Source: Gammaproteobacteria bacterium
Lineage (GTDB): Bacteria > Pseudomonadota > Gammaproteobacteria > S012-40
Length of the DNA: 64,000 nt
Direction: 5' to 3'
Assembly (NCBI GenBank): GCA_029884425.1
Contig: JAOUHV010000004.1
Coordinates: forward strand, 1 to 64,000
Part shown: in pieces, positions 1 to 64,000 of the stretch
Layout of the letters: every line of letters starts with the position of its first letter
Position numbering within the stretch: position 1 is the first letter of the stretch
Notes under the pieces: generated by a model
Seen by the model: only the letters and a program-made list of their open reading frames with translations
The model's database searches: none
What the model was told of the DNA's origin: nothing
Made by a program: the position numbers and the translations under genes

Positions 1-713
1 AGTTGGCAAAGCAAGACAGTGATGTTGTCATTGCCACCTTTTTCGTTTGCTGCATTCACCAGCGCTTCGGTGCGTTCGCGTAGCGTAGTGTGGATGACGC
101 AAATGTCAGCAATTTCCTGGTGATTTAGCATATCCGTTAGTCCATCCGAGCAAAGCAAAAAGCAGTCGCCAGCTTGCCACGGGGCGCTGAGGATGTCGGT
201 CTGAAATTTGTCGCCTTGGCCTACCGCGCGATTGATGGCATTGCGCAGCCAATGGGTTTTGGCCTCCTCAGGACTGAGCAGACCTTTATCCATCTGATCC
301 TGGATGTAGGAGTGATCTCTGGTGAGCTGCGAGAGCTGATTGTTCCGAATAAGGTAGGTACGGCTGTCACCTACGTGACCGATGAAATAGCGGTCGCCCT
401 CAATGGTAAATAACTCTGCAGTGCAGCCCATGCCTTTGGTCTTGGGATTGGAATGGCTGTGACTGGTGATGGCCAGGTTGGCCGTCAGGTAGGCTTTGTG
501 GACCTTGTCCGGCGCACTGAGGTGGTCATCATGCTGAAAAACATCGATGCAGGACTCGACAAACAGTGCGCTGGCTACTTCTCCAGCCGCAGCGCCACCT
601 ATACCGTCGGCAACTGCAAACAGTTTTCGCTCGTGGTCGATGATGAAGGCGTCTTCGTTGTGACGACGCCTTCTCCCGACATCGGTAATCCCAAAGGCTT
701 GGCAATGCATCAT
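1..713 (-). CDS. PP2C-family Ser/Thr protein phosphatase (partial, 3' end off window)
   Basis: The reverse strand from 713 to the left edge is open for about 237 codons and carries the PP2C metal-site motifs in order: GRRRHNEDAF near the N-terminus, ADGIGG about 20 residues later, GHVGDSRTYL in the middle, then LLCSDGLTD and GGNDNIT. These are the aspartate/glycine motifs that bind two Mn/Mg ions in bacterial Stp/PrpC phosphatases, which remove phosphate from Ser/Thr in the cytoplasm. No membrane segment is visible in the part present. ATG at 713 or 710 precedes the conserved N-terminus; no strong ribosome site separates them. It starts 25 bases after the lpxH stop on the same strand. The C-terminal end lies outside the window, so a fused kinase domain, as in some type VI secretion loci, cannot be excluded. 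Confidence 0.9.
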   Translation of the reverse strand, partial: MMHCQAFGITDVGRRRRHNEDAFIIDHERKLFAVADGIGGAAAGEVASALFVESCIDVFQHDDHLSAPDKVHKAYLTANLAITSHSHSNPKTKGMGCTAELFTIEGDRYFIGHVGDSRTYLIRNNQLSQLTRDHSYIQDQMDKGLLSPEEAKTHWLRNAINRAVGQGDKFQTDILSAPWQAGDCFLLCSDGLTDMLNHQEIADICVIHTTLRERTEALVNAANEKGGNDNITVLLCQ

Positions 714-737
714 GGATATGAATCGACCAAAAGGCGA

Positions 738-1466
738 TTAGCTTGAAATCCTGGGGTCAACGAGCTGCATTTTGTCTCCATTGACCACCAGGTAGCTTGG
801 GCGGTCAGTCCAGTCGCCAAGCACAATGCGTCGAGCGGGCTGGCCGTCCAGCTCAAAGGTGTGGGTGGCCGGCCGGTGGGTGTGTCCATGGATCACCTGG
901 GAAACGCCGTGCTGGCGCATGGTGTCGATGACCGTCTGTTGGTTGACGTCCATGATGTACTCGGCTTTGTGACTGGTTTGTTCCTTGCTCGCCGCCCGGG
1001 CTTGTTTGGCCATTTCCATGCGATTGGGGATGGGGAGGCTGAGAAACTGTTTTTGCCACTGGGGATTGCGGACCTGTTGGCGAAAGCTTTGGTAGCCAAC
1101 GTCGTCGGTACACAATTGGTCGCCATGCATTAGCAGTGTAGGCTGACCTTGCAGTTGGATGACATGGGCCTCGGGCAGCAGTGTGGCGCCGCAAAGTCGG
1201 GCGAATTCCTCGCCCATCAAAAAATCCCGGTTCCCCTGCATCAGAAATACGCGACAACCGCGCTTGCTTAACGCACTGAGTTGGGAGATCAGCGGCTTGA
1301 TTGCCTCTGGCATTGCGTCATCGCCCAGCCAGGCTTCAAACATATCACCGAGGATGTAGACCTCATCGGCATCCTGCGCCTGGGTGTTCAGCAGCATGAC
1401 CAGTTGTTGAGCGATCTGCATCGTTTCGGGGGAAAGATGCAGATCAGAGATAAATAGCGATTTCAT
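738..1466 (-). CDS. lpxH: UDP-2,3-diacylglucosamine diphosphatase
   Basis: A 242-residue calcineurin-like metallophosphoesterase of normal LpxH length. Metal ligands are visible: D8 and H10 in ISDLH, D41 in LGDMFEAWLGDD, N79-R80 in GNRDF, H114 in MHGDQ, and HGHTHRP at 193-199. The AWLGDD and GNRDF signatures separate LpxH from generic phosphoesterases. It hydrolyses UDP-2,3-diacylglucosamine to lipid X at the inner face of the membrane, the fourth step of lipid A synthesis. It lies 20 bases downstream of a cyclophilin gene, a ppi-lpxH order also known in Pseudomonas, so the two are probably co-transcribed. Confidence 0.97.
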   Translation of the reverse strand: MKSLFISDLHLSPETMQIAQQLVMLLNTQAQDADEVYILGDMFEAWLGDDAMPEAIKPLISQLSALSKRGCRVFLMQGNRDFLMGEEFARLCGATLLPEAHVIQLQGQPTLLMHGDQLCTDDVGYQSFRQQVRNPQWQKQFLSLPIPNRMEMAKQARAASKEQTSHKAEYIMDVNQQTVIDTMRQHGVSQVIHGHTHRPATHTFELDGQPARRIVLGDWTDRPSYLVVNGDKMQLVDPRISS

Positions 1467-1486
1467 GATGCGTTTTGCAGGCCCGG

Positions 1487-2068
1487 TTACTGAACGATTT
1501 CGGCTTTAATGATGACGACAGCTGTTTGTGGTACGTCGCGACCAAACGGACCGCCGGAGCCGGTAGCGGTATTGCGGATGCGATCAACCACATCCATGCC
1601 TTCGACGACTTTACCGAAAACGGTGTATCCCCAGCCTCGAGTGGTTTGCGAGCGGAAATCCAGAAAGGGATTGTCGACGACGTTGATAAAAAACTGCGCA
1701 GTCGCTGAGTGTGGCTCAGAGGTGCGTGCCATGGCCAGTGTGCCCCGAACATTCTGCAAGCCATTGTTGGCTTCATTACGAACAGGGGCGCGGGTGGGTT
1801 TCTGCTGATATTTTTCGGTATAGCCACCACCCTGGATCATGAAGTTGGAGATGACCCGGTGGAAAATGGTGCCGTTATAGTGGCCGCTCTTAACGTATTC
1901 AAGAAAATTTTTGACGCTGCCAGGGGCTTTTTCGCTGTTGAGTTCGACCAGAATGTCGCCCATGTTGGTTTGCAGTTTGACACGGGTTTCGGCGGCGTTG
2001 ACGTTTCCAGCCAGCATCAAGGTGGCGAGCAGCGCAAAGAAAATCCGGTTATGCCAAGTTTTGATCAT
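1487..2068 (-). CDS. ppiA: Periplasmic cyclophilin-type peptidyl-prolyl cis-trans isomerase
   Basis: A 193-residue cyclophilin with an N-terminal signal peptide (basic MIKTWHNR, hydrophobic stretch to about 22, cleavage likely after NVNA), so the product is expected in the periplasm like E. coli PpiA. Catalytic-core motifs are present: [13 protein letters not shown], the [17 protein letters not shown] block with the active-site region, and [18 protein letters not shown]. It catalyses proline isomerisation during protein folding. The start is supported by AGGAG eight bases upstream of ATG at 2068. The gene leads into lpxH. Assignment to the family is firm; the choice of ppiA over ppiB rests on the signal peptide. 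Confidence 0.93.
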
Positions 2069-2136
2069 ATGTATGACTCCTGAATTTCGTGATCTGCCAA
2101 TAGTAAAGCAGTTGTATTTTATGGGAAAGCCCGCGG

Positions 2137-2394
2137 TTATTTTTTTACGGAAACTTTCTGTACAGCCGTTGTTACTGCGTTCTTAACTTTGCTGAATATT
2201 TCAGCTTGTTCTATCGGTGAGAGATAGAACGTGAAATCGACACGGTGCCGAATGTAGCGGGGGGGAAGGTGGTTCAGGGCGATGCAGGCAATATCCTCGA
2301 TTTCATCTGCGGTGAACTCATTGAGTTTGAGGCTGCCGAGAATTTCCTGGTAAACCAGTTGTTCGTAGTAGTTATGTACTGACTCAAATCTCAT
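2137..2394 (-). CDS. ComFB-family small protein
   Basis: An 85-residue soluble protein with the ComFB signature in its middle: [21 protein letters not shown], where the ALN-LPPRY core is the family hallmark. It lacks the CxCxxC cysteine cluster found in many Gram-positive and cyanobacterial members, having a single Cys (in IACIALN). Members of this family have been reported to act as cyclic-dinucleotide receptors; whether this short variant binds one is inference. It is divergent from the SirB-family gene, with 76 bases between the two starts, so the pair could share a control region. Role unknown. Confidence 0.85.
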
Positions 2395-2470
2395 GCGTTC
2401 ATCCTGTTGTTGTACATTTGTTAGTGGTATTGTTTAGGGCTGGCGCTGTCTGCAATGAGGGGGTGGAACG

Positions 2471-2845
2471 ATGAAAGTGTTGCACATATTGTTGGTCGCC
2501 AACAGTGGAATTTTGTTCTTCGTTCGCGGTTGCCTGCACTGGATTTCATCTCCGGCCCTGAATAGTCCCTGGTTGCGGCGACTTCCCCATGCTAATGATA
2601 GTTTATTGTTGTTGACGGGGTTGGCGATGGTGTTGGGCTCGGAGATTTGGAACTTTTCGTCGCCCTGGCTAATATCCAAGCTTTGCCTATTGTTAGCCTA
2701 TATATTGTTGGGGATGGCTGCGTTTAAATGGGTCAAGGCCCGGCAGTGGCGAATGACTTTCTGGGGACTGGCGCTGCTGGTATTTGCCTTCATGGTTTCT
2801 GTTGCCGTGTCCAAGCATCCACTGGGATGGTTTGTAGGAAATTAA
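2471..2845 (+). CDS. SirB-family inner membrane protein
   Basis: A 124-residue protein with four predicted transmembrane segments (about 1-20, 43-62, 71-90 and 96-117). It has the SirB-family layout: an N-terminal helix followed by FFVRG, a loop with LRRLPHANDSLLLLTGLAM, then WLISKLCLLLAYILLG. SirB2/YchQ proteins are membrane proteins of unknown biochemical role, named from invasion-gene regulation in Salmonella. AGGGGG precedes the ATG. A CBS-domain gene follows 16 bases after its stop, suggesting one transcript. Confidence 0.85.
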   Translation: MKVLHILLVANSGILFFVRGCLHWISSPALNSPWLRRLPHANDSLLLLTGLAMVLGSEIWNFSSPWLISKLCLLLAYILLGMAAFKWVKARQWRMTFWGLALLVFAFMVSVAVSKHPLGWFVGN

Positions 2846-2861
2846 AGCAGGTGAGGTTGCA

Positions 2862-3299
2862 ATGAAATCGATTCCGGCTATTAAAACTGTAATGACGCCA
2901 TTTCCCTATTGGGTAGAGCGCGATGCCAGTCTTGGCCAGGCAATATCGCTAATGCGTGAACACGATATTCGGCATTTACCAGTAAAAGATCACGGTAAGG
3001 TGTACAGCGTAATTACGGAGCGTGATATTAACATTCAGCTTAAGTGGCATCAGGAGCAGGGGCGTGATGTGTCCGCACTGAAAGTCGACGATGTTAGCGT
3101 GCGCAAGGCTTATACCGTTTCAATCGATGAACCGTTGGATAATGTGCTAGTGCATATGGCGGAACATCATTGCGGCTCAGTAGTGGTGGTCAAAGGGGAT
3201 AGGTTGGCGGGTGTGTTTACCAGTAACGATGCCTGTCGTTGTTATGGTGAGTTTTTGCGCTACCATTTCCGGCCGGGGGGTGGCGATGATGCTGCGTAA
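2862..3299 (+). CDS. Tandem CBS-domain protein
   Basis: A 145-residue soluble protein made of two CBS domains and little else. The first runs from about 8 to 65 (VMTPFPYWVERDASLGQAI, HDIRHLPVKDHGKVYSVITERDI) and the second from about 75 to 132 (AYTVSIDEPLDNVLVHMAEHHCGSVVV, LAGVFTSNDACR). CBS pairs bind adenosyl ligands such as AMP or ATP and usually regulate another protein. AGGTGAGG lies just before the ATG. It follows the SirB-family gene and ends at a strong terminator. The regulated partner is not apparent from the sequence. Confidence 0.93.
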   Translation: MKSIPAIKTVMTPFPYWVERDASLGQAISLMREHDIRHLPVKDHGKVYSVITERDINIQLKWHQEQGRDVSALKVDDVSVRKAYTVSIDEPLDNVLVHMAEHHCGSVVVVKGDRLAGVFTSNDACRCYGEFLRYHFRPGGGDDAA

Positions 3300-3301
3300 A
3301 T

Positions 3302-3331
3302 AAAAAAGCCGCTAATGAAAGCGGCTTTTTT
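3302..3331. terminator. Bidirectional intrinsic terminator between the CBS gene and rne
   Basis: AAAAAAGCCGC, an eight-base loop, then GCGGCTTTTTT. The 11-base arms are perfectly complementary and give a U-run on both strands, so it can end both the rightward CBS transcript and the leftward rne transcript. Confidence 0.9.
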
Positions 3332-3349
3332 GGTACTTGCAAACGATGC

Positions 3350-5971
3350 CTAGTTTTTCTCTTCCATGGAAGAAACATCGCTTGCTGCGGGCTTGGCTGT
3401 GGCTTCGCCCGAGTCATTTGATCCCGCTTCAGTGCGTCGCATCGGGCGAATGTAATCGCTGGCTGGACGGGTGAACATGGGAGCATTATTGCTCGCTGCT
3501 GGTGCGGCCGGCTTGCTTTCCGCTGCAACAGGAGGAGTCGGCGCTGCAACAACAGGCTTGACCTCGACCGGCCGAGGTTGTGACTCCACAGCGACGGGCT
3601 TGGGCTTGTACTCTGAAGCTGACGAATCTGAACGCTGGCTTTCAGTCGGTTTCTCAACGGCAGCAGGTGCTTCCGTTTTGGCGGGTGCAACACGTTCAGT
3701 ATTGTTGCGCTCAAAGCGAGGACGGTTTTCCGTTTTTGCTTCAGCAACAACTGGTGCCTCAGCAGGAGCATTGCCGATGCGTAATACCAGTTCGTCCGTA
3801 GCTGTCGCCGCTACAGCGTCGTTACCGACAGATGCGTTCGTGTTATGGCGGTTGTGACGCTGCTCACGATCACCACGATTGCCAGACGAGTCATTGTTGC
3901 GTTCACGACGACGGCGTCTTGGTGGCGATGATGGATCGCGTTCGGCAACGGCTTCGGCTGGTTGTGCAACAACTTCGATCGGTGCTTGAGCGATCTCGGT
4001 GTTTTGCTGTTCGTCAGCACCCATGTTCTTTTCGCCACGGCGACCACGGCCACCACGACGGCTGGAGCGGGTGCTGCGACGACGTGTCCGCTGTGCGCCG
4101 CCCTTGTTGCGATCACCACGCTCACCGTTGCGGTCTTCGCGCTCGCCAGAGCGTTCCGTGGCGTTACCCTTGGATTTTTCCTGGGTGTCAGCTGTGGAAG
4201 ATGTAGAGTGGCGCTCGGGCTTTCTGTGAGTATTGCCAGTTGTTGCCACAGGTTTGGTCGGTTTTTCTTCAGCGCCACCAAACAAGGCAGAAAACAGTCG
4301 ACGAACAATGCCACCGTTCTCTTTTCCTTTGACGGATGCGGAGTTCGCAGGTTTGGGCGTGATCGGCGGCAGTGACTTCACTGCTGGCTCTTCGCTGCTG
4401 CGCTCGGCGCGAGGTTTAGCGGCAGGGGCGGTGGCTTCCACCGGCTCTGCGATGTCAACTTGCAGGTAGCTTGGCGTATTGTTTTCTTCGCTGTTGATTT
4501 CGCTCTGACGAATACGCTGCAAATCGTAATGAGGTGTATCCAGCGCAGGCGTTGGAATGATTACCACTTGAATTTGTTGGCGTGCTTCGATGGCGCTGAT
4601 CTGGCGACGTTTCTCGTTGAGCAGGAAAGTAGCGACTTCTACCGGCAGGTGAGCCAGTATTTTGCCGGTATTGTCCTTCATTCCGTCCTCTTCAATCAGA
4701 CGCAGGATGGACAGACCCAATGATTCGACGCTGCGAATCGTGCCATGGCCATTACAGCGAGGGCAGGCGATCTGGCTAAATTCGCCCAGCGAAGGACGCA
4801 GGCGCTGACGTGACATTTCCAGCAAACCAAAGCGTGAAATGCGACCGACCTGAACGCGTGCTCGGTCCAACGACAGGGCTTCTTTGAGGCGATTTTCCAC
4901 CTCACGCTGATGACGTGCAGGAGTCATATCGATAAAGTCGATGACAATCAGGCCACCCAAGTCGCGCAGACGCAACTGGCGGGCGATTTCATCAGCGGCT
5001 TCCAAATTGGTGTTCAGTGCGGTTTCTTCGATATCACCGCCGCGAGTGGCGCGAGCAGAGTTGATGTCGATGGAAACCAATGCTTCAGTATGGTCGATGA
5101 CCAGTGCGCCACCGGAAGGCAGGCTGACTTCGCGACGGAATGCTGAATCGATCTGTGATTCCAGCTGGTAACGGGTAAATAGCGGAATGTCGTCTTTGTA
5201 CAATTTCACCTTGGACAGGTTATGCGGCATGACCTGGGTCATAAAATCCAGGGCTTGCTGATAGACCTTGGGATTGTCGATCAAAATTTCAGCAATATCT
5301 TTGCGCAGGTAATCGCGGATTGCGCGGATGATAATGTTGCTTTCCTGGTAAATCAGGAAAGGAGCTGATTTTTCTTCAGAAGCGCTTTCGATGGACTTCC
5401 ACAGTTGCAGCAGGTAGTTCAAATCCCATTGCAGCTCTTCGGCGTTTTTGCCCACGCCAGCTGTGCGAACGATCAGGCCCATATTCTCAGGGATGTCCAG
5501 CAGAGCCATGGCTTCGCGGATTTCACTGCGATCATCTCCCTCGATACGGCGAGATACACCGCCAGCACGGGGATTGTTGGGCATCAGTACCAGATAGCGA
5601 CCAGCCAAACTGATGAATGTGGTCAGAGCCGCACCCTTGTTGCCGCGTTCTTCCTTGTCTACCTGAACGACCACTTCCTGGCCTTCACGCAGAACTTCCT
5701 TAATGTTGGGGCGAGCACCGCGATCGGGCTGATTTCTGAAATAGCTGCGAGCGATTTCCTTCAGTGGCAGGAAACCGTGGCGTTCGGCGCCGTAATCCAC
5801 AAAGGCAGCATCAAGACTGGGCTCGATACGCGTAATCTTGCCTTTGTAAATATTGGACTTTTTCTGTTCTCTGGCAGTTGTTTCGATATCCAGATCGTAT
5901 AGTCGCTGGCCATCGACCAACGCGACCCGCAACTCTTCTGGCTGAGTTGCATTAAATAGCATTCTTTTCAT
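3350..5971 (-). CDS. rne: Ribonuclease E
   Basis: An 873-residue endoribonuclease. The N-terminal S1 domain (about 35-120) and the catalytic core are close to the family: [18 protein letters not shown] and [11 protein letters not shown] hold the two metal-binding aspartates around 300 and 345, and [10 protein letters not shown] is the zinc-link that joins dimers into a tetramer. After about residue 510 the chain becomes low complexity: Pro/Ala/Glu-rich stretches with two arginine clusters ([18 protein letters not shown] and [10 protein letters not shown]), typical of the degradosome scaffold with RNA-binding patches. It cuts AU-rich single-stranded RNA in mRNA decay and rRNA/tRNA processing. 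The C-terminal half is shorter than in E. coli (1061 residues). It is divergent from rluC across a long leader. Confidence 0.97.
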
Positions 5972-6446
5972 TAAAATTCGTCTCTCAACCTGCGCCCAAC
6001 CTGATGCAGGCCGCGGAGATACCGTAAAAGCATGCTACGGTCTTTTCGCGTCTTTTAGCCCTGTGTGGCTCCGTTCGAGCTCGCTCAGGGTTATCTTGTG
6101 TTCTGTTGCGCACTCATTACCGGACGAAAAAGGGATGTCTACGGTTACTGGTGCGTCTTCAGTGCCCACACAAAAGGTTGAGCAATTACCTAATCAATAC
6201 TCACTGTTTTACCATTCAGAAAACAGGAGGGGACCTCTGTTACTCTGCTCAGATATCTATGATTATCTGAGCATATTGCGCTTACTATCTGCTAAACTAG
6301 CGCCTTCTGGCACAAAGCTTCGACCGTTTCTACGTTCTTTATGACCGCTGTTCTCAGTCAATTTGTCTGGACGAATGTACACTCTGGCCCATTTAAGCCC
6401 TAACTATACCAAATTTACAGCCCTTCACAAGGTGTATCGCAATTAT
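5972..6446. other. Intergenic region between rne and rluC (rne 5' leader and both promoters)
   Basis: This 475-base stretch between divergent genes holds no convincing gene; the upstream in-frame extension of rluC here (6363-6446) lacks family similarity. It contains inverted repeats: a perfect 10-base pair at 6246-6273 and ACCGTA/TACGGT at 6021-6041 close to the rne start. A long structured rne 5' leader would fit known RNase E autoregulation in other Gammaproteobacteria, but no homology to the E. coli leader was identified by eye. I could not place confident promoters. Confidence 0.5.
6246..6273. repeat. Perfect inverted repeat in the rne-rluC intergenic region
   Basis: TGCTCAGATA, eight bases, then TATCTGAGCA: a perfect 10-base inverted repeat about 275 bases upstream of rne and 174 bases upstream of the rluC start. 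It could be a protein-binding palindrome or a stem-loop in the rne leader. There is no T-run, so a terminator is unlikely. Confidence 0.6.
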
Positions 6447-7415
6447 ATGTCTGAAAATTCAGGTAAATCATCCAATAATCCGAAGGTTATCGAGGTTGTG
6501 ATAGATTCCGAGCAGCACGGCCAGCGGATTGACAATTTCCTGTTATCGCAGTTGAAGGGCGTGCCCAAGACCCATATATACCGAATTCTGCGCACGGGCG
6601 AGGTCAGGGCCAACAAAGGGCGGATCAAACCCTCATATCGCCTGAACGAAGGCGATGTGATCAGGATTCCGCCAGTGCGCGTGAGCGAGCCCAAAGAAAT
6701 TACCATCAAAGATTCGACCATCACTGCGCGTGTCAAGCAGCGAATTCTTTTTGAAGACAAAGACTTGATCGTGGTAAATAAGCCAGCCGGGTTGGCGGTT
6801 CATGGCGGTAGCGGGGTGGATTACGGTCTGATCGAGATCATGCGTGAGCTGTATCCGCTGGCGAAACGAATTGAACTGGTGCATCGTCTGGATCGAGACA
6901 CTTCCGGGTGTTTGATTTTGGCCAAAAAGGCATCGGTGCTGAAGGCCATGCACGAGCAGGTTCGAGGCAGTGGCATGGAAAAAATCTACCTGGCGCTGCT
7001 AAAGGGACGGTTGGCCGGTGGCTCGAAGAAAGTGGACGCGCCACTGATGAAAAATGTGCTGAGTTCTGGTGAGCGCATTGTCCGCGTTCACCCCGAAGGC
7101 AAGGAGTCGCAGACCATTTTTACGCCACAACAGCGGTTTGCCACGGCAACACTGGTGCAGGCGAGACTGCTGACAGGTAGAACACATCAGATTCGGGTGC
7201 ATGCGCAGCATATTGGCCATCCTTTGGCTGGGGATGAAAAATACGGTGATGACGAATTTAACAAGGTCATGCGCAAATCGGGATTAAAACGGTTATTTTT
7301 GCATGCCCACATCGTTAGTTTTATCCACCCTGTTTCAGGAGAACGGGTTAGAATTAGCGCCGATTTGGATGATGATCTGAGTAGGGTATTAGAACAGTTG
7401 GGCAAAGATCAGTAG
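6447..7415 (+). CDS. rluC: 23S rRNA pseudouridine synthase (RluC type)
   Basis: 322 residues from ATG at 6447, which has AAGGTG upstream; the frame stays open 84 bases further up but that part is unlike the family. An S4 RNA-binding domain (about 25-80, RIDNFLLSQLKGVPKTHIYRILRTGEV with the usual basic patch) is followed by the pseudouridine synthase domain with VVNKPAGLAVHGG, the catalytic motif HRLDRDTSGCL, and LLTGRTHQIRVHAQHIGHPLAGDEKYG. RluC modifies uridines 955, 2504 and 2580 of 23S rRNA. Position next to rne and before the HAD gene matches Pseudomonas order, supporting rluC over rluD. Confidence 0.95.
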   Translation: MSENSGKSSNNPKVIEVVIDSEQHGQRIDNFLLSQLKGVPKTHIYRILRTGEVRANKGRIKPSYRLNEGDVIRIPPVRVSEPKEITIKDSTITARVKQRILFEDKDLIVVNKPAGLAVHGGSGVDYGLIEIMRELYPLAKRIELVHRLDRDTSGCLILAKKASVLKAMHEQVRGSGMEKIYLALLKGRLAGGSKKVDAPLMKNVLSSGERIVRVHPEGKESQTIFTPQQRFATATLVQARLLTGRTHQIRVHAQHIGHPLAGDEKYGDDEFNKVMRKSGLKRLFLHAHIVSFIHPVSGERVRISADLDDDLSRVLEQLGKDQ

Positions 7416-7423
7416 TTTGAGTG

Positions 7424-8092
7424 ATGACGTATCGTTTGGTTGTTTTTGACTGGGATGGCACGCTGATGGATTCAGCGGCGGATATTGTGTATTGTTTTCA
7501 GGCAGCTACACAGGATTTGCAGTGGCCAGTGCCGAGCAGTGAAGAAATTCACAACATTATCGGTTTGGGTATGAAGGAGGCGGTAGCCATCCTGTTTCCG
7601 CATACCCAACATAGCGCCAAGGATGTTGATGCGCTGGTTGAGCGTTATCGCTACTACTATTTCCATCCGGAAAAACGTCAGCCAGTGTTATTTGCCGGAG
7701 CAAGTGAGTTGGTGCGACAACTGGAGCACGAGGGATATTTTCTTGCCGTGGCCACAGGCAAAGGTCGGCAAGGTTTGAATGGCGTGTTGGAGCGCACAGG
7801 CTTGAAGGATGCGTTTCATATCACGCGCTGTGTCGATGAGGCGCATTCAAAACCTCATCCGCAGATGCTGGAAGACATAATGGCGTTTGTCGGTGTGGAG
7901 CCAGGCGAAACCCTAATGGTCGGTGACAGCGAATACGATTTGTTGATGGCGAATAATGCAGGAGTGGATGCGGCAGCTGTGTTGTGTGGCGCTCACTCCA
8001 AAGATCGGTTACTGACCCACAACCCGGTGATATGGTTTGAGCACACCTATCAGTTGGGCTCGTGGCTTAAAACACAAAACATAAAGCAATAG
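7424..8092 (+). CDS. HAD-superfamily hydrolase, phosphoglycolate-phosphatase-like
   Basis: About 222 residues with all four HAD motifs: DWDGTLMDS (nucleophile and acid aspartates) near the N-terminus, AVATGK (motif II), KPHPQ (motif III lysine) and GDSEYDLLMANNAGV (motif IV). The helical cap between motifs I and II makes it subclass IA, like Gph. Substrate is unknown; phosphoglycolate is only the closest family guess. It begins 8 bases after the rluC stop (GTG at 7421 and ATG at 7424 are both possible) and is followed by sppA within 10 bases, so the three genes probably form one operon, as in Pseudomonas. Confidence 0.9.
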   Translation: MTYRLVVFDWDGTLMDSAADIVYCFQAATQDLQWPVPSSEEIHNIIGLGMKEAVAILFPHTQHSAKDVDALVERYRYYYFHPEKRQPVLFAGASELVRQLEHEGYFLAVATGKGRQGLNGVLERTGLKDAFHITRCVDEAHSKPHPQMLEDIMAFVGVEPGETLMVGDSEYDLLMANNAGVDAAAVLCGAHSKDRLLTHNPVIWFEHTYQLGSWLKTQNIKQ

Positions 8093-8101
8093 TGATACTC
8101 A

Positions 8102-9181
8102 ATGACTGACGATAAAGACAAACCCGTAGAAAACGCGTCCGACGTTAATGCGGCGACAGAAACAAAAAGTGATCCCTGGACCCAGTCAGCGATAGCGCAG
8201 GAAGTTGCGACTGACGGGAAAGCGCCTGCTGACAAATCGAGCGATGATTCGGCGAATATCAAATGGCAGCAGGACCTGATTAACCGTTTGGCGTTTTCAT
8301 CGATTAATGAGCAGCGTCGCGCACGTCGTTGGGGCATATTCTTCAAGTCTTTAACGTTTGTTTATTTGTTTGCCATACTGTTTATGTTTATGCGCTCTGC
8401 GGAGTCTCCGGATATCAATCTTGGGGCTCATACAGCATTGGTCGAGATCCATGGTCCGATTATGGATAGCTCACCCGCTAACGCCGAAGATATCATCAGT
8501 GCGTTGCGCGACGCGTTTGAAGATAAAAATGCGCACGGGATTATTTTGCGTATCAACAGTCCTGGTGGCAGTCCCGTGCAGGCGGGCTATATCAATGACG
8601 AAATCAAACGCCTTAAAACGTTGCATCCTGAGAAAAAGGTCTATGCGGTGGTGACAGATTTGGCTGCCTCAGCTGCCTACTATATTGCCGTATCGGCAGA
8701 TGAAATTTATGCCGACAAAGCCAGTATGGTGGGTTCTATCGGCGTGTTGATGGATGGATATGGTTTTGTCGATGCCATGAACAAGCTTGGGGTTGAACGT
8801 CGTTTGATGACGGCAGGTGAAAATAAAGCTTTCCTTGACCCATTTTCTCCGTTGAAATCAGAACATAAAGAACACGTTCAGCACATGCTGAACACAGTTC
8901 ACAAACAGTTTATAGGCGTCGTGAAAGAAGGTCGTGGTGATCGACTGAAAGACAAGCCGGAGTTGTTTTCTGGTTTGGTTTGGGCCGGCGAAGAAGCGGT
9001 TGCGCTAGGATTAGTTGATGGCTTGGGCAGCAGCGGATATGTGGCGCGCGAATTAATCGGCGCGGAAAGAATTGTTGATTACACTTATCATCCGGATTTT
9101 ATGGAACAGTTTGCCGAGCGAATGGGGGCCTCAATGGCGACCGCGATGCAGGCTATGTTTAGTAGTGCGTCAATGCGCTGA
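8102..9181 (+). CDS. sppA: Signal peptide peptidase SppA, short form (peptidase S49)
   Basis: 359 residues. After an acidic cytoplasmic N-terminus of about 75 residues, one transmembrane segment (about 80-98, KSLTFVYLFAILFMFM) anchors the enzyme with its catalytic domain outside the cytoplasm. The S49 core shows INSPGGSPVQAGYI and DLAASAAYYIAVSADEIYAD with the nucleophilic serine region, then KASMVGSIGV. A single S49 domain identifies the short (36K) type, which assembles as an octamer, rather than the duplicated E. coli form. It degrades leftover signal peptides in the membrane. It is last in the rluC operon. Confidence 0.93.
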   Translation: MTDDKDKPVENASDVNAATETKSDPWTQSAIAQEVATDGKAPADKSSDDSANIKWQQDLINRLAFSSINEQRRARRWGIFFKSLTFVYLFAILFMFMRSAESPDINLGAHTALVEIHGPIMDSSPANAEDIISALRDAFEDKNAHGIILRINSPGGSPVQAGYINDEIKRLKTLHPEKKVYAVVTDLAASAAYYIAVSADEIYADKASMVGSIGVLMDGYGFVDAMNKLGVERRLMTAGENKAFLDPFSPLKSEHKEHVQHMLNTVHKQFIGVVKEGRGDRLKDKPELFSGLVWAGEEAVALGLVDGLGSSGYVARELIGAERIVDYTYHPDFMEQFAERMGASMATAMQAMFSSASMR

Positions 9182-9259
9182 AGTGGTTTTTGCGCAGCCC
9201 TAGGAAAAATGGCTTGTGCGAATTGCGTTTTAAATTGAAGAGGTATGTGAGGACCTTAC

Positions 9260-9820
9260 ATGAGCAAAGAAGGCAAATCGTTGCATAGAAATTCTAGTTT
9301 GGCCGCGATGTCAGAGATTATTTTCTGGAGTCGCTGGCTGCAGGCGCCACTGTATTTTGGTTTGATCGTAGCCCAGGGCGTGTACGTTTATTTGTTTGGT
9401 GTTGAGTTGTATCATTTGGTGCATGATGCCAAGGATATCGGCGAAACCCAGATCATGCTGATTGTGCTGGGTTTGATTGATGTGGTGATGATTGCAAATC
9501 TGCTGATAATGGTCATTATCGGTGGGTATGAAACCTTTGTTTCGCGGTTGAATTTGCGTGAACATCCGGATCAACCTGAGTGGCTGGCGCACGTCAATGC
9601 GGCAACCATGAAAATTAAATTGTCTATGGCGCTGATTGGTATTTCTTCAATTCATCTGTTGAAGACCTTCATTAATGCGGATCAGTTGACCGAACACACG
9701 ATAAAGTGGCAAGTGATTATTCATATCACCTTTATTGTTTCGGCCATTGCGATTGCTTATACCGACCGGATCATGACTAGTACTTTGCTGATGAGTCATC
9801 AAGATCCTGAGCGTGACTAA
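9260..9820 (+). CDS. UPF0114 (YqhA) family membrane protein
   Basis: 186 residues with about four transmembrane segments (roughly 28-48, 70-93, 118-136 and 148-166) and the YqhA/TIGR00645 pattern: EIIFWSRWLQAPLYFGLIVAQ near the N-terminus, GGYETFVSRL in the middle and MKIKLSMALIGISSIHLLKTFI. The family is widespread in Proteobacteria and of unknown function. It is preceded by sppA with a 78-base gap and followed by a clear terminator, so it may have its own transcript. Confidence 0.9.
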   Translation: MSKEGKSLHRNSSLAAMSEIIFWSRWLQAPLYFGLIVAQGVYVYLFGVELYHLVHDAKDIGETQIMLIVLGLIDVVMIANLLIMVIIGGYETFVSRLNLREHPDQPEWLAHVNAATMKIKLSMALIGISSIHLLKTFINADQLTEHTIKWQVIIHITFIVSAIAIAYTDRIMTSTLLMSHQDPERD

Positions 9821-9848
9821 GTCTCTGTAGGCGATAATTTTGTTTGGT

Positions 9849-9876
9849 GCCCCGCTTTTGTCGGGGCATTTTTTTG
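9849..9876 (+). terminator. Intrinsic terminator after the UPF0114 gene
   Basis: GCCCCG, seven-base loop, CGGGGC, then ATTTTTTT: a GC-rich 6-base stem with a T-run 28 bases after the stop codon. Confidence 0.9.
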
Positions 9877-10021
9877 TTCGGCTAATCGTCTCTAGACTTA
9901 CTGGGTATGGTTTATATTATCTTGCCGAAAAAAATATATTGCCACTGGATGATGGTGGGGTGAGAGGAATATTTACCTGCAACTGTAACAGCATATGTCC
10001 TGCTCGTATTGTTGCATGTGA

Positions 10022-10810
10022 TCAAATCTCCGGGATGAGATCCAGCACCGAGTTTTTCAAAATGGAATTGGATGCAAGCGTATACGCTGAATGGATAGTG
10101 TGTTCGCTGCCATCCCTGTCGTAGACCACTCCACCAGCTTCTCTCACCAGTAACACACCGGCTTGTACATCCCAGGCATGATTGGATAGCACCAAACTGA
10201 TATCAGTCTGGCCAGCAGCTACCCAGGCAAGTTGCAGTGCAGCAGAACCGGGCATACGTATGCGCAATACTTCGTTGGCCAATTTGCCATGCAGTGCCAG
10301 GCGTTGTTGATTTTTTGCAAAACTGTCAGGGCCGACTGAAAAGTCACCAACACCCACAATCGATTGCTGTAGTGATGAGGTGATCGATACTTGCAGACGT
10401 TGCCCGTTGAGAAATGCACCTTGGTCTTGTTGGGCGACATAGCGCTGTTGCAGTGCAGGAAAGGTAATGCCAGCCAAAATAGGAACGCTATTTTTTACCA
10501 GCGCGATGGACACGCCCCACATTGGTAATCCGCGTGCATAGTTGATGGTGCCATCAATGGGGTCGACAGCCCAAAATATATGATCATCATTCGCTGAGTC
10601 TTGATTCCAGCCATTTTCTTCGCCCAAAATGGGTAGCTGGCTGCGGCTTAAAATATCACGTATGCATTGTTCGACGGCGTGATCGGCATCCAGGGCAAAA
10701 TCTTTTTCACCCTTACGAGTCTGAATGGTGGGTGATGATTGCATAGCTTGAGCAAGCCGTTCGGCTTCATCAAGTGCGCGAATTAATAAGTCATGATTAT
10801 CATGCATCAT
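10022..10810 (-). CDS. Inositol monophosphatase family protein
   Basis: 262 residues with the three metal-site motifs of the family: ILGEENG, the AVDPIDGTINYARGLPMWGVS signature, and WDVQAGVLLVREAGG near the C-terminus. Such enzymes dephosphorylate myo-inositol phosphates, fructose-1,6-bisphosphate, PAP or histidinol phosphate in the cytoplasm, and the sequence does not decide which. It is shorter and more divergent than SuhB. It starts 12 bases after an EamA transporter on the same strand, so the two are likely co-transcribed, perhaps as an uptake-and-dephosphorylation or efflux pair; that link is inference. Confidence 0.9.
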   Translation of the reverse strand: MMHDNHDLLIRALDEAERLAQAMQSSPTIQTRKGEKDFALDADHAVEQCIRDILSRSQLPILGEENGWNQDSANDDHIFWAVDPIDGTINYARGLPMWGVSIALVKNSVPILAGITFPALQQRYVAQQDQGAFLNGQRLQVSITSSLQQSIVGVGDFSVGPDSFAKNQQRLALHGKLANEVLRIRMPGSAALQLAWVAAGQTDISLVLSNHAWDVQAGVLLVREAGGVVYDRDGSEHTIHSAYTLASNSILKNSVLDLIPEI

Positions 10811-10822
10811 CTGAATTTCCGA

Positions 10823-11716
10823 TTATAGATTGAGGACCAGTCCAATACCGGCGGCAAAGGCGACAGCATTGGCGAAAATGATATCAGCAGTGATTTTTTC
10901 TTTTAACAGAAATATGCCCACCATTGCGGCGATGCCAATGTGAATCATGACAATGGCTTTGACGTAGGTGACGCCGCTGTTGATATCAAGGGACTGTTGC
11001 ACGGCGAGTTGTTGAAAAATAAACGCCAGTACGGATACGGTGACGTAGAATCCTATGCCTTTGTAGTGTTGTCTGAGCGATTCAACAAGTAGCGTGCGGT
11101 TTTTCAGCATATAGCCAAGCAGTAAGGCTAATGTGATTAGACTCCACATGGCTGAATAAAAAATGGCGCCGTTATCGGTTGCTGCGATGGCTGTGCGATC
11201 CAATAGGGTTGATATGCCGTATAAGAAAGCCGCAGCAACGGATAGTAAGGCGGGGTAGAGCAGAGCGCGTGAGTGTTGGCCGGGTCTGTGGTTTTGTAAT
11301 TTCAATAAGAGATAGGCAATGGAGGCGACAATCAATAACAAACAGACCAACCCGGCTTCATTTGGGATTTCGCCATACAGCGCGTAGGTGGTGATAACCA
11401 TGAAGACGGGAATGCTGGCCTGTATTGGTGAAACAATGACCAAATCACCCAGTTGAATTGATTTGATATAAAGGACGCTGGCTACTATGGTGATAACGGC
11501 TGCGGCAAATGTTGCGCTCCAGAATGTTGTGTGTGAGTGTATTTCAACCGTAGACAGGGCCGCAGGAATGAGCAACAAACCAGCGGCAAACAACCGTGAG
11601 TGAAACATTAGTGCAGAGGGGGGAATGGATTGGCAGTGGGTTTTTACTACAATCACTTTGGTGGCACTAAATGCCATGGCGAAGAATGCCAGCCAGATCC
11701 AGTCATTGATATGCAT
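10823..11716 (-). CDS. EamA/DMT-family transporter
   Basis: 297 residues with ten hydrophobic segments in two halves of five, the arrangement of drug/metabolite transporters with duplicated EamA domains. The N-terminal half contains SALMFHSRLFAAGLLLIP and VASVLYIKSIQLGDLVIVSPIQASIPVFMVI; the second half contains GVTYVKAIVMIHIGIAAMVGIFLLKEKIT, the typical end of the repeat. Substrate unknown. It heads a two-gene unit with the inositol-monophosphatase gene and is divergent from a 5'-nucleotidase gene. Confidence 0.88.
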   Translation of the reverse strand: MHINDWIWLAFFAMAFSATKVIVVKTHCQSIPPSALMFHSRLFAAGLLLIPAALSTVEIHSHTTFWSATFAAAVITIVASVLYIKSIQLGDLVIVSPIQASIPVFMVITTYALYGEIPNEAGLVCLLLIVASIAYLLLKLQNHRPGQHSRALLYPALLSVAAAFLYGISTLLDRTAIAATDNGAIFYSAMWSLITLALLLGYMLKNRTLLVESLRQHYKGIGFYVTVSVLAFIFQQLAVQQSLDINSGVTYVKAIVMIHIGIAAMVGIFLLKEKITADIIFANAVAFAAGIGLVLNL

Positions 11717-11757
11717 TCGGATAAAACCGGTTACGAATAAAAATTGGTATTGTTGTG

Positions 11758-11776
11758 TGGAACTGAGTGAGTTCCA
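11758..11776. repeat. Perfect inverted repeat in the EamA / 5'-nucleotidase divergent promoter region
   Basis: TGGAACT, five bases, AGTTCCA: perfect 7-base arms in the 108 bases between divergent starts. The size and position suit a dimeric regulator site. No T-run follows, so it is not a terminator. Confidence 0.5.
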
Positions 11777-11824
11777 ATCATGGCACAGATCGGTTTGATG
11801 TGTCGACGAAGATAAAGGGAAAGT

Positions 11825-13327
11825 ATGAAACTGAAACGGTATGTTTTCGTAGTGTTGTCGCTGTTTTTATGTTCAGCCCACGCCGACGATCAGGGCGAAA
11901 TTCATGTCACTTTGCTGCACTTCAATGATGTGTATGAAATTATCCCAACTGGCGATGGCAAAGAGGGAGGGCTAGCCAGGGTCGCCACCTTGCGTAAGCA
12001 ATTGCTGAGTATAAATCCTAATACGATTACTTTGCTCGGTGGCGATTTTCTGAGCCCTTCTGCCATGGGTATGGCACCCGTGGACGGCGAACCGCTGCAG
12101 GGAAAGCACATGGTCGATGTTCTGAATGGGTTGGGGCTGGATTACGCAACCTTTGGCAATCACGAATTTGATCTAAAGGAACGGCCATTTTTGCAACGCG
12201 TGGGCGAAGCAAAGTTTACCTGGGTTTCCAGTAACGTCACCAATGCTCAGGGCGCATTATTTGCCGGGCAGAAAACCAATGTCGTTCTGCCCATTCGCGA
12301 CGCGAACAGCGGCAAAGTATTTCGGATTGGCATATTGGGATTGACGCTGAACAGCAATCAGCCGAGCTACGTAAAAATCAGTGAGCCATATGCGGCTGCG
12401 GAAAAACAATTGGCCATTCTGGATTCGCAGTCCGACTTTGTTGTGGCGTTGACGCATCAGGCGATAGGTGATGATGAAGCATTGCTACAGCGTTTTCCGC
12501 AGATCGATTTATTGTTGGGAGGCCATGAGCACGCCAATTATCAACGCTGGCGGGGCGCAAACTGGGCACCGTTACTCAAGGCCGATGCCAATGTTCGCTC
12601 GGTATATGTGGTCGATATATATGCCAATCCTTCCAGTAAAAAAACACGGATTGAGACACGACTGGTTCAGGTTAACGATACCATCGCAGAGAATGCTGAA
12701 TTGCGTGACCGTATCAATGATTGGAAGTCTCGCGCATTTGCGGCGTTTCAGCAGCAAGGCTTGAAACCTGCGGAGGTCGTTTTTCAGGCGCGGCAAAATT
12801 ACGATGGCGTAAGTTCGCATGTGCGCACCGGACAAACGAATCTGACGCGTTTGATCGCTGAGAGCATGTTGCAGGCCTATGCTGGCGAGGCGGATCTGAG
12901 CGTGTACAACAGTGGCTCTATTCGTATTGATGATGTGTTACCCGTCGGCGATATCACGGTATATGACGTGATTCGGGTGTTGCCGTTTGGCGGCGACGTA
13001 CGCTTGGTGAAAATGAAAGGTGCTTTGTTGTTGCGCGTATTGCAGCAAGGTGAACTGAATGTTGGCTCGGGTGGATATTTGCAATCGGCGAACACAGCCA
13101 AGTCATCGGCATCTGTATGGCAAATTGCAGGTCAGCCGATTGTGGCCGATCGGACGTATACCGTGGCCATGACTGACTTTTTGCTGAGTGGTCGTGAAGT
13201 GAATCTGGATTTTCTAACATTACAAAATCCAGAAATCACTGTGGCAGATTCTGGACAGGGAAGGGATTTGCGAAAATTACTCATCGAACAATGGAAACTG
13301 CATCCGCCGAGCGCAGCCGAAAAATAA
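11825..13327 (+). CDS. Secreted bifunctional metallophosphatase / 5'-nucleotidase (UshA type)
   Basis: 500 residues with a signal peptide (MKLKRYVFVVLSLFLCSAHA), so periplasmic. The N-terminal metallophosphatase domain has LLHFNDVYEI, GGDFLSPS, FGNHEFDL, ALTHQAIGDD and LLGGHEHANY, which supply the dimetal ligands. The C-terminal 5'-nucleotidase domain (from about 320) contains YNSGSIRIDDVLPVGDITVYDVIRVLPFGG, the substrate-binding part. Such enzymes strip phosphate from external nucleotides or UDP-sugars. GGGAAA lies just upstream of the ATG. It is convergent with an outer-membrane barrel gene; both products act in the envelope. Confidence 0.93.
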   Translation: MKLKRYVFVVLSLFLCSAHADDQGEIHVTLLHFNDVYEIIPTGDGKEGGLARVATLRKQLLSINPNTITLLGGDFLSPSAMGMAPVDGEPLQGKHMVDVLNGLGLDYATFGNHEFDLKERPFLQRVGEAKFTWVSSNVTNAQGALFAGQKTNVVLPIRDANSGKVFRIGILGLTLNSNQPSYVKISEPYAAAEKQLAILDSQSDFVVALTHQAIGDDEALLQRFPQIDLLLGGHEHANYQRWRGANWAPLLKADANVRSVYVVDIYANPSSKKTRIETRLVQVNDTIAENAELRDRINDWKSRAFAAFQQQGLKPAEVVFQARQNYDGVSSHVRTGQTNLTRLIAESMLQAYAGEADLSVYNSGSIRIDDVLPVGDITVYDVIRVLPFGGDVRLVKMKGALLLRVLQQGELNVGSGGYLQSANTAKSSASVWQIAGQPIVADRTYTVAMTDFLLSGREVNLDFLTLQNPEITVADSGQGRDLRKLLIEQWKLHPPSAAEK

Positions 13328-13354
13328 GCCGGACTACTGTATGTAATCCGGCTT
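13326..13354. terminator. Inverted repeat between convergent genes, probable terminator
   Basis: AAGCCGGA and TCCGGCTT flank 13 bases. It begins on the last base of the nucleotidase stop codon and lies 13 bases beyond the barrel-protein stop, with A/T-rich flanks (TTATTTT on the minus strand), so it probably ends the leftward transcript and perhaps both. Confidence 0.65.
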
Positions 13355-13367
13355 GGGGAGGGGCTGG

Positions 13368-14384
13368 TTAGAAGCGATAGCCAGCTTGTAATGCAACGTT
13401 GGTTTTGCTGTCTGTTGCTACACCGTCTTTGTCGGCAAAAACCTTGTTGGTGGATTGCACCATGGAAACTTCTGCGCGAACAAAAGTGTTGGCCGATGGG
13501 CTGTATGTTGGGGTGATGGTATAGGTCGTGGCGCTATCGAAGCCATAAATGCCGCTGGTGCCGTCACTCATGTATTCAATGCGCACAGGGTAGGACATTT
13601 TGCCGTAGGTTGGTTTGATGTACAGAGCTACGCCCATTGCGCTATCGTCCTGGCCTGCTACTTTCGCTTCGCTGTCCAGCATGTGATAGTCGGCATTGAT
13701 AGCCAAATCAATGTTGCCTACGGTGGTGCTTACGATAACGTCAACAATGTTTTTTGCCTTGTCGTAATCGTAATAGCTGGCCATGTAGTTCAGGCTGCCT
13801 GCAGAGCCGCTGACACCAACGGCGTAGGCATTCGTAGCAGTTGAATTACCCAGCTTCAATGTGTCGTTGTTTGTTTCGGCATAAACGCTGACATCACCCA
13901 GGCTGTAGCTGGCGCGAATGCCAGGATAATAGACTGGCTGGCCGCCCCACAGCGCAGCGATGGTGGCGTGCGCGTTGGCATATGATGGTGTAACTTCATA
14001 GCCGATATTGGTGGCCAGTTTACCTGCGCTGATGGTCAAGCCTTCAATGGGAGCGAAATCAACGGAGCCATATTGCAGGCCGAACGTGCTGAAGCCCGCG
14101 CTGTTGTTAACGCCGCCGTCGAGGATGGTAATTGCAGACATGGAACCAAAGCCCGCTTTAAAACCTACGCCACCGGTTTTGGCCTCGTCAGATAATTCAA
14201 TCAGCATGTCAGAAACATGAAAATTATCAGTATTGGAAGAGCCAGTGTTATCGCTGTAGAAATAGCCCGCGGTCATACCGCCTTTTAATGCGATATCGCC
14301 GGTATCGACGGTGATGGTGCCGGCAGCTGCAGCGGTGGAAATGGCGCAAAGACCCGTCATTAGTCCCAAGCGTTTTCTAAACAT
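13368..14384 (-). CDS. Outer-membrane beta-barrel protein, BBP2/OmpL-like porin
   Basis: 338 residues with a signal peptide (MFRKRLGLMTGLCAISTAAAA). The rest alternates short amphipathic strands rich in Gly, Ser, Thr and Tyr, for example GVGFKAGFGSM, ASYSLGDVSVYAETN, LNYMASYYDYD and TFVRAEVSMVQS. It ends in LQAGYRF, a terminal Phe as used by the BAM machinery. The SDMLIELSDEAKTGGVGFKAGFG stretch with no Cys looks like the BBP2 (putative beta-barrel porin-2) group; substrate unknown. AGGAGAG lies before the ATG. It may work with the neighbouring periplasmic nucleotidase, but nothing shows this directly. Confidence 0.8.
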   Translation of the reverse strand: MFRKRLGLMTGLCAISTAAAAGTITVDTGDIALKGGMTAGYFYSDNTGSSNTDNFHVSDMLIELSDEAKTGGVGFKAGFGSMSAITILDGGVNNSAGFSTFGLQYGSVDFAPIEGLTISAGKLATNIGYEVTPSYANAHATIAALWGGQPVYYPGIRASYSLGDVSVYAETNNDTLKLGNSTATNAYAVGVSGSAGSLNYMASYYDYDKAKNIVDVIVSTTVGNIDLAINADYHMLDSEAKVAGQDDSAMGVALYIKPTYGKMSYPVRIEYMSDGTSGIYGFDSATTYTITPTYSPSANTFVRAEVSMVQSTNKVFADKDGVATDSKTNVALQAGYRF

Positions 14385-14599
14385 TATTTCTCTCCTGTGA
14401 TGAATTTAACTACAACCCGAAGTTAGTGTCTTAGTTGTCGTTGTAGCATTTTGCAAGGTGAATGCCTATTTTGTTGTGTCAGAAAGAAAACATTGAAATA
14501 GTGAGGTAAGTGCGCAATTTTTCGGCACTTGTGATTTGCTTTCGTGTATTTTGGCTCAAGCGCGTAAAAAAATTCGGGAGTTGCCTGACCTGATTTGGT

Positions 14600-14620
14600 G
14601 CGCATCATGAAATGATGCGC
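14600..14620. repeat. Perfect hairpin downstream of maf
   Basis: GCGCATCAT, loop GAA, ATGATGCGC: a perfect 9-base stem 58 bases beyond the maf stop. On the minus strand the next T-run is about 30 bases further, so it is a weak terminator at best; an RNA 3'-end-protecting hairpin or a binding site also fits. The rest of the 293-base gap (14385-14677) has no gene; CTACAAC/GTTGTAG arms at 14410-14446 lie just upstream of the porin gene. Confidence 0.5.
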
Positions 14621-14677
14621 TAACTCTGTGCATGAGGGTGCGATGATGGTAATTGCGTGGCGGATTGTTGTGCGAAG

Positions 14678-15256
14678 CTAAACGACTACAATTCCAGCAG
14701 CTTCCAGCATTTTGCGTAATCGAATCAATGGCAGGCCAATCAGTGCGGTTGGATCGTTGCCTTCGAGTCGTTCGGTGAGGGCAATGCCGTAGCCTTCGGA
14801 TTTGAACGATCCCGCGCAATTGAGTGCCGGTTCTTTTTGCAGATAGCGGCGAATCATGGCTTCGTCCATGGAACGAAAATGGACGGTGAACGGAATGAGG
14901 TCAATGTCGAGAATATCTTTATCGGCTTGATACAGGCAAAGCGCGGTTTGAAATACGATGGTTTTGCCGGAGAGTTTTTTGAGCTGCTCAACAGCGCGTT
15001 CCATCGTTCCAGGTTTACCAAGAATTTCGCCTTCGCACACACTGCATTGATCACCGCCGATGATAATGCTGTCGGGGTGAGTTTCGGCAACTTTACGCGC
15101 CTTGGCTTCGGCCAGACGCAACACCATCTGTTCCGGTTTTTCGCCGGGCAGAGGCGTTTCGTCAATGTCAGGTGCAGCGGTGGTAAATGGTAGGTGCAAG
15201 CGCTCCAGCAACTCCCGGCGATAGGGAGAAGTGGAGCCCAGAATTAATTGACGCAT
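14678..15256 (-). CDS. Maf-family nucleotide pyrophosphatase (YceF type)
   Basis: 192 residues. It opens with LILGSTSPYRRELLERL, the P-loop-like Maf motif with SxxR. IIGGDQC carries the key aspartate and EGYGIALTERLEGNDPTALIGLPL is the C-terminal family block. The SPYRRELL and GDQ variants point to the YceF subgroup, which hydrolyses m7GTP, rather than the septum-site dTTP/UTP enzyme. It overlaps the upstream carboxylase gene by one base (TAATG), so translation is probably coupled. In Pseudomonas maf sits directly beside yceD-rpmF; here the carboxylase genes lie between them. Confidence 0.93.
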   Translation of the reverse strand: MRQLILGSTSPYRRELLERLHLPFTTAAPDIDETPLPGEKPEQMVLRLAEAKARKVAETHPDSIIIGGDQCSVCEGEILGKPGTMERAVEQLKKLSGKTIVFQTALCLYQADKDILDIDLIPFTVHFRSMDEAMIRRYLQKEPALNCAGSFKSEGYGIALTERLEGNDPTALIGLPLIRLRKMLEAAGIVVV

Positions 15257-17097
15257 TATTCGATCTCGATCAGGGTTTCGTCCGGATTAACCGTGTCACC
15301 TTTTTTGATGTGGACGGTTTTGATGGTGCCAGCAATGGGAGCTTGAACTTCGGTCTCCATTTTCATGGCTTCGGTGATGAACAAACCAGCACCCGCAGCG
15401 ACTTTGTCACCTTCCTTGACCAATACTTCCACGATGGTGCCGGGCATGGAGGTGGTGACATCGCCGGGTCTGGTCGCTTTTGGTCGCTTGCTGCCAGTGA
15501 CGGCTTTGGCGGCATTGGTCTGCGCGGCAGGAACACCGCCAGCGGGGAAGGTGGCAATTTCATCCAGGGTTTCCACCAGCACTTCTTCGGGCTGGCCGTC
15601 GACGGTCATGTAGAACGGACGATTTGCCTGGAAGCGGTGACCGGAACCAGTGACCTTGATGTGATAGGTTTCACCGTGCATGGTGATGTTGAATTCGGTG
15701 GGCGCCAAACCGCACACCGCGACGTTGTCTTCGGGCGGTGGTTCCAGTGGTTCGGGTAGCAGGGTGCCGGCACGACGCTGCTCCAGGAAACTGCGTCCCA
15801 GATCGGGGAACATGGCAAAGGTCATGACGTCTTCTTCGGTTTCCGCCAGCTCACCGATTTGGGCGCGCAGTTCATCCAGTTCTGGTTTGAGCAAATCCGC
15901 TGGGCGACAGGTGATGACTTTTTCCTTGCCGATGGCTTGTTCGCGAATCAATTCGTTGACCTGGCCCGGCGCTTTGCCGTAATGACCTTGCAGGTACAGT
16001 TTGACCTCGTTGGTGATGGTTTTGTAGCGCGTGCCGGTCAGTACGTTGAGCACGGCCTGGCTGCCGACGATTTGCGATGTCGGCGTGACCAGCGGTGGGA
16101 AGCCCATGTCTTCACGCACACGGGGAATTTCTGCCAACACGTCGTTGATGCGTTTGAGTTCGCCTTGTTCGCGCAGTTGGTTGGTCAGGTTGGAAATCAT
16201 GCCGCCAGGAACCTGATTGACCTGAACGCGCGTATCCAATCCGGTAAATTCGCTTTCGAACTGGTGATATTTTTTGCGTACACCGGCGAAGTACATGCCG
16301 ATTTCCTGCAACAGTTCCAGATCCAGGCCGGTGTCGTATTCCGAGTCGCGCAGGGCGGCGACCATGGACTCGGTAGCGGGATGACTGGCGCCATTGGCAA
16401 AGGCGGAGATGGCGGTGTCGATAGCGAATGCACCGGCCTCAATCGCTTTGAGCTGACACATGTCGGACAAACCGGCAGTGGCGTGCGAGTGCAGGTGGAT
16501 GGGCAGCTTGATTTTTTTCTTCAGAGCCTTGACCAGCTCGTCGGTCTTGGTGGGTGTGAGCAAGCCAGCCATATCTTTGATCGCTAGACTATCGCAGCCC
16601 ATTTTTTCCAGCGTCTTGGCCATTTTGACGAATTCGTCAATGGTGTGTACCGGGCTGGTGGTGTAAGAGATGCAGCCTTGGGCATGCTTGCCGGCTTCTT
16701 TGACGGCGGCGATGGAGGTTTCCAAATTGCGCAGGTCATTCAGTGCGTCAAAGATGCGGAACACGTCCATGCCGTTGTCGGCGCAGCGATGCACAAACGC
16801 GCGCACTACGTCGTCGGAGTAGTGGCGATAGCCTAGCAGGTTTTGACCGCGCAACAGCATTTGCAGACGGGTGTTGGGCATGGCTTCGCGCAGTTTGCGC
16901 AGACGTTCCCACGGATCTTCTTTTAGAAAACGGACGCAGGCGTCAAAGGTGGCGCCGCCCCAGCATTCCAGTGACCAGAAGCCCACCTGGTCGAGTTTTT
17001 TGGCGATGGGCAGCATGTCTTCGGTGCGCATGCGGGTGGCGATGAGGGACTGGTGGCCATCGCGTAATACGGTTTCGGTAACCTGAACTTTTGCCAT
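15256..17097 (-). CDS. pycB: Pyruvate carboxylase subunit B / oxaloacetate decarboxylase alpha type (biotinylated)
   Basis: 613 residues. The carboxyltransferase TIM barrel starts at VTETVLRDGHQSLIATRM with the metal-binding Asp, followed by LECWGGATFDACVRFL, LRGQNLLGYRHY, the lysine motif LAIKDMAGLLTP and PIHLHSHATAGLS. A conserved central domain and a Pro/Ala hinge lead to a biotinyl domain with EAMKMETEV; K579 is the predicted biotin site. It moves the carboxyl group from carboxybiotin to pyruvate. No OadB or OadG membrane subunits are near, and a biotin carboxylase subunit is next to it, so two-subunit pyruvate carboxylase (as in Pseudomonas) is favoured over a sodium-pumping decarboxylase. 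Confidence 0.92.
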   Translation of the reverse strand: MAKVQVTETVLRDGHQSLIATRMRTEDMLPIAKKLDQVGFWSLECWGGATFDACVRFLKEDPWERLRKLREAMPNTRLQMLLRGQNLLGYRHYSDDVVRAFVHRCADNGMDVFRIFDALNDLRNLETSIAAVKEAGKHAQGCISYTTSPVHTIDEFVKMAKTLEKMGCDSLAIKDMAGLLTPTKTDELVKALKKKIKLPIHLHSHATAGLSDMCQLKAIEAGAFAIDTAISAFANGASHPATESMVAALRDSEYDTGLDLELLQEIGMYFAGVRKKYHQFESEFTGLDTRVQVNQVPGGMISNLTNQLREQGELKRINDVLAEIPRVREDMGFPPLVTPTSQIVGSQAVLNVLTGTRYKTITNEVKLYLQGHYGKAPGQVNELIREQAIGKEKVITCRPADLLKPELDELRAQIGELAETEEDVMTFAMFPDLGRSFLEQRRAGTLLPEPLEPPPEDNVAVCGLAPTEFNITMHGETYHIKVTGSGHRFQANRPFYMTVDGQPEEVLVETLDEIATFPAGGVPAAQTNAAKAVTGSKRPKATRPGDVTTSMPGTIVEVLVKEGDKVAAGAGLFITEAMKMETEVQAPIAGTIKTVHIKKGDTVNPDETLIEIE

Positions 17098-17121
17098 GAT
17101 GCTGATTTCCTTCTCGCTATC

Positions 17122-18540
17122 CTAAAGTCGCATGTGAGCGGCGATGGCCGCAGCAATAGCGCCGGCCAATTCGCGCGGCGGACGACGGGTTGAGTAGTTG
17201 GAAAGCTCCGGGTGAGCCTCAACAAAGCCGGTATTGACGATCCCGGAGCGGAATTCCTCGGTTTTGAGTATTTGTTTTTGGTACGGAATCGTGGTTTTTA
17301 CGCCGTTGACTGTGATGTCATCGAGTGCGCGTTCAGCCCTGCGCAGCAATGCCTCCCACGTCAGTGCCCAAACGGTGAGTTTGACACACATGGAATCGTA
17401 GTAGGGTGGAATGACGTAACCGCTGTAAATGGCGCTGTCGGTGCGAATGCCTGGTCCGCCTGGCGCGAAGTAGCGGGTAATGCGACCAAAGCTGGGAAGA
17501 AAATCGTTTTTGGGGTCTTCGGCGTTGATGCGAAACTCCATGGCAAAACCGCGTTTTTGCACCTCAGACTGTTTGTATTGCAGCGGCAGGCCCGAGGCAA
17601 TGCGAATTTGCTCCTGCACAATATCGATGCCGGTGATTTGTTCGGTGACGGTGTGTTCCACCTGCACACGCGTGTTCATTTCCATGAAGTAAAACTGGCC
17701 GGTGTGGTCGAGCAGGAATTCGACCGTGCCGGCATTCTCGTAACCAACAAAGCTGGCGGCCTTGACGCCGTATTCCCCCACCAGTTGGCGTTGAGCTTCA
17801 CTCAATTGTGGTGAGGGGGCAATTTCGATCAACTTTTGATGGCGGCGTTGTACCGAGCAGTCGCGTTCAAACAGGTGAATCACGTTGCCATGGCTGTCGG
17901 CCAAAATCTGGACTTCGATGTGCTTGGGGTTGACGATGCATTTTTCCATGAACACATCGGCGACGCCGAAGGCTTTGGTGGCTTCGGAAATAACTCGGTC
18001 GTAGTTTTTGCGCAGATCGGCTTCGGTGTCGCAACGACGAATGCCGCGTCCTCCACCGCCTGAAGTGGCTTTGAGCATGACAGGGTAGCCAATCTGGCTG
18101 GCCAGTGCGACGGCGTCGTCCAGGCTGCGCAGATTATCTTCGGTGCCGGGGATGACCGGGACGCCCGCAGACTTCATGGCGCGGCGTGCTTCGGTTTTGT
18201 CGCCCATGCGGTGAATGATTTCTGCAGAGGGGCCGATGAATTTGATGCCGCGGCGTTCGCAGGCTTTGGCCAGTTCCTGGTTTTCAGAGAGGAAACCGTA
18301 GCCCGGATGGAGTGCATCGCAGCCAGTGGCGACTGCCAGGTTAACAATCCGGTGAACATTCAGATAGCCGGCGACGGAGTCAGGACCAATATTATAGGCT
18401 TCGTCGGCCTTTTTTACGTGGAGGGCATGGCGGTCAGGCTCGGCATAAATGGCGACCGATTTGATGCCCATTTCGGAGCAGGCCCGCACAATACGTACAG
18501 CGATTTCACCTCGGTTGGCAATCAGGACTTTCTTGATCAA
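17122..18540 (-). CDS. pycA: Pyruvate carboxylase subunit A (biotin carboxylase)
   Basis: 472 residues from TTG at 18540, preceded by AAGGGAG five bases upstream and matching the usual family start (IKKVLIANRGEIAVRIVRA). An in-frame ATG at 18612 would add a 24-residue charged tail not seen in the family. The ATP-grasp enzyme shows GYGFLSEN, KATSGGGGRGIRR (glycine-rich ATP loop), FMEMNTRVQVEHTVTE (catalytic Glu/Arg) and MEFRINAEDP. It carboxylates biotin on subunit B using ATP and bicarbonate. The close AccC homologue of acetyl-CoA carboxylase is excluded mainly by pairing with pycB, 24 bases downstream. Confidence 0.9.
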   Translation of the reverse strand: MIKKVLIANRGEIAVRIVRACSEMGIKSVAIYAEPDRHALHVKKADEAYNIGPDSVAGYLNVHRIVNLAVATGCDALHPGYGFLSENQELAKACERRGIKFIGPSAEIIHRMGDKTEARRAMKSAGVPVIPGTEDNLRSLDDAVALASQIGYPVMLKATSGGGGRGIRRCDTEADLRKNYDRVISEATKAFGVADVFMEKCIVNPKHIEVQILADSHGNVIHLFERDCSVQRRHQKLIEIAPSPQLSEAQRQLVGEYGVKAASFVGYENAGTVEFLLDHTGQFYFMEMNTRVQVEHTVTEQITGIDIVQEQIRIASGLPLQYKQSEVQKRGFAMEFRINAEDPKNDFLPSFGRITRYFAPGGPGIRTDSAIYSGYVIPPYYDSMCVKLTVWALTWEALLRRAERALDDITVNGVKTTIPYQKQILKTEEFRSGIVNTGFVEAHPELSNYSTRRPPRELAGAIAAAIAAHMRL

Positions 18541-18627
18541 AGGGACTCCCTTCTTTCGTTCGTGTTTCCTGTCGGATGCCTCTGCCGGGATTTCAGCAGT
18601 AGACGTATTCAACGTAATTAACGGATT

Positions 18628-18656
18628 CTTCTACGTAAATCCCTGGTTTTTGTCAA
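18628..18656 (-). promoter_or_regulatory. Predicted sigma70 promoter for pycA-pycB-maf
   Basis: On the minus strand TTGACA (18656-18651), a 17-base spacer, then TAGAAG (18633-18628). A perfect -35 and a fair -10 lie about 90 bases upstream of the TTG start. Confidence 0.6.
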
Positions 18657-18704
18657 GTTGCACACCATTGTCGGCGGCTAGCGTTGTGAATTTTAACCAT
18701 TTTT

Positions 18705-18733
18705 TTGACAGCGGGGCTTTGCGCAGCTATCAT
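18705..18733 (+). promoter_or_regulatory. Predicted sigma70 promoter for yceD-rpmF-plsX, almost leaderless
   Basis: TTGACA (18705-18710), exactly 17 bases, TATCAT (18728-18733). The expected transcription start (about 18739-18741) lies only 2-4 bases before the yceD ATG at 18743, so the mRNA would have practically no 5' leader. Confidence 0.75.
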
Positions 18734-18742
18734 TGCGCCCCA

Positions 18743-19267
18743 ATGCCCGGTCAACTGCCAGAACGCGTCGATCCCGTGCTGCTTGCCAATAGACAAGTCA
18801 CAGGGTCTAAACGCTACAAACTTAGTCAAATGCACCGCCTTTCGGACAACCTGTACGGGGAGTTAGGGGAGGTTGAGGCGCGTTTTTCCTTTTTTATGGA
18901 AGGACGACGTCCGACGGTTGCAGGCGAACTGAAAGGTGGGTTGCCCTTGCAATGTCAGTGTTGCATGCAACGCTTTGTGGTTCCGGTGGATCACCAGTTC
19001 AAACTGGCGGTGGTGGCGGGGCTGCAAGAGGCAGAGGAATTGCCAGAAGACATTGACCCGCTGTTACTGAACGAGGATAGCCTCATTCTGGCAGAGCTGG
19101 TTGAAGATGAATTATTGCTGTTGCTGCCCTTCGTGCCTTTGCACCCGGAAGGCTTGTGTACAACGGATGTTGTGCCGGTTTCCGAGGAAGAAGAAGTGCA
19201 CGAGGTTGAGCAGAAGCGGAACCCGTTTGCGGTGTTGGCAGACCTGAAACGCAACGGGAAAAACTGA
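18743..19267 (+). CDS. yceD: Large ribosomal RNA subunit accumulation protein (DUF177)
   Basis: 174 residues from ATG at 18743; the open frame continues upstream into the pycA region but family similarity begins with PGQLPERVDPVLLANRQ. The zinc-like CQCCMQRF motif in the middle corresponds to CxRC in E. coli YceD, and the C-terminus ends in RNPFAVLADLKRN as is typical. YceD is needed for normal 23S rRNA levels. It lies 27 bases upstream of rpmF, the conserved yceD-rpmF pair. There is no ribosome-binding site to speak of before the ATG, which agrees with the nearly leaderless promoter. Confidence 0.93.
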   Translation: MPGQLPERVDPVLLANRQVTGSKRYKLSQMHRLSDNLYGELGEVEARFSFFMEGRRPTVAGELKGGLPLQCQCCMQRFVVPVDHQFKLAVVAGLQEAEELPEDIDPLLLNEDSLILAELVEDELLLLLPFVPLHPEGLCTTDVVPVSEEEEVHEVEQKRNPFAVLADLKRNGKN

Positions 19268-19294
19268 GTTAAGAAGGTCATTTAGGAGATAATC

Positions 19295-19492
19295 ATGGCT
19301 GTTCAAAAGAGTCGTAAAAGTCGTTCTGCGCGCGGTATGCGCCGTGCCCACGATGCACTGTCTACCCCAGCGGTTTCTGTAGATAGCAAAACTGGTGAGA
19401 CTCACATTCGTCACCACATTACCCCAGATGGTTTCTACCGTGGTCGTCGCGTGATCGAGCCCAAGGAAACTTTCGTAGAAGATCAAGAGTAA
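19295..19492 (+). CDS. rpmF: 50S ribosomal protein L32
   Basis: 65 residues: [22 protein letters not shown] is the conserved basic N-terminus, followed by [21 protein letters not shown]. It has no cysteine pairs, so it is the zinc-free form of bL32. A consensus AGGAG lies before the ATG. It sits between yceD and plsX as in most Gammaproteobacteria. Confidence 0.97.
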
Positions 19493-19502
19493 AGGTTGAG
19501 GC

Positions 19503-20525
19503 TTGGCTTCGACAATTTCCCTGGATGCCATGGGGGGAGATCACGGTGTATCCGTGGTCGTCCCCGCCGCGCTAACGGCATTAAAGCAAAACCCGTCCCT
19601 CAAATTGATTTTGGTTGGTGATCAGGCCGCCATTACGTCCGTCTTGCGCGAGCATGGTGCGGATGTGAATGGGCGCTTGAGCATTCATCATGCCTCCCAG
19701 GTGGTTGGTATGGATGAAGCGCCTTCATCAGCCCTGCGTTCCAAAAAAGATTCTTCCATGCGCGTTGCCATCGACCTGGTAAAAGAAGGTCGGGCGGATG
19801 CGTGTGTGAGCGCCGGTAACACCGGTGCGTTGATGGCTACCGCGCGTTTTGTACTCAAAACCCTGCCGGGTATCGACCGGCCCGCGATTATTTCCGCGTT
19901 GCCGACCATGCGTGGTCAGTGTCATATGCTGGATTTGGGTGCCAATATTGATTCGTCACCGGAGCATCTGTTCCAGTTTGCGGTCATGGGTTCGGTGTTG
20001 ACCTCGGCGGTGTGCAATATTGAAAAGCCGACCGTTGGCTTGCTCAATATCGGCGAAGAGGAAATCAAGGGTGGTGAGATCATCAAGCAGGCAGCCAAAA
20101 TGCTGCAGGCCAGCGAGCTGAATTATTACGGCTTCGTGGAAGGTGATGATATTTACAAAGGTACCGTTGATGTTGTGGTTGCCGATGGTTTTGTGGGTAA
20201 CGTCGCACTGAAAACCAGTGAAGGCGTGGCGCGCATGATCATTCAATTCCTCAAGCAGGAATTCAAAGGCAGCGTACTGGGCAAAATGGCGGGCTTGATC
20301 GCCAGACCCGTATTCAAATCCTTTGGTCGTCGCATTGATCCCGGTCGCTACAACGGCGCTAGTTTGGTTGGTTTGCGTGGTATCGTGGTTAAAAGTCACG
20401 GCAGCGCAGATACCAGTTCATTTGCCAACGCGATTAACGTTGCAGTGAAAGAAGTGGACTACAATGTTCCCGCGCGTATTGAGCGCGAGCTACAAACCAT
20501 GTTGGTGGAAAGGCGGGCGGTTTGA
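19503..20525 (+). CDS. plsX: Phosphate acyltransferase PlsX
   Basis: 340 residues from TTG at 19503. Family motifs are [10 protein letters not shown] at the N-terminus, GNTGALMA near 105, LDLGANID, and the C-terminal [11 protein letters not shown]. PlsX converts acyl-ACP to acyl-phosphate for PlsY, the first committed step of one route to phosphatidic acid. It starts 10 bases after rpmF with a weak GGTTGAGG ribosome site. The stop overlaps the fabH start (TTGA), suggesting translational coupling. Confidence 0.96.
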
Positions 20526-21490
20526 AATATTCACGCATCATTGGTACGGGCAGTTATCTGCCAGAAAAAATTGTCACCAACCATGATCTGGAAAAGATGG
20601 TGGACACCAGTGATGAATGGATTGTCGAGCGCACGGGTATTTCTCAGCGCCACGTTGCTGCCGATGGGCAAACAACGTGTGATCTGGCATTTGCTGCTGC
20701 GCAGCGCGCCATTGTGGCTGCGGGTATCGACAAGAATGATATTGACCTGATTGTTGTTGCGACAACAACGGCAGACCGCGTATTTCCCAGTACTGCCTGT
20801 TTGCTGCAAGACAAATTGGACATCCACGGATGTCCTGCATTTGATATTCAGGCAGTCTGCTCCGGCTTTGTGTATGCCGTGAGTGTGGTTGATCAGTTTA
20901 TTCGCACGGGCGCAGCCAAAACAGCGCTGGTGGTCGGCGCTGAAACCCTGTCACGCATTCTGGATTGGAATGATCGCACTACTTGCGTTTTGTTCGGTGA
21001 CGGTGCGGGCGCAGTGGTGATTCAGGCTAGCGATCAACCGGGTATTTTGTCGACCCATATTCATGCCGATGGCCAGTACAAAGAACTGCTGACAACCAAT
21101 GGCGGCATTTCTGAAAACGCGCAGGCGCTGATGAGTGGTGAAATTGCCATTCAGATGAAGGGCAACGAAGTTTTCAAAACTGCGGTGAACACGCTGGGCG
21201 ACATCGTCGACGAGACGCTGGCTGCCAACGGCATGGAAAAATCGGACATCGATTGGTTGGTGCCGCACCAGGCCAATATTCGCATCATTGCTGCGACGGC
21301 CAAGAAATTAAAAATGCCGATGGAGCGCGTGGTAACCACGGTGGCGACGCACGGTAATACCTCGGCGGCCTCTATTCCTCTGGCGCTGGATGTCGCAGTT
21401 CGCGACGGCCGTATCCAGCGTGGTGAAACGGTCCTCATGGAAGCCTTCGGTGGAGGCTTTACCTGGGGTTCGGTGTTGATGAAATTCTAA
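20522..21490 (+). CDS. fabH: 3-oxoacyl-ACP synthase III (KASIII)
   Basis: 322 residues from TTG at 20522, overlapping plsX by four bases. The catalytic triad is visible: C113 in [11 protein letters not shown]249 in LVPHQANIR and N279 in THGNTSAAS. The C-terminus [16 protein letters not shown] is typical. FabH condenses acetyl-CoA with malonyl-ACP to start fatty acid synthesis. Pseudomonas aeruginosa lacks fabH at this locus, so this lineage keeps the more general plsX-fabH-fabD order. Confidence 0.97.
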
Positions 21491-21512
21491 AATTTACGGA
21501 GCAATTCTTCGT

Positions 21513-22439
21513 ATGACGACTGCGTTTGTTTTTCCCGGTCAAGGGTCTCAATCGCTGGGCATGATGGCCGATTTGGCCGCCCAGTTTCCCGTAGTTACCG
21601 ATACGTTTGCTCAGGCCTCTGAGGCACTGGGATACGATCTGTGGAATTTGGTTCAGAACGGTCCAGAAGAAAAGCTGAACGAGACCGACAAAACTCAGCC
21701 TGCCATGTTGGCAGCGGGCGTGGCGGCTTGGCGCGTGTGGCAGGAAAAGGGTGGAGCGATGCCCGCTTTCCTGGCCGGACACAGCTTGGGTGAGTACACT
21801 GCGCTGGTTGCCGGTGGCGCCATCGCGTTTGCAGATGCGGTGTCACTGGTGGCTGATCGCGGACGCTTTATGCAGGAAGCCGTGCCTGCGGGTACTGGCG
21901 CGATGGCCGCGATTCTGGGACTGGAAGATGCTCAGGTGGCTGAAGTGTGTGATGCGGCTTCGCAGGGCGAAGTGTTGCAGCCAGTGAATTTTAACAGCCC
22001 CGGTCAGGTGGTGATTGCCGGTACCGCTACGGCGGTGCAGCGTGCTGTGCCGGTGGCGACAGAAAAAGGCGCCAAGCGCGCAATTATTTTGCCTGTGAGC
22101 GTGCCTTCTCATTGCGATTTGATGCGCCCAGCCGCTGAGCGTTTGGCGGTGCGTCTGGCGGGCATTTCGATTCAGGCACCAAGCATTCCTGTGCTGCATA
22201 ATGCAGACGTGGCAGCCTATAGTGATGCCGACAAAATTCGCGACGCGTTGGTGCGTCAGTTGTACAGCCCGGTGCGTTGGGTGGAAACTGTCCAGTGGTT
22301 TGAAGCCAAAGGCGTGACCACGATTGTTGAGTGTGGCCCAGGCAAGGTGTTGGCTGGCTTGAATAAACGCATTGTGCGTACAATGTCAGCCTTTCCCGTG
22401 TTGGATGTAGACAGTTTAAACAAGGCTCTGGCCGGTTAA
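21513..22439 (+). CDS. fabD: Malonyl-CoA:ACP transacylase
   Basis: 308 residues, full length. FVFPGQGSQSLGM at the N-terminus and AGHSLGEYTALVAGG with nucleophile S91 mark the acyltransferase. VSVPSHCDLM contains the catalytic histidine and ECGPGKVLAGL is the C-terminal family motif. It transfers malonate from CoA to ACP. ACGGAG lies upstream of ATG. It is in the fab operon, 22 bases after fabH. Confidence 0.97.
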   Translation: MTTAFVFPGQGSQSLGMMADLAAQFPVVTDTFAQASEALGYDLWNLVQNGPEEKLNETDKTQPAMLAAGVAAWRVWQEKGGAMPAFLAGHSLGEYTALVAGGAIAFADAVSLVADRGRFMQEAVPAGTGAMAAILGLEDAQVAEVCDAASQGEVLQPVNFNSPGQVVIAGTATAVQRAVPVATEKGAKRAIILPVSVPSHCDLMRPAAERLAVRLAGISIQAPSIPVLHNADVAAYSDADKIRDALVRQLYSPVRWVETVQWFEAKGVTTIVECGPGKVLAGLNKRIVRTMSAFPVLDVDSLNKALAG

Positions 22440-22465
22440 GTGTGAGCACAGAGGGAGGAATACCG

Positions 22466-23209
22466 TTGAGTTTAGATAATCAAGTTGTACTGGTGACTGG
22501 CGCGACGCGCGGCATCGGTCGCGCGATTGCGCTGGCGTTGGGCGAGCAGGGGGCCGTGGTTATCGGCACTGCTACCAGCGAATCAGGGGCAGAGACCATT
22601 TCCAACACACTGAATGAAAAAGGTGTTAAAGGAAAAGGTTTGGTATTGGACGTGTCCAGCAGTGAATCGGTGGATGCGACAATGAAGGCGATTGCCAGTG
22701 AGTTCGGTACGCCGACGATTCTGGTGAACAATGCAGGTATTACGCGCGACAATTTGATGATGCGCATGTCCGATGATGAATGGGACTCGGTCATCAACAC
22801 CAATTTGTCGTCTGTATTTCGCCTGTCCAAAGCCTGCTTGCGGGGCATGATGAAGGCGCGTCACGGGCGTATTATTTCGATCGCCTCGGTGGTTGGTGCA
22901 ATGGGTAATCCCGGTCAGGCCAACTATGCGGCGGCCAAGGCGGGTATCATGGGCTTTAGCAAGGCGTTGGCGCGCGAAGTGGCGTCACGCAATATTACAG
23001 TCAACGTGATCGCGCCCGGTTTTATTGAAACTGATATGACCGCTGTTTTGCCTGAGGCGCAGAAAGAAACGCTGAAGGCTCAGATTCCATTGGGATGCCT
23101 GGGGACACCCGAAGACATCGCGGCAGCGGTGGTCTATTTGGCATCGCCCAGCGGACGTTACATTACCGGCCAGACACTGCATGTGAATGGCGGGATGCAC
23201 ATGAGCTAA
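22466..23209 (+). CDS. fabG: 3-oxoacyl-ACP reductase
   Basis: 247 residues from TTG at 22466, which has GGAGGA six bases upstream and gives the normal length; GTG at 22442 would add eight unrelated residues that contain the ribosome site itself. SDR motifs: VTGATRGIGRAIA (NADPH loop), NNAGITRDNLMM, SIASVVG (catalytic Ser), NYAAAKAG (Tyr and Lys), and the C-terminal YITGQTLHVNGGMHMS. It reduces 3-oxoacyl-ACP in elongation. Confidence 0.96.
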   Translation: MSLDNQVVLVTGATRGIGRAIALALGEQGAVVIGTATSESGAETISNTLNEKGVKGKGLVLDVSSSESVDATMKAIASEFGTPTILVNNAGITRDNLMMRMSDDEWDSVINTNLSSVFRLSKACLRGMMKARHGRIISIASVVGAMGNPGQANYAAAKAGIMGFSKALAREVASRNITVNVIAPGFIETDMTAVLPEAQKETLKAQIPLGCLGTPEDIAAAVVYLASPSGRYITGQTLHVNGGMHMS

Positions 23210-23251
23210 GGCTAATCGACATACAAATGGCTGGGTTTTACGCCGAAATTG

Positions 23252-23280
23252 TTGGACATCTGATAACTTTCCAATACAAT
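23252..23280 (+). promoter_or_regulatory. Predicted sigma70 promoter for acpP
   Basis: TTGGAC (23252-23257), 17 bases, TACAAT (23275-23280), 46 bases upstream of the acpP ATG. A separate acpP promoter fits the very high ACP demand. Confidence 0.7.
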
Positions 23281-23326
23281 ACGGCCCCAGCAAAATACTG
23301 ACCCTTATTTCGGAGGAATAGAGAAA

Positions 23327-23563
23327 ATGAGCAGCATCGAAGAACGCGTAAAGAAGATCGTTGTTGAGCAATTGGGCGTTAAAGAAGAAGAAGTTAGCAA
23401 CGAAGCTTCTTTCGTAGATGACCTGGGTGCCGATTCTCTGGACACGGTTGAGCTGGTAATGGCTCTGGAAGAAGAATTCGAAACTGAAATTCCTGACGAA
23501 GAAGCTGAGAAAATCACCACTGTTCAGCAGGCGATTGACTACATCAACTCCAGCAAGGGCTAA
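23327..23563 (+). CDS. acpP: Acyl carrier protein
   Basis: 78 residues, acidic, with the phosphopantetheine site GADSLD (S37) and the helix [20 protein letters not shown]. It carries growing acyl chains. A strong ribosome site (CGGAGGAA) lies before ATG. The gene has its own predicted promoter and is followed by a terminator that would separate it partly from fabF. Confidence 0.98.
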
Positions 23564-23595
23564 TTTGCCTCGGTGTTGAGATAGCTTGTTAGAAT

Positions 23596-23629
23596 AAGGC
23601 CGCAACCCTTTCCGGTAGCGGCCTTTTTT
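23596..23629 (+). terminator. Intrinsic terminator between acpP and fabF
   Basis: AAGGCCGC, 14-base loop, GCGGCCTT, then TTTTA. Being 28 bases upstream of the fabF start, it would lower fabF relative to acpP through partial read-through. Confidence 0.85.
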
Positions 23630-23656
23630 ATTGATTGATTGACGAGGGGGTTAACC

Positions 23657-24895
23657 TTGGCTGGAAGACGCGTAGTAATCACAGGTCTGGGGGCGGTATC
23701 GCCACTGGGTTTGAATGTCGCTGACACCTGGGCGGGTATTCTCGCGGGTAAGAGCGGGATTCGTCCATTGGAGCATTTCGATACCACGGATTTTTCCGTG
23801 CGCTTTGGTGGTTCCGTATGGGGCTTTGATGCATCGACCATTATGTCGCCCAAAGAGGCGCGTAAAATGGACGTGTTCATCCATTACGGCATCGCAGCGG
23901 CTCAGGAAGCAATGGCTGATTCAGGCATTGAAGTGACTGAGGAAAATGCCGAGCGCATCGGTGTGGCGATTGGTTCTGGTATCGGTGGTCTGACTGGTAT
24001 TGAAGCCGGTCGCGTGGCCTTTGATAAAGGCGGTCCACGTAAGATTTCCCCGTTCTTCGTTCCAAGTAACATCATCAACATGATTTCGGGCAACTTCTCA
24101 ACCATGAATGGTTTGAAAGGCCCCAATTTTGCCATCGTTACTGCCTGTACCACGGGTACGCATAACATTGGCGAAGCGGCGCGTATCATTAAGTACGGCG
24201 ATGCCGATGTGATGATTGCCGGTGGTGCGGAAATGGCAACCAGTCCGACCGGTCTGGGTGGCTTTGCTGCGGCACGTGCGCTGTCTACGCGTAACGAAGA
24301 TCCGCAGGCAGCCAGTCGTCCTTGGGATAAAGACCGTGATGGTTTCGTGCTGAGTGATGGTGCCGGTGTTGTTGTGCTGGAAGAATACGAACACGCCAAA
24401 GCGCGCGGTGCGAAAATCTACGCTGAAGTTATCGGTTACGGCATGAGTGCGGATGCATATCACATGACTCTGCCACCTCCCGGTGGTGAAGGCGCGATGC
24501 GCTGCATGCGCAATGCGTTGCGTGATGCCAAGATCAATCCTGATCAAATCAGCTACATCAACGCGCACGGTACTTCTACGCCTGCCGGCGACGTGGCTGA
24601 GACTCAGGCGGTGAAATCAGTGATGGGTGCAGCAGCGAAGAAAGTGGCTGTCAGCTCTACCAAGTCCATGACAGGTCACATGTTGGGTGCTGCGGGCGGT
24701 ATCGAAGCCGTGTTCAGCGCGCTGGCGATTCGCGATCAGGTTGCTCCACCGACCATCAATTTGGACAATCCCGATCCTGAATGTGATCTGGACTACGTGC
24801 CGCACACGGCGCGTCAGATGAATGTGGATATCGTTGTTTCCAACTCCTTCGGTTTTGGTGGCACCAACGGTACTATCGTTCTGCGTAAAGTCTAA
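23657..24895 (+). CDS. fabF: 3-oxoacyl-ACP synthase II (KASII)
   Basis: 412 residues from TTG at 23657 (GAGGGGG six bases upstream); an earlier in-frame TTG at 23639 lacks such a site. Active-site Cys (about 164) lies in [12 protein letters not shown], with His in [12 protein letters not shown] and in [15 protein letters not shown]. The C-terminus [19 protein letters not shown] is typical. It elongates acyl-ACP and sets the palmitoleate/vaccenate balance. It is fourth in a run of fab genes beginning with TTG. Confidence 0.96.
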
Positions 24896-24901
24896 GGGAT
24901 G

Positions 24902-24934
24902 CGGACCGCTCCTGACGGGGCGGTCCGGCTCTTT
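24902..24934 (+). terminator. Probable terminator after fabF
   Basis: CGGACCGC, ten-base loop, GCGGTCCG, followed by GCTCTTTG. The stem is strong but the T-run is broken, so read-through into pabB is possible. Confidence 0.55.
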
Positions 24935-24964
24935 GTTCGGTGATTTCACGGAGATTACCGTCTG

Positions 24965-26353
24965 ATGAACGTCAAACGTTTCACCCAGAAAATTCCCGGA
25001 TCTTTCGATCTCTTATCCCTGCACGAATTTCGTCCTGAGCGTTACCCTTATCTGTTGGAAAGCGTTGCCAAGGGGACGGTCAATTCCCGTTACGATATTT
25101 TGTTTGCCTTCCCCGGCTCATCATTGGTGTTGAATGACTTTTTGGGACACCAAGGTCATATTCCGATGCGTCTGAAGGGCAATGATTTTCTAAAAAATCT
25201 CGATTTCTGGATGCAGCTGGAACCAAAGATCAAGGAAGAAGTTCCCGATCTGCCGTTTCACGGCGGCTGGTTTGTTTATCTTTCCTACGAGGTGGCTGCG
25301 CAGGTGGAGCCATCGCTGAAGCTACCGATGTTGCCGCGCAGTTTGCCGGTGGCGTTTGCAACACGCTGTCCTGCGGCAGTGATTCAGGATCATCACGAGC
25401 AGTGTCTGTATCTGGTTGCTGAAGGGGAAGAAGATTTTCGTTTGCAGGCGATGATTGACGATGTTGCGTTGTTACAGCAAACATCTGCCAAAGAAAATAG
25501 ATCCGTTAAAATCAAAAATCTCGAAGAAGAAAATCCGCAGCGATATATCGATGCTGTGAAGTCGGTACACGACTATATTCTTGCGGGCGATGTTTTTCAG
25601 GCAAACGTTTCGCGTCTGTGGCAGGCGGAACTGGATGGGCGATATCGGCCCAGTGAATTGTATCGGCGACTGCGTCTTTCCAATCCTGCCCCGTTTGCCG
25701 GATTGGCCCGATGGCAACAGGCCAGCATTATCAGTTCTTCGCCTGAGCGCTTGTTGCGCGTGAAAGGACGGACGGCGCAGACCCGTCCCATTGCTGGCAC
25801 ACGGCCACGTACTCGCGATGAGCATGGGCAGTTTTCGTCGCAGCGGGATCAGGCAGCGATTGATGAATTAATCCATCATCCCAAAGAGCGCGCAGAGCAT
25901 GTGATGTTGATCGATCTGGAGCGTAATGATCTGGGGCGCGTGTGTGTCCCGGGCACGGTGCAGGTGGATGAGTTTATGGTGCTGGAATCTTATGAGCATG
26001 TGCACCATATTGTTTCAAATGTGCGAGGCGAATTGCGGGACGATGTCAGTGCCGGTGACGCGCTTCGAGCAGTGTTTCCTGGGGGAACGATTACCGGTTG
26101 CCCCAAGGTTCGCTGCATGGAGATTATTGCAGAGCTGGAACAGAAACCGCGCGAGGCCTATACGGGCTCTATGGGATATGTGAATTTAAACGGTGATATG
26201 GATTTGAATATACTGATTCGGACGTTGATCCAGGATGGCAACCAGGTTCAGTTTCGTGCAGGTGCGGGGTTGGTGATGGATTCCATCGCTGAAAATGAAG
26301 TGGACGAGACTGTGGCAAAGGCTCGCGGTATGTTAATGGCGCTCATGGGATGA
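24965..26353 (+). CDS. pabB: Aminodeoxychorismate synthase component I
   Basis: 462 residues. The N-terminal anthranilate-synthase-like domain (FDLLSLHEFRPERYPYLLES, HGGWFVYLSYEVAAQVEP) is followed by the chorismate-binding domain with DVFQANVSRLWQ, RPIAGTRPR, LIDLERNDLGRVC, ESYEHVHHIVSNVRG and FPGGTITGCPKVR. PabB aminates chorismate with ammonia supplied by PabA, which is not in this window. The four-base overlap with pabC (ATGA) and the shared pathway support PabB over TrpE. Confidence 0.94.
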   Translation: MNVKRFTQKIPGSFDLLSLHEFRPERYPYLLESVAKGTVNSRYDILFAFPGSSLVLNDFLGHQGHIPMRLKGNDFLKNLDFWMQLEPKIKEEVPDLPFHGGWFVYLSYEVAAQVEPSLKLPMLPRSLPVAFATRCPAAVIQDHHEQCLYLVAEGEEDFRLQAMIDDVALLQQTSAKENRSVKIKNLEEENPQRYIDAVKSVHDYILAGDVFQANVSRLWQAELDGRYRPSELYRRLRLSNPAPFAGLARWQQASIISSSPERLLRVKGRTAQTRPIAGTRPRTRDEHGQFSSQRDQAAIDELIHHPKERAEHVMLIDLERNDLGRVCVPGTVQVDEFMVLESYEHVHHIVSNVRGELRDDVSAGDALRAVFPGGTITGCPKVRCMEIIAELEQKPREAYTGSMGYVNLNGDMDLNILIRTLIQDGNQVQFRAGAGLVMDSIAENEVDETVAKARGMLMALMG

Positions 26354-27186
26354 CAACAAAAACACTGATCAACGGTGATTGGAGTGAGACGGTTTCTTAC
26401 TCGGATCGAGGTTTGAACTACGGTGATGGCCTGTTTGAAACCATTGCCGTTCGTCATGGTAAACCGGTGCAATGGGAACAGCATTGGCGGCGGTTGCAGC
26501 AAAGCTGCGAACGGATGCGCTTTCCTGTGTTGGATGAAGCGCAATGGCTGGCGGACATTGCGCAACTGTGCGCCGGGCAGGATACGGGTGTCATTAAATT
26601 GATTGTGACGCGCGGTCCGGCGATGCGTGGTTATCGTTTGCCAGAACCGGTTAATTTGACGCGCATTGTTTCGTTTTCGGTGATGCCGGATTATCCCGAG
26701 AGCTACTGGCAGCAGGGGGTGAAATTGCATTTGTGCGAAATGCGTCTGGGCAGAAATGCGCATCTTGCCGGTATGAAGCACCTCAATCGCCTCGAGCATG
26801 TATTGGCGCGCGCCGAATGGTCTGATGACAATATTGTTGAAGGTTTGCTGCTCGATAGTGAAGGCTATGTTATCGAGGGCGTGATTAGTAATATTTTTTG
26901 GGTGAAAGATCAGCAGTTGTTCACGCCGGATTTGTCACAGTGCGGTGTGGTTGGGGTGATGCGCGAAACGGTGATTCAGTTGGCGCAGGAAATGGACATT
27001 TCACTGAACTGCGGGCAGTATATCCTCAGAGATCTGTACGCTGCTGATGAGGTTTTCTTGACCAATAGTTTGGTAGGCATCTGGCCTGTGCGGGCATTGG
27101 GTGGTTCGCGGTTTGATACCAGTGAACAAGCCATGCCAGTGACACGGAAATTACAACAAGAAATACAACGACGATTTTTTGTTTGA
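26350..27186 (+). CDS. pabC: 4-amino-4-deoxychorismate lyase
   Basis: 278 residues of fold-type IV PLP enzyme. DRGLNYGDGLFETIAV is the N-terminal signature; GMKHLNRLEHVLAR holds the PLP lysine, and EGVISNIFWVK the phosphate-binding turn. It releases pyruvate to give p-aminobenzoate for folate. Starts by ATGA overlap with pabB and overlaps mltG by one base, so the three are translationally linked. Confidence 0.95.
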   Translation: MTTKTLINGDWSETVSYSDRGLNYGDGLFETIAVRHGKPVQWEQHWRRLQQSCERMRFPVLDEAQWLADIAQLCAGQDTGVIKLIVTRGPAMRGYRLPEPVNLTRIVSFSVMPDYPESYWQQGVKLHLCEMRLGRNAHLAGMKHLNRLEHVLARAEWSDDNIVEGLLLDSEGYVIEGVISNIFWVKDQQLFTPDLSQCGVVGVMRETVIQLAQEMDISLNCGQYILRDLYAADEVFLTNSLVGIWPVRALGGSRFDTSEQAMPVTRKLQQEIQRRFFV

Positions 27187-28229
27187 TGAAAACGCTGTTT
27201 TATAAATTGCTGGGAGTGGGCATCGTTGCATTCAGTTTGTACGCAGGCTGGATGTGGATGAGTGTGGATAATTTTGCGACTACGCCAGTGGATACGGGCG
27301 AGGGTAATGCCGAGTTTACTGTTCCCAGTGGCGCGGGCTTGAATCGTGTTGCGCACTTGCTTGAAGAGGAAGGTATCATTTCTTCTGCCAAGTGGTTGCG
27401 CTGGCTGGCACGCATGGATGGTATGGGGGCAAAAATTCATGCTGGTGAGTATGAAATTCCCAAAGGAACCACTGCGCGCGAATTGTTGCAGTTGATTGCT
27501 AGCGGCAAAGTAAAACAGTATAGCCTGACGATTATTGAAGGCTGGACCTTTCGTCAGATGATGCAAGTGGTTAATGCGCATCCAAAGTTGCGTCACACCT
27601 TGGTCGGAAAAACGGACGCACAAATTATGGCTGACCTGGGTTATGCGGGACAGCATCCTGAAGGTCGATTCTTGCCGGACACGTATTTTTTTCCGGCAGG
27701 CATGAGCGATGTGCAATTTTTACAACGTGCCTATGGGCAGTTAGAGCAGGTGCTGCAACGGGCGTGGGCAGAGCGTGATCCGGGCTTGCCGCTCAAGAGT
27801 GCATATGACGCACTGATCCTGGCGTCGATTGTGGAAAAAGAAACTGCTGTTGCCAGTGAGCGCGGACAGATTTCCGGCGTGTTTGTGCGTCGTTTGCAAA
27901 TTCGGATGCGATTGCAGACCGACCCAACGGTGATTTATGGCATGGGTGAACTGTATGATGGCAATGTGCGCCGTGCAGATTTGCTGCGTGATACGCCCTA
28001 CAACACTTACACTCGCTACGGTTTACCGCCAACGCCAATCGCGTTGCCCAGTGCTGCTGCGATTATGGCTGCGGTGCATCCTGAACCCGGCCAGGAGCTT
28101 TATTTTGTGGCCAAGGGTGATGGTAGTCATCATTTCTCTGCGACGATTGCTGAACACAATCGCGCAGTGCGTCAGTATCAGCTCAAGCGCGCCAGCGGCT
28201 ATCGCAGCACGCCGGACAAGGGCAAGTGA
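27186..28229 (+). CDS. mltG: Endolytic murein transglycosylase
   Basis: 347 residues from ATG at 27186. One N-terminal transmembrane helix (about 6-25) anchors a periplasmic YceG domain: EGRFLPDTYFFPAG, then the catalytic glutamate in SIVEKETAVASERGQISGVFVRRL and LQTDPTVIYGM, ending in AALVHPEP-like MAAVHPEPGQELYFVAKGDG. It cuts nascent glycan strands. In Pseudomonas the next genes are tmk and holB; here they are missing and a convergent TraB gene follows. Confidence 0.95.
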   Translation: MKTLFYKLLGVGIVAFSLYAGWMWMSVDNFATTPVDTGEGNAEFTVPSGAGLNRVAHLLEEEGIISSAKWLRWLARMDGMGAKIHAGEYEIPKGTTARELLQLIASGKVKQYSLTIIEGWTFRQMMQVVNAHPKLRHTLVGKTDAQIMADLGYAGQHPEGRFLPDTYFFPAGMSDVQFLQRAYGQLEQVLQRAWAERDPGLPLKSAYDALILASIVEKETAVASERGQISGVFVRRLQIRMRLQTDPTVIYGMGELYDGNVRRADLLRDTPYNTYTRYGLPPTPIALPSAAAIMAAVHPEPGQELYFVAKGDGSHHFSATIAEHNRAVRQYQLKRASGYRSTPDKGK

Positions 28230-28237
28230 TCTTGCGG

Positions 28238-28260
28238 GCGGTTGTTACTGCGACAACCGC
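28238..28260. terminator. Hairpin at the mltG/TraB convergent junction
   Basis: GCGGTTGT, seven bases, ACAACCGC: perfect 8-base arms overlapping the last codons of the TraB gene. There is no T-run, so it may act as a weak or Rho-assisted end signal. Confidence 0.4.
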
Positions 28261-29465
28261 TCGAAGATGGCAAAGCCTGCGATGTAGGTGCCCATCGCTG
28301 ACCCCAGGGAACTGAGGAAGAACACCAGCAAAATCCGGGTGACGCGATTGCGCCACCAGCCTCGGACCTGAGTGGTGTCCTGGCGCAGTTGACTGAAATC
28401 GCCGATAGTTGGGCGACGCAGGAAGGTTTCTACCAGTGCCGTGACCATACCCGCGCCGATGGCTGGATTGAGTGAGGTGATCGGTGCAGCAACAAACGCA
28501 GCCAGTATGGTCAGGATGTGACCGCCAGCGATGAGAGTGCCGATGGCTGCCAGGCTGCCGTTGATCACAATCCAGTCCATCACCATTTGCCAGCCCATAT
28601 CCGGGCTGTGTGCAAAGCCAAATGCAAAACCGGCAAGAATTACCAGGACGATTAGCCACGGGATGTACTTGAACCAGCCGTTGCCGCTGGGGATGGTGTC
28701 CAGTTGACTGATTTCGGCCTCAGGTTGGCGATGTGACTCGTTCAGATAGCGTTCGATACCCTTGAGGTGGCCGGCGCCGATGACCGCCAATGTCTTGCGC
28801 GGCGGACCCGCGGCGTGTTCCTGGCGTAGCCGGGCGGCCATGTAGCGGTCGCGCTCGTCCACGAGCGGGGTGTAGATGTCTTCCTGCGAGTCGGCGAATT
28901 GCGCGAAGGTGGATTCGAGTACATCGCCTTGTTTCAGGCGCTCAATGTCCGCTTCGGTGACCTTTTCCTGAGAGAACAGTGACGTGAACAAGCCGCCGGC
29001 CAGATTAAATCGCTTCCACCAGGGAACATTGTGGTACACCCGCCTCAGGGTGGTGCCGACCTCGCGGTCGATAAGTAGCACCGGCAAATGGAGATGCTGG
29101 GCGCAGTCGATTGCGACGCGCATTTCTTCGCCGGGGCGAATGTTGAATTCTTCGGCCATGCGCTGCTGATAGGCACTGAGCGCCAGGGAGGCCGCAACCA
29201 TGGACGCCTTGCCCTCACGGATGACTTTCAAAAGGTCCATTTTTGCAAATGAATCCTGATTAATCAGTGAGTTATGCCGACTAGGGCAGAGCTCGATGGC
29301 GACGGAGTCAAACTCGCCGGACTCAATGAGTTCGCGAACCTTGTCTGCGCTGGCGCGCGATACGTGCGCAGTACCCAGCAGGGTAATCTGATGGTCGCCG
29401 AGCTGAATTTGGGTGATAGGGTGGTTGCCCGGGGCTGGGCTAAGCGGTTCTGGCGTCGTCATCAA
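28245..29465 (-). CDS. TraB/PrgY-family membrane protein
   Basis: 406 residues. The N-terminal TraB domain has ITLLGTAHVSRASADKVREL, FDSVAIELCPSRHNSLI, VRVAIDC-like RVAIDCAQHLHLPVLLIDREVG and VIGAGHLKGIERYL, the two His-containing motifs of the EreA/TraB hydrolase-like fold. About four or five membrane helices follow (from 267 on, including WLIVLVILAGFAFGFAHS). Enterococcal relatives limit pheromone activity; the role in Proteobacteria is unknown. It is convergent with mltG and occupies the place where tmk-holB is often found. Confidence 0.9.
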   Translation of the reverse strand: MMTTPEPLSPAPGNHPITQIQLGDHQITLLGTAHVSRASADKVRELIESGEFDSVAIELCPSRHNSLINQDSFAKMDLLKVIREGKASMVAASLALSAYQQRMAEEFNIRPGEEMRVAIDCAQHLHLPVLLIDREVGTTLRRVYHNVPWWKRFNLAGGLFTSLFSQEKVTEADIERLKQGDVLESTFAQFADSQEDIYTPLVDERDRYMAARLRQEHAAGPPRKTLAVIGAGHLKGIERYLNESHRQPEAEISQLDTIPSGNGWFKYIPWLIVLVILAGFAFGFAHSPDMGWQMVMDWIVINGSLAAIGTLIAGGHILTILAAFVAAPITSLNPAIGAGMVTALVETFLRRPTIGDFSQLRQDTTQVRGWWRNRVTRILLVFFLSSLGSAMGTYIAGFAIFERLSQ

Positions 29466-29673
29466 TGTTGTCTATGTGTAAAACGGGCGGCAAATCTTAG
29501 CACACGCTCTGACGGGGTGGGTGTGGATTTGAATGATTTTGCAGGCCCATTGTCGATGCGGGAATGGGAGGGGCAGCAGCAGTCCAGGGATAATGGTGGT
29601 TGGCATTTGTTTTGTAAGCAAAATTTAAAGCTGGAGAGCGGGTGGATAGTTGTGTGAAAATGCGCTATGCGGC

Positions 29674-29702
29674 TTGTATTGGTTAAACAATTTGTCTATT
29701 AT
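29674..29702 (+). promoter_or_regulatory. Candidate promoter for rimP-nusA-infB
   Basis: TTGTAT (29674-29679), 17-base spacer, TATTAT (29697-29702). The -10 is good and the -35 is poor. Transcription would start near 29709, giving a leader of about 107 bases that contains both hairpins. Confidence 0.45.
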
Positions 29703-29725
29703 ACGCATCCATTAGATTTGCACTC

Positions 29726-29760
29726 TTCACCGCTGTCGTTCCCTAGTGGATAGTGGTGAA
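29726..29760 (+). promoter_or_regulatory. Leader stem-loop upstream of rimP
   Basis: TTCACCGCTGTC and GATAGTGGTGAA pair over 12 positions in RNA with two G-U pairs and an 11-base loop. Wobble pairs that would be mismatches on the opposite strand suggest selection for RNA structure on the plus strand. Confidence 0.55.
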
Positions 29761-29779
29761 CAATTCGATGATTTACGAG

Positions 29780-29804
29780 TGGGCCGTTGGCCCATTTTTT
29801 ATTT
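29780..29804 (+). terminator. Intrinsic terminator within the rimP leader
   Basis: TGGGCC, GTT, GGCCCA, then TTTTTTATTT, ending 12 bases before the rimP ATG. It is either the end of an upstream short transcript or an attenuator for the rimP operon. Confidence 0.7.
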
Positions 29805-29815
29805 GTGGTATCGGA

Positions 29816-30271
29816 ATGAGACAAACCGCTGTACAAGACCTGCTTGAGCCAGTCATCACTGCGATGGGATATGAATTGTTGGGAATAGAATTTATTTCCC
29901 AAGGCCGTCATTCCCTGCTGCGGATTTACCTGGATAAGCCTGAAGGGATTGTGATTGAGGATTGTGAAAAGGTAAGTCGGCAGGTAAGTGCCGTGTTGGA
30001 CGTGGAAGATCCAATCAGTGGACAGTACACTCTAGAAGTGTCCTCTCCCGGCTTGGATCGTCCGTTGTTCACGTTAGCTCAGTGTGAACGTTTTGTCGGT
30101 GAGCAGGTGAATCTGCGTCTGCATACGCCACTTGAAGGTAGAAAAAAGTTTAAAGGTCAGTTGTCCGCGGTAACCGATGGCAAGCTGGTGGTCGAGGTGG
30201 ACGGCAAATCCTATGAAATTCCGTTTGACTTGATGGAAAAAGCGAATTTGGTATCGGACATAAAGTTTTAA
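29816..30271 (+). CDS. rimP: Ribosome maturation factor RimP
   Basis: 151 residues from ATG at 29816; GTG 29753 and ATG 29768 are in frame but would translate through the terminator hairpin. Family motifs are [10 protein letters not shown] and [12 protein letters not shown] in the N-terminal domain, [35 protein letters not shown] at the domain junction, then a C-terminal SH3-like domain. RimP helps assemble the 30S subunit. First gene of the rimP-nusA-infB operon, 17 bases before nusA. Confidence 0.96.
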
Positions 30272-30288
30272 GCCTGGTGGAGGCTTGT

Positions 30289-31785
30289 ATGAGCAAGGAA
30301 ATTTTATTGGTTGTAGATGCCGTCTCGAACGAAAAAGGTGTCGAGAAGGCCATTATTTTTGAAGCTATTGAAGCGGCACTGGCGACGGCAACGCGCAAAA
30401 AACACGGTGGCGATATCGATGTGCGTGTGACGATTGACCGCGCAACTGGTAATTACGAAACATTCCGTCGCTGGTTGGTGGTGGACGACGAAGATCCCTC
30501 ATTCGAATCCCCAGTGAAACAGATCTTGTTGGCGGCTGCTCTGCAGAAACAACCTGGCATTCAGGCTGGTGACTACATTGAAGAACCTATCGAGTCTGTC
30601 GCGTTTGGCCGTATTGCTGCGCAGACGGCAAAACAGGTTATCGTGCAAAAGGTACGCGAGGCTGAGCGCGCCCAGGTGGTTGACGAGTTTCTTGAGCGCG
30701 TTGGCGAACTGATCACGGGTCAGGTTAAGCGCGTTGAAAAAGGTAATGTCTATCTGGATCTGGGCGGTAATGCGGAAGGCGTGATTCTGCGTGAGGACAT
30801 GATTCCACGCGAGAATCTGCGTCCAGGTGACCGTGTACGTGGCTACCTGCGCGATGTGCGCGGCGAAGCACGCGGACCGCAAATTTTTATTAGTCGCAGC
30901 GCCCCTGAACTGTTGATTGAACTGTTTAAGCTGGAAGTGCCGGAAGTGGGCGAAGGTCTGATCGAAGTGGTCAGCGCTGCCCGTGATCCAGGTGCTCGCG
31001 CAAAAATTGCGGTGAGAGCGCACGATACGCGCATTGACCCTGTAGGGGCGTGTGTTGGTATGCGTGGCTCACGTGTGCAGGCGGTGTCTAACGAACTGTC
31101 CGGCGAGCGCGTCGACATCATCGTCTGGAATGACAATCCTGCCCAGTTCGTGATTAACGCAATGGCACCCGCAGAAGTGCTGTCCATCGTGGTTGATGAA
31201 GACGCAGGTAGCATGGATGTTGCCGTTGCTGAAGATCAGTTGTCTCAGGCGATTGGTCGCGGCGGTCAAAATGTGAAGCTGGCCAGCGAATTGACAGGCT
31301 GGACGCTCAACGTGATGACCCAGGCTCAGGCTCAGGAAAAGAGCCAGGGTGAAGCGCAGAAATTAATAGCCATGTTCGTCCAGAAACTGGATGTGGACGA
31401 GGATGTGGCAACAATTCTGGTTGACGAAGGTTTTGCCAGCGTCGACGAAGTGGCCTACGTGCCAATGAATGAAATGCTGCAAATTGCAGAGTTTGATGAA
31501 GATACGGTAGAAGAATTACGTCATCGTGCGCGCGATTATTTGTTGACCAGTGCGATTGCTGCGGAAGAAAAACTGGAATCCGCAGAGCCTTCCGAGGACC
31601 TTCTGAACATGGAAGGCATGACCGAAGAAATGGCAGTTACATTGGCAGCAAGTGGCGTGGCGACTATGGAAGACCTCGCAGATCAGGGGGTTGATGAGGT
31701 TGTATCAATACTGTCCATCAGCAAAGAACAGGCGGGGAAATTAATTATGACCGCCCGCGAACCCTGGTTCGCCAACGAGGAATAA
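30289..31785 (+). CDS. nusA: Transcription termination/antitermination factor NusA
   Basis: 498 residues from ATG at 30289 (GGTGGAGG upstream); a start four codons earlier is less likely. Domains run in order: N-terminal RNA polymerase-binding part (1-130), S1 (about 135-200, [17 protein letters not shown]), KH1 ([21 protein letters not shown]) and KH2 ([16 protein letters not shown]), then two acidic C-terminal repeats with helix-hairpin-helix ([18 protein letters not shown], and [19 protein letters not shown]). It modulates pausing, termination and rRNA antitermination. NusA is known to regulate its own operon in E. coli, relevant to the leader here. Confidence 0.97.
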
Positions 31786-31804
31786 CACAGGAGTTTAGCA
31801 ACAC

Positions 31805-34372
31805 ATGGCTGAAGTAACGGTAAAACAGTTTGCAGAGGTTGTTGGCATCCCGGTCGATCGCCTGTTGGCGCAATTGGGTGAGGCTGGATTGGCAAAAGAT
31901 CAGGCCGATGAATTGATTACCGAAGATGAGAAGATGCAGTTGCTGGAGTATCTGCGCAGCCGTCATGGGGCGGGTGAAGCAGAATCGGCAACCGGTCCTC
32001 GCAAGATTACGCTCAAGCGTAAGTCGGTCAGTGAACTCAAGCAAGGCTCTGTTGCGCGTCCTAATGCCCGTCGTAGTGGTTCAGAACCCGCTGCGCGCAC
32101 GGTGAGCGTAGAGGTACGCAAGCGTCGTACGTTTGTGAAGCGCAGCGATGTTGAACCTTCCGAACAAGATGTGGCAGCAATGGCGGCCAAGCAGGCACTG
32201 GAAGAAAAGCGCCACGCAGAACACCAGGCTGTTGTTGAGGAACAAGTGCGCAAGGCTGAAGAGCCTCGTAAGGCTGATGAACAACGTAAGCCAGACGTTT
32301 ATGAGGAGGAAGAAAAAACTCCTGAGGCGGAAATTGTGTTGCCAGTAGAACTCGAGGCCCCGGGCGTTGGCCCGATCGCGGCTGTTGCTGCGTTAGTTGA
32401 TGAAGACGCAAAAGGCGCCAGCAAGAAGAGCAAAAAGCGCGGTAAAGAGCGCGGTGAGAAAGGTAGTTCTCACTTCCGCGACGAAGATCGTGATGATGGT
32501 GGTTCGGTTGATCGCGGCGGTCGCCGTGGCTCGAAGCGCAAAGATGGCGGCAAACGCGCCGTTGGACGCGCTAATTCGCCTAATGGTCAACATGGTTTTG
32601 AAAAACCCACCAAGCCGGTCGTGCGCGAAGTTTCTATTCCCGAAACACTGACGGTAGCTGAACTGGCCAACAAGATGTCGGTCAAGGCTGCTGAAGTGAT
32701 CAAAGAACTGATCAAGCTGGGTACGATGGCGACCATCAACCAGGTGCTGGATCAGACGACGGCAGCTCTCCTGGTTGAGGAGATGGGTCATACCGTTAAA
32801 TTGATGAATGAAAATGCGATTGAGGACAATCTGTTCGTGCGCGAAAACGCCAGCGATGCAGAGCCACGTCCTCCGGTTATTACCGTAATGGGTCACGTTG
32901 ACCACGGTAAAACATCGTTGCTGGATTACATCCGTGCAACGCGCGTAGCTTCAGGCGAAGCAGGTGGTATTACCCAGCACATTGGTGCGTATCACGTAGA
33001 AACCGAGAAGGGCATGATTTCCTTCCTGGATACTCCGGGTCACTCGGCGTTTACCGCCATGCGTGCCCGTGGTGCCAAGGTTACGGACATCGTTATCCTG
33101 GTGGTGGCAGCCGATGACGGTGTAATGCCACAGACCAAAGAAGCGGTGCAGCATGCTCGTGCGGCAGGTGTGCCGATCGTGGTCGCTGTCAACAAAATGG
33201 ACAAGCCCGAAGCTGATCCAGAGCGCGTTAAGAGCGAGCTGGCACAGATGAATGTCATCTCCGAAGAATGGGGCGGTGACACGATGTTTGTGCATGTGTC
33301 TGCCAAAACCGGTGATGGCGTTGACGCGTTGCTAGACGCGGTACTGTTGCAGGCTGAAGTGTTGGAACTGAAGGCTGTGGCCAAAGGTCCTGCGCACGGC
33401 GTGGTGGTTGAATCCCGTTTGGACAAAGGTCGCGGTGCGGTTGCAACTGTACTGGTGCAGAGCGGTTGCCTGAAAAAAGGTGATGTGATCCTGGCCGGCC
33501 AAGAGTTTGGTCGTGTTCGCGCCATGCTGGATGAAAACGGAAAACCTGTTCTCGAAGCGGGTCCATCTATTCCGGTTGAGGTGCTGGGTTTGTCCGGTAC
33601 GCCTAACGCCGGTGATGAAGTGGTTGTAGTGCCCGACGAACGCAAGGCGCGTGAAATTGCCAACTTCCGCCAGGGCAAGTACCGTGAAGTTAAACTGGCG
33701 AAGCAGCAGGCATCCAAGCTGGAGAACTTATTCTCGCAGATGGCTGAAGGTGAAGTGGCGACGGTCAATATCGTTCTTAAGACCGACGTTCAGGGCTCAT
33801 TGGAAGCACTGAGTGATGCGTTGGTTGGCCTGTCTACAGACGAAGTGCGTGTTAAAATTATTGCTGGTGGTGTGGGTGGTATTACCGAATCCGATGCCAA
33901 CCTGGCATTGGCGTCCAGCGCAATCATGATTGGCTTTAACGTGCGTGCAGACAGTACTGCTCGTCGTTTGATCGAAGATGGCGGCGTTGATCTGCACTAC
34001 TACAGCGTTATCTACGATGTCATCGATGAAGTGAAGCTGGCCATGAGCGGCTTGCTGTCGCCAGAAACTCGCGAAGACATTATCGGTCTGGCGGAGGTGC
34101 GCGATGTGTTCCGTTCGCCCAAGATCGGTGCGATCGCTGGCTGTATGGTTACCGATGGCGTGCTCAAGCGTAACAACCCGATCCGCGTACTGCGCAACAA
34201 CGTGGTTATCTATGAAGGCGAGCTGGAATCTCTGCGCCGCTTCAAGGATGACGTCAACGAAGTTAAACAGGGCTACGAGTGTGGTATCGGCGTGAAGAAC
34301 TACAACGACGTGAAGGTTGGCGATCAGATCGAGGTCTATGAACGCGTAGTGGTAAAACGCGAGATCGCATAA
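31805..34372 (+). CDS. infB: Translation initiation factor IF-2
   Basis: 855 residues. An IF2-N domain (1-50) and a long, charged, Arg/Lys/Glu-rich linker (about 90-270, including [14 protein letters not shown] and [14 protein letters not shown]) precede a second IF2-N domain. The GTPase core has GHVDHGKT at 363-370, DTPGHSAF and [13 protein letters not shown], and then domains II-IV for fMet-tRNA binding. It positions initiator tRNA on the 30S subunit. rbfA begins directly at the base after the stop. Confidence 0.97.
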
Positions 34373-34750
34373 GTGGCTGGATCAGAACGTACTCGTAAAA
34401 TTGGTGAGCAGATCCAGCAGACGCTGGCTCAGGTGCTACAGCGCGAGGTCAAAGACCCGCGCGTTGCTTGGGTGACGATTTCTGCGGTGCATCTCACCCG
34501 TGATTTGCAGAATGCCAAGGTGTTTTACACCGTATTGAATGATGATGCCGATGCGCGCAAAGATGCGCACAAAACATTGGGTAACATCAGTGGGTTTTTG
34601 CGCCATGAGTTGGGGCAGCGCTTGAAACTGCGCGCGTTGCCGCAACTGGTTTTCGTCTATGACGAATCCATTGAGCGTGGTAACCGCCTTGCTCGTTTGA
34701 TCGACAGTGCGGTGGCTACCGAGCGCAAAGACGATCCACAGCAGGATTAA
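34373..34750 (+). CDS. rbfA: 30S ribosome-binding factor A
   Basis: 125 residues from GTG at 34373, directly adjacent to the infB stop. The KH-like protein shows RTRKIGEQIQQTLAQVLQREVKDPRV, SAVHLTRDLQNAKVFYTVL, and LRHELGQRLKLRALPQLVFVYDESIERGNRLA. It acts in late 16S rRNA 5'-end maturation and cold adaptation. Translation is probably coupled to infB because no strong ribosome site lies between. Confidence 0.95.
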   Translation: MAGSERTRKIGEQIQQTLAQVLQREVKDPRVAWVTISAVHLTRDLQNAKVFYTVLNDDADARKDAHKTLGNISGFLRHELGQRLKLRALPQLVFVYDESIERGNRLARLIDSAVATERKDDPQQD

Positions 34751-34756
34751 GTCAGT

Positions 34757-35677
34757 ATGGGACGCCGACATAAGCGTGGCCGTGCGGTCAACGGTATTTT
34801 GCTGCTCGACAAGCCGATAGGGGAGACCTCCAATCGGTCGCTGCAGCGAGCCAAGCGTCTGTTTGATGCCGCCAAGGCGGGTCATACCGGCAGCTTGGAT
34901 CCCTTGGCCAGTGGTTTGTTGCCGCTGTGTTTCGGTGAGGCAACCAAGGTCTCTGCGTTTTTGTTGGATGCAGACAAGGCCTACCGCTGCGAAGCCAAGC
35001 TGGGCGTGGTGACCAACACCGGTGACGCCGATGGCGAAGTGATTCGCACACGTGAGGTGCCCAAACTGGATAGGCAGCAGGTTGAAACCCTGTTGCAAAG
35101 TTTTGTGGGTGAGCAAGATCAAGTGCCACCCATGTTTTCAGCCATTAAACAAAATGGCAAAGCTCTTTATGAATTGGCCCGCGAGGGCATTGAGGTGGAG
35201 CGCAAGCCGCGCACCATCACAATATATTCTTTAGAACTTCTGGAGTTTGCGGAGGATCGCCTGGTTTTCGACGTGCACTGTTCCAAAGGAACCTATGTGC
35301 GCACGTTGGTCGAAGATCTGGGTGAAAAGATGGGTTGTGGAGCACATGTTACGGCACTGCGTCGTACACGTGTTGCACAGTTCAGGCTTGACGATACCCT
35401 TACCCTGGATGATCTTGCATTAATCCGTGATCAGCTAGGAGTAGAGGGGCTGGACGCCAAGCTAGTTCCCATGGAAGAAGCGCTGACGGAATGGCCACAA
35501 ATCACCTTGAGTGACGATGCGGCCTTCTATCTGCGTCAGGGACAACCAGTACTGGTACCCAAGGCACCGACCGAAGGTATGGTACGTCTGTTTGAGAGTA
35601 GTGGCACCTTCATTGGAATGGGGCTGGTACTCGACGACGGCAGAATTGCACCAAAGCGCCTGTTAACCCAGGCCTAA
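34757..35677 (+). CDS. truB: tRNA pseudouridine-55 synthase
   Basis: 306 residues. NGILLLDKPIGETSNRSLQ opens the domain; AGHTGSLDPLASGLLPLCFGEATK contains the catalytic aspartate; CSKGTYVRTLVEDLGEKMGCGAHVTALRRTRV is the second family block, and a short PUA-like C-terminal domain follows. It makes psi-55 in the T-loop of tRNAs. It lies six bases after rbfA in the conserved rbfA-truB-rpsO order. Confidence 0.96.
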   Translation: MGRRHKRGRAVNGILLLDKPIGETSNRSLQRAKRLFDAAKAGHTGSLDPLASGLLPLCFGEATKVSAFLLDADKAYRCEAKLGVVTNTGDADGEVIRTREVPKLDRQQVETLLQSFVGEQDQVPPMFSAIKQNGKALYELAREGIEVERKPRTITIYSLELLEFAEDRLVFDVHCSKGTYVRTLVEDLGEKMGCGAHVTALRRTRVAQFRLDDTLTLDDLALIRDQLGVEGLDAKLVPMEEALTEWPQITLSDDAAFYLRQGQPVLVPKAPTEGMVRLFESSGTFIGMGLVLDDGRIAPKRLLTQA

Positions 35678-35710
35678 CGGGGCGATTTTACTTGGATTTT
35701 AAACAGAAAC

Positions 35711-35739
35711 TTGTTCCTGTGAGCGTGTGCGGGTAAGAT
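35711..35739 (+). promoter_or_regulatory. Predicted promoter for rpsO-pnp
   Basis: TTGTTC (35711-35716), 17 bases, TAAGAT (35734-35739), 45 bases before rpsO. A separate rpsO promoter at this place is known in E. coli. Confidence 0.65.
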
Positions 35740-35784
35740 ACGCGCAAATTCGCAGGTTTCAGAATACTACCTAGGAGCTGTATC

Positions 35785-36054
35785 ATGGCATTAACTGCTG
35801 TTGACAAAGAGAAAATTGTTAAAGAATACCAAGTTGTCGAAGGCGACACGGGTTCTCCCGAAGTTCAGATCGCATTGCTGTCTGCCCGCATTGGTGATTT
35901 GTCTGGTCACTTTAAGACCCACGTTCACGACCACCACTCACGTCAGGGCTTGCTGAAAATGGTAAGTTCACGTCGTAAGTTGTTGGATTACCTGAAAAAT
36001 AAAGATATCGAGCGTTACCGTAGCCTGATCGGCCGTCTGGGTCTGCGTAAGTAA
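35785..36054 (+). CDS. rpsO: 30S ribosomal protein S15
   Basis: 89 residues, all helical, with the rRNA-binding motif [26 protein letters not shown] and ending in [12 protein letters not shown]. It binds the central domain of 16S rRNA. TAGGAG lies upstream of the ATG. S15 represses its own mRNA in E. coli; no specific pseudoknot was identified here. It is 28 bases upstream of pnp. Confidence 0.98.
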
Positions 36055-36082
36055 ATTCATAATTTTTCAAAAGGACTATTAA

Positions 36083-38185
36083 GTGGCTCCTATTACAAAG
36101 ACATTTCAATACGGTGCGCACACCGTCAAATTGGAAACGGGCGAAATCGCCCGCCAGGCTACCGGCGCTGTTATGGTTAGCATTGGTGACACCGTGGTTC
36201 TGGTCACTGCCGTTGGCAAAAAGACGCCAACCCCTGGTCAGGATTTTTTCCCGCTGACCATCAACTATCAGGAAAAAACCTACGCTGCGGGCAAAATCCC
36301 CGGCGGTTTTTTCAAGCGCGAAGGCCGTCCGAGTGAGAAGGAAACCCTGGTTTCTCGTCTGATTGACCGTCCACTGCGTCCGCTGTTCCCCAAGGGCTTC
36401 AAGAACGAAGTTCAGGTGATCGCGACTGTAGTGTCCATGGACCCAGAAATCGATGCAGACATTGCTTCCATCATTGGTTCATCTGCTGCATTAGCAATCA
36501 GTGGTATGCCATTTAATGGTCCTTTGGGAGCTGCCAAAGTTGGTTTCAAGAATGGTGAGTTCATTCTGAATCCAAACCAGAGCCAGCTGAAAGATTCCGA
36601 ATTGGATCTGGTTGTTGCCGGTACTGAAACTGCCGTACTGATGGTTGAGTCTGAAGCGAAAATGCTTCCAGAAGAAGTCATGCTGGGCGCGGTGATGTTC
36701 GGTCACGAACAGATGCAGACTGTTATCCGCGAGATCAAAGATTTTGCCGCCCAGGTAGGCACACCTGCTTGGGATTGGACTCCGCCCGCAAAGAATACTG
36801 CGCTGGAAAGTGCAGTGAGCGAAAAAGCGGCCTCTGGTGTGGCAGAAGCGTACAAAATTCAAGAAAAGATGGCTCGCTTGAACCGTCTGGGTGAAATCCG
36901 CGAAGCCACTGTTGCTGCGCTGGCCAAGGCAGACGATGCCGCTGAAGGCTGGTCTGCGCAAGAAGTTAGCGACGCGTTTGCGTCGTTGGAAAAGCGCACC
37001 GTGCGCGGCCAGATCATCAAAGGTCTGCCACGTATCGATGGTCGCGACACCGACACAGTGCGTCCGATTACTGTTCGTACCGGTGTACTGCCGCGTACCC
37101 ATGGTTCCGCATTGTTCACCCGTGGTGAAACTCAGGCGCTGGTGGTAACTACCCTGGGTACTGAGCGTGATGCGCAGATGATTGACGCCATCGAGGGCGA
37201 ATATCGCGAGCCGTTCATGTTCCATTACAACTTCCCTCCGTTCTGCGTGGGCGAGACCGGTTTTGTTGGTTCTCCCAAGCGTCGCGAAATCGGTCACGGC
37301 CGTTTGGCAAAACGCGGTGTGGCAGGTGTGATGCCAGACATGGAAACTTTCCCGTACTCCATTCGCGTGGTTTCCGAAATTACTGAATCCAATGGTTCCA
37401 GCTCCATGGCCTCCGTGTGTGGCTCTTCGCTGGCGCTGATGGATGCAGGCGTACCGTTGAAAGCACCGGTTGCTGGTATCGCGATGGGTCTGATTCTGGA
37501 AGGTTCCGAGTTTGCGGTTCTGACTGACATCCTGGGTGACGAAGATCACCTGGGCGATATGGACTTTAAAGTTGCCGGTTCCAAAGATGGCGTTACCGCG
37601 CTGCAGATGGATATCAAGATCCAGGGCATCACGCGTGAAATCATGGAAGTGGCACTGGACAAAGCTCGCAGTGGCCGTTTGCACATTCTGTCCAAGATGA
37701 ATGCTGTACTGAGCGCGCATCGTGAAGACATGTCAGACTACGCACCGCGTTACGTGACGATCAAGATCAATCCTGATCGTATCCGTGATGTTATCGGTAA
37801 GGGTGGTGCAACCATCCGTGCGATCACTGAAGAAACCGGCACCAGCATCGACATCTCTGATGACGGTACAGTGAAGATTGCTTCTGTGGATCGTGCTGCG
37901 GGCATGGCTGCCAAGCGCCGCGTTGAAGAACTGACCATGGACGTTGAAGTAGGTCAGATCTACGACGGTACTGTTTCCAAGATTATGGACTTCGGTGCAT
38001 TTGTGACTATCCTGCCAGGTAAAGATGGTTTGGTGCACATTTCACAGATTTCTGAAGAGCGCGTAGAAAATGTTTCTGACAAGCTGAGCCAAGGCCAGCG
38101 TGTGCGCGTTAAAGTACTGGAAATCGACAAGCAGGGTCGCATTCGCTTGAGCATGAAAGCCGTGGATGTTGAAACTGTAGCCTAA
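36083..38185 (+). CDS. pnp: Polyribonucleotide nucleotidyltransferase (PNPase)
   Basis: 700 residues from GTG at 36083 (AAGGA upstream). Two RNase PH domains flank a helical linker; [26 protein letters not shown] and [34 protein letters not shown] are the first and second core blocks. KH ([19 protein letters not shown]) and S1 ([30 protein letters not shown]) domains complete the C-terminus. It degrades RNA 3' to 5' by phosphorolysis and joins the RNase E degradosome. Ends at a strong terminator. Confidence 0.98.
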
Positions 38186-38207
38186 TCTCACTGAGATTGA
38201 GCAAAAA

Positions 38208-38234
38208 TAAAAAGGGGCCGAAAGGCCCCTTTTT
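38208..38234. terminator. Bidirectional terminator between pnp and hflD
   Basis: AAAAGGGGCC, loop GAAA, GGCCCCTTTT followed by TG; the A-run on one side and T-run on the other serve both converging transcripts. Confidence 0.92.
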
Positions 38235-38262
38235 GTTTATTTGCTAACGCCAATTTTGTTAT

Positions 38263-38880
38263 TTAGCATTCACGCAATAATTCGTTGGCGGTGGACATTA
38301 TTTTTTTGCGACTAAACAAAAACTGCCAGCGTCGACCGCCTTTCTGCCGCCACAGCACGGCCGAACGCATCAGTGCGAGCAATAAGGTGCGGACTTTCGC
38401 CGCATTGCCAGCATCGTTCAAATAACCTTGCTCACCATTGACGATGATGCGAGGCGTTAGTGTGCTGATGGTGTTGGAATAAATGTCTGCCAGATTGGCG
38501 ATGACATTTTCATGTGTTGGCGAAAACATTTCGGCTTGTGAATTGGCGCGTTCAATACCGCTGGTGAGTTTGTTGAGCAAGTCGGGATGCTGATGAAGTT
38601 TTTTCTCCAGATGCGCGATACCAAGTACATATTGAGTTACCTCCATATCACGCTGCTTGTTCATCGGCGTGTAGAGTTCAGCCAGTAGCTCTAACCCATG
38701 TTTGACCCCTTGAGGTCCACCATAGACAGCTTCGGTGGTTGGTGCATCCGTTTTTAAAATGCTGTTAACTGCAGTGACAAAATCATTAGTCACACAGTTG
38801 CCTTCGCGCGCCACTTGGCGGACAAGGTCTCCCGCTTGAAACATGCCCGCGAGGGCAAGAGTTTGATCACGATACGACAT
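38263..38880 (-). CDS. hflD: HflD, high frequency lysogenization protein homologue
   Basis: 205 residues from ATG at 38880; an in-frame GTG at 38889 is possible. The helical HflD pattern is recognisable: YRDQTLALAGMFQAGDLVRQVA at the N-terminus, VYGGPQGVKHGLELL, then RIIVNGEQGYL and the basic end VLWRQKGGRRWQFLFSRKKI. HflD is a peripheral inner-membrane protein that interferes with phage lambda CII in E. coli; its native job is unclear. It lies 11 bases after mnmA, the conserved mnmA-hflD pair. Confidence 0.93.
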   Translation of the reverse strand: MSYRDQTLALAGMFQAGDLVRQVAREGNCVTNDFVTAVNSILKTDAPTTEAVYGGPQGVKHGLELLAELYTPMNKQRDMEVTQYVLGIAHLEKKLHQHPDLLNKLTSGIERANSQAEMFSPTHENVIANLADIYSNTISTLTPRIIVNGEQGYLNDAGNAAKVRTLLLALMRSAVLWRQKGGRRWQFLFSRKKIMSTANELLREC

Positions 38881-38891
38881 AGTTTTCACTG

Positions 38892-40001
38892 TTATTGATA
38901 AATAATTCCATCGACATGTTCAATGACGCCTCCGCCGAGGCAATCCTCGCCTTGGTAGAATACTACCGATTGTCCAGGAGTGACAGCGCGCTGCGGCTGA
39001 TCGAATGCTACTCGAATTTGGCCGTTTGGCAAAATATCGGTAATGGTGCATGCCTGATCACTTTGGCGATAGCGCGTTTTGGCGTAGCAGTGGTAGGGAA
39101 GTGGCGGCATGGAGCCGCTGACCCAATGCAATTGTCCGGCATGCAGTGTTTGACTTTGCAGTAGCGGGTGCTCGTGTCCCTGAGCGACAACGAGAATATT
39201 CTCGCGGATTTTCTTTCCGACCACAAACCATGGCGATTCACTCGAGTCGTTTCGACCACCGATCTGCAGACCCTTGCGTTGTCCCAGGGTGTAATACATC
39301 AGTCCATTATGTTGACCAATGATTTTGCCATCAGGGTCTTGCATCGATCCCGGCTGGGCGGGCAGGTAGTTCTGCAAGAAGTCAGTAAAATTGCGCTCGC
39401 CTATAAAGCAAATCCCGGTACTGTCTTTTTTATCGTGGGTGTGCAGATGGTACTGCTCGGCGATGGCGCGAACTTCCGGTTTTTCAAGTTCACCCACGGG
39501 GAAAAGGGTGTGCTTGAGCTGTGCTTGTCCCAGCGTGTACAGAAAGTATGACTGGTCTTTGTTGGCATCCAGTCCGCGCAGCAAATGGTATTGGCCATCA
39601 ATCAAACGATTGCGCGCATAGTGGCCGGTAGCAATGTATTCTGCGCCCATGTCCAATGCTGTTTTTAAAAAAACATCAAACTTGATTTCACGGTTACATA
39701 GGATGTCGGGATTGGGTGTTCGACCGGCTTTGTATTCGGCAAGAAAATGACTGAATACTCGATCCCAATATTCAGGGGCAAAGTTAACCTGGCTAAAAGG
39801 AATGCCAAGTGTGTTGCAAACGTTTTCAGCGTCGGCGAGATCTTCCGCAATGGGGCATTGTCCGTCGCCATGGATGTCAATCCAGTTTTTCATGAACACG
39901 CCCTGGATGGGGTATCCCTTGTTGCGCAACAGCAGGGCAGTGACTGACGAGTCGACTCCTCCGGAAACGCCAACAACAACCTTGGGCAGAGTTTGATTCA
40001 T
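38892..40001 (-). CDS. mnmA: tRNA-specific 2-thiouridylase
   Basis: 369 residues from ATG at 40001; the frame is open 36 codons upstream but the family starts at [21 protein letters not shown], which holds the PP-loop ATP site. Catalytic cysteines lie in [12 protein letters not shown] and [13 protein letters not shown]. It thiolates U34 of Lys, Glu and Gln tRNAs with sulphur from the TusE relay. Length equals E. coli MnmA (368). Confidence 0.97.
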
Positions 40002-40105
40002 AGGGCAATAGCGTACTAGGTGATTAACAAAACACTGCGATTGTATCAAATTCTGCCACTGGTCGCAGCGTGCGACGCTATTGATCGTTGGAGTGAATAC
40101 AAAAG

Positions 40106-40133
40106 ACAAAACCCTGCTCTCGCAGGGTTTTGT
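40106..40133 (-). terminator. Intrinsic terminator downstream of the cold-shock gene
   Basis: ACAAAACCCTGC, four-base loop, GCAGGGTTTTGT: perfect 12-base arms 10 bases past the csp stop on the minus strand, with TTTTG at the 3' side. Confidence 0.88.
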
Positions 40134-40143
40134 TAAGGGGTGG

Positions 40144-40407
40144 TCAAGCGGTTTCCAGGCTCGGGGATTCTGCTTTTTGGGATGAGGAATTGGTGCTTGT
40201 TGCGTCTACAGGTTGGATTTTTACGGCGTGCATGCCGCGAGGACCGTCGACAACATCAAACTGAACTTGTTGGCCTTGTTTCAGGGTTTTGTAGCCATCC
40301 ATCTCGATAGCGGAAAAATGCGCGAAGATATCCGCATCGCTGCCGTCAGCCGAAATGAAACCGTAACCTTTTGCATTGTTAAACCATTTTACTACGCCAA
40401 TTGCCAT
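40144..40407 (-). CDS. Cold-shock domain protein with C-terminal tail
   Basis: 87 residues: a single OB-fold cold-shock domain with RNP1 KGYGFISAD and RNP2 DIFAHFSAI, then a 20-residue Ser/Thr/Glu tail (after VKIQPV) not found in minimal CspA proteins. It binds single-stranded RNA/DNA. GGGAGAC lies before ATG. Its position near clpS-clpA-infA matches cspD in Pseudomonas, but I do not assign the symbol because the tail differs. Confidence 0.92.
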
Positions 40408-40751
40408 GGTTTATGTCTCCCTATTTTTTAATACTTATTATTAAATCCACAACTGTGTTATCGCGTGGTCTGACGCCAAGTCGACGGACACTCGCTCCAG
40501 TATAGCCAACTTGCCTGCTGGGTAGAACAGCAAGTCAAGGGTTTTGTGGTGTTTTTTTAACCTTTTTTACAAGGGAAAATATGTTTTTACGACGGTGCTT
40601 TGACAGGCGGGCGCTTTCTGTGGCTATGTAGTATAATCCAAGAGTATTGCGTGACAGTTGCAACTTATTGTTTTTACGATGAATCACCTGTGACTTTAGG
40701 TGGTATTGTGGAATCCCTTTAGGAACTAATTTTAGATTAAACTTCTTAGCC
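40408..40751. other. Intergenic region between the cold-shock gene and clpS
   Basis: 344 bases between divergent genes. The csp side has an A/T-rich leader of about 90 bases with a possible -10 (TATACT on the minus strand, 40504-40499). The clpS side has TATAAT at 40632-40637 but the nearest TTGACA (40600-40605) is 26 bases away, too far for a normal promoter. A 72-codon minus-strand frame at 40535-40753 has no ribosome site and is not called. Confidence 0.45.
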
Positions 40752-41072
40752 ATGAGTGACGATCATATTACTGAAGAGGATGTTGGGACCCGTGTACTTG
40801 AGGCCAAGCCTGAATTAAAGAGGCCGCCGCTGTACAAAGTGGTGTTGTTGAACGACGATTACACGCCGATGGAATTTGTGGTCGAAGTTTTGCAATACTT
40901 TTTCCGATTGGACGAGGAAATGGCTACTCGCATCATGCTTCAGGTACATACCCAAGGGAAGGGTGTATGTGGGGTATTCACGCGGGAGATTGCCGAAACG
41001 AAGGTAGCTCAGGTGAACGATTATTCGCGAAGCCGGGAACATCCACTGATGTGTACGATGGAACAGGCTTAG
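40752..41072 (+). CDS. clpS: ClpS adaptor of the ClpAP protease
   Basis: 106 residues. After a flexible acidic N-terminal tail, the folded part has [23 protein letters not shown] with the N-degron pocket residues, [21 protein letters not shown], and ends near EHPLMCTME. ClpS delivers N-end-rule substrates to ClpA, encoded 27 bases downstream. A long weakly spaced promoter region precedes it. Confidence 0.97.
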
Positions 41073-41099
41073 TGATCCAACCCAGAAAGTGCTGAGATT

Positions 41100-43367
41100 A
41101 TGATAAGCAAAGAACTGGAAAACACTCTTAATCATGCGTTCAAGGAAGCACGGGAAAAACGTCACGAATTTGTGACGGTAGAGCACCTGTTGCTGGCCTT
41201 GTTGGACAACCCTGCTGCTGCCACGGTGCTGCGTGCTTGTGGTGCGGACTTGCCCCAGCTTAAAGAAGATCTTGCTGTCTTTGTTGATGAAACCACCCCC
41301 CAGTTGCTAGACGGGGAGGAACGGGAAACTCAGCCCACACTGGGTTTTCAGCGCGTGTTGCAACGCTCTGTGTTCCAGGTGCAATCGTCTGGAAAGAAAG
41401 AAGTCACTGGTGCCAATGTGCTGGTGGCCATATTCAGTGAACAGGAATCGCAAGCGGTTTACTTCCTGAATAAGCAAAACGTGACTCGCTTGGATGTGGT
41501 GAATTATATCTCCCACGGCATTTCCAAAGTTCACGGTGACGAGGAAGAGCGTGGTGTCGCACCTCCTTCCACCAGTGATGAGGAAGCTGGCGACTCCAGT
41601 AACAAGAGTCCGTTAGAGGCATATGCCACTAATTTGAATGAAATGGCCATGCAGGGTCGGATTGACCCGCTGATCGGCCGCAAAGAAGAAGTCGAACGCA
41701 CTGTGCAGGTGTTGTGTCGCCGCCGCAAAAACAATCCTTTGTTTGTGGGTGAGGCCGGCGTGGGTAAAACCGCGATCGCAGAAGGTCTGGCCAAGCTGAT
41801 TGTCGATGGTGAAGTGCCGGAAGTCCTGTCCGATGCAGTGATTTACTCGCTGGATTTGGGTGCGCTGCTGGCTGGAACCAAGTATCGCGGTGATTTTGAA
41901 AAGCGTCTGAAGGCGCTGCTGAATCAATTGCAACGTCAGCCCAATGCTGTGCTGTTTATCGACGAAATTCATACCATCATCGGTGCAGGTTCTGCGTCTG
42001 GTGGCGTGATGGATGCGTCCAACCTGATCAAGCCCATGTTGGCATCCGGTCAGTTGAAGTGCATGGGTTCGACCACTTATCAGGAATATCGCGGCATTTT
42101 TGAAAAAGACCGCGCCTTGGCGCGTCGCTTCCAGAAAATCGATGTGCCTGAGCCTACCGTGGAAGAGACCTTCCAGATTCTTAACGGTTTGAAGGACCGC
42201 TTCGAGAAGCACCATCAGGTTCGTTTTACTCGGCAGGCGATGCGTTCAGCGGCTGAATTGTCTGCTCGCTACATCACTGATCGTCATTTGCCCGACAAGG
42301 CAATTGACGTGATTGACGAAGCAGGCGCGAGCCAGCGTATGCTGCCTGCGTCGCGTCGCAAGAAGAGCATCGGTGTGGTGGATATCGAGAATATTGTGGC
42401 CAAGATGGCGCGCATCCCACCAAAGAGCGTGTCTCGTTCTGATAAGGAACAGTTACGTCACTTGGAGCGCGATCTGAAGATGACGGTATTTGGTCAGGAT
42501 AAAGCTATCGAAACCTTGTCGACCGCCATTAAAATGGCGCGTTCAGGTTTGGGTAACGAATCTCGGCCGATTGGTTCCTTCCTGTTTACTGGCCCGACAG
42601 GGGTTGGTAAGACAGAGGTGACTCGTCAGTTGGCGATGACCCTGGGTATTGAGCTGGTGCGTTTTGACATGTCCGAGTACATGGAGCGTCACACTGTGTC
42701 ACGTCTGATTGGTGCGCCTCCTGGCTATGTTGGTTTTGACCAAGGTGGCCTATTGACCGAAGCCATCAACAAGCATCCTCATGCGGTGTTGTTGCTGGAT
42801 GAGATCGAAAAGGCTCACCCGGATGTCTACAACCTGCTGCTGCAGGTGATGGACCACGGTACGCTGACGGATACCAACGGTCGCAAGACGGATTTCCGCA
42901 ACGTCATTATTGTGATGACGACCAATGCGGGTGCCGAACAGACCAGTCGTCCTTCCATTGGATTTAAGGAAGTGGACAACAGTACGGACGGTATGGAAGC
43001 GCTGAAACGCGTGTTTACACCTGAGTTCCGCAATCGTCTTGATGCGATTATCCAATTTGCATCGCTGGACGAGCGCACGATCGGTCACGTGGTGGACAAA
43101 TTCATCATGGAACTGGAAGTGCAGTTGGAGCAGAAGGGCGTACACCTGGAAGTTTCTCCAGAAGCGCGCGACTGGCTGGCTGTGAAAGGTTACGACAAGC
43201 TGATGGGCGCGCGTCCCATGGCGCGAGTGATTCGCGAAAACGTCAAGAAGCCATTGGCCGAAGAGTTGTTGTTCGGTGAATTGGCGGAAGGCGGCGAGGT
43301 CATCATCCGCGTTGTCGACGACAAACTGGTCCACGAAATTGTGAAGGAAATTGCGACGATTTCGTAA
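41100..43367 (+). CDS. clpA: ATP-dependent Clp protease ATP-binding subunit ClpA
   Basis: 755 residues with an N-terminal Clp repeat domain (1-145, binds ClpS) and two AAA+ modules. The first has Walker A GEAGVGKT around 218 and Walker B LFIDEIHTIIGAG; the second has GPTGVGKT around 500 and LLLDEIEKAHPDV. The IGF-type loop that docks on ClpP is visible as RPSIGFKEVD, about residues 618-627. It unfolds proteins for ClpP, which is not in this window. Confidence 0.98.
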   Translation: MISKELENTLNHAFKEAREKRHEFVTVEHLLLALLDNPAAATVLRACGADLPQLKEDLAVFVDETTPQLLDGEERETQPTLGFQRVLQRSVFQVQSSGKKEVTGANVLVAIFSEQESQAVYFLNKQNVTRLDVVNYISHGISKVHGDEEERGVAPPSTSDEEAGDSSNKSPLEAYATNLNEMAMQGRIDPLIGRKEEVERTVQVLCRRRKNNPLFVGEAGVGKTAIAEGLAKLIVDGEVPEVLSDAVIYSLDLGALLAGTKYRGDFEKRLKALLNQLQRQPNAVLFIDEIHTIIGAGSASGGVMDASNLIKPMLASGQLKCMGSTTYQEYRGIFEKDRALARRFQKIDVPEPTVEETFQILNGLKDRFEKHHQVRFTRQAMRSAAELSARYITDRHLPDKAIDVIDEAGASQRMLPASRRKKSIGVVDIENIVAKMARIPPKSVSRSDKEQLRHLERDLKMTVFGQDKAIETLSTAIKMARSGLGNESRPIGSFLFTGPTGVGKTEVTRQLAMTLGIELVRFDMSEYMERHTVSRLIGAPPGYVGFDQGGLLTEAINKHPHAVLLLDEIEKAHPDVYNLLLQVMDHGTLTDTNGRKTDFRNVIIVMTTNAGAEQTSRPSIGFKEVDNSTDGMEALKRVFTPEFRNRLDAIIQFASLDERTIGHVVDKFIMELEVQLEQKGVHLEVSPEARDWLAVKGYDKLMGARPMARVIRENVKKPLAEELLFGELAEGGEVIIRVVDDKLVHEIVKEIATIS

Positions 43368-43386
43368 GACCGGGAAACGATGTGAG

Positions 43387-43415
43387 AAAAAAGCCGACTT
43401 TAAAGTCGGCTTTTT

Positions 43416-43417
<2 letters not shown>
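43387..43417. terminator. Bidirectional terminator between clpA and infA
   Basis: AAAAAAGCCGACTTTAAAG on one side mirrors into GTCGGCTTTTTTT; a long perfect stem with A- and T-runs that serves both converging genes. Its last two bases touch the infA stop codon. Confidence 0.92.
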
Positions 43418-43667
<250 letters not shown>

Positions 43668-43682
43668 TTAAAAGAGGCCGTG

Positions 43683-43711
43683 ATTATACTCTGCCCATCC
43701 GCGCATTTCTA
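43683..43711 (-). promoter_or_regulatory. Predicted promoter for infA
   Basis: Minus strand TAGAAA (43711-43706), 17-base spacer, TATAAT (43688-43683), about 50 bases upstream of infA. Confidence 0.6.
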
Positions 43712-43840
43712 TACTCATCACCAGTGTAATTTGGCTTAATTTCTTTTGTCAGGCATCGATTGTGCAAATGTAAGTTGTAGTGGCGGGAAGTCAACGCGCC
43801 TTATTTGGTTTTATATGTAACTGGTTGAAAAACAAGGGTT

Positions 43841-44842
43841 ATGACCATAAAAGTTCTCCATATTGTCAATCATCCAGATACCTTGGCGCTGATAAAGGCG
43901 GCAGGGATTGAAGGCGAGGGTCTCGCCTGGCGCGATCCGCTGTACGAAGGACCCATTCTGGCGGAGTCTTTGGAAACCTTGTCGGAAATTCGCGCCAAGC
44001 ATTTTGCCGACGCAAATTGGGGTACGTTTTATTCCATTTACGGAAATTTTGAACGACGTGACGAAGCGCTGCGCCAGTTTCGGCGTTTTGACAGCGTTTG
44101 CTTGTGGTTTGATCACGACCTGCTGGATCAGTTGCAGTTGTTACAACTCCTGAATTGGTTTTCCCAGCAGACAATGTCCGGGGTTCGTTTGGAGTTGGTG
44201 TATGCCGGCCACGTGCGTGGCGTGTTTCGCTTTACCGGCTTGGAAAATTTGCACCCGGATCAAATTAAAAAGCTCTACCGAGACCGGTTTGATATTTCGG
44301 TAAACCAGATGGACCTGGCGGCTCGCGTCTGGAAAGCAATCACAGCAGATACTCCCAAGCAATTAATGGCTTTGCGTGATGAAAAAATGCCATTACTGCC
44401 ATTTTTGAAAGATGCCATTGTGCGTCTGTTGGAAGAATACCCGGAAAAAGAAACCGGGCTGTCGCGCTCGGAAAGGCAAATTGCGCAAGTGGTGTATTCG
44501 GGAGTCAGTTTGCCGGGAGCTATTTTTGAGATGGCCCAGCGCAAGGAACACATGCCGTTTATGAATCTGCAGGCCTGCAAACGAATTTTGCATCGAATGC
44601 TCACCTGTAAGCATCCAATACTGGCACTGAAGCGCAATACGCCGATTCCTGAAGTTCGCAGTGAAGACTTTATGCGGCAGCATTTTTATATCACGAATAT
44701 CGGATTTAGTATTTTGGCGGAAACGACCGACAACATCACATTGAATGGCATTGATCGTTGGGTCGGTGGTGTCCATATTCAAGAAGGACGCGTTTGGCGA
44801 CGGGACAAAAAGCAAAGTGTGCTTAAACGTACTTACGCCTAA
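43841..44842 (+). CDS. DUF1835-domain protein
   Basis: 333 residues, cytoplasmic. The N-terminus VLHIVNHPDTLALIKAAGIEGEGLAWRDPLYEGPI is the DUF1835 signature, followed by a conserved acidic spot (LWFDHDLLDQLQLLQLL) and a second helical region (about 190-270), probably DUF3658-like. Function unknown; the fold resembles nucleotide-binding proteins and the conserved H/D/E residues suggest an enzyme. It has 31 bases to the next gene and a terminator follows that one, so the two form a small unit that is not part of the neighbouring housekeeping operons. Confidence 0.85.
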   Translation: MTIKVLHIVNHPDTLALIKAAGIEGEGLAWRDPLYEGPILAESLETLSEIRAKHFADANWGTFYSIYGNFERRDEALRQFRRFDSVCLWFDHDLLDQLQLLQLLNWFSQQTMSGVRLELVYAGHVRGVFRFTGLENLHPDQIKKLYRDRFDISVNQMDLAARVWKAITADTPKQLMALRDEKMPLLPFLKDAIVRLLEEYPEKETGLSRSERQIAQVVYSGVSLPGAIFEMAQRKEHMPFMNLQACKRILHRMLTCKHPILALKRNTPIPEVRSEDFMRQHFYITNIGFSILAETTDNITLNGIDRWVGGVHIQEGRVWRRDKKQSVLKRTYA

Positions 44843-44873
44843 AGCAAATTGAGTCAGAAAAGGGGGAATATTG

Positions 44874-45404
44874 ATGAGCATGCTAGAGCGGGATCAGACG
44901 GTAATGGAACGGGAAATTGAGCAGTTTCTCAAAGTCTCGCAGGCCGAAATAAACCTATCGTTGAAAGATTCTGCAGAATCGATCAGGGAACTGACCAAAA
45001 CGTTTATGGACATGGTGCGCGATGTACATGAAATCAAAGTCGGCTTGGCGGGGCTGAAGGTGGCGCAGACAGAGCAGGCCGCCAAAGCAAATTTAGAAAA
45101 AATTTGCGATACCTATCTGGATAAAGTGCAGGACAGTACGGTGGGTTTCCAGTTTTATGACAAATTAACCCAGCGCCTGCAGCACAATGTGCGCAGTATG
45201 AACAAAATGATGCAAATGCTGGAACGCCAGGGGGGCTATGACGCCGCGGCCTGGGAGCAATTCCGCAGTGACATGAAGTCGCGCTACAACACCGAAAAAG
45301 ATCGTCTGATGTTCGAGGCACTGATGGAAGGCAAATCCATTCAAACGGCAATCAGTATCGCCGCCGACGCCAGAACCGGCGAGGGCAGTGTCGAGTTGTT
45401 CTAA
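44874..45404 (+). CDS. Uncharacterised helical protein with a CheZ-like DxxxQ motif
   Basis: 176 residues from ATG at 44874 (AGGGGG seven bases upstream). Almost entirely helical, with a likely coiled coil from about 10 to 75. Near 92-110 the sequence GFQFYDKLTQRLQHNV resembles the active-site helix of CheZ (DFQDLTGQ): an aspartate (D96) and a glutamine (Q100) four apart, preceded by F-Q-F. In CheZ those residues dephosphorylate CheY. The overall match is weak, the protein lacks the CheZ C-terminal CheY-binding tail, and no chemotaxis gene is nearby, so a role against a response regulator is a hypothesis. Confidence 0.75.
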   Translation: MSMLERDQTVMEREIEQFLKVSQAEINLSLKDSAESIRELTKTFMDMVRDVHEIKVGLAGLKVAQTEQAAKANLEKICDTYLDKVQDSTVGFQFYDKLTQRLQHNVRSMNKMMQMLERQGGYDAAAWEQFRSDMKSRYNTEKDRLMFEALMEGKSIQTAISIAADARTGEGSVELF

Positions 45405-45424
45405 ACCCTCTCAGCCGAATTGTG

Positions 45425-45457
45425 AACGGCAACCGAGTTCCCTCGGTTGCCGTTTTT
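45425..45457 (+). terminator. Intrinsic terminator before mutL
   Basis: AACGGCAACCGAG, four-base loop, CTCGGTTGCCGTT, then TTTG: perfect 13-base arms 20 bases past the stop of the CheZ-like gene. Confidence 0.9.
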
Positions 45458-45497
45458 GATTTTGGGAAGGCGCTGCTCATGGCTGGGCGGGATGCGG

Positions 45498-45503
45498 TAT
45501 AAT
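45498..45503 (+). promoter_or_regulatory. Candidate -10 element for mutL
   Basis: A perfect TATAAT 27 bases before the mutL ATG, right after a terminator; no good -35 is seen 16-18 bases upstream. Confidence 0.4.
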
Positions 45504-45530
45504 ACTGCGACTGCCAGCCATGAATTGCTT

Positions 45531-47351
45531 ATGAATCCTAGAAGAATCAAACGCTTATCTGCTGTTCTCACTAACCAGATTGCCGCTGGAGAAGTGGTCG
45601 AACGCCCAGCCTCGGTGGTAAAAGAGCTGCTGGAGAACAGTATCGATGCCGGTGCAACCCAGGTGGACATCGACATTGAGCAGGGCGGAATCAAGTCCAT
45701 CATCATCCGCGACGACGGTTCGGGCATCCACAAGGACGACCTGCCGCTGGCCCTGAGCCGGCACGCTACTTCCAAAATCTATTCACTGGAAGAACTCGAA
45801 ACCGTGGGAAGCCTGGGGTTTCGTGGCGAGGCTTTGCCCAGTATTAGCTCGGTGTCGCGTTTGGAGTTGAAAACCCGTTTTATTGACGACGAAACCGGCT
45901 GGAAAGTGCGCGCCGATGGTCGAGACGATGTGCTGGATCTGGAGCCCGTGGCCCATCCGGTGGGAACGACTATCGCGGTTCACGATTTATTTTTTAATAC
46001 CCCGGCGCGTCGCAAGTTTTTGCGCACCGAAAAAACCGAATTTACCCATCTCGAAGAGGTGGTCAAGCGCATGGCGTTGGGACGATTCGATCTGGGTTTA
46101 CAGCTTAAACACAACGGCAAACAAGTGTTTCGCCTGCCTGCGGCCACTGATCAGCTCAGTATGGAAAAACGGGTGGCAACTATCTGTGGCAAAGCGTTTA
46201 TCGATAGCGCGGTCCACGTGGAAATGAGTGCCGCGGGATTAACGCTGCGTGGCTGGGTGGGCTTGCCTACGTTTACTCGCAGCCAAGCGGATTTGCAGTA
46301 CTTTTTCGTCAATGGTCGCATGGTCAAGGATCGCTTGGTGACCCACGCCATTCGCCAAGCCTATCAGGATGTCATTTATCACGGGCGGCATCCGGCCTAC
46401 GTGTTGTACTTGTCGCTGGACCCGGCTCTGGTGGACGTAAACGTCCATCCGGCCAAAAGCGAAGTTCGTTTCCGCGAAGGTCGGCTGGTGCATGATTTTC
46501 TGTTTCGCTCACTGCACGATGCCTTGGCGCAGGTGAAGCCGGAGCAGTTGGTTGGTAAAGAATCCAGCAGCCCAGCATTGAATTTGACGTCGTCGATGTC
46601 GGGCACGATGGCCGCGTCGCGACCAGAACAGCAGCACATGAGCCTGGCGGTGCAGGAATCGCGTCCGGCCTATCAATCCGTTTTTTCCGCACCATCGCCT
46701 CGGACAGGTGGAATGGATGCCGGGTTTGCCATGGCCGCAGCGCAATCGCCTGCGGAACAGGAGCGAGTTCCACCGCTGGGATTTGCCATTGCCCAGCTCA
46801 AAGGCATCTACATCCTGGCAGAAAACGAACAGGGTATGGTGCTGGTCGATATGCATGCGGCGCACGAACGAATCACCTACGAGCGGATGAAAACTGCGCT
46901 GGAGGGCGAGGGTATTCGCGCCCAGCCGCTGCTGGTACCGATTATGGTCGCAGTCAGCGAGCGGGAAAGTCGCCTGGTTGAGGAAAACCCCGAGCTGTTC
47001 AGCCAATTTGGTTTTGAGCTGGACGTGATGGGACCTGAGACCATTGCGGTGCGCCAGGTACCTGCGCTGCTGCGCGAGGCAGAGGTTAGCGAGCTGATTC
47101 GTGATGTGTTGTCTGACCTGGTGGAGCTGGGCAGTAGCACCCGCATCCAGGAAAAGCGCAACGAAATTCTGGCCACCATGGCTTGTCATGGCTCGGTGCG
47201 CGCCAATCGCCGCCTGACCATTGCTGAAATGAATGCTTTGCTGCGGGACATGGAACGTACCGAGCGCAGCGGCCAGTGCAATCATGGCCGCCCCACCTGG
47301 GTGCAGTTGGGCTTGGGGGAATTGGACAAACTATTCCTTCGTGGACAATAA
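45531..47351 (+). CDS. mutL: DNA mismatch repair protein MutL (endonuclease type)
   Basis: 606 residues from ATG at 45531; the frame is open upstream through the terminator. The GHKL ATPase domain has [29 protein letters not shown] and [10 protein letters not shown]. After a variable linker (about 335-420), the C-terminal domain carries [12 protein letters not shown] at 440-451, which fits the DQHA(X)2E(X)4E metal site of nicking MutL proteins with Q replaced by M, plus [11 protein letters not shown] and [12 protein letters not shown]. coli MutL lacks these and relies on MutH. mutL stands apart from its frequent partner miaA. Confidence 0.96.
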
Positions 47352-47396
47352 TTAGCGCCCATTATTCAACGCCAAACAAGACGGTTTTCAAACATT

Positions 47397-48794
47397 ATGT
47401 CGGTAAAAACGCGCTTTGCGCCCAGTCCCACAGGTTACATTCACTTAGGAAATGCCCGTACCGCGTTGTTCAATGCGCTGAAAGCACGCGCGGGCGGTTG
47501 TTTTTTGCTGCGCATTGAGGACACCGATGAAGAGCGCAGCCGCATGGAATTTGTGCACTCGCTGCAGGAGGATTTGACCTGGCTGGGTTTGGACTGGCAG
47601 GAAGGCCCCATTGTCGGCGGTGATCAGGAACCCTATTTTCAATCTCAGCGCGCCGAGATTTATAACGCCTACTACGACAAGCTGGTCGAGATGGATGCGG
47701 CCTATCCGTGTTTTTGTTCAGAAACTGACCTGAACCTGGAGCGTAAATTCCAGCGCAGCGCAGGCAAACCACCGCGCTACAGTGGCAAGTGCGCCCACCT
47801 GAGCGCCGAGCAACGCGAACAGGCGCTGAAGAAAAATCCCAATCCGACCTTGCGTTTCCGCGTGCCCAAAGACGTACAGATTGAGTTCGAAGATCTGGTG
47901 CGTGGCAAGCAGAGTTTTGCTGCCAACGACATCGGTGATTTCATCATTCGTCGTGGCGACAAAACGGCGGCGTTTTTCTTCAGCAATGCGATTGATGATG
48001 CGCTGATGAAAGTAACCCACGTATTGCGTGGCGAAGATCACTTGGCCAACACGCCGCGCCAGCAACTGATTCTGCAGGCGCTGGGTTTGCCACAAGCGAC
48101 CTACGCGCATATTTCCATGATTGTTGGCCATGATGGTTCACCGTTGTCCAAGCGTCATGGCAGTCGCAGCATTCGCGAACTGCGTGCGCATGGCTATTTG
48201 CCTGAAGCAGTGGTGAATTATCTGGCGCGTTTGGGTCATTATTACGAAGACGACACATTCATGTCGGTGGACGATTTGGGAATCAAGTTTTCACTGGAGC
48301 GCTTGGGCAAATCTGCGGCTAAATACGATCCGCATCAATTGCTGCATTGGCAGCACCAGGCGTTGGCGGCAGCTGATGAAGCAAAAATCTGGGACTGGAT
48401 GGGGCTGGAAGTTCGTGATCTGGTGGGCGAGGAGCGACGCGCCGAGTTTATCGATTTGATTCGTGCCAATGTCAGCTTCCCTGAGCACGCGTTGCATTGG
48501 GCGAAAGTAATTTATGAAGATCCGCTCAATTTGTCCGACGATATGCGCGAAGCTGTTGTGGATGCTGGTCGCCAGTTTTTTGAACAGGCTTTGGTTGCGC
48601 TGGATTTGCATCCTGCCGATTTCAAGGCCTTCTCCGATGAAATCAAAAAGCACACCGGCGCCAAGGGCAAGGCTCTGTTTACGCCGCTGCGGGCAGCCAT
48701 GACTGGCGAATTGGGTGGACCGGAAATGTCCAAATTGATGGTGATTTTAGGCCCCGAGCGTATCGCCCAGCGTCTGCGCGCCTGTCTGATGTAA
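47397..48794 (+). CDS. gltX: Glutamyl-tRNA synthetase
   Basis: 465 residues, class [18 protein letters not shown] contains the HIGH motif (HLGN), [10 protein letters not shown] follows, and SKRHGS is the KMSKS loop (LSKRHG). The CFCSETDLN segment near 102 is the usual zinc-associated part. It charges tRNA-Glu. Divergence between GluRS and GlnRS is clear from the C-terminal alpha-helical anticodon domain. It lies 45 bases after mutL and 19 before cysS. Confidence 0.97.
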
Positions 48795-48813
48795 AGAAAA
48801 GAAGCGCCCAATC

Positions 48814-50205
48814 ATGTTGCAAATTTATAACAGCCTGAGCAAAAAGAAAGAGAAGTTCACCCCGCTGAATCCGAACAATGTGCGGATGTACGTGTGTGGT
48901 ATGACCGTATACGACTATTGCCATTTGGGGCATGCGCGCGTACTGGTCGTGTTCGACATGGTCTATCGTCATTTGCGCAAACTCTATGGCGAGAAATCGG
49001 TGACTTACATTCGCAACATCACCGACATCGATGACAAAATCATCAAACGCGCCAACGAAAATGGCGAAGATTTTAATGCACTGACTGGGCGTTTCATTGA
49101 TGAGATGAACAAGGACTCTGATGCGCTGGGCGTGATTCGTCCTGATCAGGAGCCGCGCGCCACCGCGTACATTGGGCAAATCATTGAGATGGTGCAGACC
49201 TTGATTGAAAAAGGTTTGGCCTACGCAGCGAACAATGGCGACGTGTACTACGACGTGAGTAAATTCGAAGGCTATGGCAAATTGTCTGGGCGCTCGCTCA
49301 ACGATATGCAGGCCGGGGCACGCGTGGAAATCGATGAAGTCAAAGATGATCCGATGGACTTCGTGCTGTGGAAAGCCGCAAAACCGGGCGAGCCTTACTG
49401 GGAATCGCCCTGGGGCAATGGTCGCCCAGGCTGGCACATTGAATGTTCGGCGATGTCTACCCATTGTTTGGGTGACAGCTTTGACATTCATGGTGGCGGC
49501 ATGGATTTGAAATTTCCCCATCACGAAAATGAAATTGCCCAGTCCGAAGGTGCAACCGGCAAATGTTTTGCGCATACCTGGATGCACAATGGTCACATCA
49601 TGGTGGACCAGGAAAAAATGTCCAAATCGCTGGGCAACTTTTTCACCGTGCGTGATGTGCTGAAAAAATATTCGGCAGAAACGGTGCGGGCGTTTATTTT
49701 GTCCAGCCATTACCGCAGTCCGTTGAACTACAGCCAGGACAATCTGGATCAGGCCAAAGGCTCGCTGGATCGTTTTTACACAGCATTGCGTGATTTGCCC
49801 GTGCTGGCGGGGACGGAATCTGGCGAATACGCCACGCGTTTTTACGCTGCGCTGAACGATGATTTCAATACCGCTGAAGCGTTTTCGGTGATGTTTGATG
49901 TGGTTAAGGAAATCAATCGTCTCAAAGGCGAAGGCAAAACCCAGGCTGCGGCAGAAATCGCGGGCGTGTTGCGTGGTTTTGGTGCCCAGCTTGGTTTGTT
50001 GCAGCAAGATGTGGATGGGTATTTCCGTGGTTTGGCCAGCGAAGGTGGTTTGTCCGATGCTGACATTGAAGCGTTGATTGTTCAGCGTAACCAGGCCAGG
50101 GCCGACAAAAACTGGGCAGAAGCGGATCGCATTCGCGACGTGTTCAAGGCTGAAGGAATTATTCTGGAAGATGCTGCCGGTAAAACCAGCTGGAAACGCA
50201 GCTAG
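48814..50205 (+). CDS. cysS: Cysteinyl-tRNA synthetase
   Basis: 463 residues, class [19 protein letters not shown] holds the first zinc cysteine and HIGH-like [20 protein letters not shown] carries other zinc ligands, [14 protein letters not shown] the last, and [14 protein letters not shown] is the KMSKS loop. It charges tRNA-Cys. The gltX-cysS pairing differs from Pseudomonas, where cysS sits near glnS and ppiB/lpxH. Ends at a terminator. Confidence 0.97.
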
Positions 50206-50225
50206 AATATTCTGGCCAAGAAATC

Positions 50226-50258
50226 AAAAAGCGCCACTCAACGTGGCGCTTTCTTTTT
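50226..50258 (+). terminator. Intrinsic terminator after cysS
   Basis: AAAGCGCCAC, five-base loop, GTGGCGCTTT, then CTTTTT. The complementary A-run also lets it work for the leftward sulfotransferase transcript. Confidence 0.9.
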
Positions 50259-50280
50259 GGAAAAAATTCAGCAGGCATCA

Positions 50281-51132
50281 TCAGCGTAGATGCAGAAAGG
50301 CAAGACAATCATCGCTCAGGCTGTCGTAGGCTTTTTGCAGAATAGCCTGTTCCATCTCAGGGGTTAAGTGGGCTTTACCATCGCCACTTTGACCTTTGCG
50401 AATGAAACCGTAAGGCTTAAACGCTGGCTTTCCTTGGCGCAGCATCATGAAGCGCGACGCGTTCTGCTTCATCCAGGCGAACGAGGCGAATTCTGTGGCG
50501 CGTTGTTTCTGGGCATCGGTCAGTTCCCAGTCCAGGAAGTGCAAAATTTTCTCGATGTTGGCCGAAAAGTCAGTCAGCAAATCTTCATAACGCAGTAACA
50601 GCACATTGTCCTGGTTGCGATGTGGCCACCAGCTGGATACGTTGCGATACCAGGAACCAAATCCCAGCCATTTTTCAACGTGCTGCTCAAGAGACGAGGG
50701 GACGGGAATATTGTGCGCCTCGCGCGCTTCGTCAGTCATATCGCGAAGATGATGATAAAAACTGACGCAACAGTCGCGAGGATCGCGAAAAGTTAAAATG
50801 ATTCGCGCGATGTCAGCGCCTGGAGTTTGCTCGTAAGTGCAGTGAGTTTTGAACAGGCGCGGGTTGCTCATCTGTTCCAGTTGCTGTTGGCGCTGCGCCT
50901 GGGTTAATTCTGGGCGCGGAAATTCCAGCCAGGGAACGACATCGTCAATGTTGCTGAATGTGTCATCGCCACCTGTGCGTAGTTGATGGAGTATTTGTTG
51001 CATCCAGGTGGTGCCGGCTTTGGGGCCGGTGGTGATTAACACGTCGGTTGCTCTGGGCTGAAAATTGGCCAGCGTGTAGGGATCATGGGTGGGATCGGGT
51101 TGTCCCCACTTGGGGTCGATGGTGGTGTTCAT
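50281..51132 (-). CDS. PAPS-dependent sulfotransferase
   Basis: 283 residues from ATG at 51132 (GGAG six bases upstream). The frame continues open for another 957 bases on this strand, but that part is antisense to the CysG-like gene and is not used. DVLITTGPKAGTTWMQQILHQL is the 5'-phosphosulfate loop (usual PKSGTTW, here with Ala), THCTYEQ and TFRDPRDCCVSFYHHL are the 3'-phosphate site, and FIRKGQSGDGKAHLTPEM resembles the RKGxxGDWK motif of cytosolic sulfotransferases. Acceptor unknown; the closest resemblance is to aryl/amine and steroid enzymes. It is divergent from a CysG-like gene, both linked to sulphur. Confidence 0.9.
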   Translation of the reverse strand: MNTTIDPKWGQPDPTHDPYTLANFQPRATDVLITTGPKAGTTWMQQILHQLRTGGDDTFSNIDDVVPWLEFPRPELTQAQRQQQLEQMSNPRLFKTHCTYEQTPGADIARIILTFRDPRDCCVSFYHHLRDMTDEAREAHNIPVPSSLEQHVEKWLGFGSWYRNVSSWWPHRNQDNVLLLRYEDLLTDFSANIEKILHFLDWELTDAQKQRATEFASFAWMKQNASRFMMLRQGKPAFKPYGFIRKGQSGDGKAHLTPEMEQAILQKAYDSLSDDCLAFLHLR

Positions 51133-51177
51133 GATGGTCTCCAGCGAAAAAAGCAGCAGCCTAGTGTGCACCATTGG

Positions 51178-51209
51178 CATTGTTCCGTCGACTGAATAAC
51201 GGGACAATG
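51178..51209. promoter_or_regulatory. Imperfect palindrome in the sulfotransferase / CysG divergent promoter region
   Basis: CATTGTTCCGT and ACGGGACAATG are 11-base inverted arms with one mismatch, ten bases apart, in the 106-base region between divergent starts. Its symmetry and position suit a regulator operator. Confidence 0.5.
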
Positions 51210-51238
51210 TATGTGTTCGAATGAGTATTGGGTGAGCG

Positions 51239-52264
51239 ATGGAATATTTTCCGATTTTTTTGCAACTGACGCAGCAGCGCGTGCTGGTGGTGGGCGCTGG
51301 TGATGTGGCCGCACGCAAAGTGGGGTTGTTGCTCAAAGCCGGTGCAGATGTGTTTGTGGTTGCACCACAATGTTGCGGCGCGATTCTGTCATGGCGTGAT
51401 CGTGGTGAAGTTAGCGTGGCAATGCGCACGTTTTGCGTGGATGATTTGCACGGCGTGGCTTTGGTGATTGCGGCGACCAACGATGCGAATATCAATGCGC
51501 AGGTTTCTGAGCTCGCCAAACAGCGGCATTTACCGGTGAATGTGGTGGATAGTCCGGCGCTGTGCAGTTTTGTGATGCCGGCGATTATCGATCGCTCGCC
51601 GTTAATGGTTGCGGTGTCCAGTGGTGGCAGTGCGCCGGTGCTGGCCAGAATGCTGCGCGCACGTCTGGAGGCATTGATCCCAATGCAATACGGGCGATTG
51701 GCGCAGTTGGCGGCGGTGTTTAGACAGCAGGTGAAAGATAACATTGTCAGCATGGCGGGGCGGCGGCGATTTTGGGAAAGTGTTTTTGAAGGGCGAATTG
51801 GCGGACAGGTGCTTGCTGGTGGTGATATTTCCCAGGCAGAGCAGCAAATCGCGCAACTGTTAAGTGCAACTGATCCTGCGTTGTCGGGCGGGGCGCAGTT
51901 GACGGTGATCGGTATTGGTTCCGATGATGTAGAAATGCTAAGCCTCAAGGCCAGTCGGGAAATGCAAAAAGCCGATTGGGTGTTTGTGGATGAGCAGGTT
52001 GATGAAGTTATCGTGGAGTGGTGTCGTCGCGATGCGCAGCGACAACGGGTTAGCGAGCCTAATTGGCAATACTGGGCAGACCTGGCCAAAACAGGAAAGC
52101 GAATTGTTTATTTAACCATCGCCGATGTCGCCACGCTGCAGATTGAGTTGCGCGAACCACAACTCAATCTGCTGATGATTCCAGCAACACCGACGGCGAT
52201 GAGTCATGAGGCATCGAACGGCGCAGGTGATGGTTGGCAGCAGTTAATGCGATCGGATCATTAA
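51239..52264 (+). CDS. CysG-like siroheme synthase with a shortened methyltransferase domain
   Basis: 341 residues. The first 200 match the CysG N-terminal half (Met8-like precorrin-2 dehydrogenase/ferrochelatase): EYFPIFLQLTQQRVLVVGAGDVAARKVGLLLKAGA, VVDSPALCSFVMPAIIDRSPLMVAVSSGGSAPVLAR, and a dimerisation helix. From about 218 a methyltransferase start is seen (AQLTVIGIGSDDVEMLSLKASREMQKADWVFVDE), but the chain ends about 120 residues later without the GGDPF and later SAM-binding motifs. It is thus about 115 residues shorter than E. coli CysG (457). It may only oxidise and chelate iron, with methylation done by a separate SUMT. Confidence 0.88.
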   Translation: MEYFPIFLQLTQQRVLVVGAGDVAARKVGLLLKAGADVFVVAPQCCGAILSWRDRGEVSVAMRTFCVDDLHGVALVIAATNDANINAQVSELAKQRHLPVNVVDSPALCSFVMPAIIDRSPLMVAVSSGGSAPVLARMLRARLEALIPMQYGRLAQLAAVFRQQVKDNIVSMAGRRRFWESVFEGRIGGQVLAGGDISQAEQQIAQLLSATDPALSGGAQLTVIGIGSDDVEMLSLKASREMQKADWVFVDEQVDEVIVEWCRRDAQRQRVSEPNWQYWADLAKTGKRIVYLTIADVATLQIELREPQLNLLMIPATPTAMSHEASNGAGDGWQQLMRSDH

Positions 52265-53253
52265 TCGAAGCGTGTTTTGTCGCGTGATTGCCAAAGTTGT
52301 CGCGCCAGCGCCAATGCCGCATCGGCCGTTTTTTCCCGCTGCAGAGTGATTAGCGCAATGGCGCAAGTGCCAATGATGGCAGCTTCGCCGTATTCGTCTG
52401 CGCGTGAGCCCTGCCAAACTTGTTTCAGTTGTGACACATCCATGCTTTCGTTTTTGACGTGGCGCTTGCTAAACATGGCTGGCCAGTGGGTGATGCTGTC
52501 GACGCCCTGATTGACGGCATAGATTTCACAGTCGGCATCGGGATTGAGTTCAGCTTCACCGCCTTCGCCTTTGAACACGCAGCTGTGTTTGTCGCCCAGC
52601 AGCAGCGAGGCTTGCTGATGAATGCGTTGGTAACCTGGGTGAAATATTCCCTGCATAGAATGCGCGGCGTTGCCCGGATTGAGCATTCTGGCGACGGTGT
52701 GCACCGGCGAACGCAGTCCGAGGATGGGTTTGTAGTCGATGATTTGTTGCAAACGCGGTGCGAAAACATCCAGTGGCAGGTAGGCGAAATTGTGCTGCTG
52801 CAGATCGTTGGCCGCCGCTGCAATGGAATGGGCTCTGGAAAGTCCGAAGTGGGGTAGCACGTCTTCGCTGTAGATTCGTCCTGGCGTGTGCGGGCTGGAA
52901 CCCTGCATCAAAACGCGAATGCCGTGCCCAGCCAGCAAAAAGGCACTGAGCATGTACCAGGGAAGTTGGCGGCGCTTGCCGGCATAGCTCGACCAGTCCA
53001 GATCAACAGGGGGCAGGGCCAGCTTGCCAGTGGTGTCGCGGTTGGCCTGGACAAAACCGGCAACTTCTTCGGCGGATTCCTCTTTGACGCGTATCAGCAT
53101 CAAAAAGGCACCTAGCTGCATGGGGTCGACGGCGTCATTGAGTATCATCTGCATCGATTCGCGGGCTTCATCCAGGGTCAGGCTGCGACTGCCATTTTTT
53201 CCTTTACCCAGGATGCGGATATAGGGGGCGAAGGGATGCTCGGTATCGGTCAT
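52261..53253 (-). CDS. ybiB: TrpD2/YbiB-type anthranilate phosphoribosyltransferase-like protein
   Basis: 330 residues. It has the TrpD-like fold order, with helical N-terminal LTLDEARESMQMILNDAVDPMQLGAFLMLIRVKEESAEEVAGF, but the PRPP site GTGGD is replaced by LAGHGIRVLMQG and further on LLGDKHSCVFKGEGGEAELNPD. YbiB proteins bind DNA and are not known to make anthranilate phosphoribosyl compounds. Its 3' end overlaps the CysG-like gene by four bases in converging orientation; cysG-ybiB neighbours are known in several Gammaproteobacteria. Confidence 0.9.
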   Translation of the reverse strand: MTDTEHPFAPYIRILGKGKNGSRSLTLDEARESMQMILNDAVDPMQLGAFLMLIRVKEESAEEVAGFVQANRDTTGKLALPPVDLDWSSYAGKRRQLPWYMLSAFLLAGHGIRVLMQGSSPHTPGRIYSEDVLPHFGLSRAHSIAAAANDLQQHNFAYLPLDVFAPRLQQIIDYKPILGLRSPVHTVARMLNPGNAAHSMQGIFHPGYQRIHQQASLLLGDKHSCVFKGEGGEAELNPDADCEIYAVNQGVDSITHWPAMFSKRHVKNESMDVSQLKQVWQGSRADEYGEAAIIGTCAIALITLQREKTADAALALARQLWQSRDKTRFD

Positions 53254-53445
53254 GGGAAGGGGTCCTGCGTGTGATTAGAACCCATTGTATCGGAACTGTT
53301 TTTTGGCGAATAGTGCGTTTGTGGGATGTTGATGCCGGGGGAAATCATGGTAAAAACACCGGTCAGCGTCGGGAATATGGCGAGGGAGAGGGCAGATTTG
53401 TCGAAATTTTTTACGCAAAATACTGTCTGTACTGCACGAATCCTT

Positions 53446-53451
53446 TATAAT
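53446..53451 (+). promoter_or_regulatory. Candidate -10 element upstream of the ATPase gene
   Basis: A perfect TATAAT in the 299-base gap between divergent ybiB and the ATPase gene, 101 bases before the latter; TGTCTG lies 17 bases upstream as a weak -35. Nothing else is recognised in the gap. Confidence 0.4.
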
Positions 53452-53552
53452 CCACACGTTTTCATGGAAATGAACTGACTAACGGTTAATTTGTCTGTGG
53501 TTTCACCGATAACCGGGTGAATGCGGTCATACGGACCTAGGGAAAATATTGA

Positions 53553-56039
53553 GTGTATAACGAGTTTTACGGTTTTAAATCGCTGCCATTTCGTCTGAAT
53601 CCTGATCCGGAATTTTTCTTCGGCAGCCAGGGGCATAAGCGAGCCCTGTCCTATTTGCGTTATGGCTTGAGTCAGCGCGAAGGGTTCATTGTGGTCACTG
53701 GTATGCCGGGTACCGGTAAAACGACGCTGGCGCGCGAACTTCTGACCGAAATTGGCCGCGACAAGGTCATTGTCGGCGAACTCAATACCACTCACCTGGA
53801 AGCTGATGATGTGCTGCGGATGGCCGCTGCGTCGTTTGGTATTTCCCACGAAAACGTTCCCAAAGCGACGTTGCTTAATCGTCTGGAAAATTTCTTCCTG
53901 ACGAAATATCGCGCTGGCTACCACTGCCTGCTGCTGATTGATGAGTCACAAAATCTCCCCGTCGATTCATTGGAAGAATTGCGGATGTTGTCCAATTTCT
54001 ACCACGGCAAACACGCGCTGCTGCAGATTTTTCTGCTGGGCCAGCAGCAGTTCCGTGATGTTTTGCAGCGCCCGGATATGGAGCAGTTGCGCCAGCGGGT
54101 GGTGGCAGCGACCCACCTTGAGCCCATGGACAAGGATGAAACCCACAATTACATTTTGCATCGCCTGCGGGTAGCCGGTTGGCAAGAACGTCCGGTGGTG
54201 ACGTCGCGTGCACTGGATATGGTGTTCCTGCTGACGCGGGGCGTGCCTCGTCGCATCAATACCTTCTGTGATCGTCTGTTTTTATACTCGGCGCTGGAAG
54301 AACTTTACGAAATTGATACCGACGCGGTGCGTACTGTGGGCCGCGAATTGATGCTCGAAACTGAGCATCCGGATCGAGCCAGTCAGATTGATTCGTTGCA
54401 GACGGTCAGTGCCAGCCAGTTGGAATATGCGCGCAATGAGCTGACCAGCGCCATTGATAGCAGCATGCTTGAGACGACGGATGATCGCACGCCGCCGCCT
54501 GTTGGCCTGCGCTTGGTCAGCGGAGGTAACGCTTCGGCGTCGACGATGGCCATGCCTCGTCAGGATGTGGTGGTGGTTCCCTTCGACGAAACGAACCCGG
54601 ATATCGCGATTGTTGCCGTGCTGCAGGCATTGCTTGATGGCCAGCAGCCCGCCCTGGAGCCCATGCCCGTCTACATGACGGTGTTGCTGGAGCTGGCGCT
54701 GGGCAAGCAGTCGTTGGCGGTGTTCACCAAAGGCTTGTTGACCAATGAGCAGCGAGAGCCGCTGGGTGATGCGTTGCGTGCCTGCTTTAAGCAGCAGTTG
54801 CTGGAAAAGAGCAGTGACTATTATCGTCGATTGGCGATAGACACCTCGGCAGACGCTGAAAAAATTAAAAATCACTATCGCTACATGTTCCGCCTGTTCC
54901 AGGTTGAACAGGAGCGTGACAAACAACATTGGGATAGCACCTATATTCGCCGGATCAATCAGGCCTACGCCACCTTGCGCAACGATGAGGGGCGAGCGAA
55001 GTATGATGCGTTCCTCGCGAGCGTAGGCAAATTGCCGGATTCCGAGATGGCAGGCAATGCCACCGCAACGCCAACGGCGGCGGATGCTGTACCTGTGGTG
55101 GAGTCTGTCTCGACGTTGCGGCCTGCGACCGTGGGATCGCCGGTGATGATGTCGCAATTGCCGCCGCCACCACAGGAAATTATTCCCGAGCCGGTCGAGC
55201 AAACGCCTCCTCCCATGGCTAGTTCCGGCAATAAGGGTGGAGACTGGAAAAAGCGGGTTTCAGCGGTGGGGTTGGTTCTGTTGTTTGCGGTGGTTGGTGG
55301 TGTGAGTTACTTTTTTGAAAGTGACTGGGCGGATAGCGTCAAAAGTGACTTGGCGCGGGAAACGTCGTTGGAAGTTGCCGGGTTGGCGCCAGCGGGTGAT
55401 GCGGTTGGTGGCAGCAACGCTACCCCCATTCAGCGTTTGCCCGTGGAAGAGTTGGATGCAGCCAATGCTGCTCCGGCGGTAGCTGATAAACTACCTGAGA
55501 ATCCGGATCAAAAAGCTGCAATGGTTGCGGAGCCTGCGATCCCTGCGCCAGTGGAACCCAAAGCGGAGGTTGAAAAACCTGCCAAGCCTGTGAAGGAACC
55601 CAAGCCGGCGGCAGCCAAAGAGTCAGCGGCAAAGCCAGAGAAGCCAGTTAAACCGGCCAAGCCAGAACCTCAGCCGGTAACTGTGCAAGAGGTTGAGCAG
55701 TTGGTGGATGAATTCCGTGCGGCTTACGAGAATGGTGATTTGCGCAGCTTCATCAGCTTGTTTGCCACGGAAGCCCGGACCAATGACCGGCGTGGGGTTG
55801 ATCAGATCTCGGCAGATTACCGTTCACTGTTTGAGAGCACGTCTTTCCGGCGGTTTGATTTGAACGACATGCGTTGGAATCGCAGCATCGGCCAGGTTGA
55901 GGGGCGGGGACGCTTCCTTGTTCGGGTTGTGCGCGATGATAACAGCAAGCTTAAAACTTTTGAGGGCGATCTTCAGGTCAGTTTGCGTATTCAGGACGGC
56001 GAACTGAAGATAACTCGCTTCGATTACAGCTACAAATAA
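53553..56039 (+). CDS. Membrane-anchored XrtA/ExeA-type AAA ATPase with J-like and NTF2-like domains
   Basis: 828 residues from GTG at 53553. Residues 1-270 match the secretion ATPase family of ExeA and especially the XrtA/PEP-CTERM-associated type (MYNEFYGFKSLPFRLNPDPE, GHKRALSYLRYGLSQREGF), with Walker A GMPGTGKTT at 50-58 and Walker B LLLIDESQN at 126-134. At 420-490 lies a DnaJ-like segment (YYRRLAIDTSADAEKIKNHY ... INQAYATLRNDEGRAKYDAF) without the HPD. One membrane helix (about 569-588) follows, then a Pro/Ala/Lys-rich linker (600-708) and a 118-residue NTF2/SnoaL-like end (EQLVDEFRAAYENGDLRSFISLFA...). So the ATPase is cytoplasmic and the C-terminus periplasmic. Role unknown. Confidence 0.85.
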   Translation: MYNEFYGFKSLPFRLNPDPEFFFGSQGHKRALSYLRYGLSQREGFIVVTGMPGTGKTTLARELLTEIGRDKVIVGELNTTHLEADDVLRMAAASFGISHENVPKATLLNRLENFFLTKYRAGYHCLLLIDESQNLPVDSLEELRMLSNFYHGKHALLQIFLLGQQQFRDVLQRPDMEQLRQRVVAATHLEPMDKDETHNYILHRLRVAGWQERPVVTSRALDMVFLLTRGVPRRINTFCDRLFLYSALEELYEIDTDAVRTVGRELMLETEHPDRASQIDSLQTVSASQLEYARNELTSAIDSSMLETTDDRTPPPVGLRLVSGGNASASTMAMPRQDVVVVPFDETNPDIAIVAVLQALLDGQQPALEPMPVYMTVLLELALGKQSLAVFTKGLLTNEQREPLGDALRACFKQQLLEKSSDYYRRLAIDTSADAEKIKNHYRYMFRLFQVEQERDKQHWDSTYIRRINQAYATLRNDEGRAKYDAFLASVGKLPDSEMAGNATATPTAADAVPVVESVSTLRPATVGSPVMMSQLPPPPQEIIPEPVEQTPPPMASSGNKGGDWKKRVSAVGLVLLFAVVGGVSYFFESDWADSVKSDLARETSLEVAGLAPAGDAVGGSNATPIQRLPVEELDAANAAPAVADKLPENPDQKAAMVAEPAIPAPVEPKAEVEKPAKPVKEPKPAAAKESAAKPEKPVKPAKPEPQPVTVQEVEQLVDEFRAAYENGDLRSFISLFATEARTNDRRGVDQISADYRSLFESTSFRRFDLNDMRWNRSIGQVEGRGRFLVRVVRDDNSKLKTFEGDLQVSLRIQDGELKITRFDYSYK

Positions 56040-56069
56040 CCTAACTTACCTTCTTTAAGTGCTTGTTTG

Positions 56070-56088
56070 AGCAGCATTGATTGCTGCT
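56070..56088 (+). terminator. Hairpin after the ATPase gene, weak terminator
   Basis: AGCAGCA, five bases, TGCTGCT: a perfect 7-base stem 31 bases beyond the stop, followed only by TCATTG. Confidence 0.35.
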
Positions 56089-56128
56089 TCATTGATCGTT
56101 AGGGTGGTCAAAACTGGTCTCGTGTCCG

Positions 56129-56157
56129 TAGACACTTTAGTCTGGATTGCGTACAAT
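56129..56157 (+). promoter_or_regulatory. Predicted sigma70 promoter for carAB
   Basis: TAGACA (56129-56134), 17 bases, TACAAT (56152-56157). Both boxes match consensus at five of six positions. The leader to carA would be about 93 bases. Confidence 0.7.
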
Positions 56158-56256
56158 CCCGGCACCGAAACGGTCGCATATAAGACAAGCGAATTTTTGA
56201 CGGGGGGTTCCAGTGTTGGATACCTCCCGTTTTTGCACGTATACATGGGGGATACC

Positions 56257-57393
56257 TTGAGGCAGCCAGCCATTCTTGCCCTTGAAGACGGTAGCGTCTT
56301 CCACGGGGTCTCTATTGGTGCAGAAGGTCACACGGTCGGTGAAGTGGTATTCAACACCGCGCTGACTGGTTATCAGGAGATTTTGACAGACCCTTCCTAT
56401 TGCCGCCAAATTGTCACGTTGACTTACCCGCATATTGGTAATGTCGGTGTCACCAGCGAGGACGCGGAAAGCCCTGGCGTATATGCCGCGGGCTTGGTCA
56501 TTCGCGAATTGTCGCCTATCGTTAGTAACTGGCGCAGTGAACAGTCATTGGATGCGTATCTGAAAGAGCGCAACGTGGTGGCGATTGCAGATATCGACAC
56601 TCGTCGTCTGACACGCCTGCTACGCGAAAAAGGTGCGCTCAATGGCTGTATTATGGCCGGTCCCAGGTTGAATCCTGACGGCGCACTGGCCAAAGCCAAA
56701 TCATTTACCGGTCTGCAGGGCTTGGATCTTGCGCAGGTAGTGACCACCGAAGAAAAATACGAGTGGTTGGATGGCGTATGGGCGCTGGGTGAAGGTCATC
56801 CGCACATGGCGAAGAAGGATTTGCCGCACCATGTTGTCGCGTTCGACTACGGCGTGAAGCGCAATATCCTGCGTCTGCTGGTGGATCGTGGCTGCCGTGT
56901 GACGGTTGTGCCCGCTAAAACGCCCGCAGCTGAGGTGTTGAAGCTCAAGCCAGACGGCGTGTTTTTGTCCAATGGCCCAGGCGATCCTGAACCCTGCACG
57001 TACGCTATCGAAGCGATTCGCCAGATCTTGGAAACCAAAACTCCTGTGTTTGGCATTTGCTTGGGGCATCAGCTGTTGGCGTTGGCCAGTGGTGCCAAAA
57101 CCGGCAAGATGAAGTTTGGTCATCATGGTGCCAACCATCCGGTGCAGGATTTGGAAACCGGGCAGGTGATGATTACCAGCCAGAACCATGGTTTTGCGGT
57201 GCTGGAAGAAAATCTGCCAGCGAATTTGGTGGCTACGCATCGTTCGCTGTTTGATCAAACCCTGCAGGGGATTCGCCGTACCGACGTGCCTGCATTCAGC
57301 TTCCAAGGACATCCCGAAGCCAGCCCGGGTCCACACGATGTGGAAATGCTGTTTGATCGCTTTGCCGACATGATTGTGGCGCACAAGGCCTAA
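56257..57393 (+). CDS. carA: Carbamoyl-phosphate synthase small subunit
   Basis: 378 residues from TTG at 56257 (GGGGGA upstream, family start [16 protein letters not shown]); ATG at 56245 is an alternative, and the frame is open to 56077. The N-terminal domain has [21 protein letters not shown], the C-terminal amidotransferase has [13 protein letters not shown] with the nucleophilic Cys and [14 protein letters not shown] with His/Glu. It makes ammonia from glutamine for CarB. Ends 30 bases before carB. Confidence 0.96.
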
Positions 57394-57423
57394 TTAAATT
57401 TACTACGAGATTATTGAGAAACC

Positions 57424-60400
57424 ATGCCAAAACGCACCGACATTAAAAGCATTTTGATCATCGGTGCCGGTCCGATTGTTATCGGGCAGGCCTGCGAATT
57501 CGACTACTCCGGCGCTCAAGCGTGTAAGGCGCTGCGCGAAGAGGGTTTTCGTGTCATCCTGATCAATTCCAATCCGGCGACGATCATGACCGACCCCAAT
57601 ATGGCGGACGCGATTTATATCGAGCCCATCCATTGGAAGACTGTCGCCAAGATCATCGAAAAAGAACGTCCTGATGCGTTGTTACCGACCATGGGTGGCC
57701 AAACGGCGTTGAACTGTGCGCTGGATCTGGATCGTCATGGCGTGCTGGAAAAATTCAACGTTGAAATGATCGGTGCTTCCAAAGATGCCATCGACAAAGC
57801 GGAAGACCGTGAGCGTTTTCGCGAGGCGATGACCAAAATCGGTTTGTCCACGCCGCGCTCTTTTGTGGCACACAGCATGGAAGAAGCCGAGCAGGTGATT
57901 CCGTCCATCGGTTATCCGGCGATTATTCGTCCGTCATTCACCATGGGTGGCAGCGGTGGCGGTATTGCGTACAACCACGATGAATATCGCGAAATTTGCG
58001 AACGCGGTTTGGATTTGTCACCGACCAATGAACTGTTGATCGAAGAATCCGTGCTGGGTTGGAAAGAATACGAAATGGAAGTGGTGCGTGACCGCAAGGA
58101 CAACTGCATCATTATCTGTTCCATTGAAAACTTTGACCCTATGGGTGTGCACACCGGTGACTCTATCACCGTGGCGCCAGCACAGACGCTGACGGACAAA
58201 GAATATCAAATCATGCGCAATGCCTCGCTGACGGTGTTGCGTGAAATCGGTGTGGATACCGGCGGTTCCAACGTTCAGTTTGCGATCAATCCTGATGACG
58301 GTCGCATGATCGTTATTGAGATGAATCCTCGCGTGTCACGCTCATCGGCGCTGGCTTCCAAAGCGACTGGTTTCCCGATTGCCAAAGTGGCGGCAAAATT
58401 AGCCGTGGGTTACACCCTGGACGAACTGCAAAATGACATTACTGGTGGTGCGACACCGGCGTCATTTGAGCCGTCCATCGATTACGTGGTTACCAAAATT
58501 CCACGTTTCACATTTGAAAAATTCCCTCAGGCGGATGCCACTCTGACGACACAGATGAAATCTGTGGGCGAGGTGATGGCGATTGGTCGTTCCTTCCAGG
58601 AATCCATGCAAAAAGCATTGCGTGGCCTGGAAACCGGCAAAACCGGCTTGGATGAAATCGTTGATCGCAATTTGCCAGACGAAGAGCGCAATAATCTGAT
58701 TCGCCACAATCTGGCAGTGCCATGCGCTGATCGTATGTACTACATCGGTGATGCATTCCGCGCAGGTTTTTCACTGGATGACGTGTTTAATTTGTCCAAG
58801 ATTGATCGCTGGTTCCTGATCCAAGTTCAGGAGTTGGTGGAGATGGAAAACGCAATCCGTGGCAAATCCTTGAATGACATCGATGCCAATACGATGCGCC
58901 AGTACAAACGCAAAGGTTTCTCTGATGCGCGTTTGGCAAAAGTGTTGGGCAGCTCGGAAAACAGCGTGCGCGAATATCGTCATAAACTGGCGGTGCGCCC
59001 GGTGTACAAGCGGGTTGATTCGTGCGCGGCGGAATTTGCGACAGCAACGGCGTACATGTACTCAACTTATGACGAAGAGTGCGAATCACAGCCGACCAAT
59101 AAAGACAAAATCATGGTGTTGGGCGGTGGTCCAAACCGTATCGGTCAGGGCATCGAATTCGACTACTGCTGTGTGCACGCTGCATTGGCCATGCGTGAAG
59201 ATGGTTACGAAACCATCATGGTTAACTGCAATCCTGAAACGGTTTCTACGGACTACGACACATCGGATCGTTTGTACTTTGAACCGCTGACACTGGAAGA
59301 TGTGTTGGAAGTGATTCTCAAAGAGAATCCCAAGGGCGTGATCGTGCAGTATGGTGGTCAAACGCCGCTGAAATTGGCTAACGCGCTGGAAAAAGCTGGT
59401 GCGCCAATTATCGGTACGTCGACTGACGCGATTGACCGCGCAGAAGACCGCGAGCGCTTCCAGCAAATGGTACAAAAACTGGGCTTGAAACAGCCGCCAA
59501 ACTTTACTGCGCGCAGTGAAGAGCAGGCGCTGCAATTGGCCAAAGAAATTGGTTTCCCACTGGTTGTTCGCCCATCTTATGTATTGGGTGGACGCGCGAT
59601 GGAAATCGTTTACAGCGAAGAAGATTTGGCGCGCTACATGCGCGAGGCCGTATCTGTTTCCAACGATTCGCCAGTATTGCTGGATCGTTTCCTGGATGAC
59701 GCGATTGAAATTGACGTTGATGCGGTGTCCGATGGTGAAAATGTTGTTGTTGGCGGCATTATGCAACACATCGAGCAGGCGGGAATTCACTCTGGCGACT
59801 CCGCGTGTTCGTTGCCTCCATACAATCTGAGCGAATCCATTCAGGAACGCATCCGCGAACAAATTCGCATGATGGCGTTGGAATTGGGCGTGAAAGGTTT
59901 GATGAATACGCAGTTTGCGGTTAAAGGCGAAGAGATTTATCTGATCGAAGTTAATCCGCGTGCGTCTCGTACCGTGCCGTTTGTTTCCAAGGCGATGGGT
60001 GTGCCTTTGGCCAAGATCGCAGCGCGTTGCATGGTCGGTCAAACATTGCCTCAGCAAGGTCTGAAAGAAATGCCGAAAACGCCGTATTTTTCGGTCAAAG
60101 AAGCCGTGTTCCCGTTCATTAAATTCCCTGGTGTTGACCCTGTGTTGGGTCCAGAGATGAAATCTACCGGTGAAGTCATGGGCGTGGGTAGGACTTTCGG
60201 TGAGGCATTTGCCAAGGCGCAGTTGGGCGCAGGCGTAATTTTGCCTTCTTCAGGCAATGCGTTTATCAGCGTGAAGGACAGTGACAAGTCCAAAGCGATC
60301 GAAGTTGCGAAGCTGCTGGTCAGCAGTGGTTTCAATATTTTCGCTACTGGCGGCACGTCAGATGCGTTGACCAAGGCAGGTGTTGCCAACGAGCGCGTGA

Positions 60401-60651
60401 ATAAAGTGACCGAAGGTCGTCCGCATATCGTGGATATGATTAAGAATGGTCAAGTGAATTTGATTATTAACACTGCGCAAACCAAACAGGCGATTGCTGA
60501 TTCGTTTGACATGCGTCGCGCAGCGTTGCAGCACAAAGTGTGTTACACCACGACAATTGCAGGTGGTTTGGCGACGGCTGAAGCGATCAAACAACTGGAT
60601 AAAAACAGCGTTAATTCAATTCAAAGTTTACATAAGGAGCTGGCGGGATGA
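57424..60651 (+). CDS. carB: Carbamoyl-phosphate synthase large subunit
   Basis: 1075 residues with the expected duplication of two ATP-grasp halves: [19 protein letters not shown] and [18 protein letters not shown] head the two halves, each followed by [20 protein letters not shown] or [22 protein letters not shown]-terminal MGS-like allosteric domain (from about 940) closes the chain. It makes carbamoyl phosphate for pyrimidine and arginine synthesis. greA overlaps by four bases. Confidence 0.98.
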
Positions 60652-61124
60652 GTAGAGTACCTTTGACAGTGCGCGGTGCGGAAAAACTGCGTGAAGAATT
60701 GAATCATCTAAAAACTGTCGAGCGTCCTCGTGTCATCCAGGCTATTGCTGATGCGCGTGAACACGGTGATTTGAAAGAAAATGCGGAGTACCACGCTGCG
60801 CGTGAGCAGCAGGGTTTTATCGAAGGTCGCATTCAGGAAATTGAAGGCAAGTTGTCGAACGCGCAAATTATCGATGTGACCGAAGTTAATGCCAATGGCA
60901 AAGTGATTTTCGGCGCCACGGTGGTTTTATCCGATGAGGAAAACGGTGGTGAGGTAACTTACCAGATCGTGGGTGACGACGAGGCGAACATCAAGGAAGG
61001 TCGCATTTCAGTGAACGCACCGATTGCGCGTGCGTTGATTGGTCGTGAGGAAGGCGATTTCGTGAGTGTACAAACACCAGGCGGTGTTCGTGAATACGAA
61101 GTCGTTGAAGTGCGATACCTGTAA
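60648..61124 (+). CDS. greA: Transcription elongation factor GreA
   Basis: 158 residues. The N-terminal coiled coil ([50 protein letters not shown]) has the acidic D-E tip, followed by the FKBP-like C-terminal domain ([43 protein letters not shown]). It rescues backtracked RNA polymerase. ATGA overlap with carB; carB-greA linkage is typical in Pseudomonas, but the yhbY-rrmJ-ftsH genes that follow there are absent here. Confidence 0.97.
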
Positions 61125-61138
61125 CTGATTTTCATCCG

Positions 61139-61168
61139 AAAAAAAGCCCTCTTACGAGGGCTTTTTTT
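61139..61168. terminator. Bidirectional terminator between greA and the acyl-CoA synthetase gene
   Basis: AAAAAAAGCCCTC, loop TTAC, GAGGGCTTTTTTT: perfect 13-base arms with runs on both sides. Confidence 0.92.
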
Positions 61169-62966
61169 ATGCGTAGAGTTTTTCAATTTCCTGCTGATAA
61201 AACTCCATCAGCGGTTTGCGGCGCATTTTTAGCGAGGCGGTCAATAATCCATTGGCGTCGGTCCAGGTGTGCAGCGACAAATGTATCTTGCGAATCTGTG
61301 CGTAACCTGGGAAGGCGTGCATGCATTGGCTGACGCGGCTGAGTGCATGATCCATCACCACTTTGCTTTGTAAACTGTCTGCGCTGATTGGTACGTTGAG
61401 TTTGGCGGCGAGTTTTTTCCATGCCTCATGTTCAAGAACGATCACAGCGGTGAGGTAGGGACGTTGCTCGCCAATCACAATGGCTTGTTCAAACAGCGGG
61501 TCCAGTGTGATGGCCATTTCGATATCCACCGGCGGTACTTTCTCACCGTTGGACAATACCATGATCTCTTTTTTGCGACCGGTGATGTAAATGTAGTTGT
61601 CAACGATTCGCGCCAGGTCGCCAGTTTTGAGCCAGCCATCGGCAGTGAAGGTTTCTTTGGTGGCTTGCTCGTTTTTCCAGTAGCCCAGCATGTTGCCCGG
61701 GCTCAGTGCCTGCAGTTCACCGTCATCGGCGACGCGAACAGCTATTCCAGGCAAGGCAGGGCCGATGCTGCTGGGGTGATTGTTGTGGTCAGGGTTAACG
61801 CTGATGACCGGGCTGGCCTCGGTTAAACCATAGCCTTGCAAAATGGGTAGCCCTAAGCCGATGAAGGTTTGGGCAATGGTTTCGGGCAGTGGTGCACCGC
61901 CACTGATGGCAAAGCGCAGCCGACCACCTAATTTGGCGAGTACTTTGGCCGCGACCAGTTTGTTGAGCACGGGCCATAACAACATGGAAGGCGTAAAGTG
62001 GCCTCGTCCCTGTTGTTGCTCGAACCGATGCCAACCAATGTGGACGGTGGAGTGGAATAGCTTGCGCGCCAAGGGGGATTTTTCTTCCAGTTGATTGGAG
62101 ATTTTGGCGTACACTTTTTCGAAAATTCGCGGCACGGTGATGATGACCGTGGGGCGGATTGTCAGCAGATCTTCGGCTAGCTGTGGAATACTGCGGGCAA
62201 AGGCGACGCTCGCGCCGCACAGTATCGGGATGTAAAGTCCGACAGTGCGCTCCAAGGCATGGGACAGCGGCAAAAATGACAGAAACAGGTCGTCGTTGTA
62301 TACCGGTTGGGCTTTTACCCCGGCCCGGGCATTAAACAGGATGTTTTGATGCGACAGCATGACGCCTTTGGGCTGGCCGGTGGTGCCAGAGGTATAAATA
62401 ATGGTGGCAAGATCTTCGGTCTTGGCTATGTGCATCTCGTCGTCACGGCAGGGTGTGGCACCGACCAGCCAGTCATTGACTGTCTGTGTTGGTAGTGACG
62501 CCTGGGTGGGAAAACGCTCCAGCGATAGTAGCATGGGGGTGTTTTCAAAGCTGTGGCTGGCTTCGCGGACGATATCGTACTGCGCTTGTGATTCGATAAG
62601 AACAACTTTGATATTGGCCTGATTGACGATGTGGCTGACATTGTCCGGGCGATCGTTGGGATACAACGGGACGGTAATTGCGCCGAGGCGCAGCGCTGCG
62701 ACCTCCATGAGAACCCACTCGGGGCAGTTTCGCAGCATGATGCCGACGCAATCGCCAGCTTTGATCTGGAGCTGCTTTAGCCCCCCTTGAAAATGGCAGA
62801 TGCGCTGCTCGAACTGGCGCCAGGTGTAGTCTTGCCAGCGGTTTGTCGTTTTATCGAAATAACGGAATGCGAGTTTATCTGCCGAACGTTTGCTGCGTTC
62901 TCTGACGACCGAGCAAAGGGTGTTGGCCACATCGCTTTGAATAACGTCTAACTTCCCTTCAGTCAT
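61167..62966 (-). CDS. Long-chain acyl-CoA synthetase (AMP-forming), FadD15/FAA type
   Basis: 599 residues. YTSGTTGQPKGVMLSHQN (P-loop) follows the N-terminal domain; RVFRLIPTV-like PTVIITVPRIFEKVYAKI, GGRLRFAISGGAPLPETIAQTFIGLGLPILQGYGLTEASPV, DGWLKTGDLARI and ITGRKKEIMVLSNGEKV complete the AMP-binding enzyme. The arrangement resembles bacterial long-chain fatty-acyl ligases of the FAA1/FadD15 group that activate fatty acids to CoA. AGGGTT lies before the ATG. It stands alone, with about 290 bases to the next gene. Confidence 0.93.
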   Translation of the reverse strand: MTEGKLDVIQSDVANTLCSVVRERSKRSADKLAFRYFDKTTNRWQDYTWRQFEQRICHFQGGLKQLQIKAGDCVGIMLRNCPEWVLMEVAALRLGAITVPLYPNDRPDNVSHIVNQANIKVVLIESQAQYDIVREASHSFENTPMLLSLERFPTQASLPTQTVNDWLVGATPCRDDEMHIAKTEDLATIIYTSGTTGQPKGVMLSHQNILFNARAGVKAQPVYNDDLFLSFLPLSHALERTVGLYIPILCGASVAFARSIPQLAEDLLTIRPTVIITVPRIFEKVYAKISNQLEEKSPLARKLFHSTVHIGWHRFEQQQGRGHFTPSMLLWPVLNKLVAAKVLAKLGGRLRFAISGGAPLPETIAQTFIGLGLPILQGYGLTEASPVISVNPDHNNHPSSIGPALPGIAVRVADDGELQALSPGNMLGYWKNEQATKETFTADGWLKTGDLARIVDNYIYITGRKKEIMVLSNGEKVPPVDIEMAITLDPLFEQAIVIGEQRPYLTAVIVLEHEAWKKLAAKLNVPISADSLQSKVVMDHALSRVSQCMHAFPGYAQIRKIHLSLHTWTDANGLLTASLKMRRKPLMEFYQQEIEKLYA

Positions 62967-63218
62967 GATTCAACCCTGATGATGACAATGAACGTGGTTG
63001 CTGCAACGGCTATACCGTTGACCTGCTATTTTTGTGCTAATTCGCGGCGTTGGCTTTAAGCTTATGTGATTCAGTGGGGATGCGCAATTTATCGTTTGCA
63101 ATGTTTTCGGGGGGTGTATGTGGTTGTTTGATATGCCCGAAATTAACCGAGTGGATGAAATTTTAAGCGCTAAGCCAATGTTTTCTGGTGTGATTTATCG
63201 ATGGTAACGAGAGCGTCA

Positions 63219-63246
63219 AAATTTTGTTCCACGTGGAGCAAAATTT
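63219..63246. repeat. 28-base near-perfect palindrome
   Basis: AAATTTTG-TTCCACGTGGAG-CAAAATTT reads nearly the same on both strands, with a single mismatched pair (63227/63238). It lies between divergently placed ends of 61167-62966 (start side) and 63260-64000 (stop side). It resembles an operator with CACGTG at its centre. Confidence 0.6.
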
Positions 63247-63248
63247 AA

Positions 63249-63271
63249 CCAAGTCAAAATTATTGACTTGG
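63249..63271 (-). terminator. Hairpin over the stop codon of the right-edge gene
   Basis: CCAAGTCAA, five bases, TTGACTTGG: perfect 9-base arms. On the minus strand the stem spans the TAA and is followed by TTAAATTTTG, so it is a weak intrinsic terminator. Confidence 0.55.
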
Positions 63272-64000
63272 AGGCGGTAGCGGGATGTTGGTGGAGGTTA
63301 GCAGGCCCAGCGAAAAATTAGTTGTGCCCTGATCGTTAAACAGCAGCCAACTGAATTTGACGGGCCCCAGCGGTGGGTAAATCCAGCTATGACCCGAGAT
63401 CCGTAAGTTCAACTCAGGATGACTGGCAACGCCGACGATCTCCAATTGGTATTGGTAACGCAGAGTGTCGAAAACTGCGTAGGGGGTTTCGACTTTTTCT
63501 ATGCCCAGGTATTGATAACCTTCGGTGACGTTAGCGACTTTTTCGCTACAGACACCGTTATTGCATCGCCATAATTCGTAGCTCAGCAAGGCGGGGGCTT
63601 CGGGGGTGGGAGCACCCAGCGAGGCGATGCCAGCATCCGGGCCGCTGCCGTTGAGCGGCGCAGCCCAATAGATCTCGCCTTGCGCGCTTAGGCGAAAGCC
63701 TGCGTACACGAGTTGTCCGTTGTCTTGTTGCCAGAACGTACGTTCCATGAAAAACGGTGGGTAATTGACGATATTGCTGCGCCACTGCTCGGTGAACAAG
63801 GTTTTATTTTGTAATGCGGAGATACCAGCGGTGGTCGCAGTGTTGGGTTGCCAGGTGAGTGTGATGTCGCCACTAATGCTCAACGGTGCGTCTTGCCCCG
63901 TGTACTGGCCGCTGATGACGTAGTTTGCCTGTTCTGTGCCCTGGTACTGACGCAGGCTTAAATTGTCGGGCAGAGCATAGCTTGGGGTGTGTTCTGAGCT
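63260..64000 (-). CDS. Unrecognised protein, partial (5' end off window)
   Basis: The reverse strand is open from the right edge to TAA at 63260, about 246 codons. Motifs visible include GQYTGQDAP, LSISGDITLTWQP, VNYPPFFMERTFWQQDNGQLVYAGFRLSAQGEIYWA and a C-rich spot CNNGVCSE. The chain is rich in beta-prone residues with the pair of cysteines, and lacks membrane segments, so it may be an exported beta-rich protein; no signal peptide is in view because the start is missing. A TTG at 63883 is not the real start, as the frame continues past it. I do not recognise the family. Confidence 0.6.
   Translation of the reverse strand, partial: SSEHTPSYALPDNLSLRQYQGTEQANYVISGQYTGQDAPLSISGDITLTWQPNTATTAGISALQNKTLFTEQWRSNIVNYPPFFMERTFWQQDNGQLVYAGFRLSAQGEIYWAAPLNGSGPDAGIASLGAPTPEAPALLSYELWRCNNGVCSEKVANVTEGYQYLGIEKVETPYAVFDTLRYQYQLEIVGVASHPELNLRISGHSWIYPPLGPVKFSWLLFNDQGTTNFSLGLLTSTNIPLPPPSQ

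Follow-up and report, generated by a model that had tools for sequence, protein, structure and literature searches.

The gene at positions 53553 to 56039 of the window (the entire 64,000-nucleotide stretch of DNA that was analyzed) encodes an inner-membrane protein in which an ATPase, a J-like domain and an NTF2-like domain are joined in one chain, and the genomic association of this gene with EPS export is strong. Literature searches found no published description of the ATPase-J-TM-NTF2 architecture, and the possibility raised in the first-pass annotation that it had already been reported was thus not borne out.

Domain composition and conservation

The gene is a single ORF devoid of internal stops. 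Its GTG start fits the M-Y beginning of almost every orthologue, and conservation in ten other genera led us to reject an ORF artifact. Its parts are listed in Table 1.

Table 1. Parts of the gene and its immediate neighbors, in window coordinates
Feature	Position	Strand	Basis or remark
YbiB/TrpD2-like gene, upstream	52261..53253	-	synteny marker, outside the system
Whole gene: ATPase, pre-J helices, J-like domain, membrane helix, linker, NTF2-like domain	53553..56039	+	828 aa
Cytoplasmic AAA ATPase, residues 1-270	53553..54362	+	TIGR03015 (XrtA/PEP-CTERM system-associated ATPase)
Pre-J helical region, residues 346-420	54588..54812	+	alignment; AlphaFold helices
J-like domain, residues 421-489, HPD replaced by QVE	54813..55019	+	PF00226, profile, AlphaFold/Foldseek
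Membrane helix, residues 569-587	55257..55313	+	hydropathy; flank charges
Ala/Pro/Lys/Glu-rich linker, residues 591-704, probably periplasmic	55323..55664	+	composition; sequence not conserved
NTF2-like domain, residues 705-828, probably periplasmic	55665..56036	+	AlphaFold, Foldseek
carA, downstream	56077..57393	+	synteny marker, outside the system; true start probably further in

The ATPase carries Walker A (GMPGTGKT) and Walker B (LLLIDE) motifs, and TIGR03015 matches residues 1 to 267 at 339.3 bits, above the curated cut-off of 324.5. By alignment, the pre-J region is common to the stand-alone J-TM-NTF2 proteins described below. The Pfam DnaJ model PF00226 scored 28.3 to 32.6 bits on the J region (cut-off, 27.8), a profile of this region built from 16 relatives matched DnaJ chains of the PDB at E = 3e-17, and an AlphaFold model (pLDDT, 86.6) yielded J domains or J-containing chains as all of its top 35 Foldseek matches, with probabilities of 0.98 to 1.00. 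The E values of those matches are modest (0.04 to 0.7) because the J part makes up less than half of the model. The HPD triad is missing, the sequence there being LFQVEQ, and a functional DnaJ identity was rejected because of this loss.

Hydropathy analysis found a sole membrane helix, whose flanking charges (+1/-3) fit a cytoplasmic N terminus and a periplasmic C terminus, the topology that we infer for the protein in the cell. The linker of about 115 residues contains 23% Ala, 16% Pro, 11% Lys and 11% Glu. Single-sequence Pfam searches with the C-terminal domain returned only weak matches (SnoaL_2, E = 0.0075; Cds6_C, E = 0.084), and the corresponding domain of one relative reached the SnoaL_2 cut-off (28.2 bits versus 27). 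The AlphaFold model of its 124 residues has a pLDDT of 93.4, and the leading Foldseek matches are NTF2-like folds, the best being 3soy (E = 3.3e-8); the domain therefore shows the cone-shaped alpha+beta fold of the NTF2-like superfamily. No Pfam peptidoglycan-binding domain matched the C-terminal fragment, and an ordinary ExeA with such an end was rejected on that basis. The first-pass annotation had proposed this domain reading, including a J-like stretch without HPD and an NTF2-like C terminus, and it proved right in every part; the peptidoglycan-binding domain of ExeA that it had named as the finding that would overturn it did not appear.

The conservation of domain order across species, which it had named as support, was also observed, as orthologues from ten other genera of the window genome's family (f1) have the same order, in proteins of 820 to 1101 aa. 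TIGR03015 matches fell below 1e-30 in 11 of 11 orthologues. Identity to the ATPase of the window protein is 61 to 70% in nine of ten orthologues and 38% in the other (G007); across the ten it ranges from 26 to 64% for the J region, 26 to 35% for the NTF2 domain and 5 to 29% for the linkers. With the domains conserved and the linkers variable, selection thus acts on the domains rather than on the spacers. Two further families share this order, one represented by G310 and G207, whose proteins have two NTF2 copies, and the other by G086 and G213. The fused proteins at L160:8273-11956 and L161:7147-10416, which have two tandem NTF2-like domains, lie beside YjbH-type and multi-SLBB polysaccharide export genes. 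A broad contig scan with the window protein retrieved only ATPase-domain relatives, from other phyla and aligned to residues 1 to about 275. The class survey tally of 343 genomes includes ordinary DnaJ proteins and is not a count of this architecture; genes may also be missed in draft genomes.

Several known systems share parts of this organization. As in TIGR03015 ATPases, the ATPase domain scores over the curated cut-off and the genome carries an exosortase/PEP-CTERM system; a tree of ATPase domains, in which some branches are long, places the fused group next to the ATPases of XrtA loci at moderate support. However, the TIGR03015 members observed in XrtA loci end soon after the ATPase (328 to 434 aa in L074 and L073), whereas the window protein, encoded outside an XrtA locus, continues with the pre-J, J-like, membrane-helix and NTF2-like parts. 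We know of no established function for the exosortase-associated ATPase. ExeA/GspA of type II secretion systems (T2SS) similarly combines a cytoplasmic AAA ATPase, a single membrane helix, a long linker and a periplasmic C-terminal domain, but the window protein has an NTF2-like domain in place of the peptidoglycan-binding one, an additional J-like domain and no adjoining T2SS gene. DjlA-type proteins, in which DjlA is linked to capsule control via Rcs, also tether a J domain to the inner membrane; the window protein differs from DjlA by the loss of HPD, the added ATPase, the domain order and the presence of a periplasmic domain. Finally, Csd6/Cds6-type proteins (PF24125) have an NTF2-like fold at the C terminus of an envelope protein, but the sequence match is weak (13.6 bits, against a gathering cut-off of 27) and an enzyme domain like theirs is missing from the window protein.

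Gene neighborhoods of the relatives

Orthologues are found within EPS operons. In G003 the gene order is Wza, Wzc, the fused ATPase-J-TM-NTF2 gene, a TPR protein gene, a FecR-like gene, Wzy and CapC. The same order from Wza to Wzy surrounds the fused gene in G009, where CapC was not detected, and in G012 the gene occurs with Wzc, TPR, Wzy and CapC. In a second family its neighbors are YjbH, a polysaccharide exporter with multiple SLBB domains and a Wzz-like protein; this was seen in G310 and, judged by identical order, in G207.

Three architectures contain the NTF2 domain, namely ATPase-J-TM-NTF2, J-TM-NTF2 and ATPase-TM-NTF2. In six genomes of other Gammaproteobacteria (G027, G296, G112, G327, G079 and G190), the gene immediately following Wzc codes for a J-TM-NTF2 protein without ATPase, and the same TPR, FecR-like and Wzy genes usually come next. 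Orthologues and stand-alone forms thus follow Wzc directly in Wzx/Wzy EPS operons, which encode Wza and the BY-kinase Wzc; to our knowledge, the Wza-Wzc machinery as described for E. coli includes no J-like/NTF2 component. A minimal form is found on Bradyrhizobium plasmids, where a 219-aa J-TM protein with an intact HPD is encoded between Wzc and a homologue of the same TPR protein (TPR match, E = 3e-31), with an O-antigen ligase adjacent. The EPS operon of G112 also encodes a secreted single-domain NTF2-like protein of 176 aa (L166:11098-11628), which supports a periplasmic site for the NTF2 domain. As the genomes are related, none of these neighborhood counts are independent.

ATPase-TM-NTF2 proteins without J domain are encoded in the window genome (contig 53) and in eight others, followed by genes for a secreted protein predicted to be barrel-like and for a large lipoprotein; in this set, the N terminus of the G139 protein is cut by the contig end and the barrel protein of G034 was not matched. 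The three-gene cassette is conserved; it lies at L049:14071-18521 in the window genome and also in L066, L065, L165, L168, L169, L170, L171 and L177, and comprises the ATPase-TM-NTF2 protein, a secreted protein of about 200 aa resembling a small outer-membrane barrel, and a lipoprotein of 600 to 1400 aa with an LPxxRP-like start. Beyond weak Ig-like matches, no family was found for the last two. In L062 and L063, a J-TM-NTF2 gene replaces the ATPase near the barrel-like and lipoprotein genes.

The window gene in its own genome

The window gene itself is flanked by housekeeping genes and lies outside any EPS or XrtA locus, with YbiB and carA adjoining, whereas the orthologues of G003, G009 and G012 are inside such loci. 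A YbiB-like gene is upstream of the EPS operon holding the orthologue in G009 and G012, and carA is downstream of the orthologue in G007 too. From these synteny markers, it is plausible that the window gene became an orphan secondarily, by moving away from a former EPS operon.

None of the other window ORFs matched the EPS, exosortase and MrtJ query models used, in agreement with the first-pass annotation, which saw no exosortase or EPS gene in the window. Its suggestion that the protein may act without that system was based on the window alone and is not supported: orthologues are inside EPS operons or beside MrtJ, and the window genome combines an exosortase locus with nine PEP-CTERM sites over the cut-off and an EPS export locus of the Wza-Wzc-Wzy type (contig 5). 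On contig 24, the exosortase accompanies a TIGR03013 glycosyltransferase (572.9 bits; cut-off, 393.35), PrsK (716; 300), PrsR (724; 503) and PrsT (452; 312). It passes the general exosortase cut-off (128 versus 105.6) but misses that of XrtA proper (170.6 versus 208). MrtJ and JDVT-CTERM proteins were not found in this genome. It encodes three TIGR03015-like ATPases; the contig 53 paralogue is below the TIGR03015 cut-off, and that of contig 52 is far more distant.

Proposed function and alternative readings

The explanation that we favor, and hold to be somewhat likelier than an even chance, is that the protein is a single-pass inner-membrane ATPase that assembles or energizes polysaccharide export, and coupled surface-protein export, in a manner similar to ExeA/GspA but suited to an EPS/exosortase setting. 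What speaks for this role is the company that the gene keeps in the operons of relatives, the proximity of MrtJ in six f1 genomes, the exosortase, PEP-CTERM and EPS genes of the window genome, the tree position of the ATPase, and the precedent of ExeA, which combines an AAA ATPase, one helix and a cell-wall-binding domain in the periplasm and which secretin assembly requires (PMC4098917). In the cytoplasm, the ATPase, which belongs to the exosortase-locus subfamily, would form a ring and change shape with ATP. The J-like domain, unable to trigger Hsp70, might offer a docking site to a partner in the cytoplasm, for example a Wzc-type kinase. The helix and linker would bring the NTF2-like domain toward the cell wall, where it may bind glycan or an export component and thereby position or open the trans-envelope exporter. 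The orphan window copy probably still serves EPS genes located elsewhere in the genome. Its position next to no EPS or sorting gene and the XrtA-proper score of the resident exosortase count against this explanation, as does the failure to find an exosortase in G005 and G011, which both have the fused gene, or either exosortase or MrtJ in G207.

In the simplest history, a membrane J protein of EPS operons would have gained an NTF2 domain and been combined with an ATPase of the exosortase type, and its coupling to Hsp70 would have been lost. A broader proposal, which we advance tentatively and consider doubtful as a whole, is that Wzx/Wzy operons of Alpha- and Gammaproteobacteria hold an undescribed membrane J protein after Wzc, initially an Hsp70-linked exporter regulator; in several lineages, the acquisition of a wall-facing NTF2 domain and an exosortase-type ATPase together with the loss of HPD would have turned it into an Hsp70-independent trans-envelope motor common to export and sorting. 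The assembly of the Wza/Wzc exporter through the wall and its cytoplasmic control are not fully known, and an ATPase, a J-like and a periplasmic domain in one protein, with stand-alone forms in the same operon slot, would connect chaperone-like control with polysaccharide export and surface-protein sorting in a way that can be tested.

Might the protein instead serve surface-protein sorting, by exosortase/PEP-CTERM or MrtJ/JDVT-CTERM, helping to deliver or process sorted proteins through the wall rather than exporting polysaccharide? We regard this as unlikely, even though MrtJ is a close neighbor in six of the seven f1 genomes having both genes: it lies within 5 kb of the fused gene in G002, G003, G004, G005, G007 and G011, with a chance of about 0.2 to 0.4% per genome. 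Exosortase or MrtJ is present in all 12 f1 genomes with the fused gene (a C-terminal piece in G010), and G006, which has neither, also has no fused gene. Exosortase is found in 14 of 19 module-carrying genomes versus 12 of 43 sampled class genomes outside f1 (Fisher P = 0.0017), the 19 having been picked for carrying modules, the 43 including a few carriers and the sampled genomes being related. As exosortases and EPS loci travel together, this enrichment cannot separate sorting from export. Conversely, the gene is kept without MrtJ in the window genome, G008, G009 and G012, and G207, G206, G376 and G181 hold fused or stand-alone modules with no exosortase or MrtJ over the cut-off. Both MrtJ, absent from the window genome, and exosortase, not found in G005, G011 and G207, were thus rejected as obligate partners. 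A working co-chaperone, with the J domain bringing DnaK to membrane sites of EPS or envelope proteins, is very improbable. The J fold is well supported, and a DnaK/DnaJ system has been tied to polysaccharide secretion in cyanobacteria (PMC9239167). HPD is retained in the stand-alone relatives of G027, G079 and G376 (the last a longer ORF on a GC-rich contig, with an unsure N terminus), as in the Bradyrhizobium protein. However, HPD occurs in none of the ATPase-fused proteins examined. In most fused members of f1 the motif is QPD, and in the window protein it is QVE. QPD corresponds to H33Q, a single substitution that is enough to abolish J function with DnaK and BiP in the DnaJ proteins tested (PMC1906734). 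Together, the fused and stand-alone forms provide a natural series in which the loss of coupling to Hsp70 can be followed.

It is also rather improbable that the window copy, after leaving the operon, took a different role, for instance as an orphan sensor of the envelope or as a factor assembling some other machine, such as MSHA pili or the barrel/lipoprotein cassette. Its housekeeping neighbors, its QVE motif, decayed beyond that of most orthologues, the second ATPase-NTF2 gene of its genome with a cassette of its own, and, in that genome, an MshM-like ATPase encoded next to an MshL-like secretin (names assigned by eye) would fit such a change. The high identity of its ATPase to those of most orthologues, including those in EPS operons, argues against it, as do the low score of the contig 53 paralogue and the distance of the contig 52 ATPase.

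Several loci merit mention in their own right. In L054, L055, L056, L057, L059 and L060, MrtJ, the JDVT-CTERM sorting protease, is encoded close to the ATPase and at a distance from its JDVT-CTERM targets. A target in the gap between the two genes was rejected, since no convincing ORF is there and JDVT-CTERM proteins are encoded elsewhere in those genomes; these loci differ from the two-gene neighborhood of MrtJ and its target described in PMC11980579. In the window, the C-terminal half of the minus-strand ORF 50281-52089 reads by eye as a cytosolic-type sulfotransferase (TGPKAGTTW start); a siroheme-synthase-like gene runs over the first half on the opposite strand, and the true start is therefore probably inside the ORF. 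On contig 46 of the same genome, L050:7027-8553 encodes a third NTF2-ended membrane protein, of 508 aa with an Ala/Glu/Lys-rich middle, and adjoins the gene of a Sel1/ankyrin-like protein.
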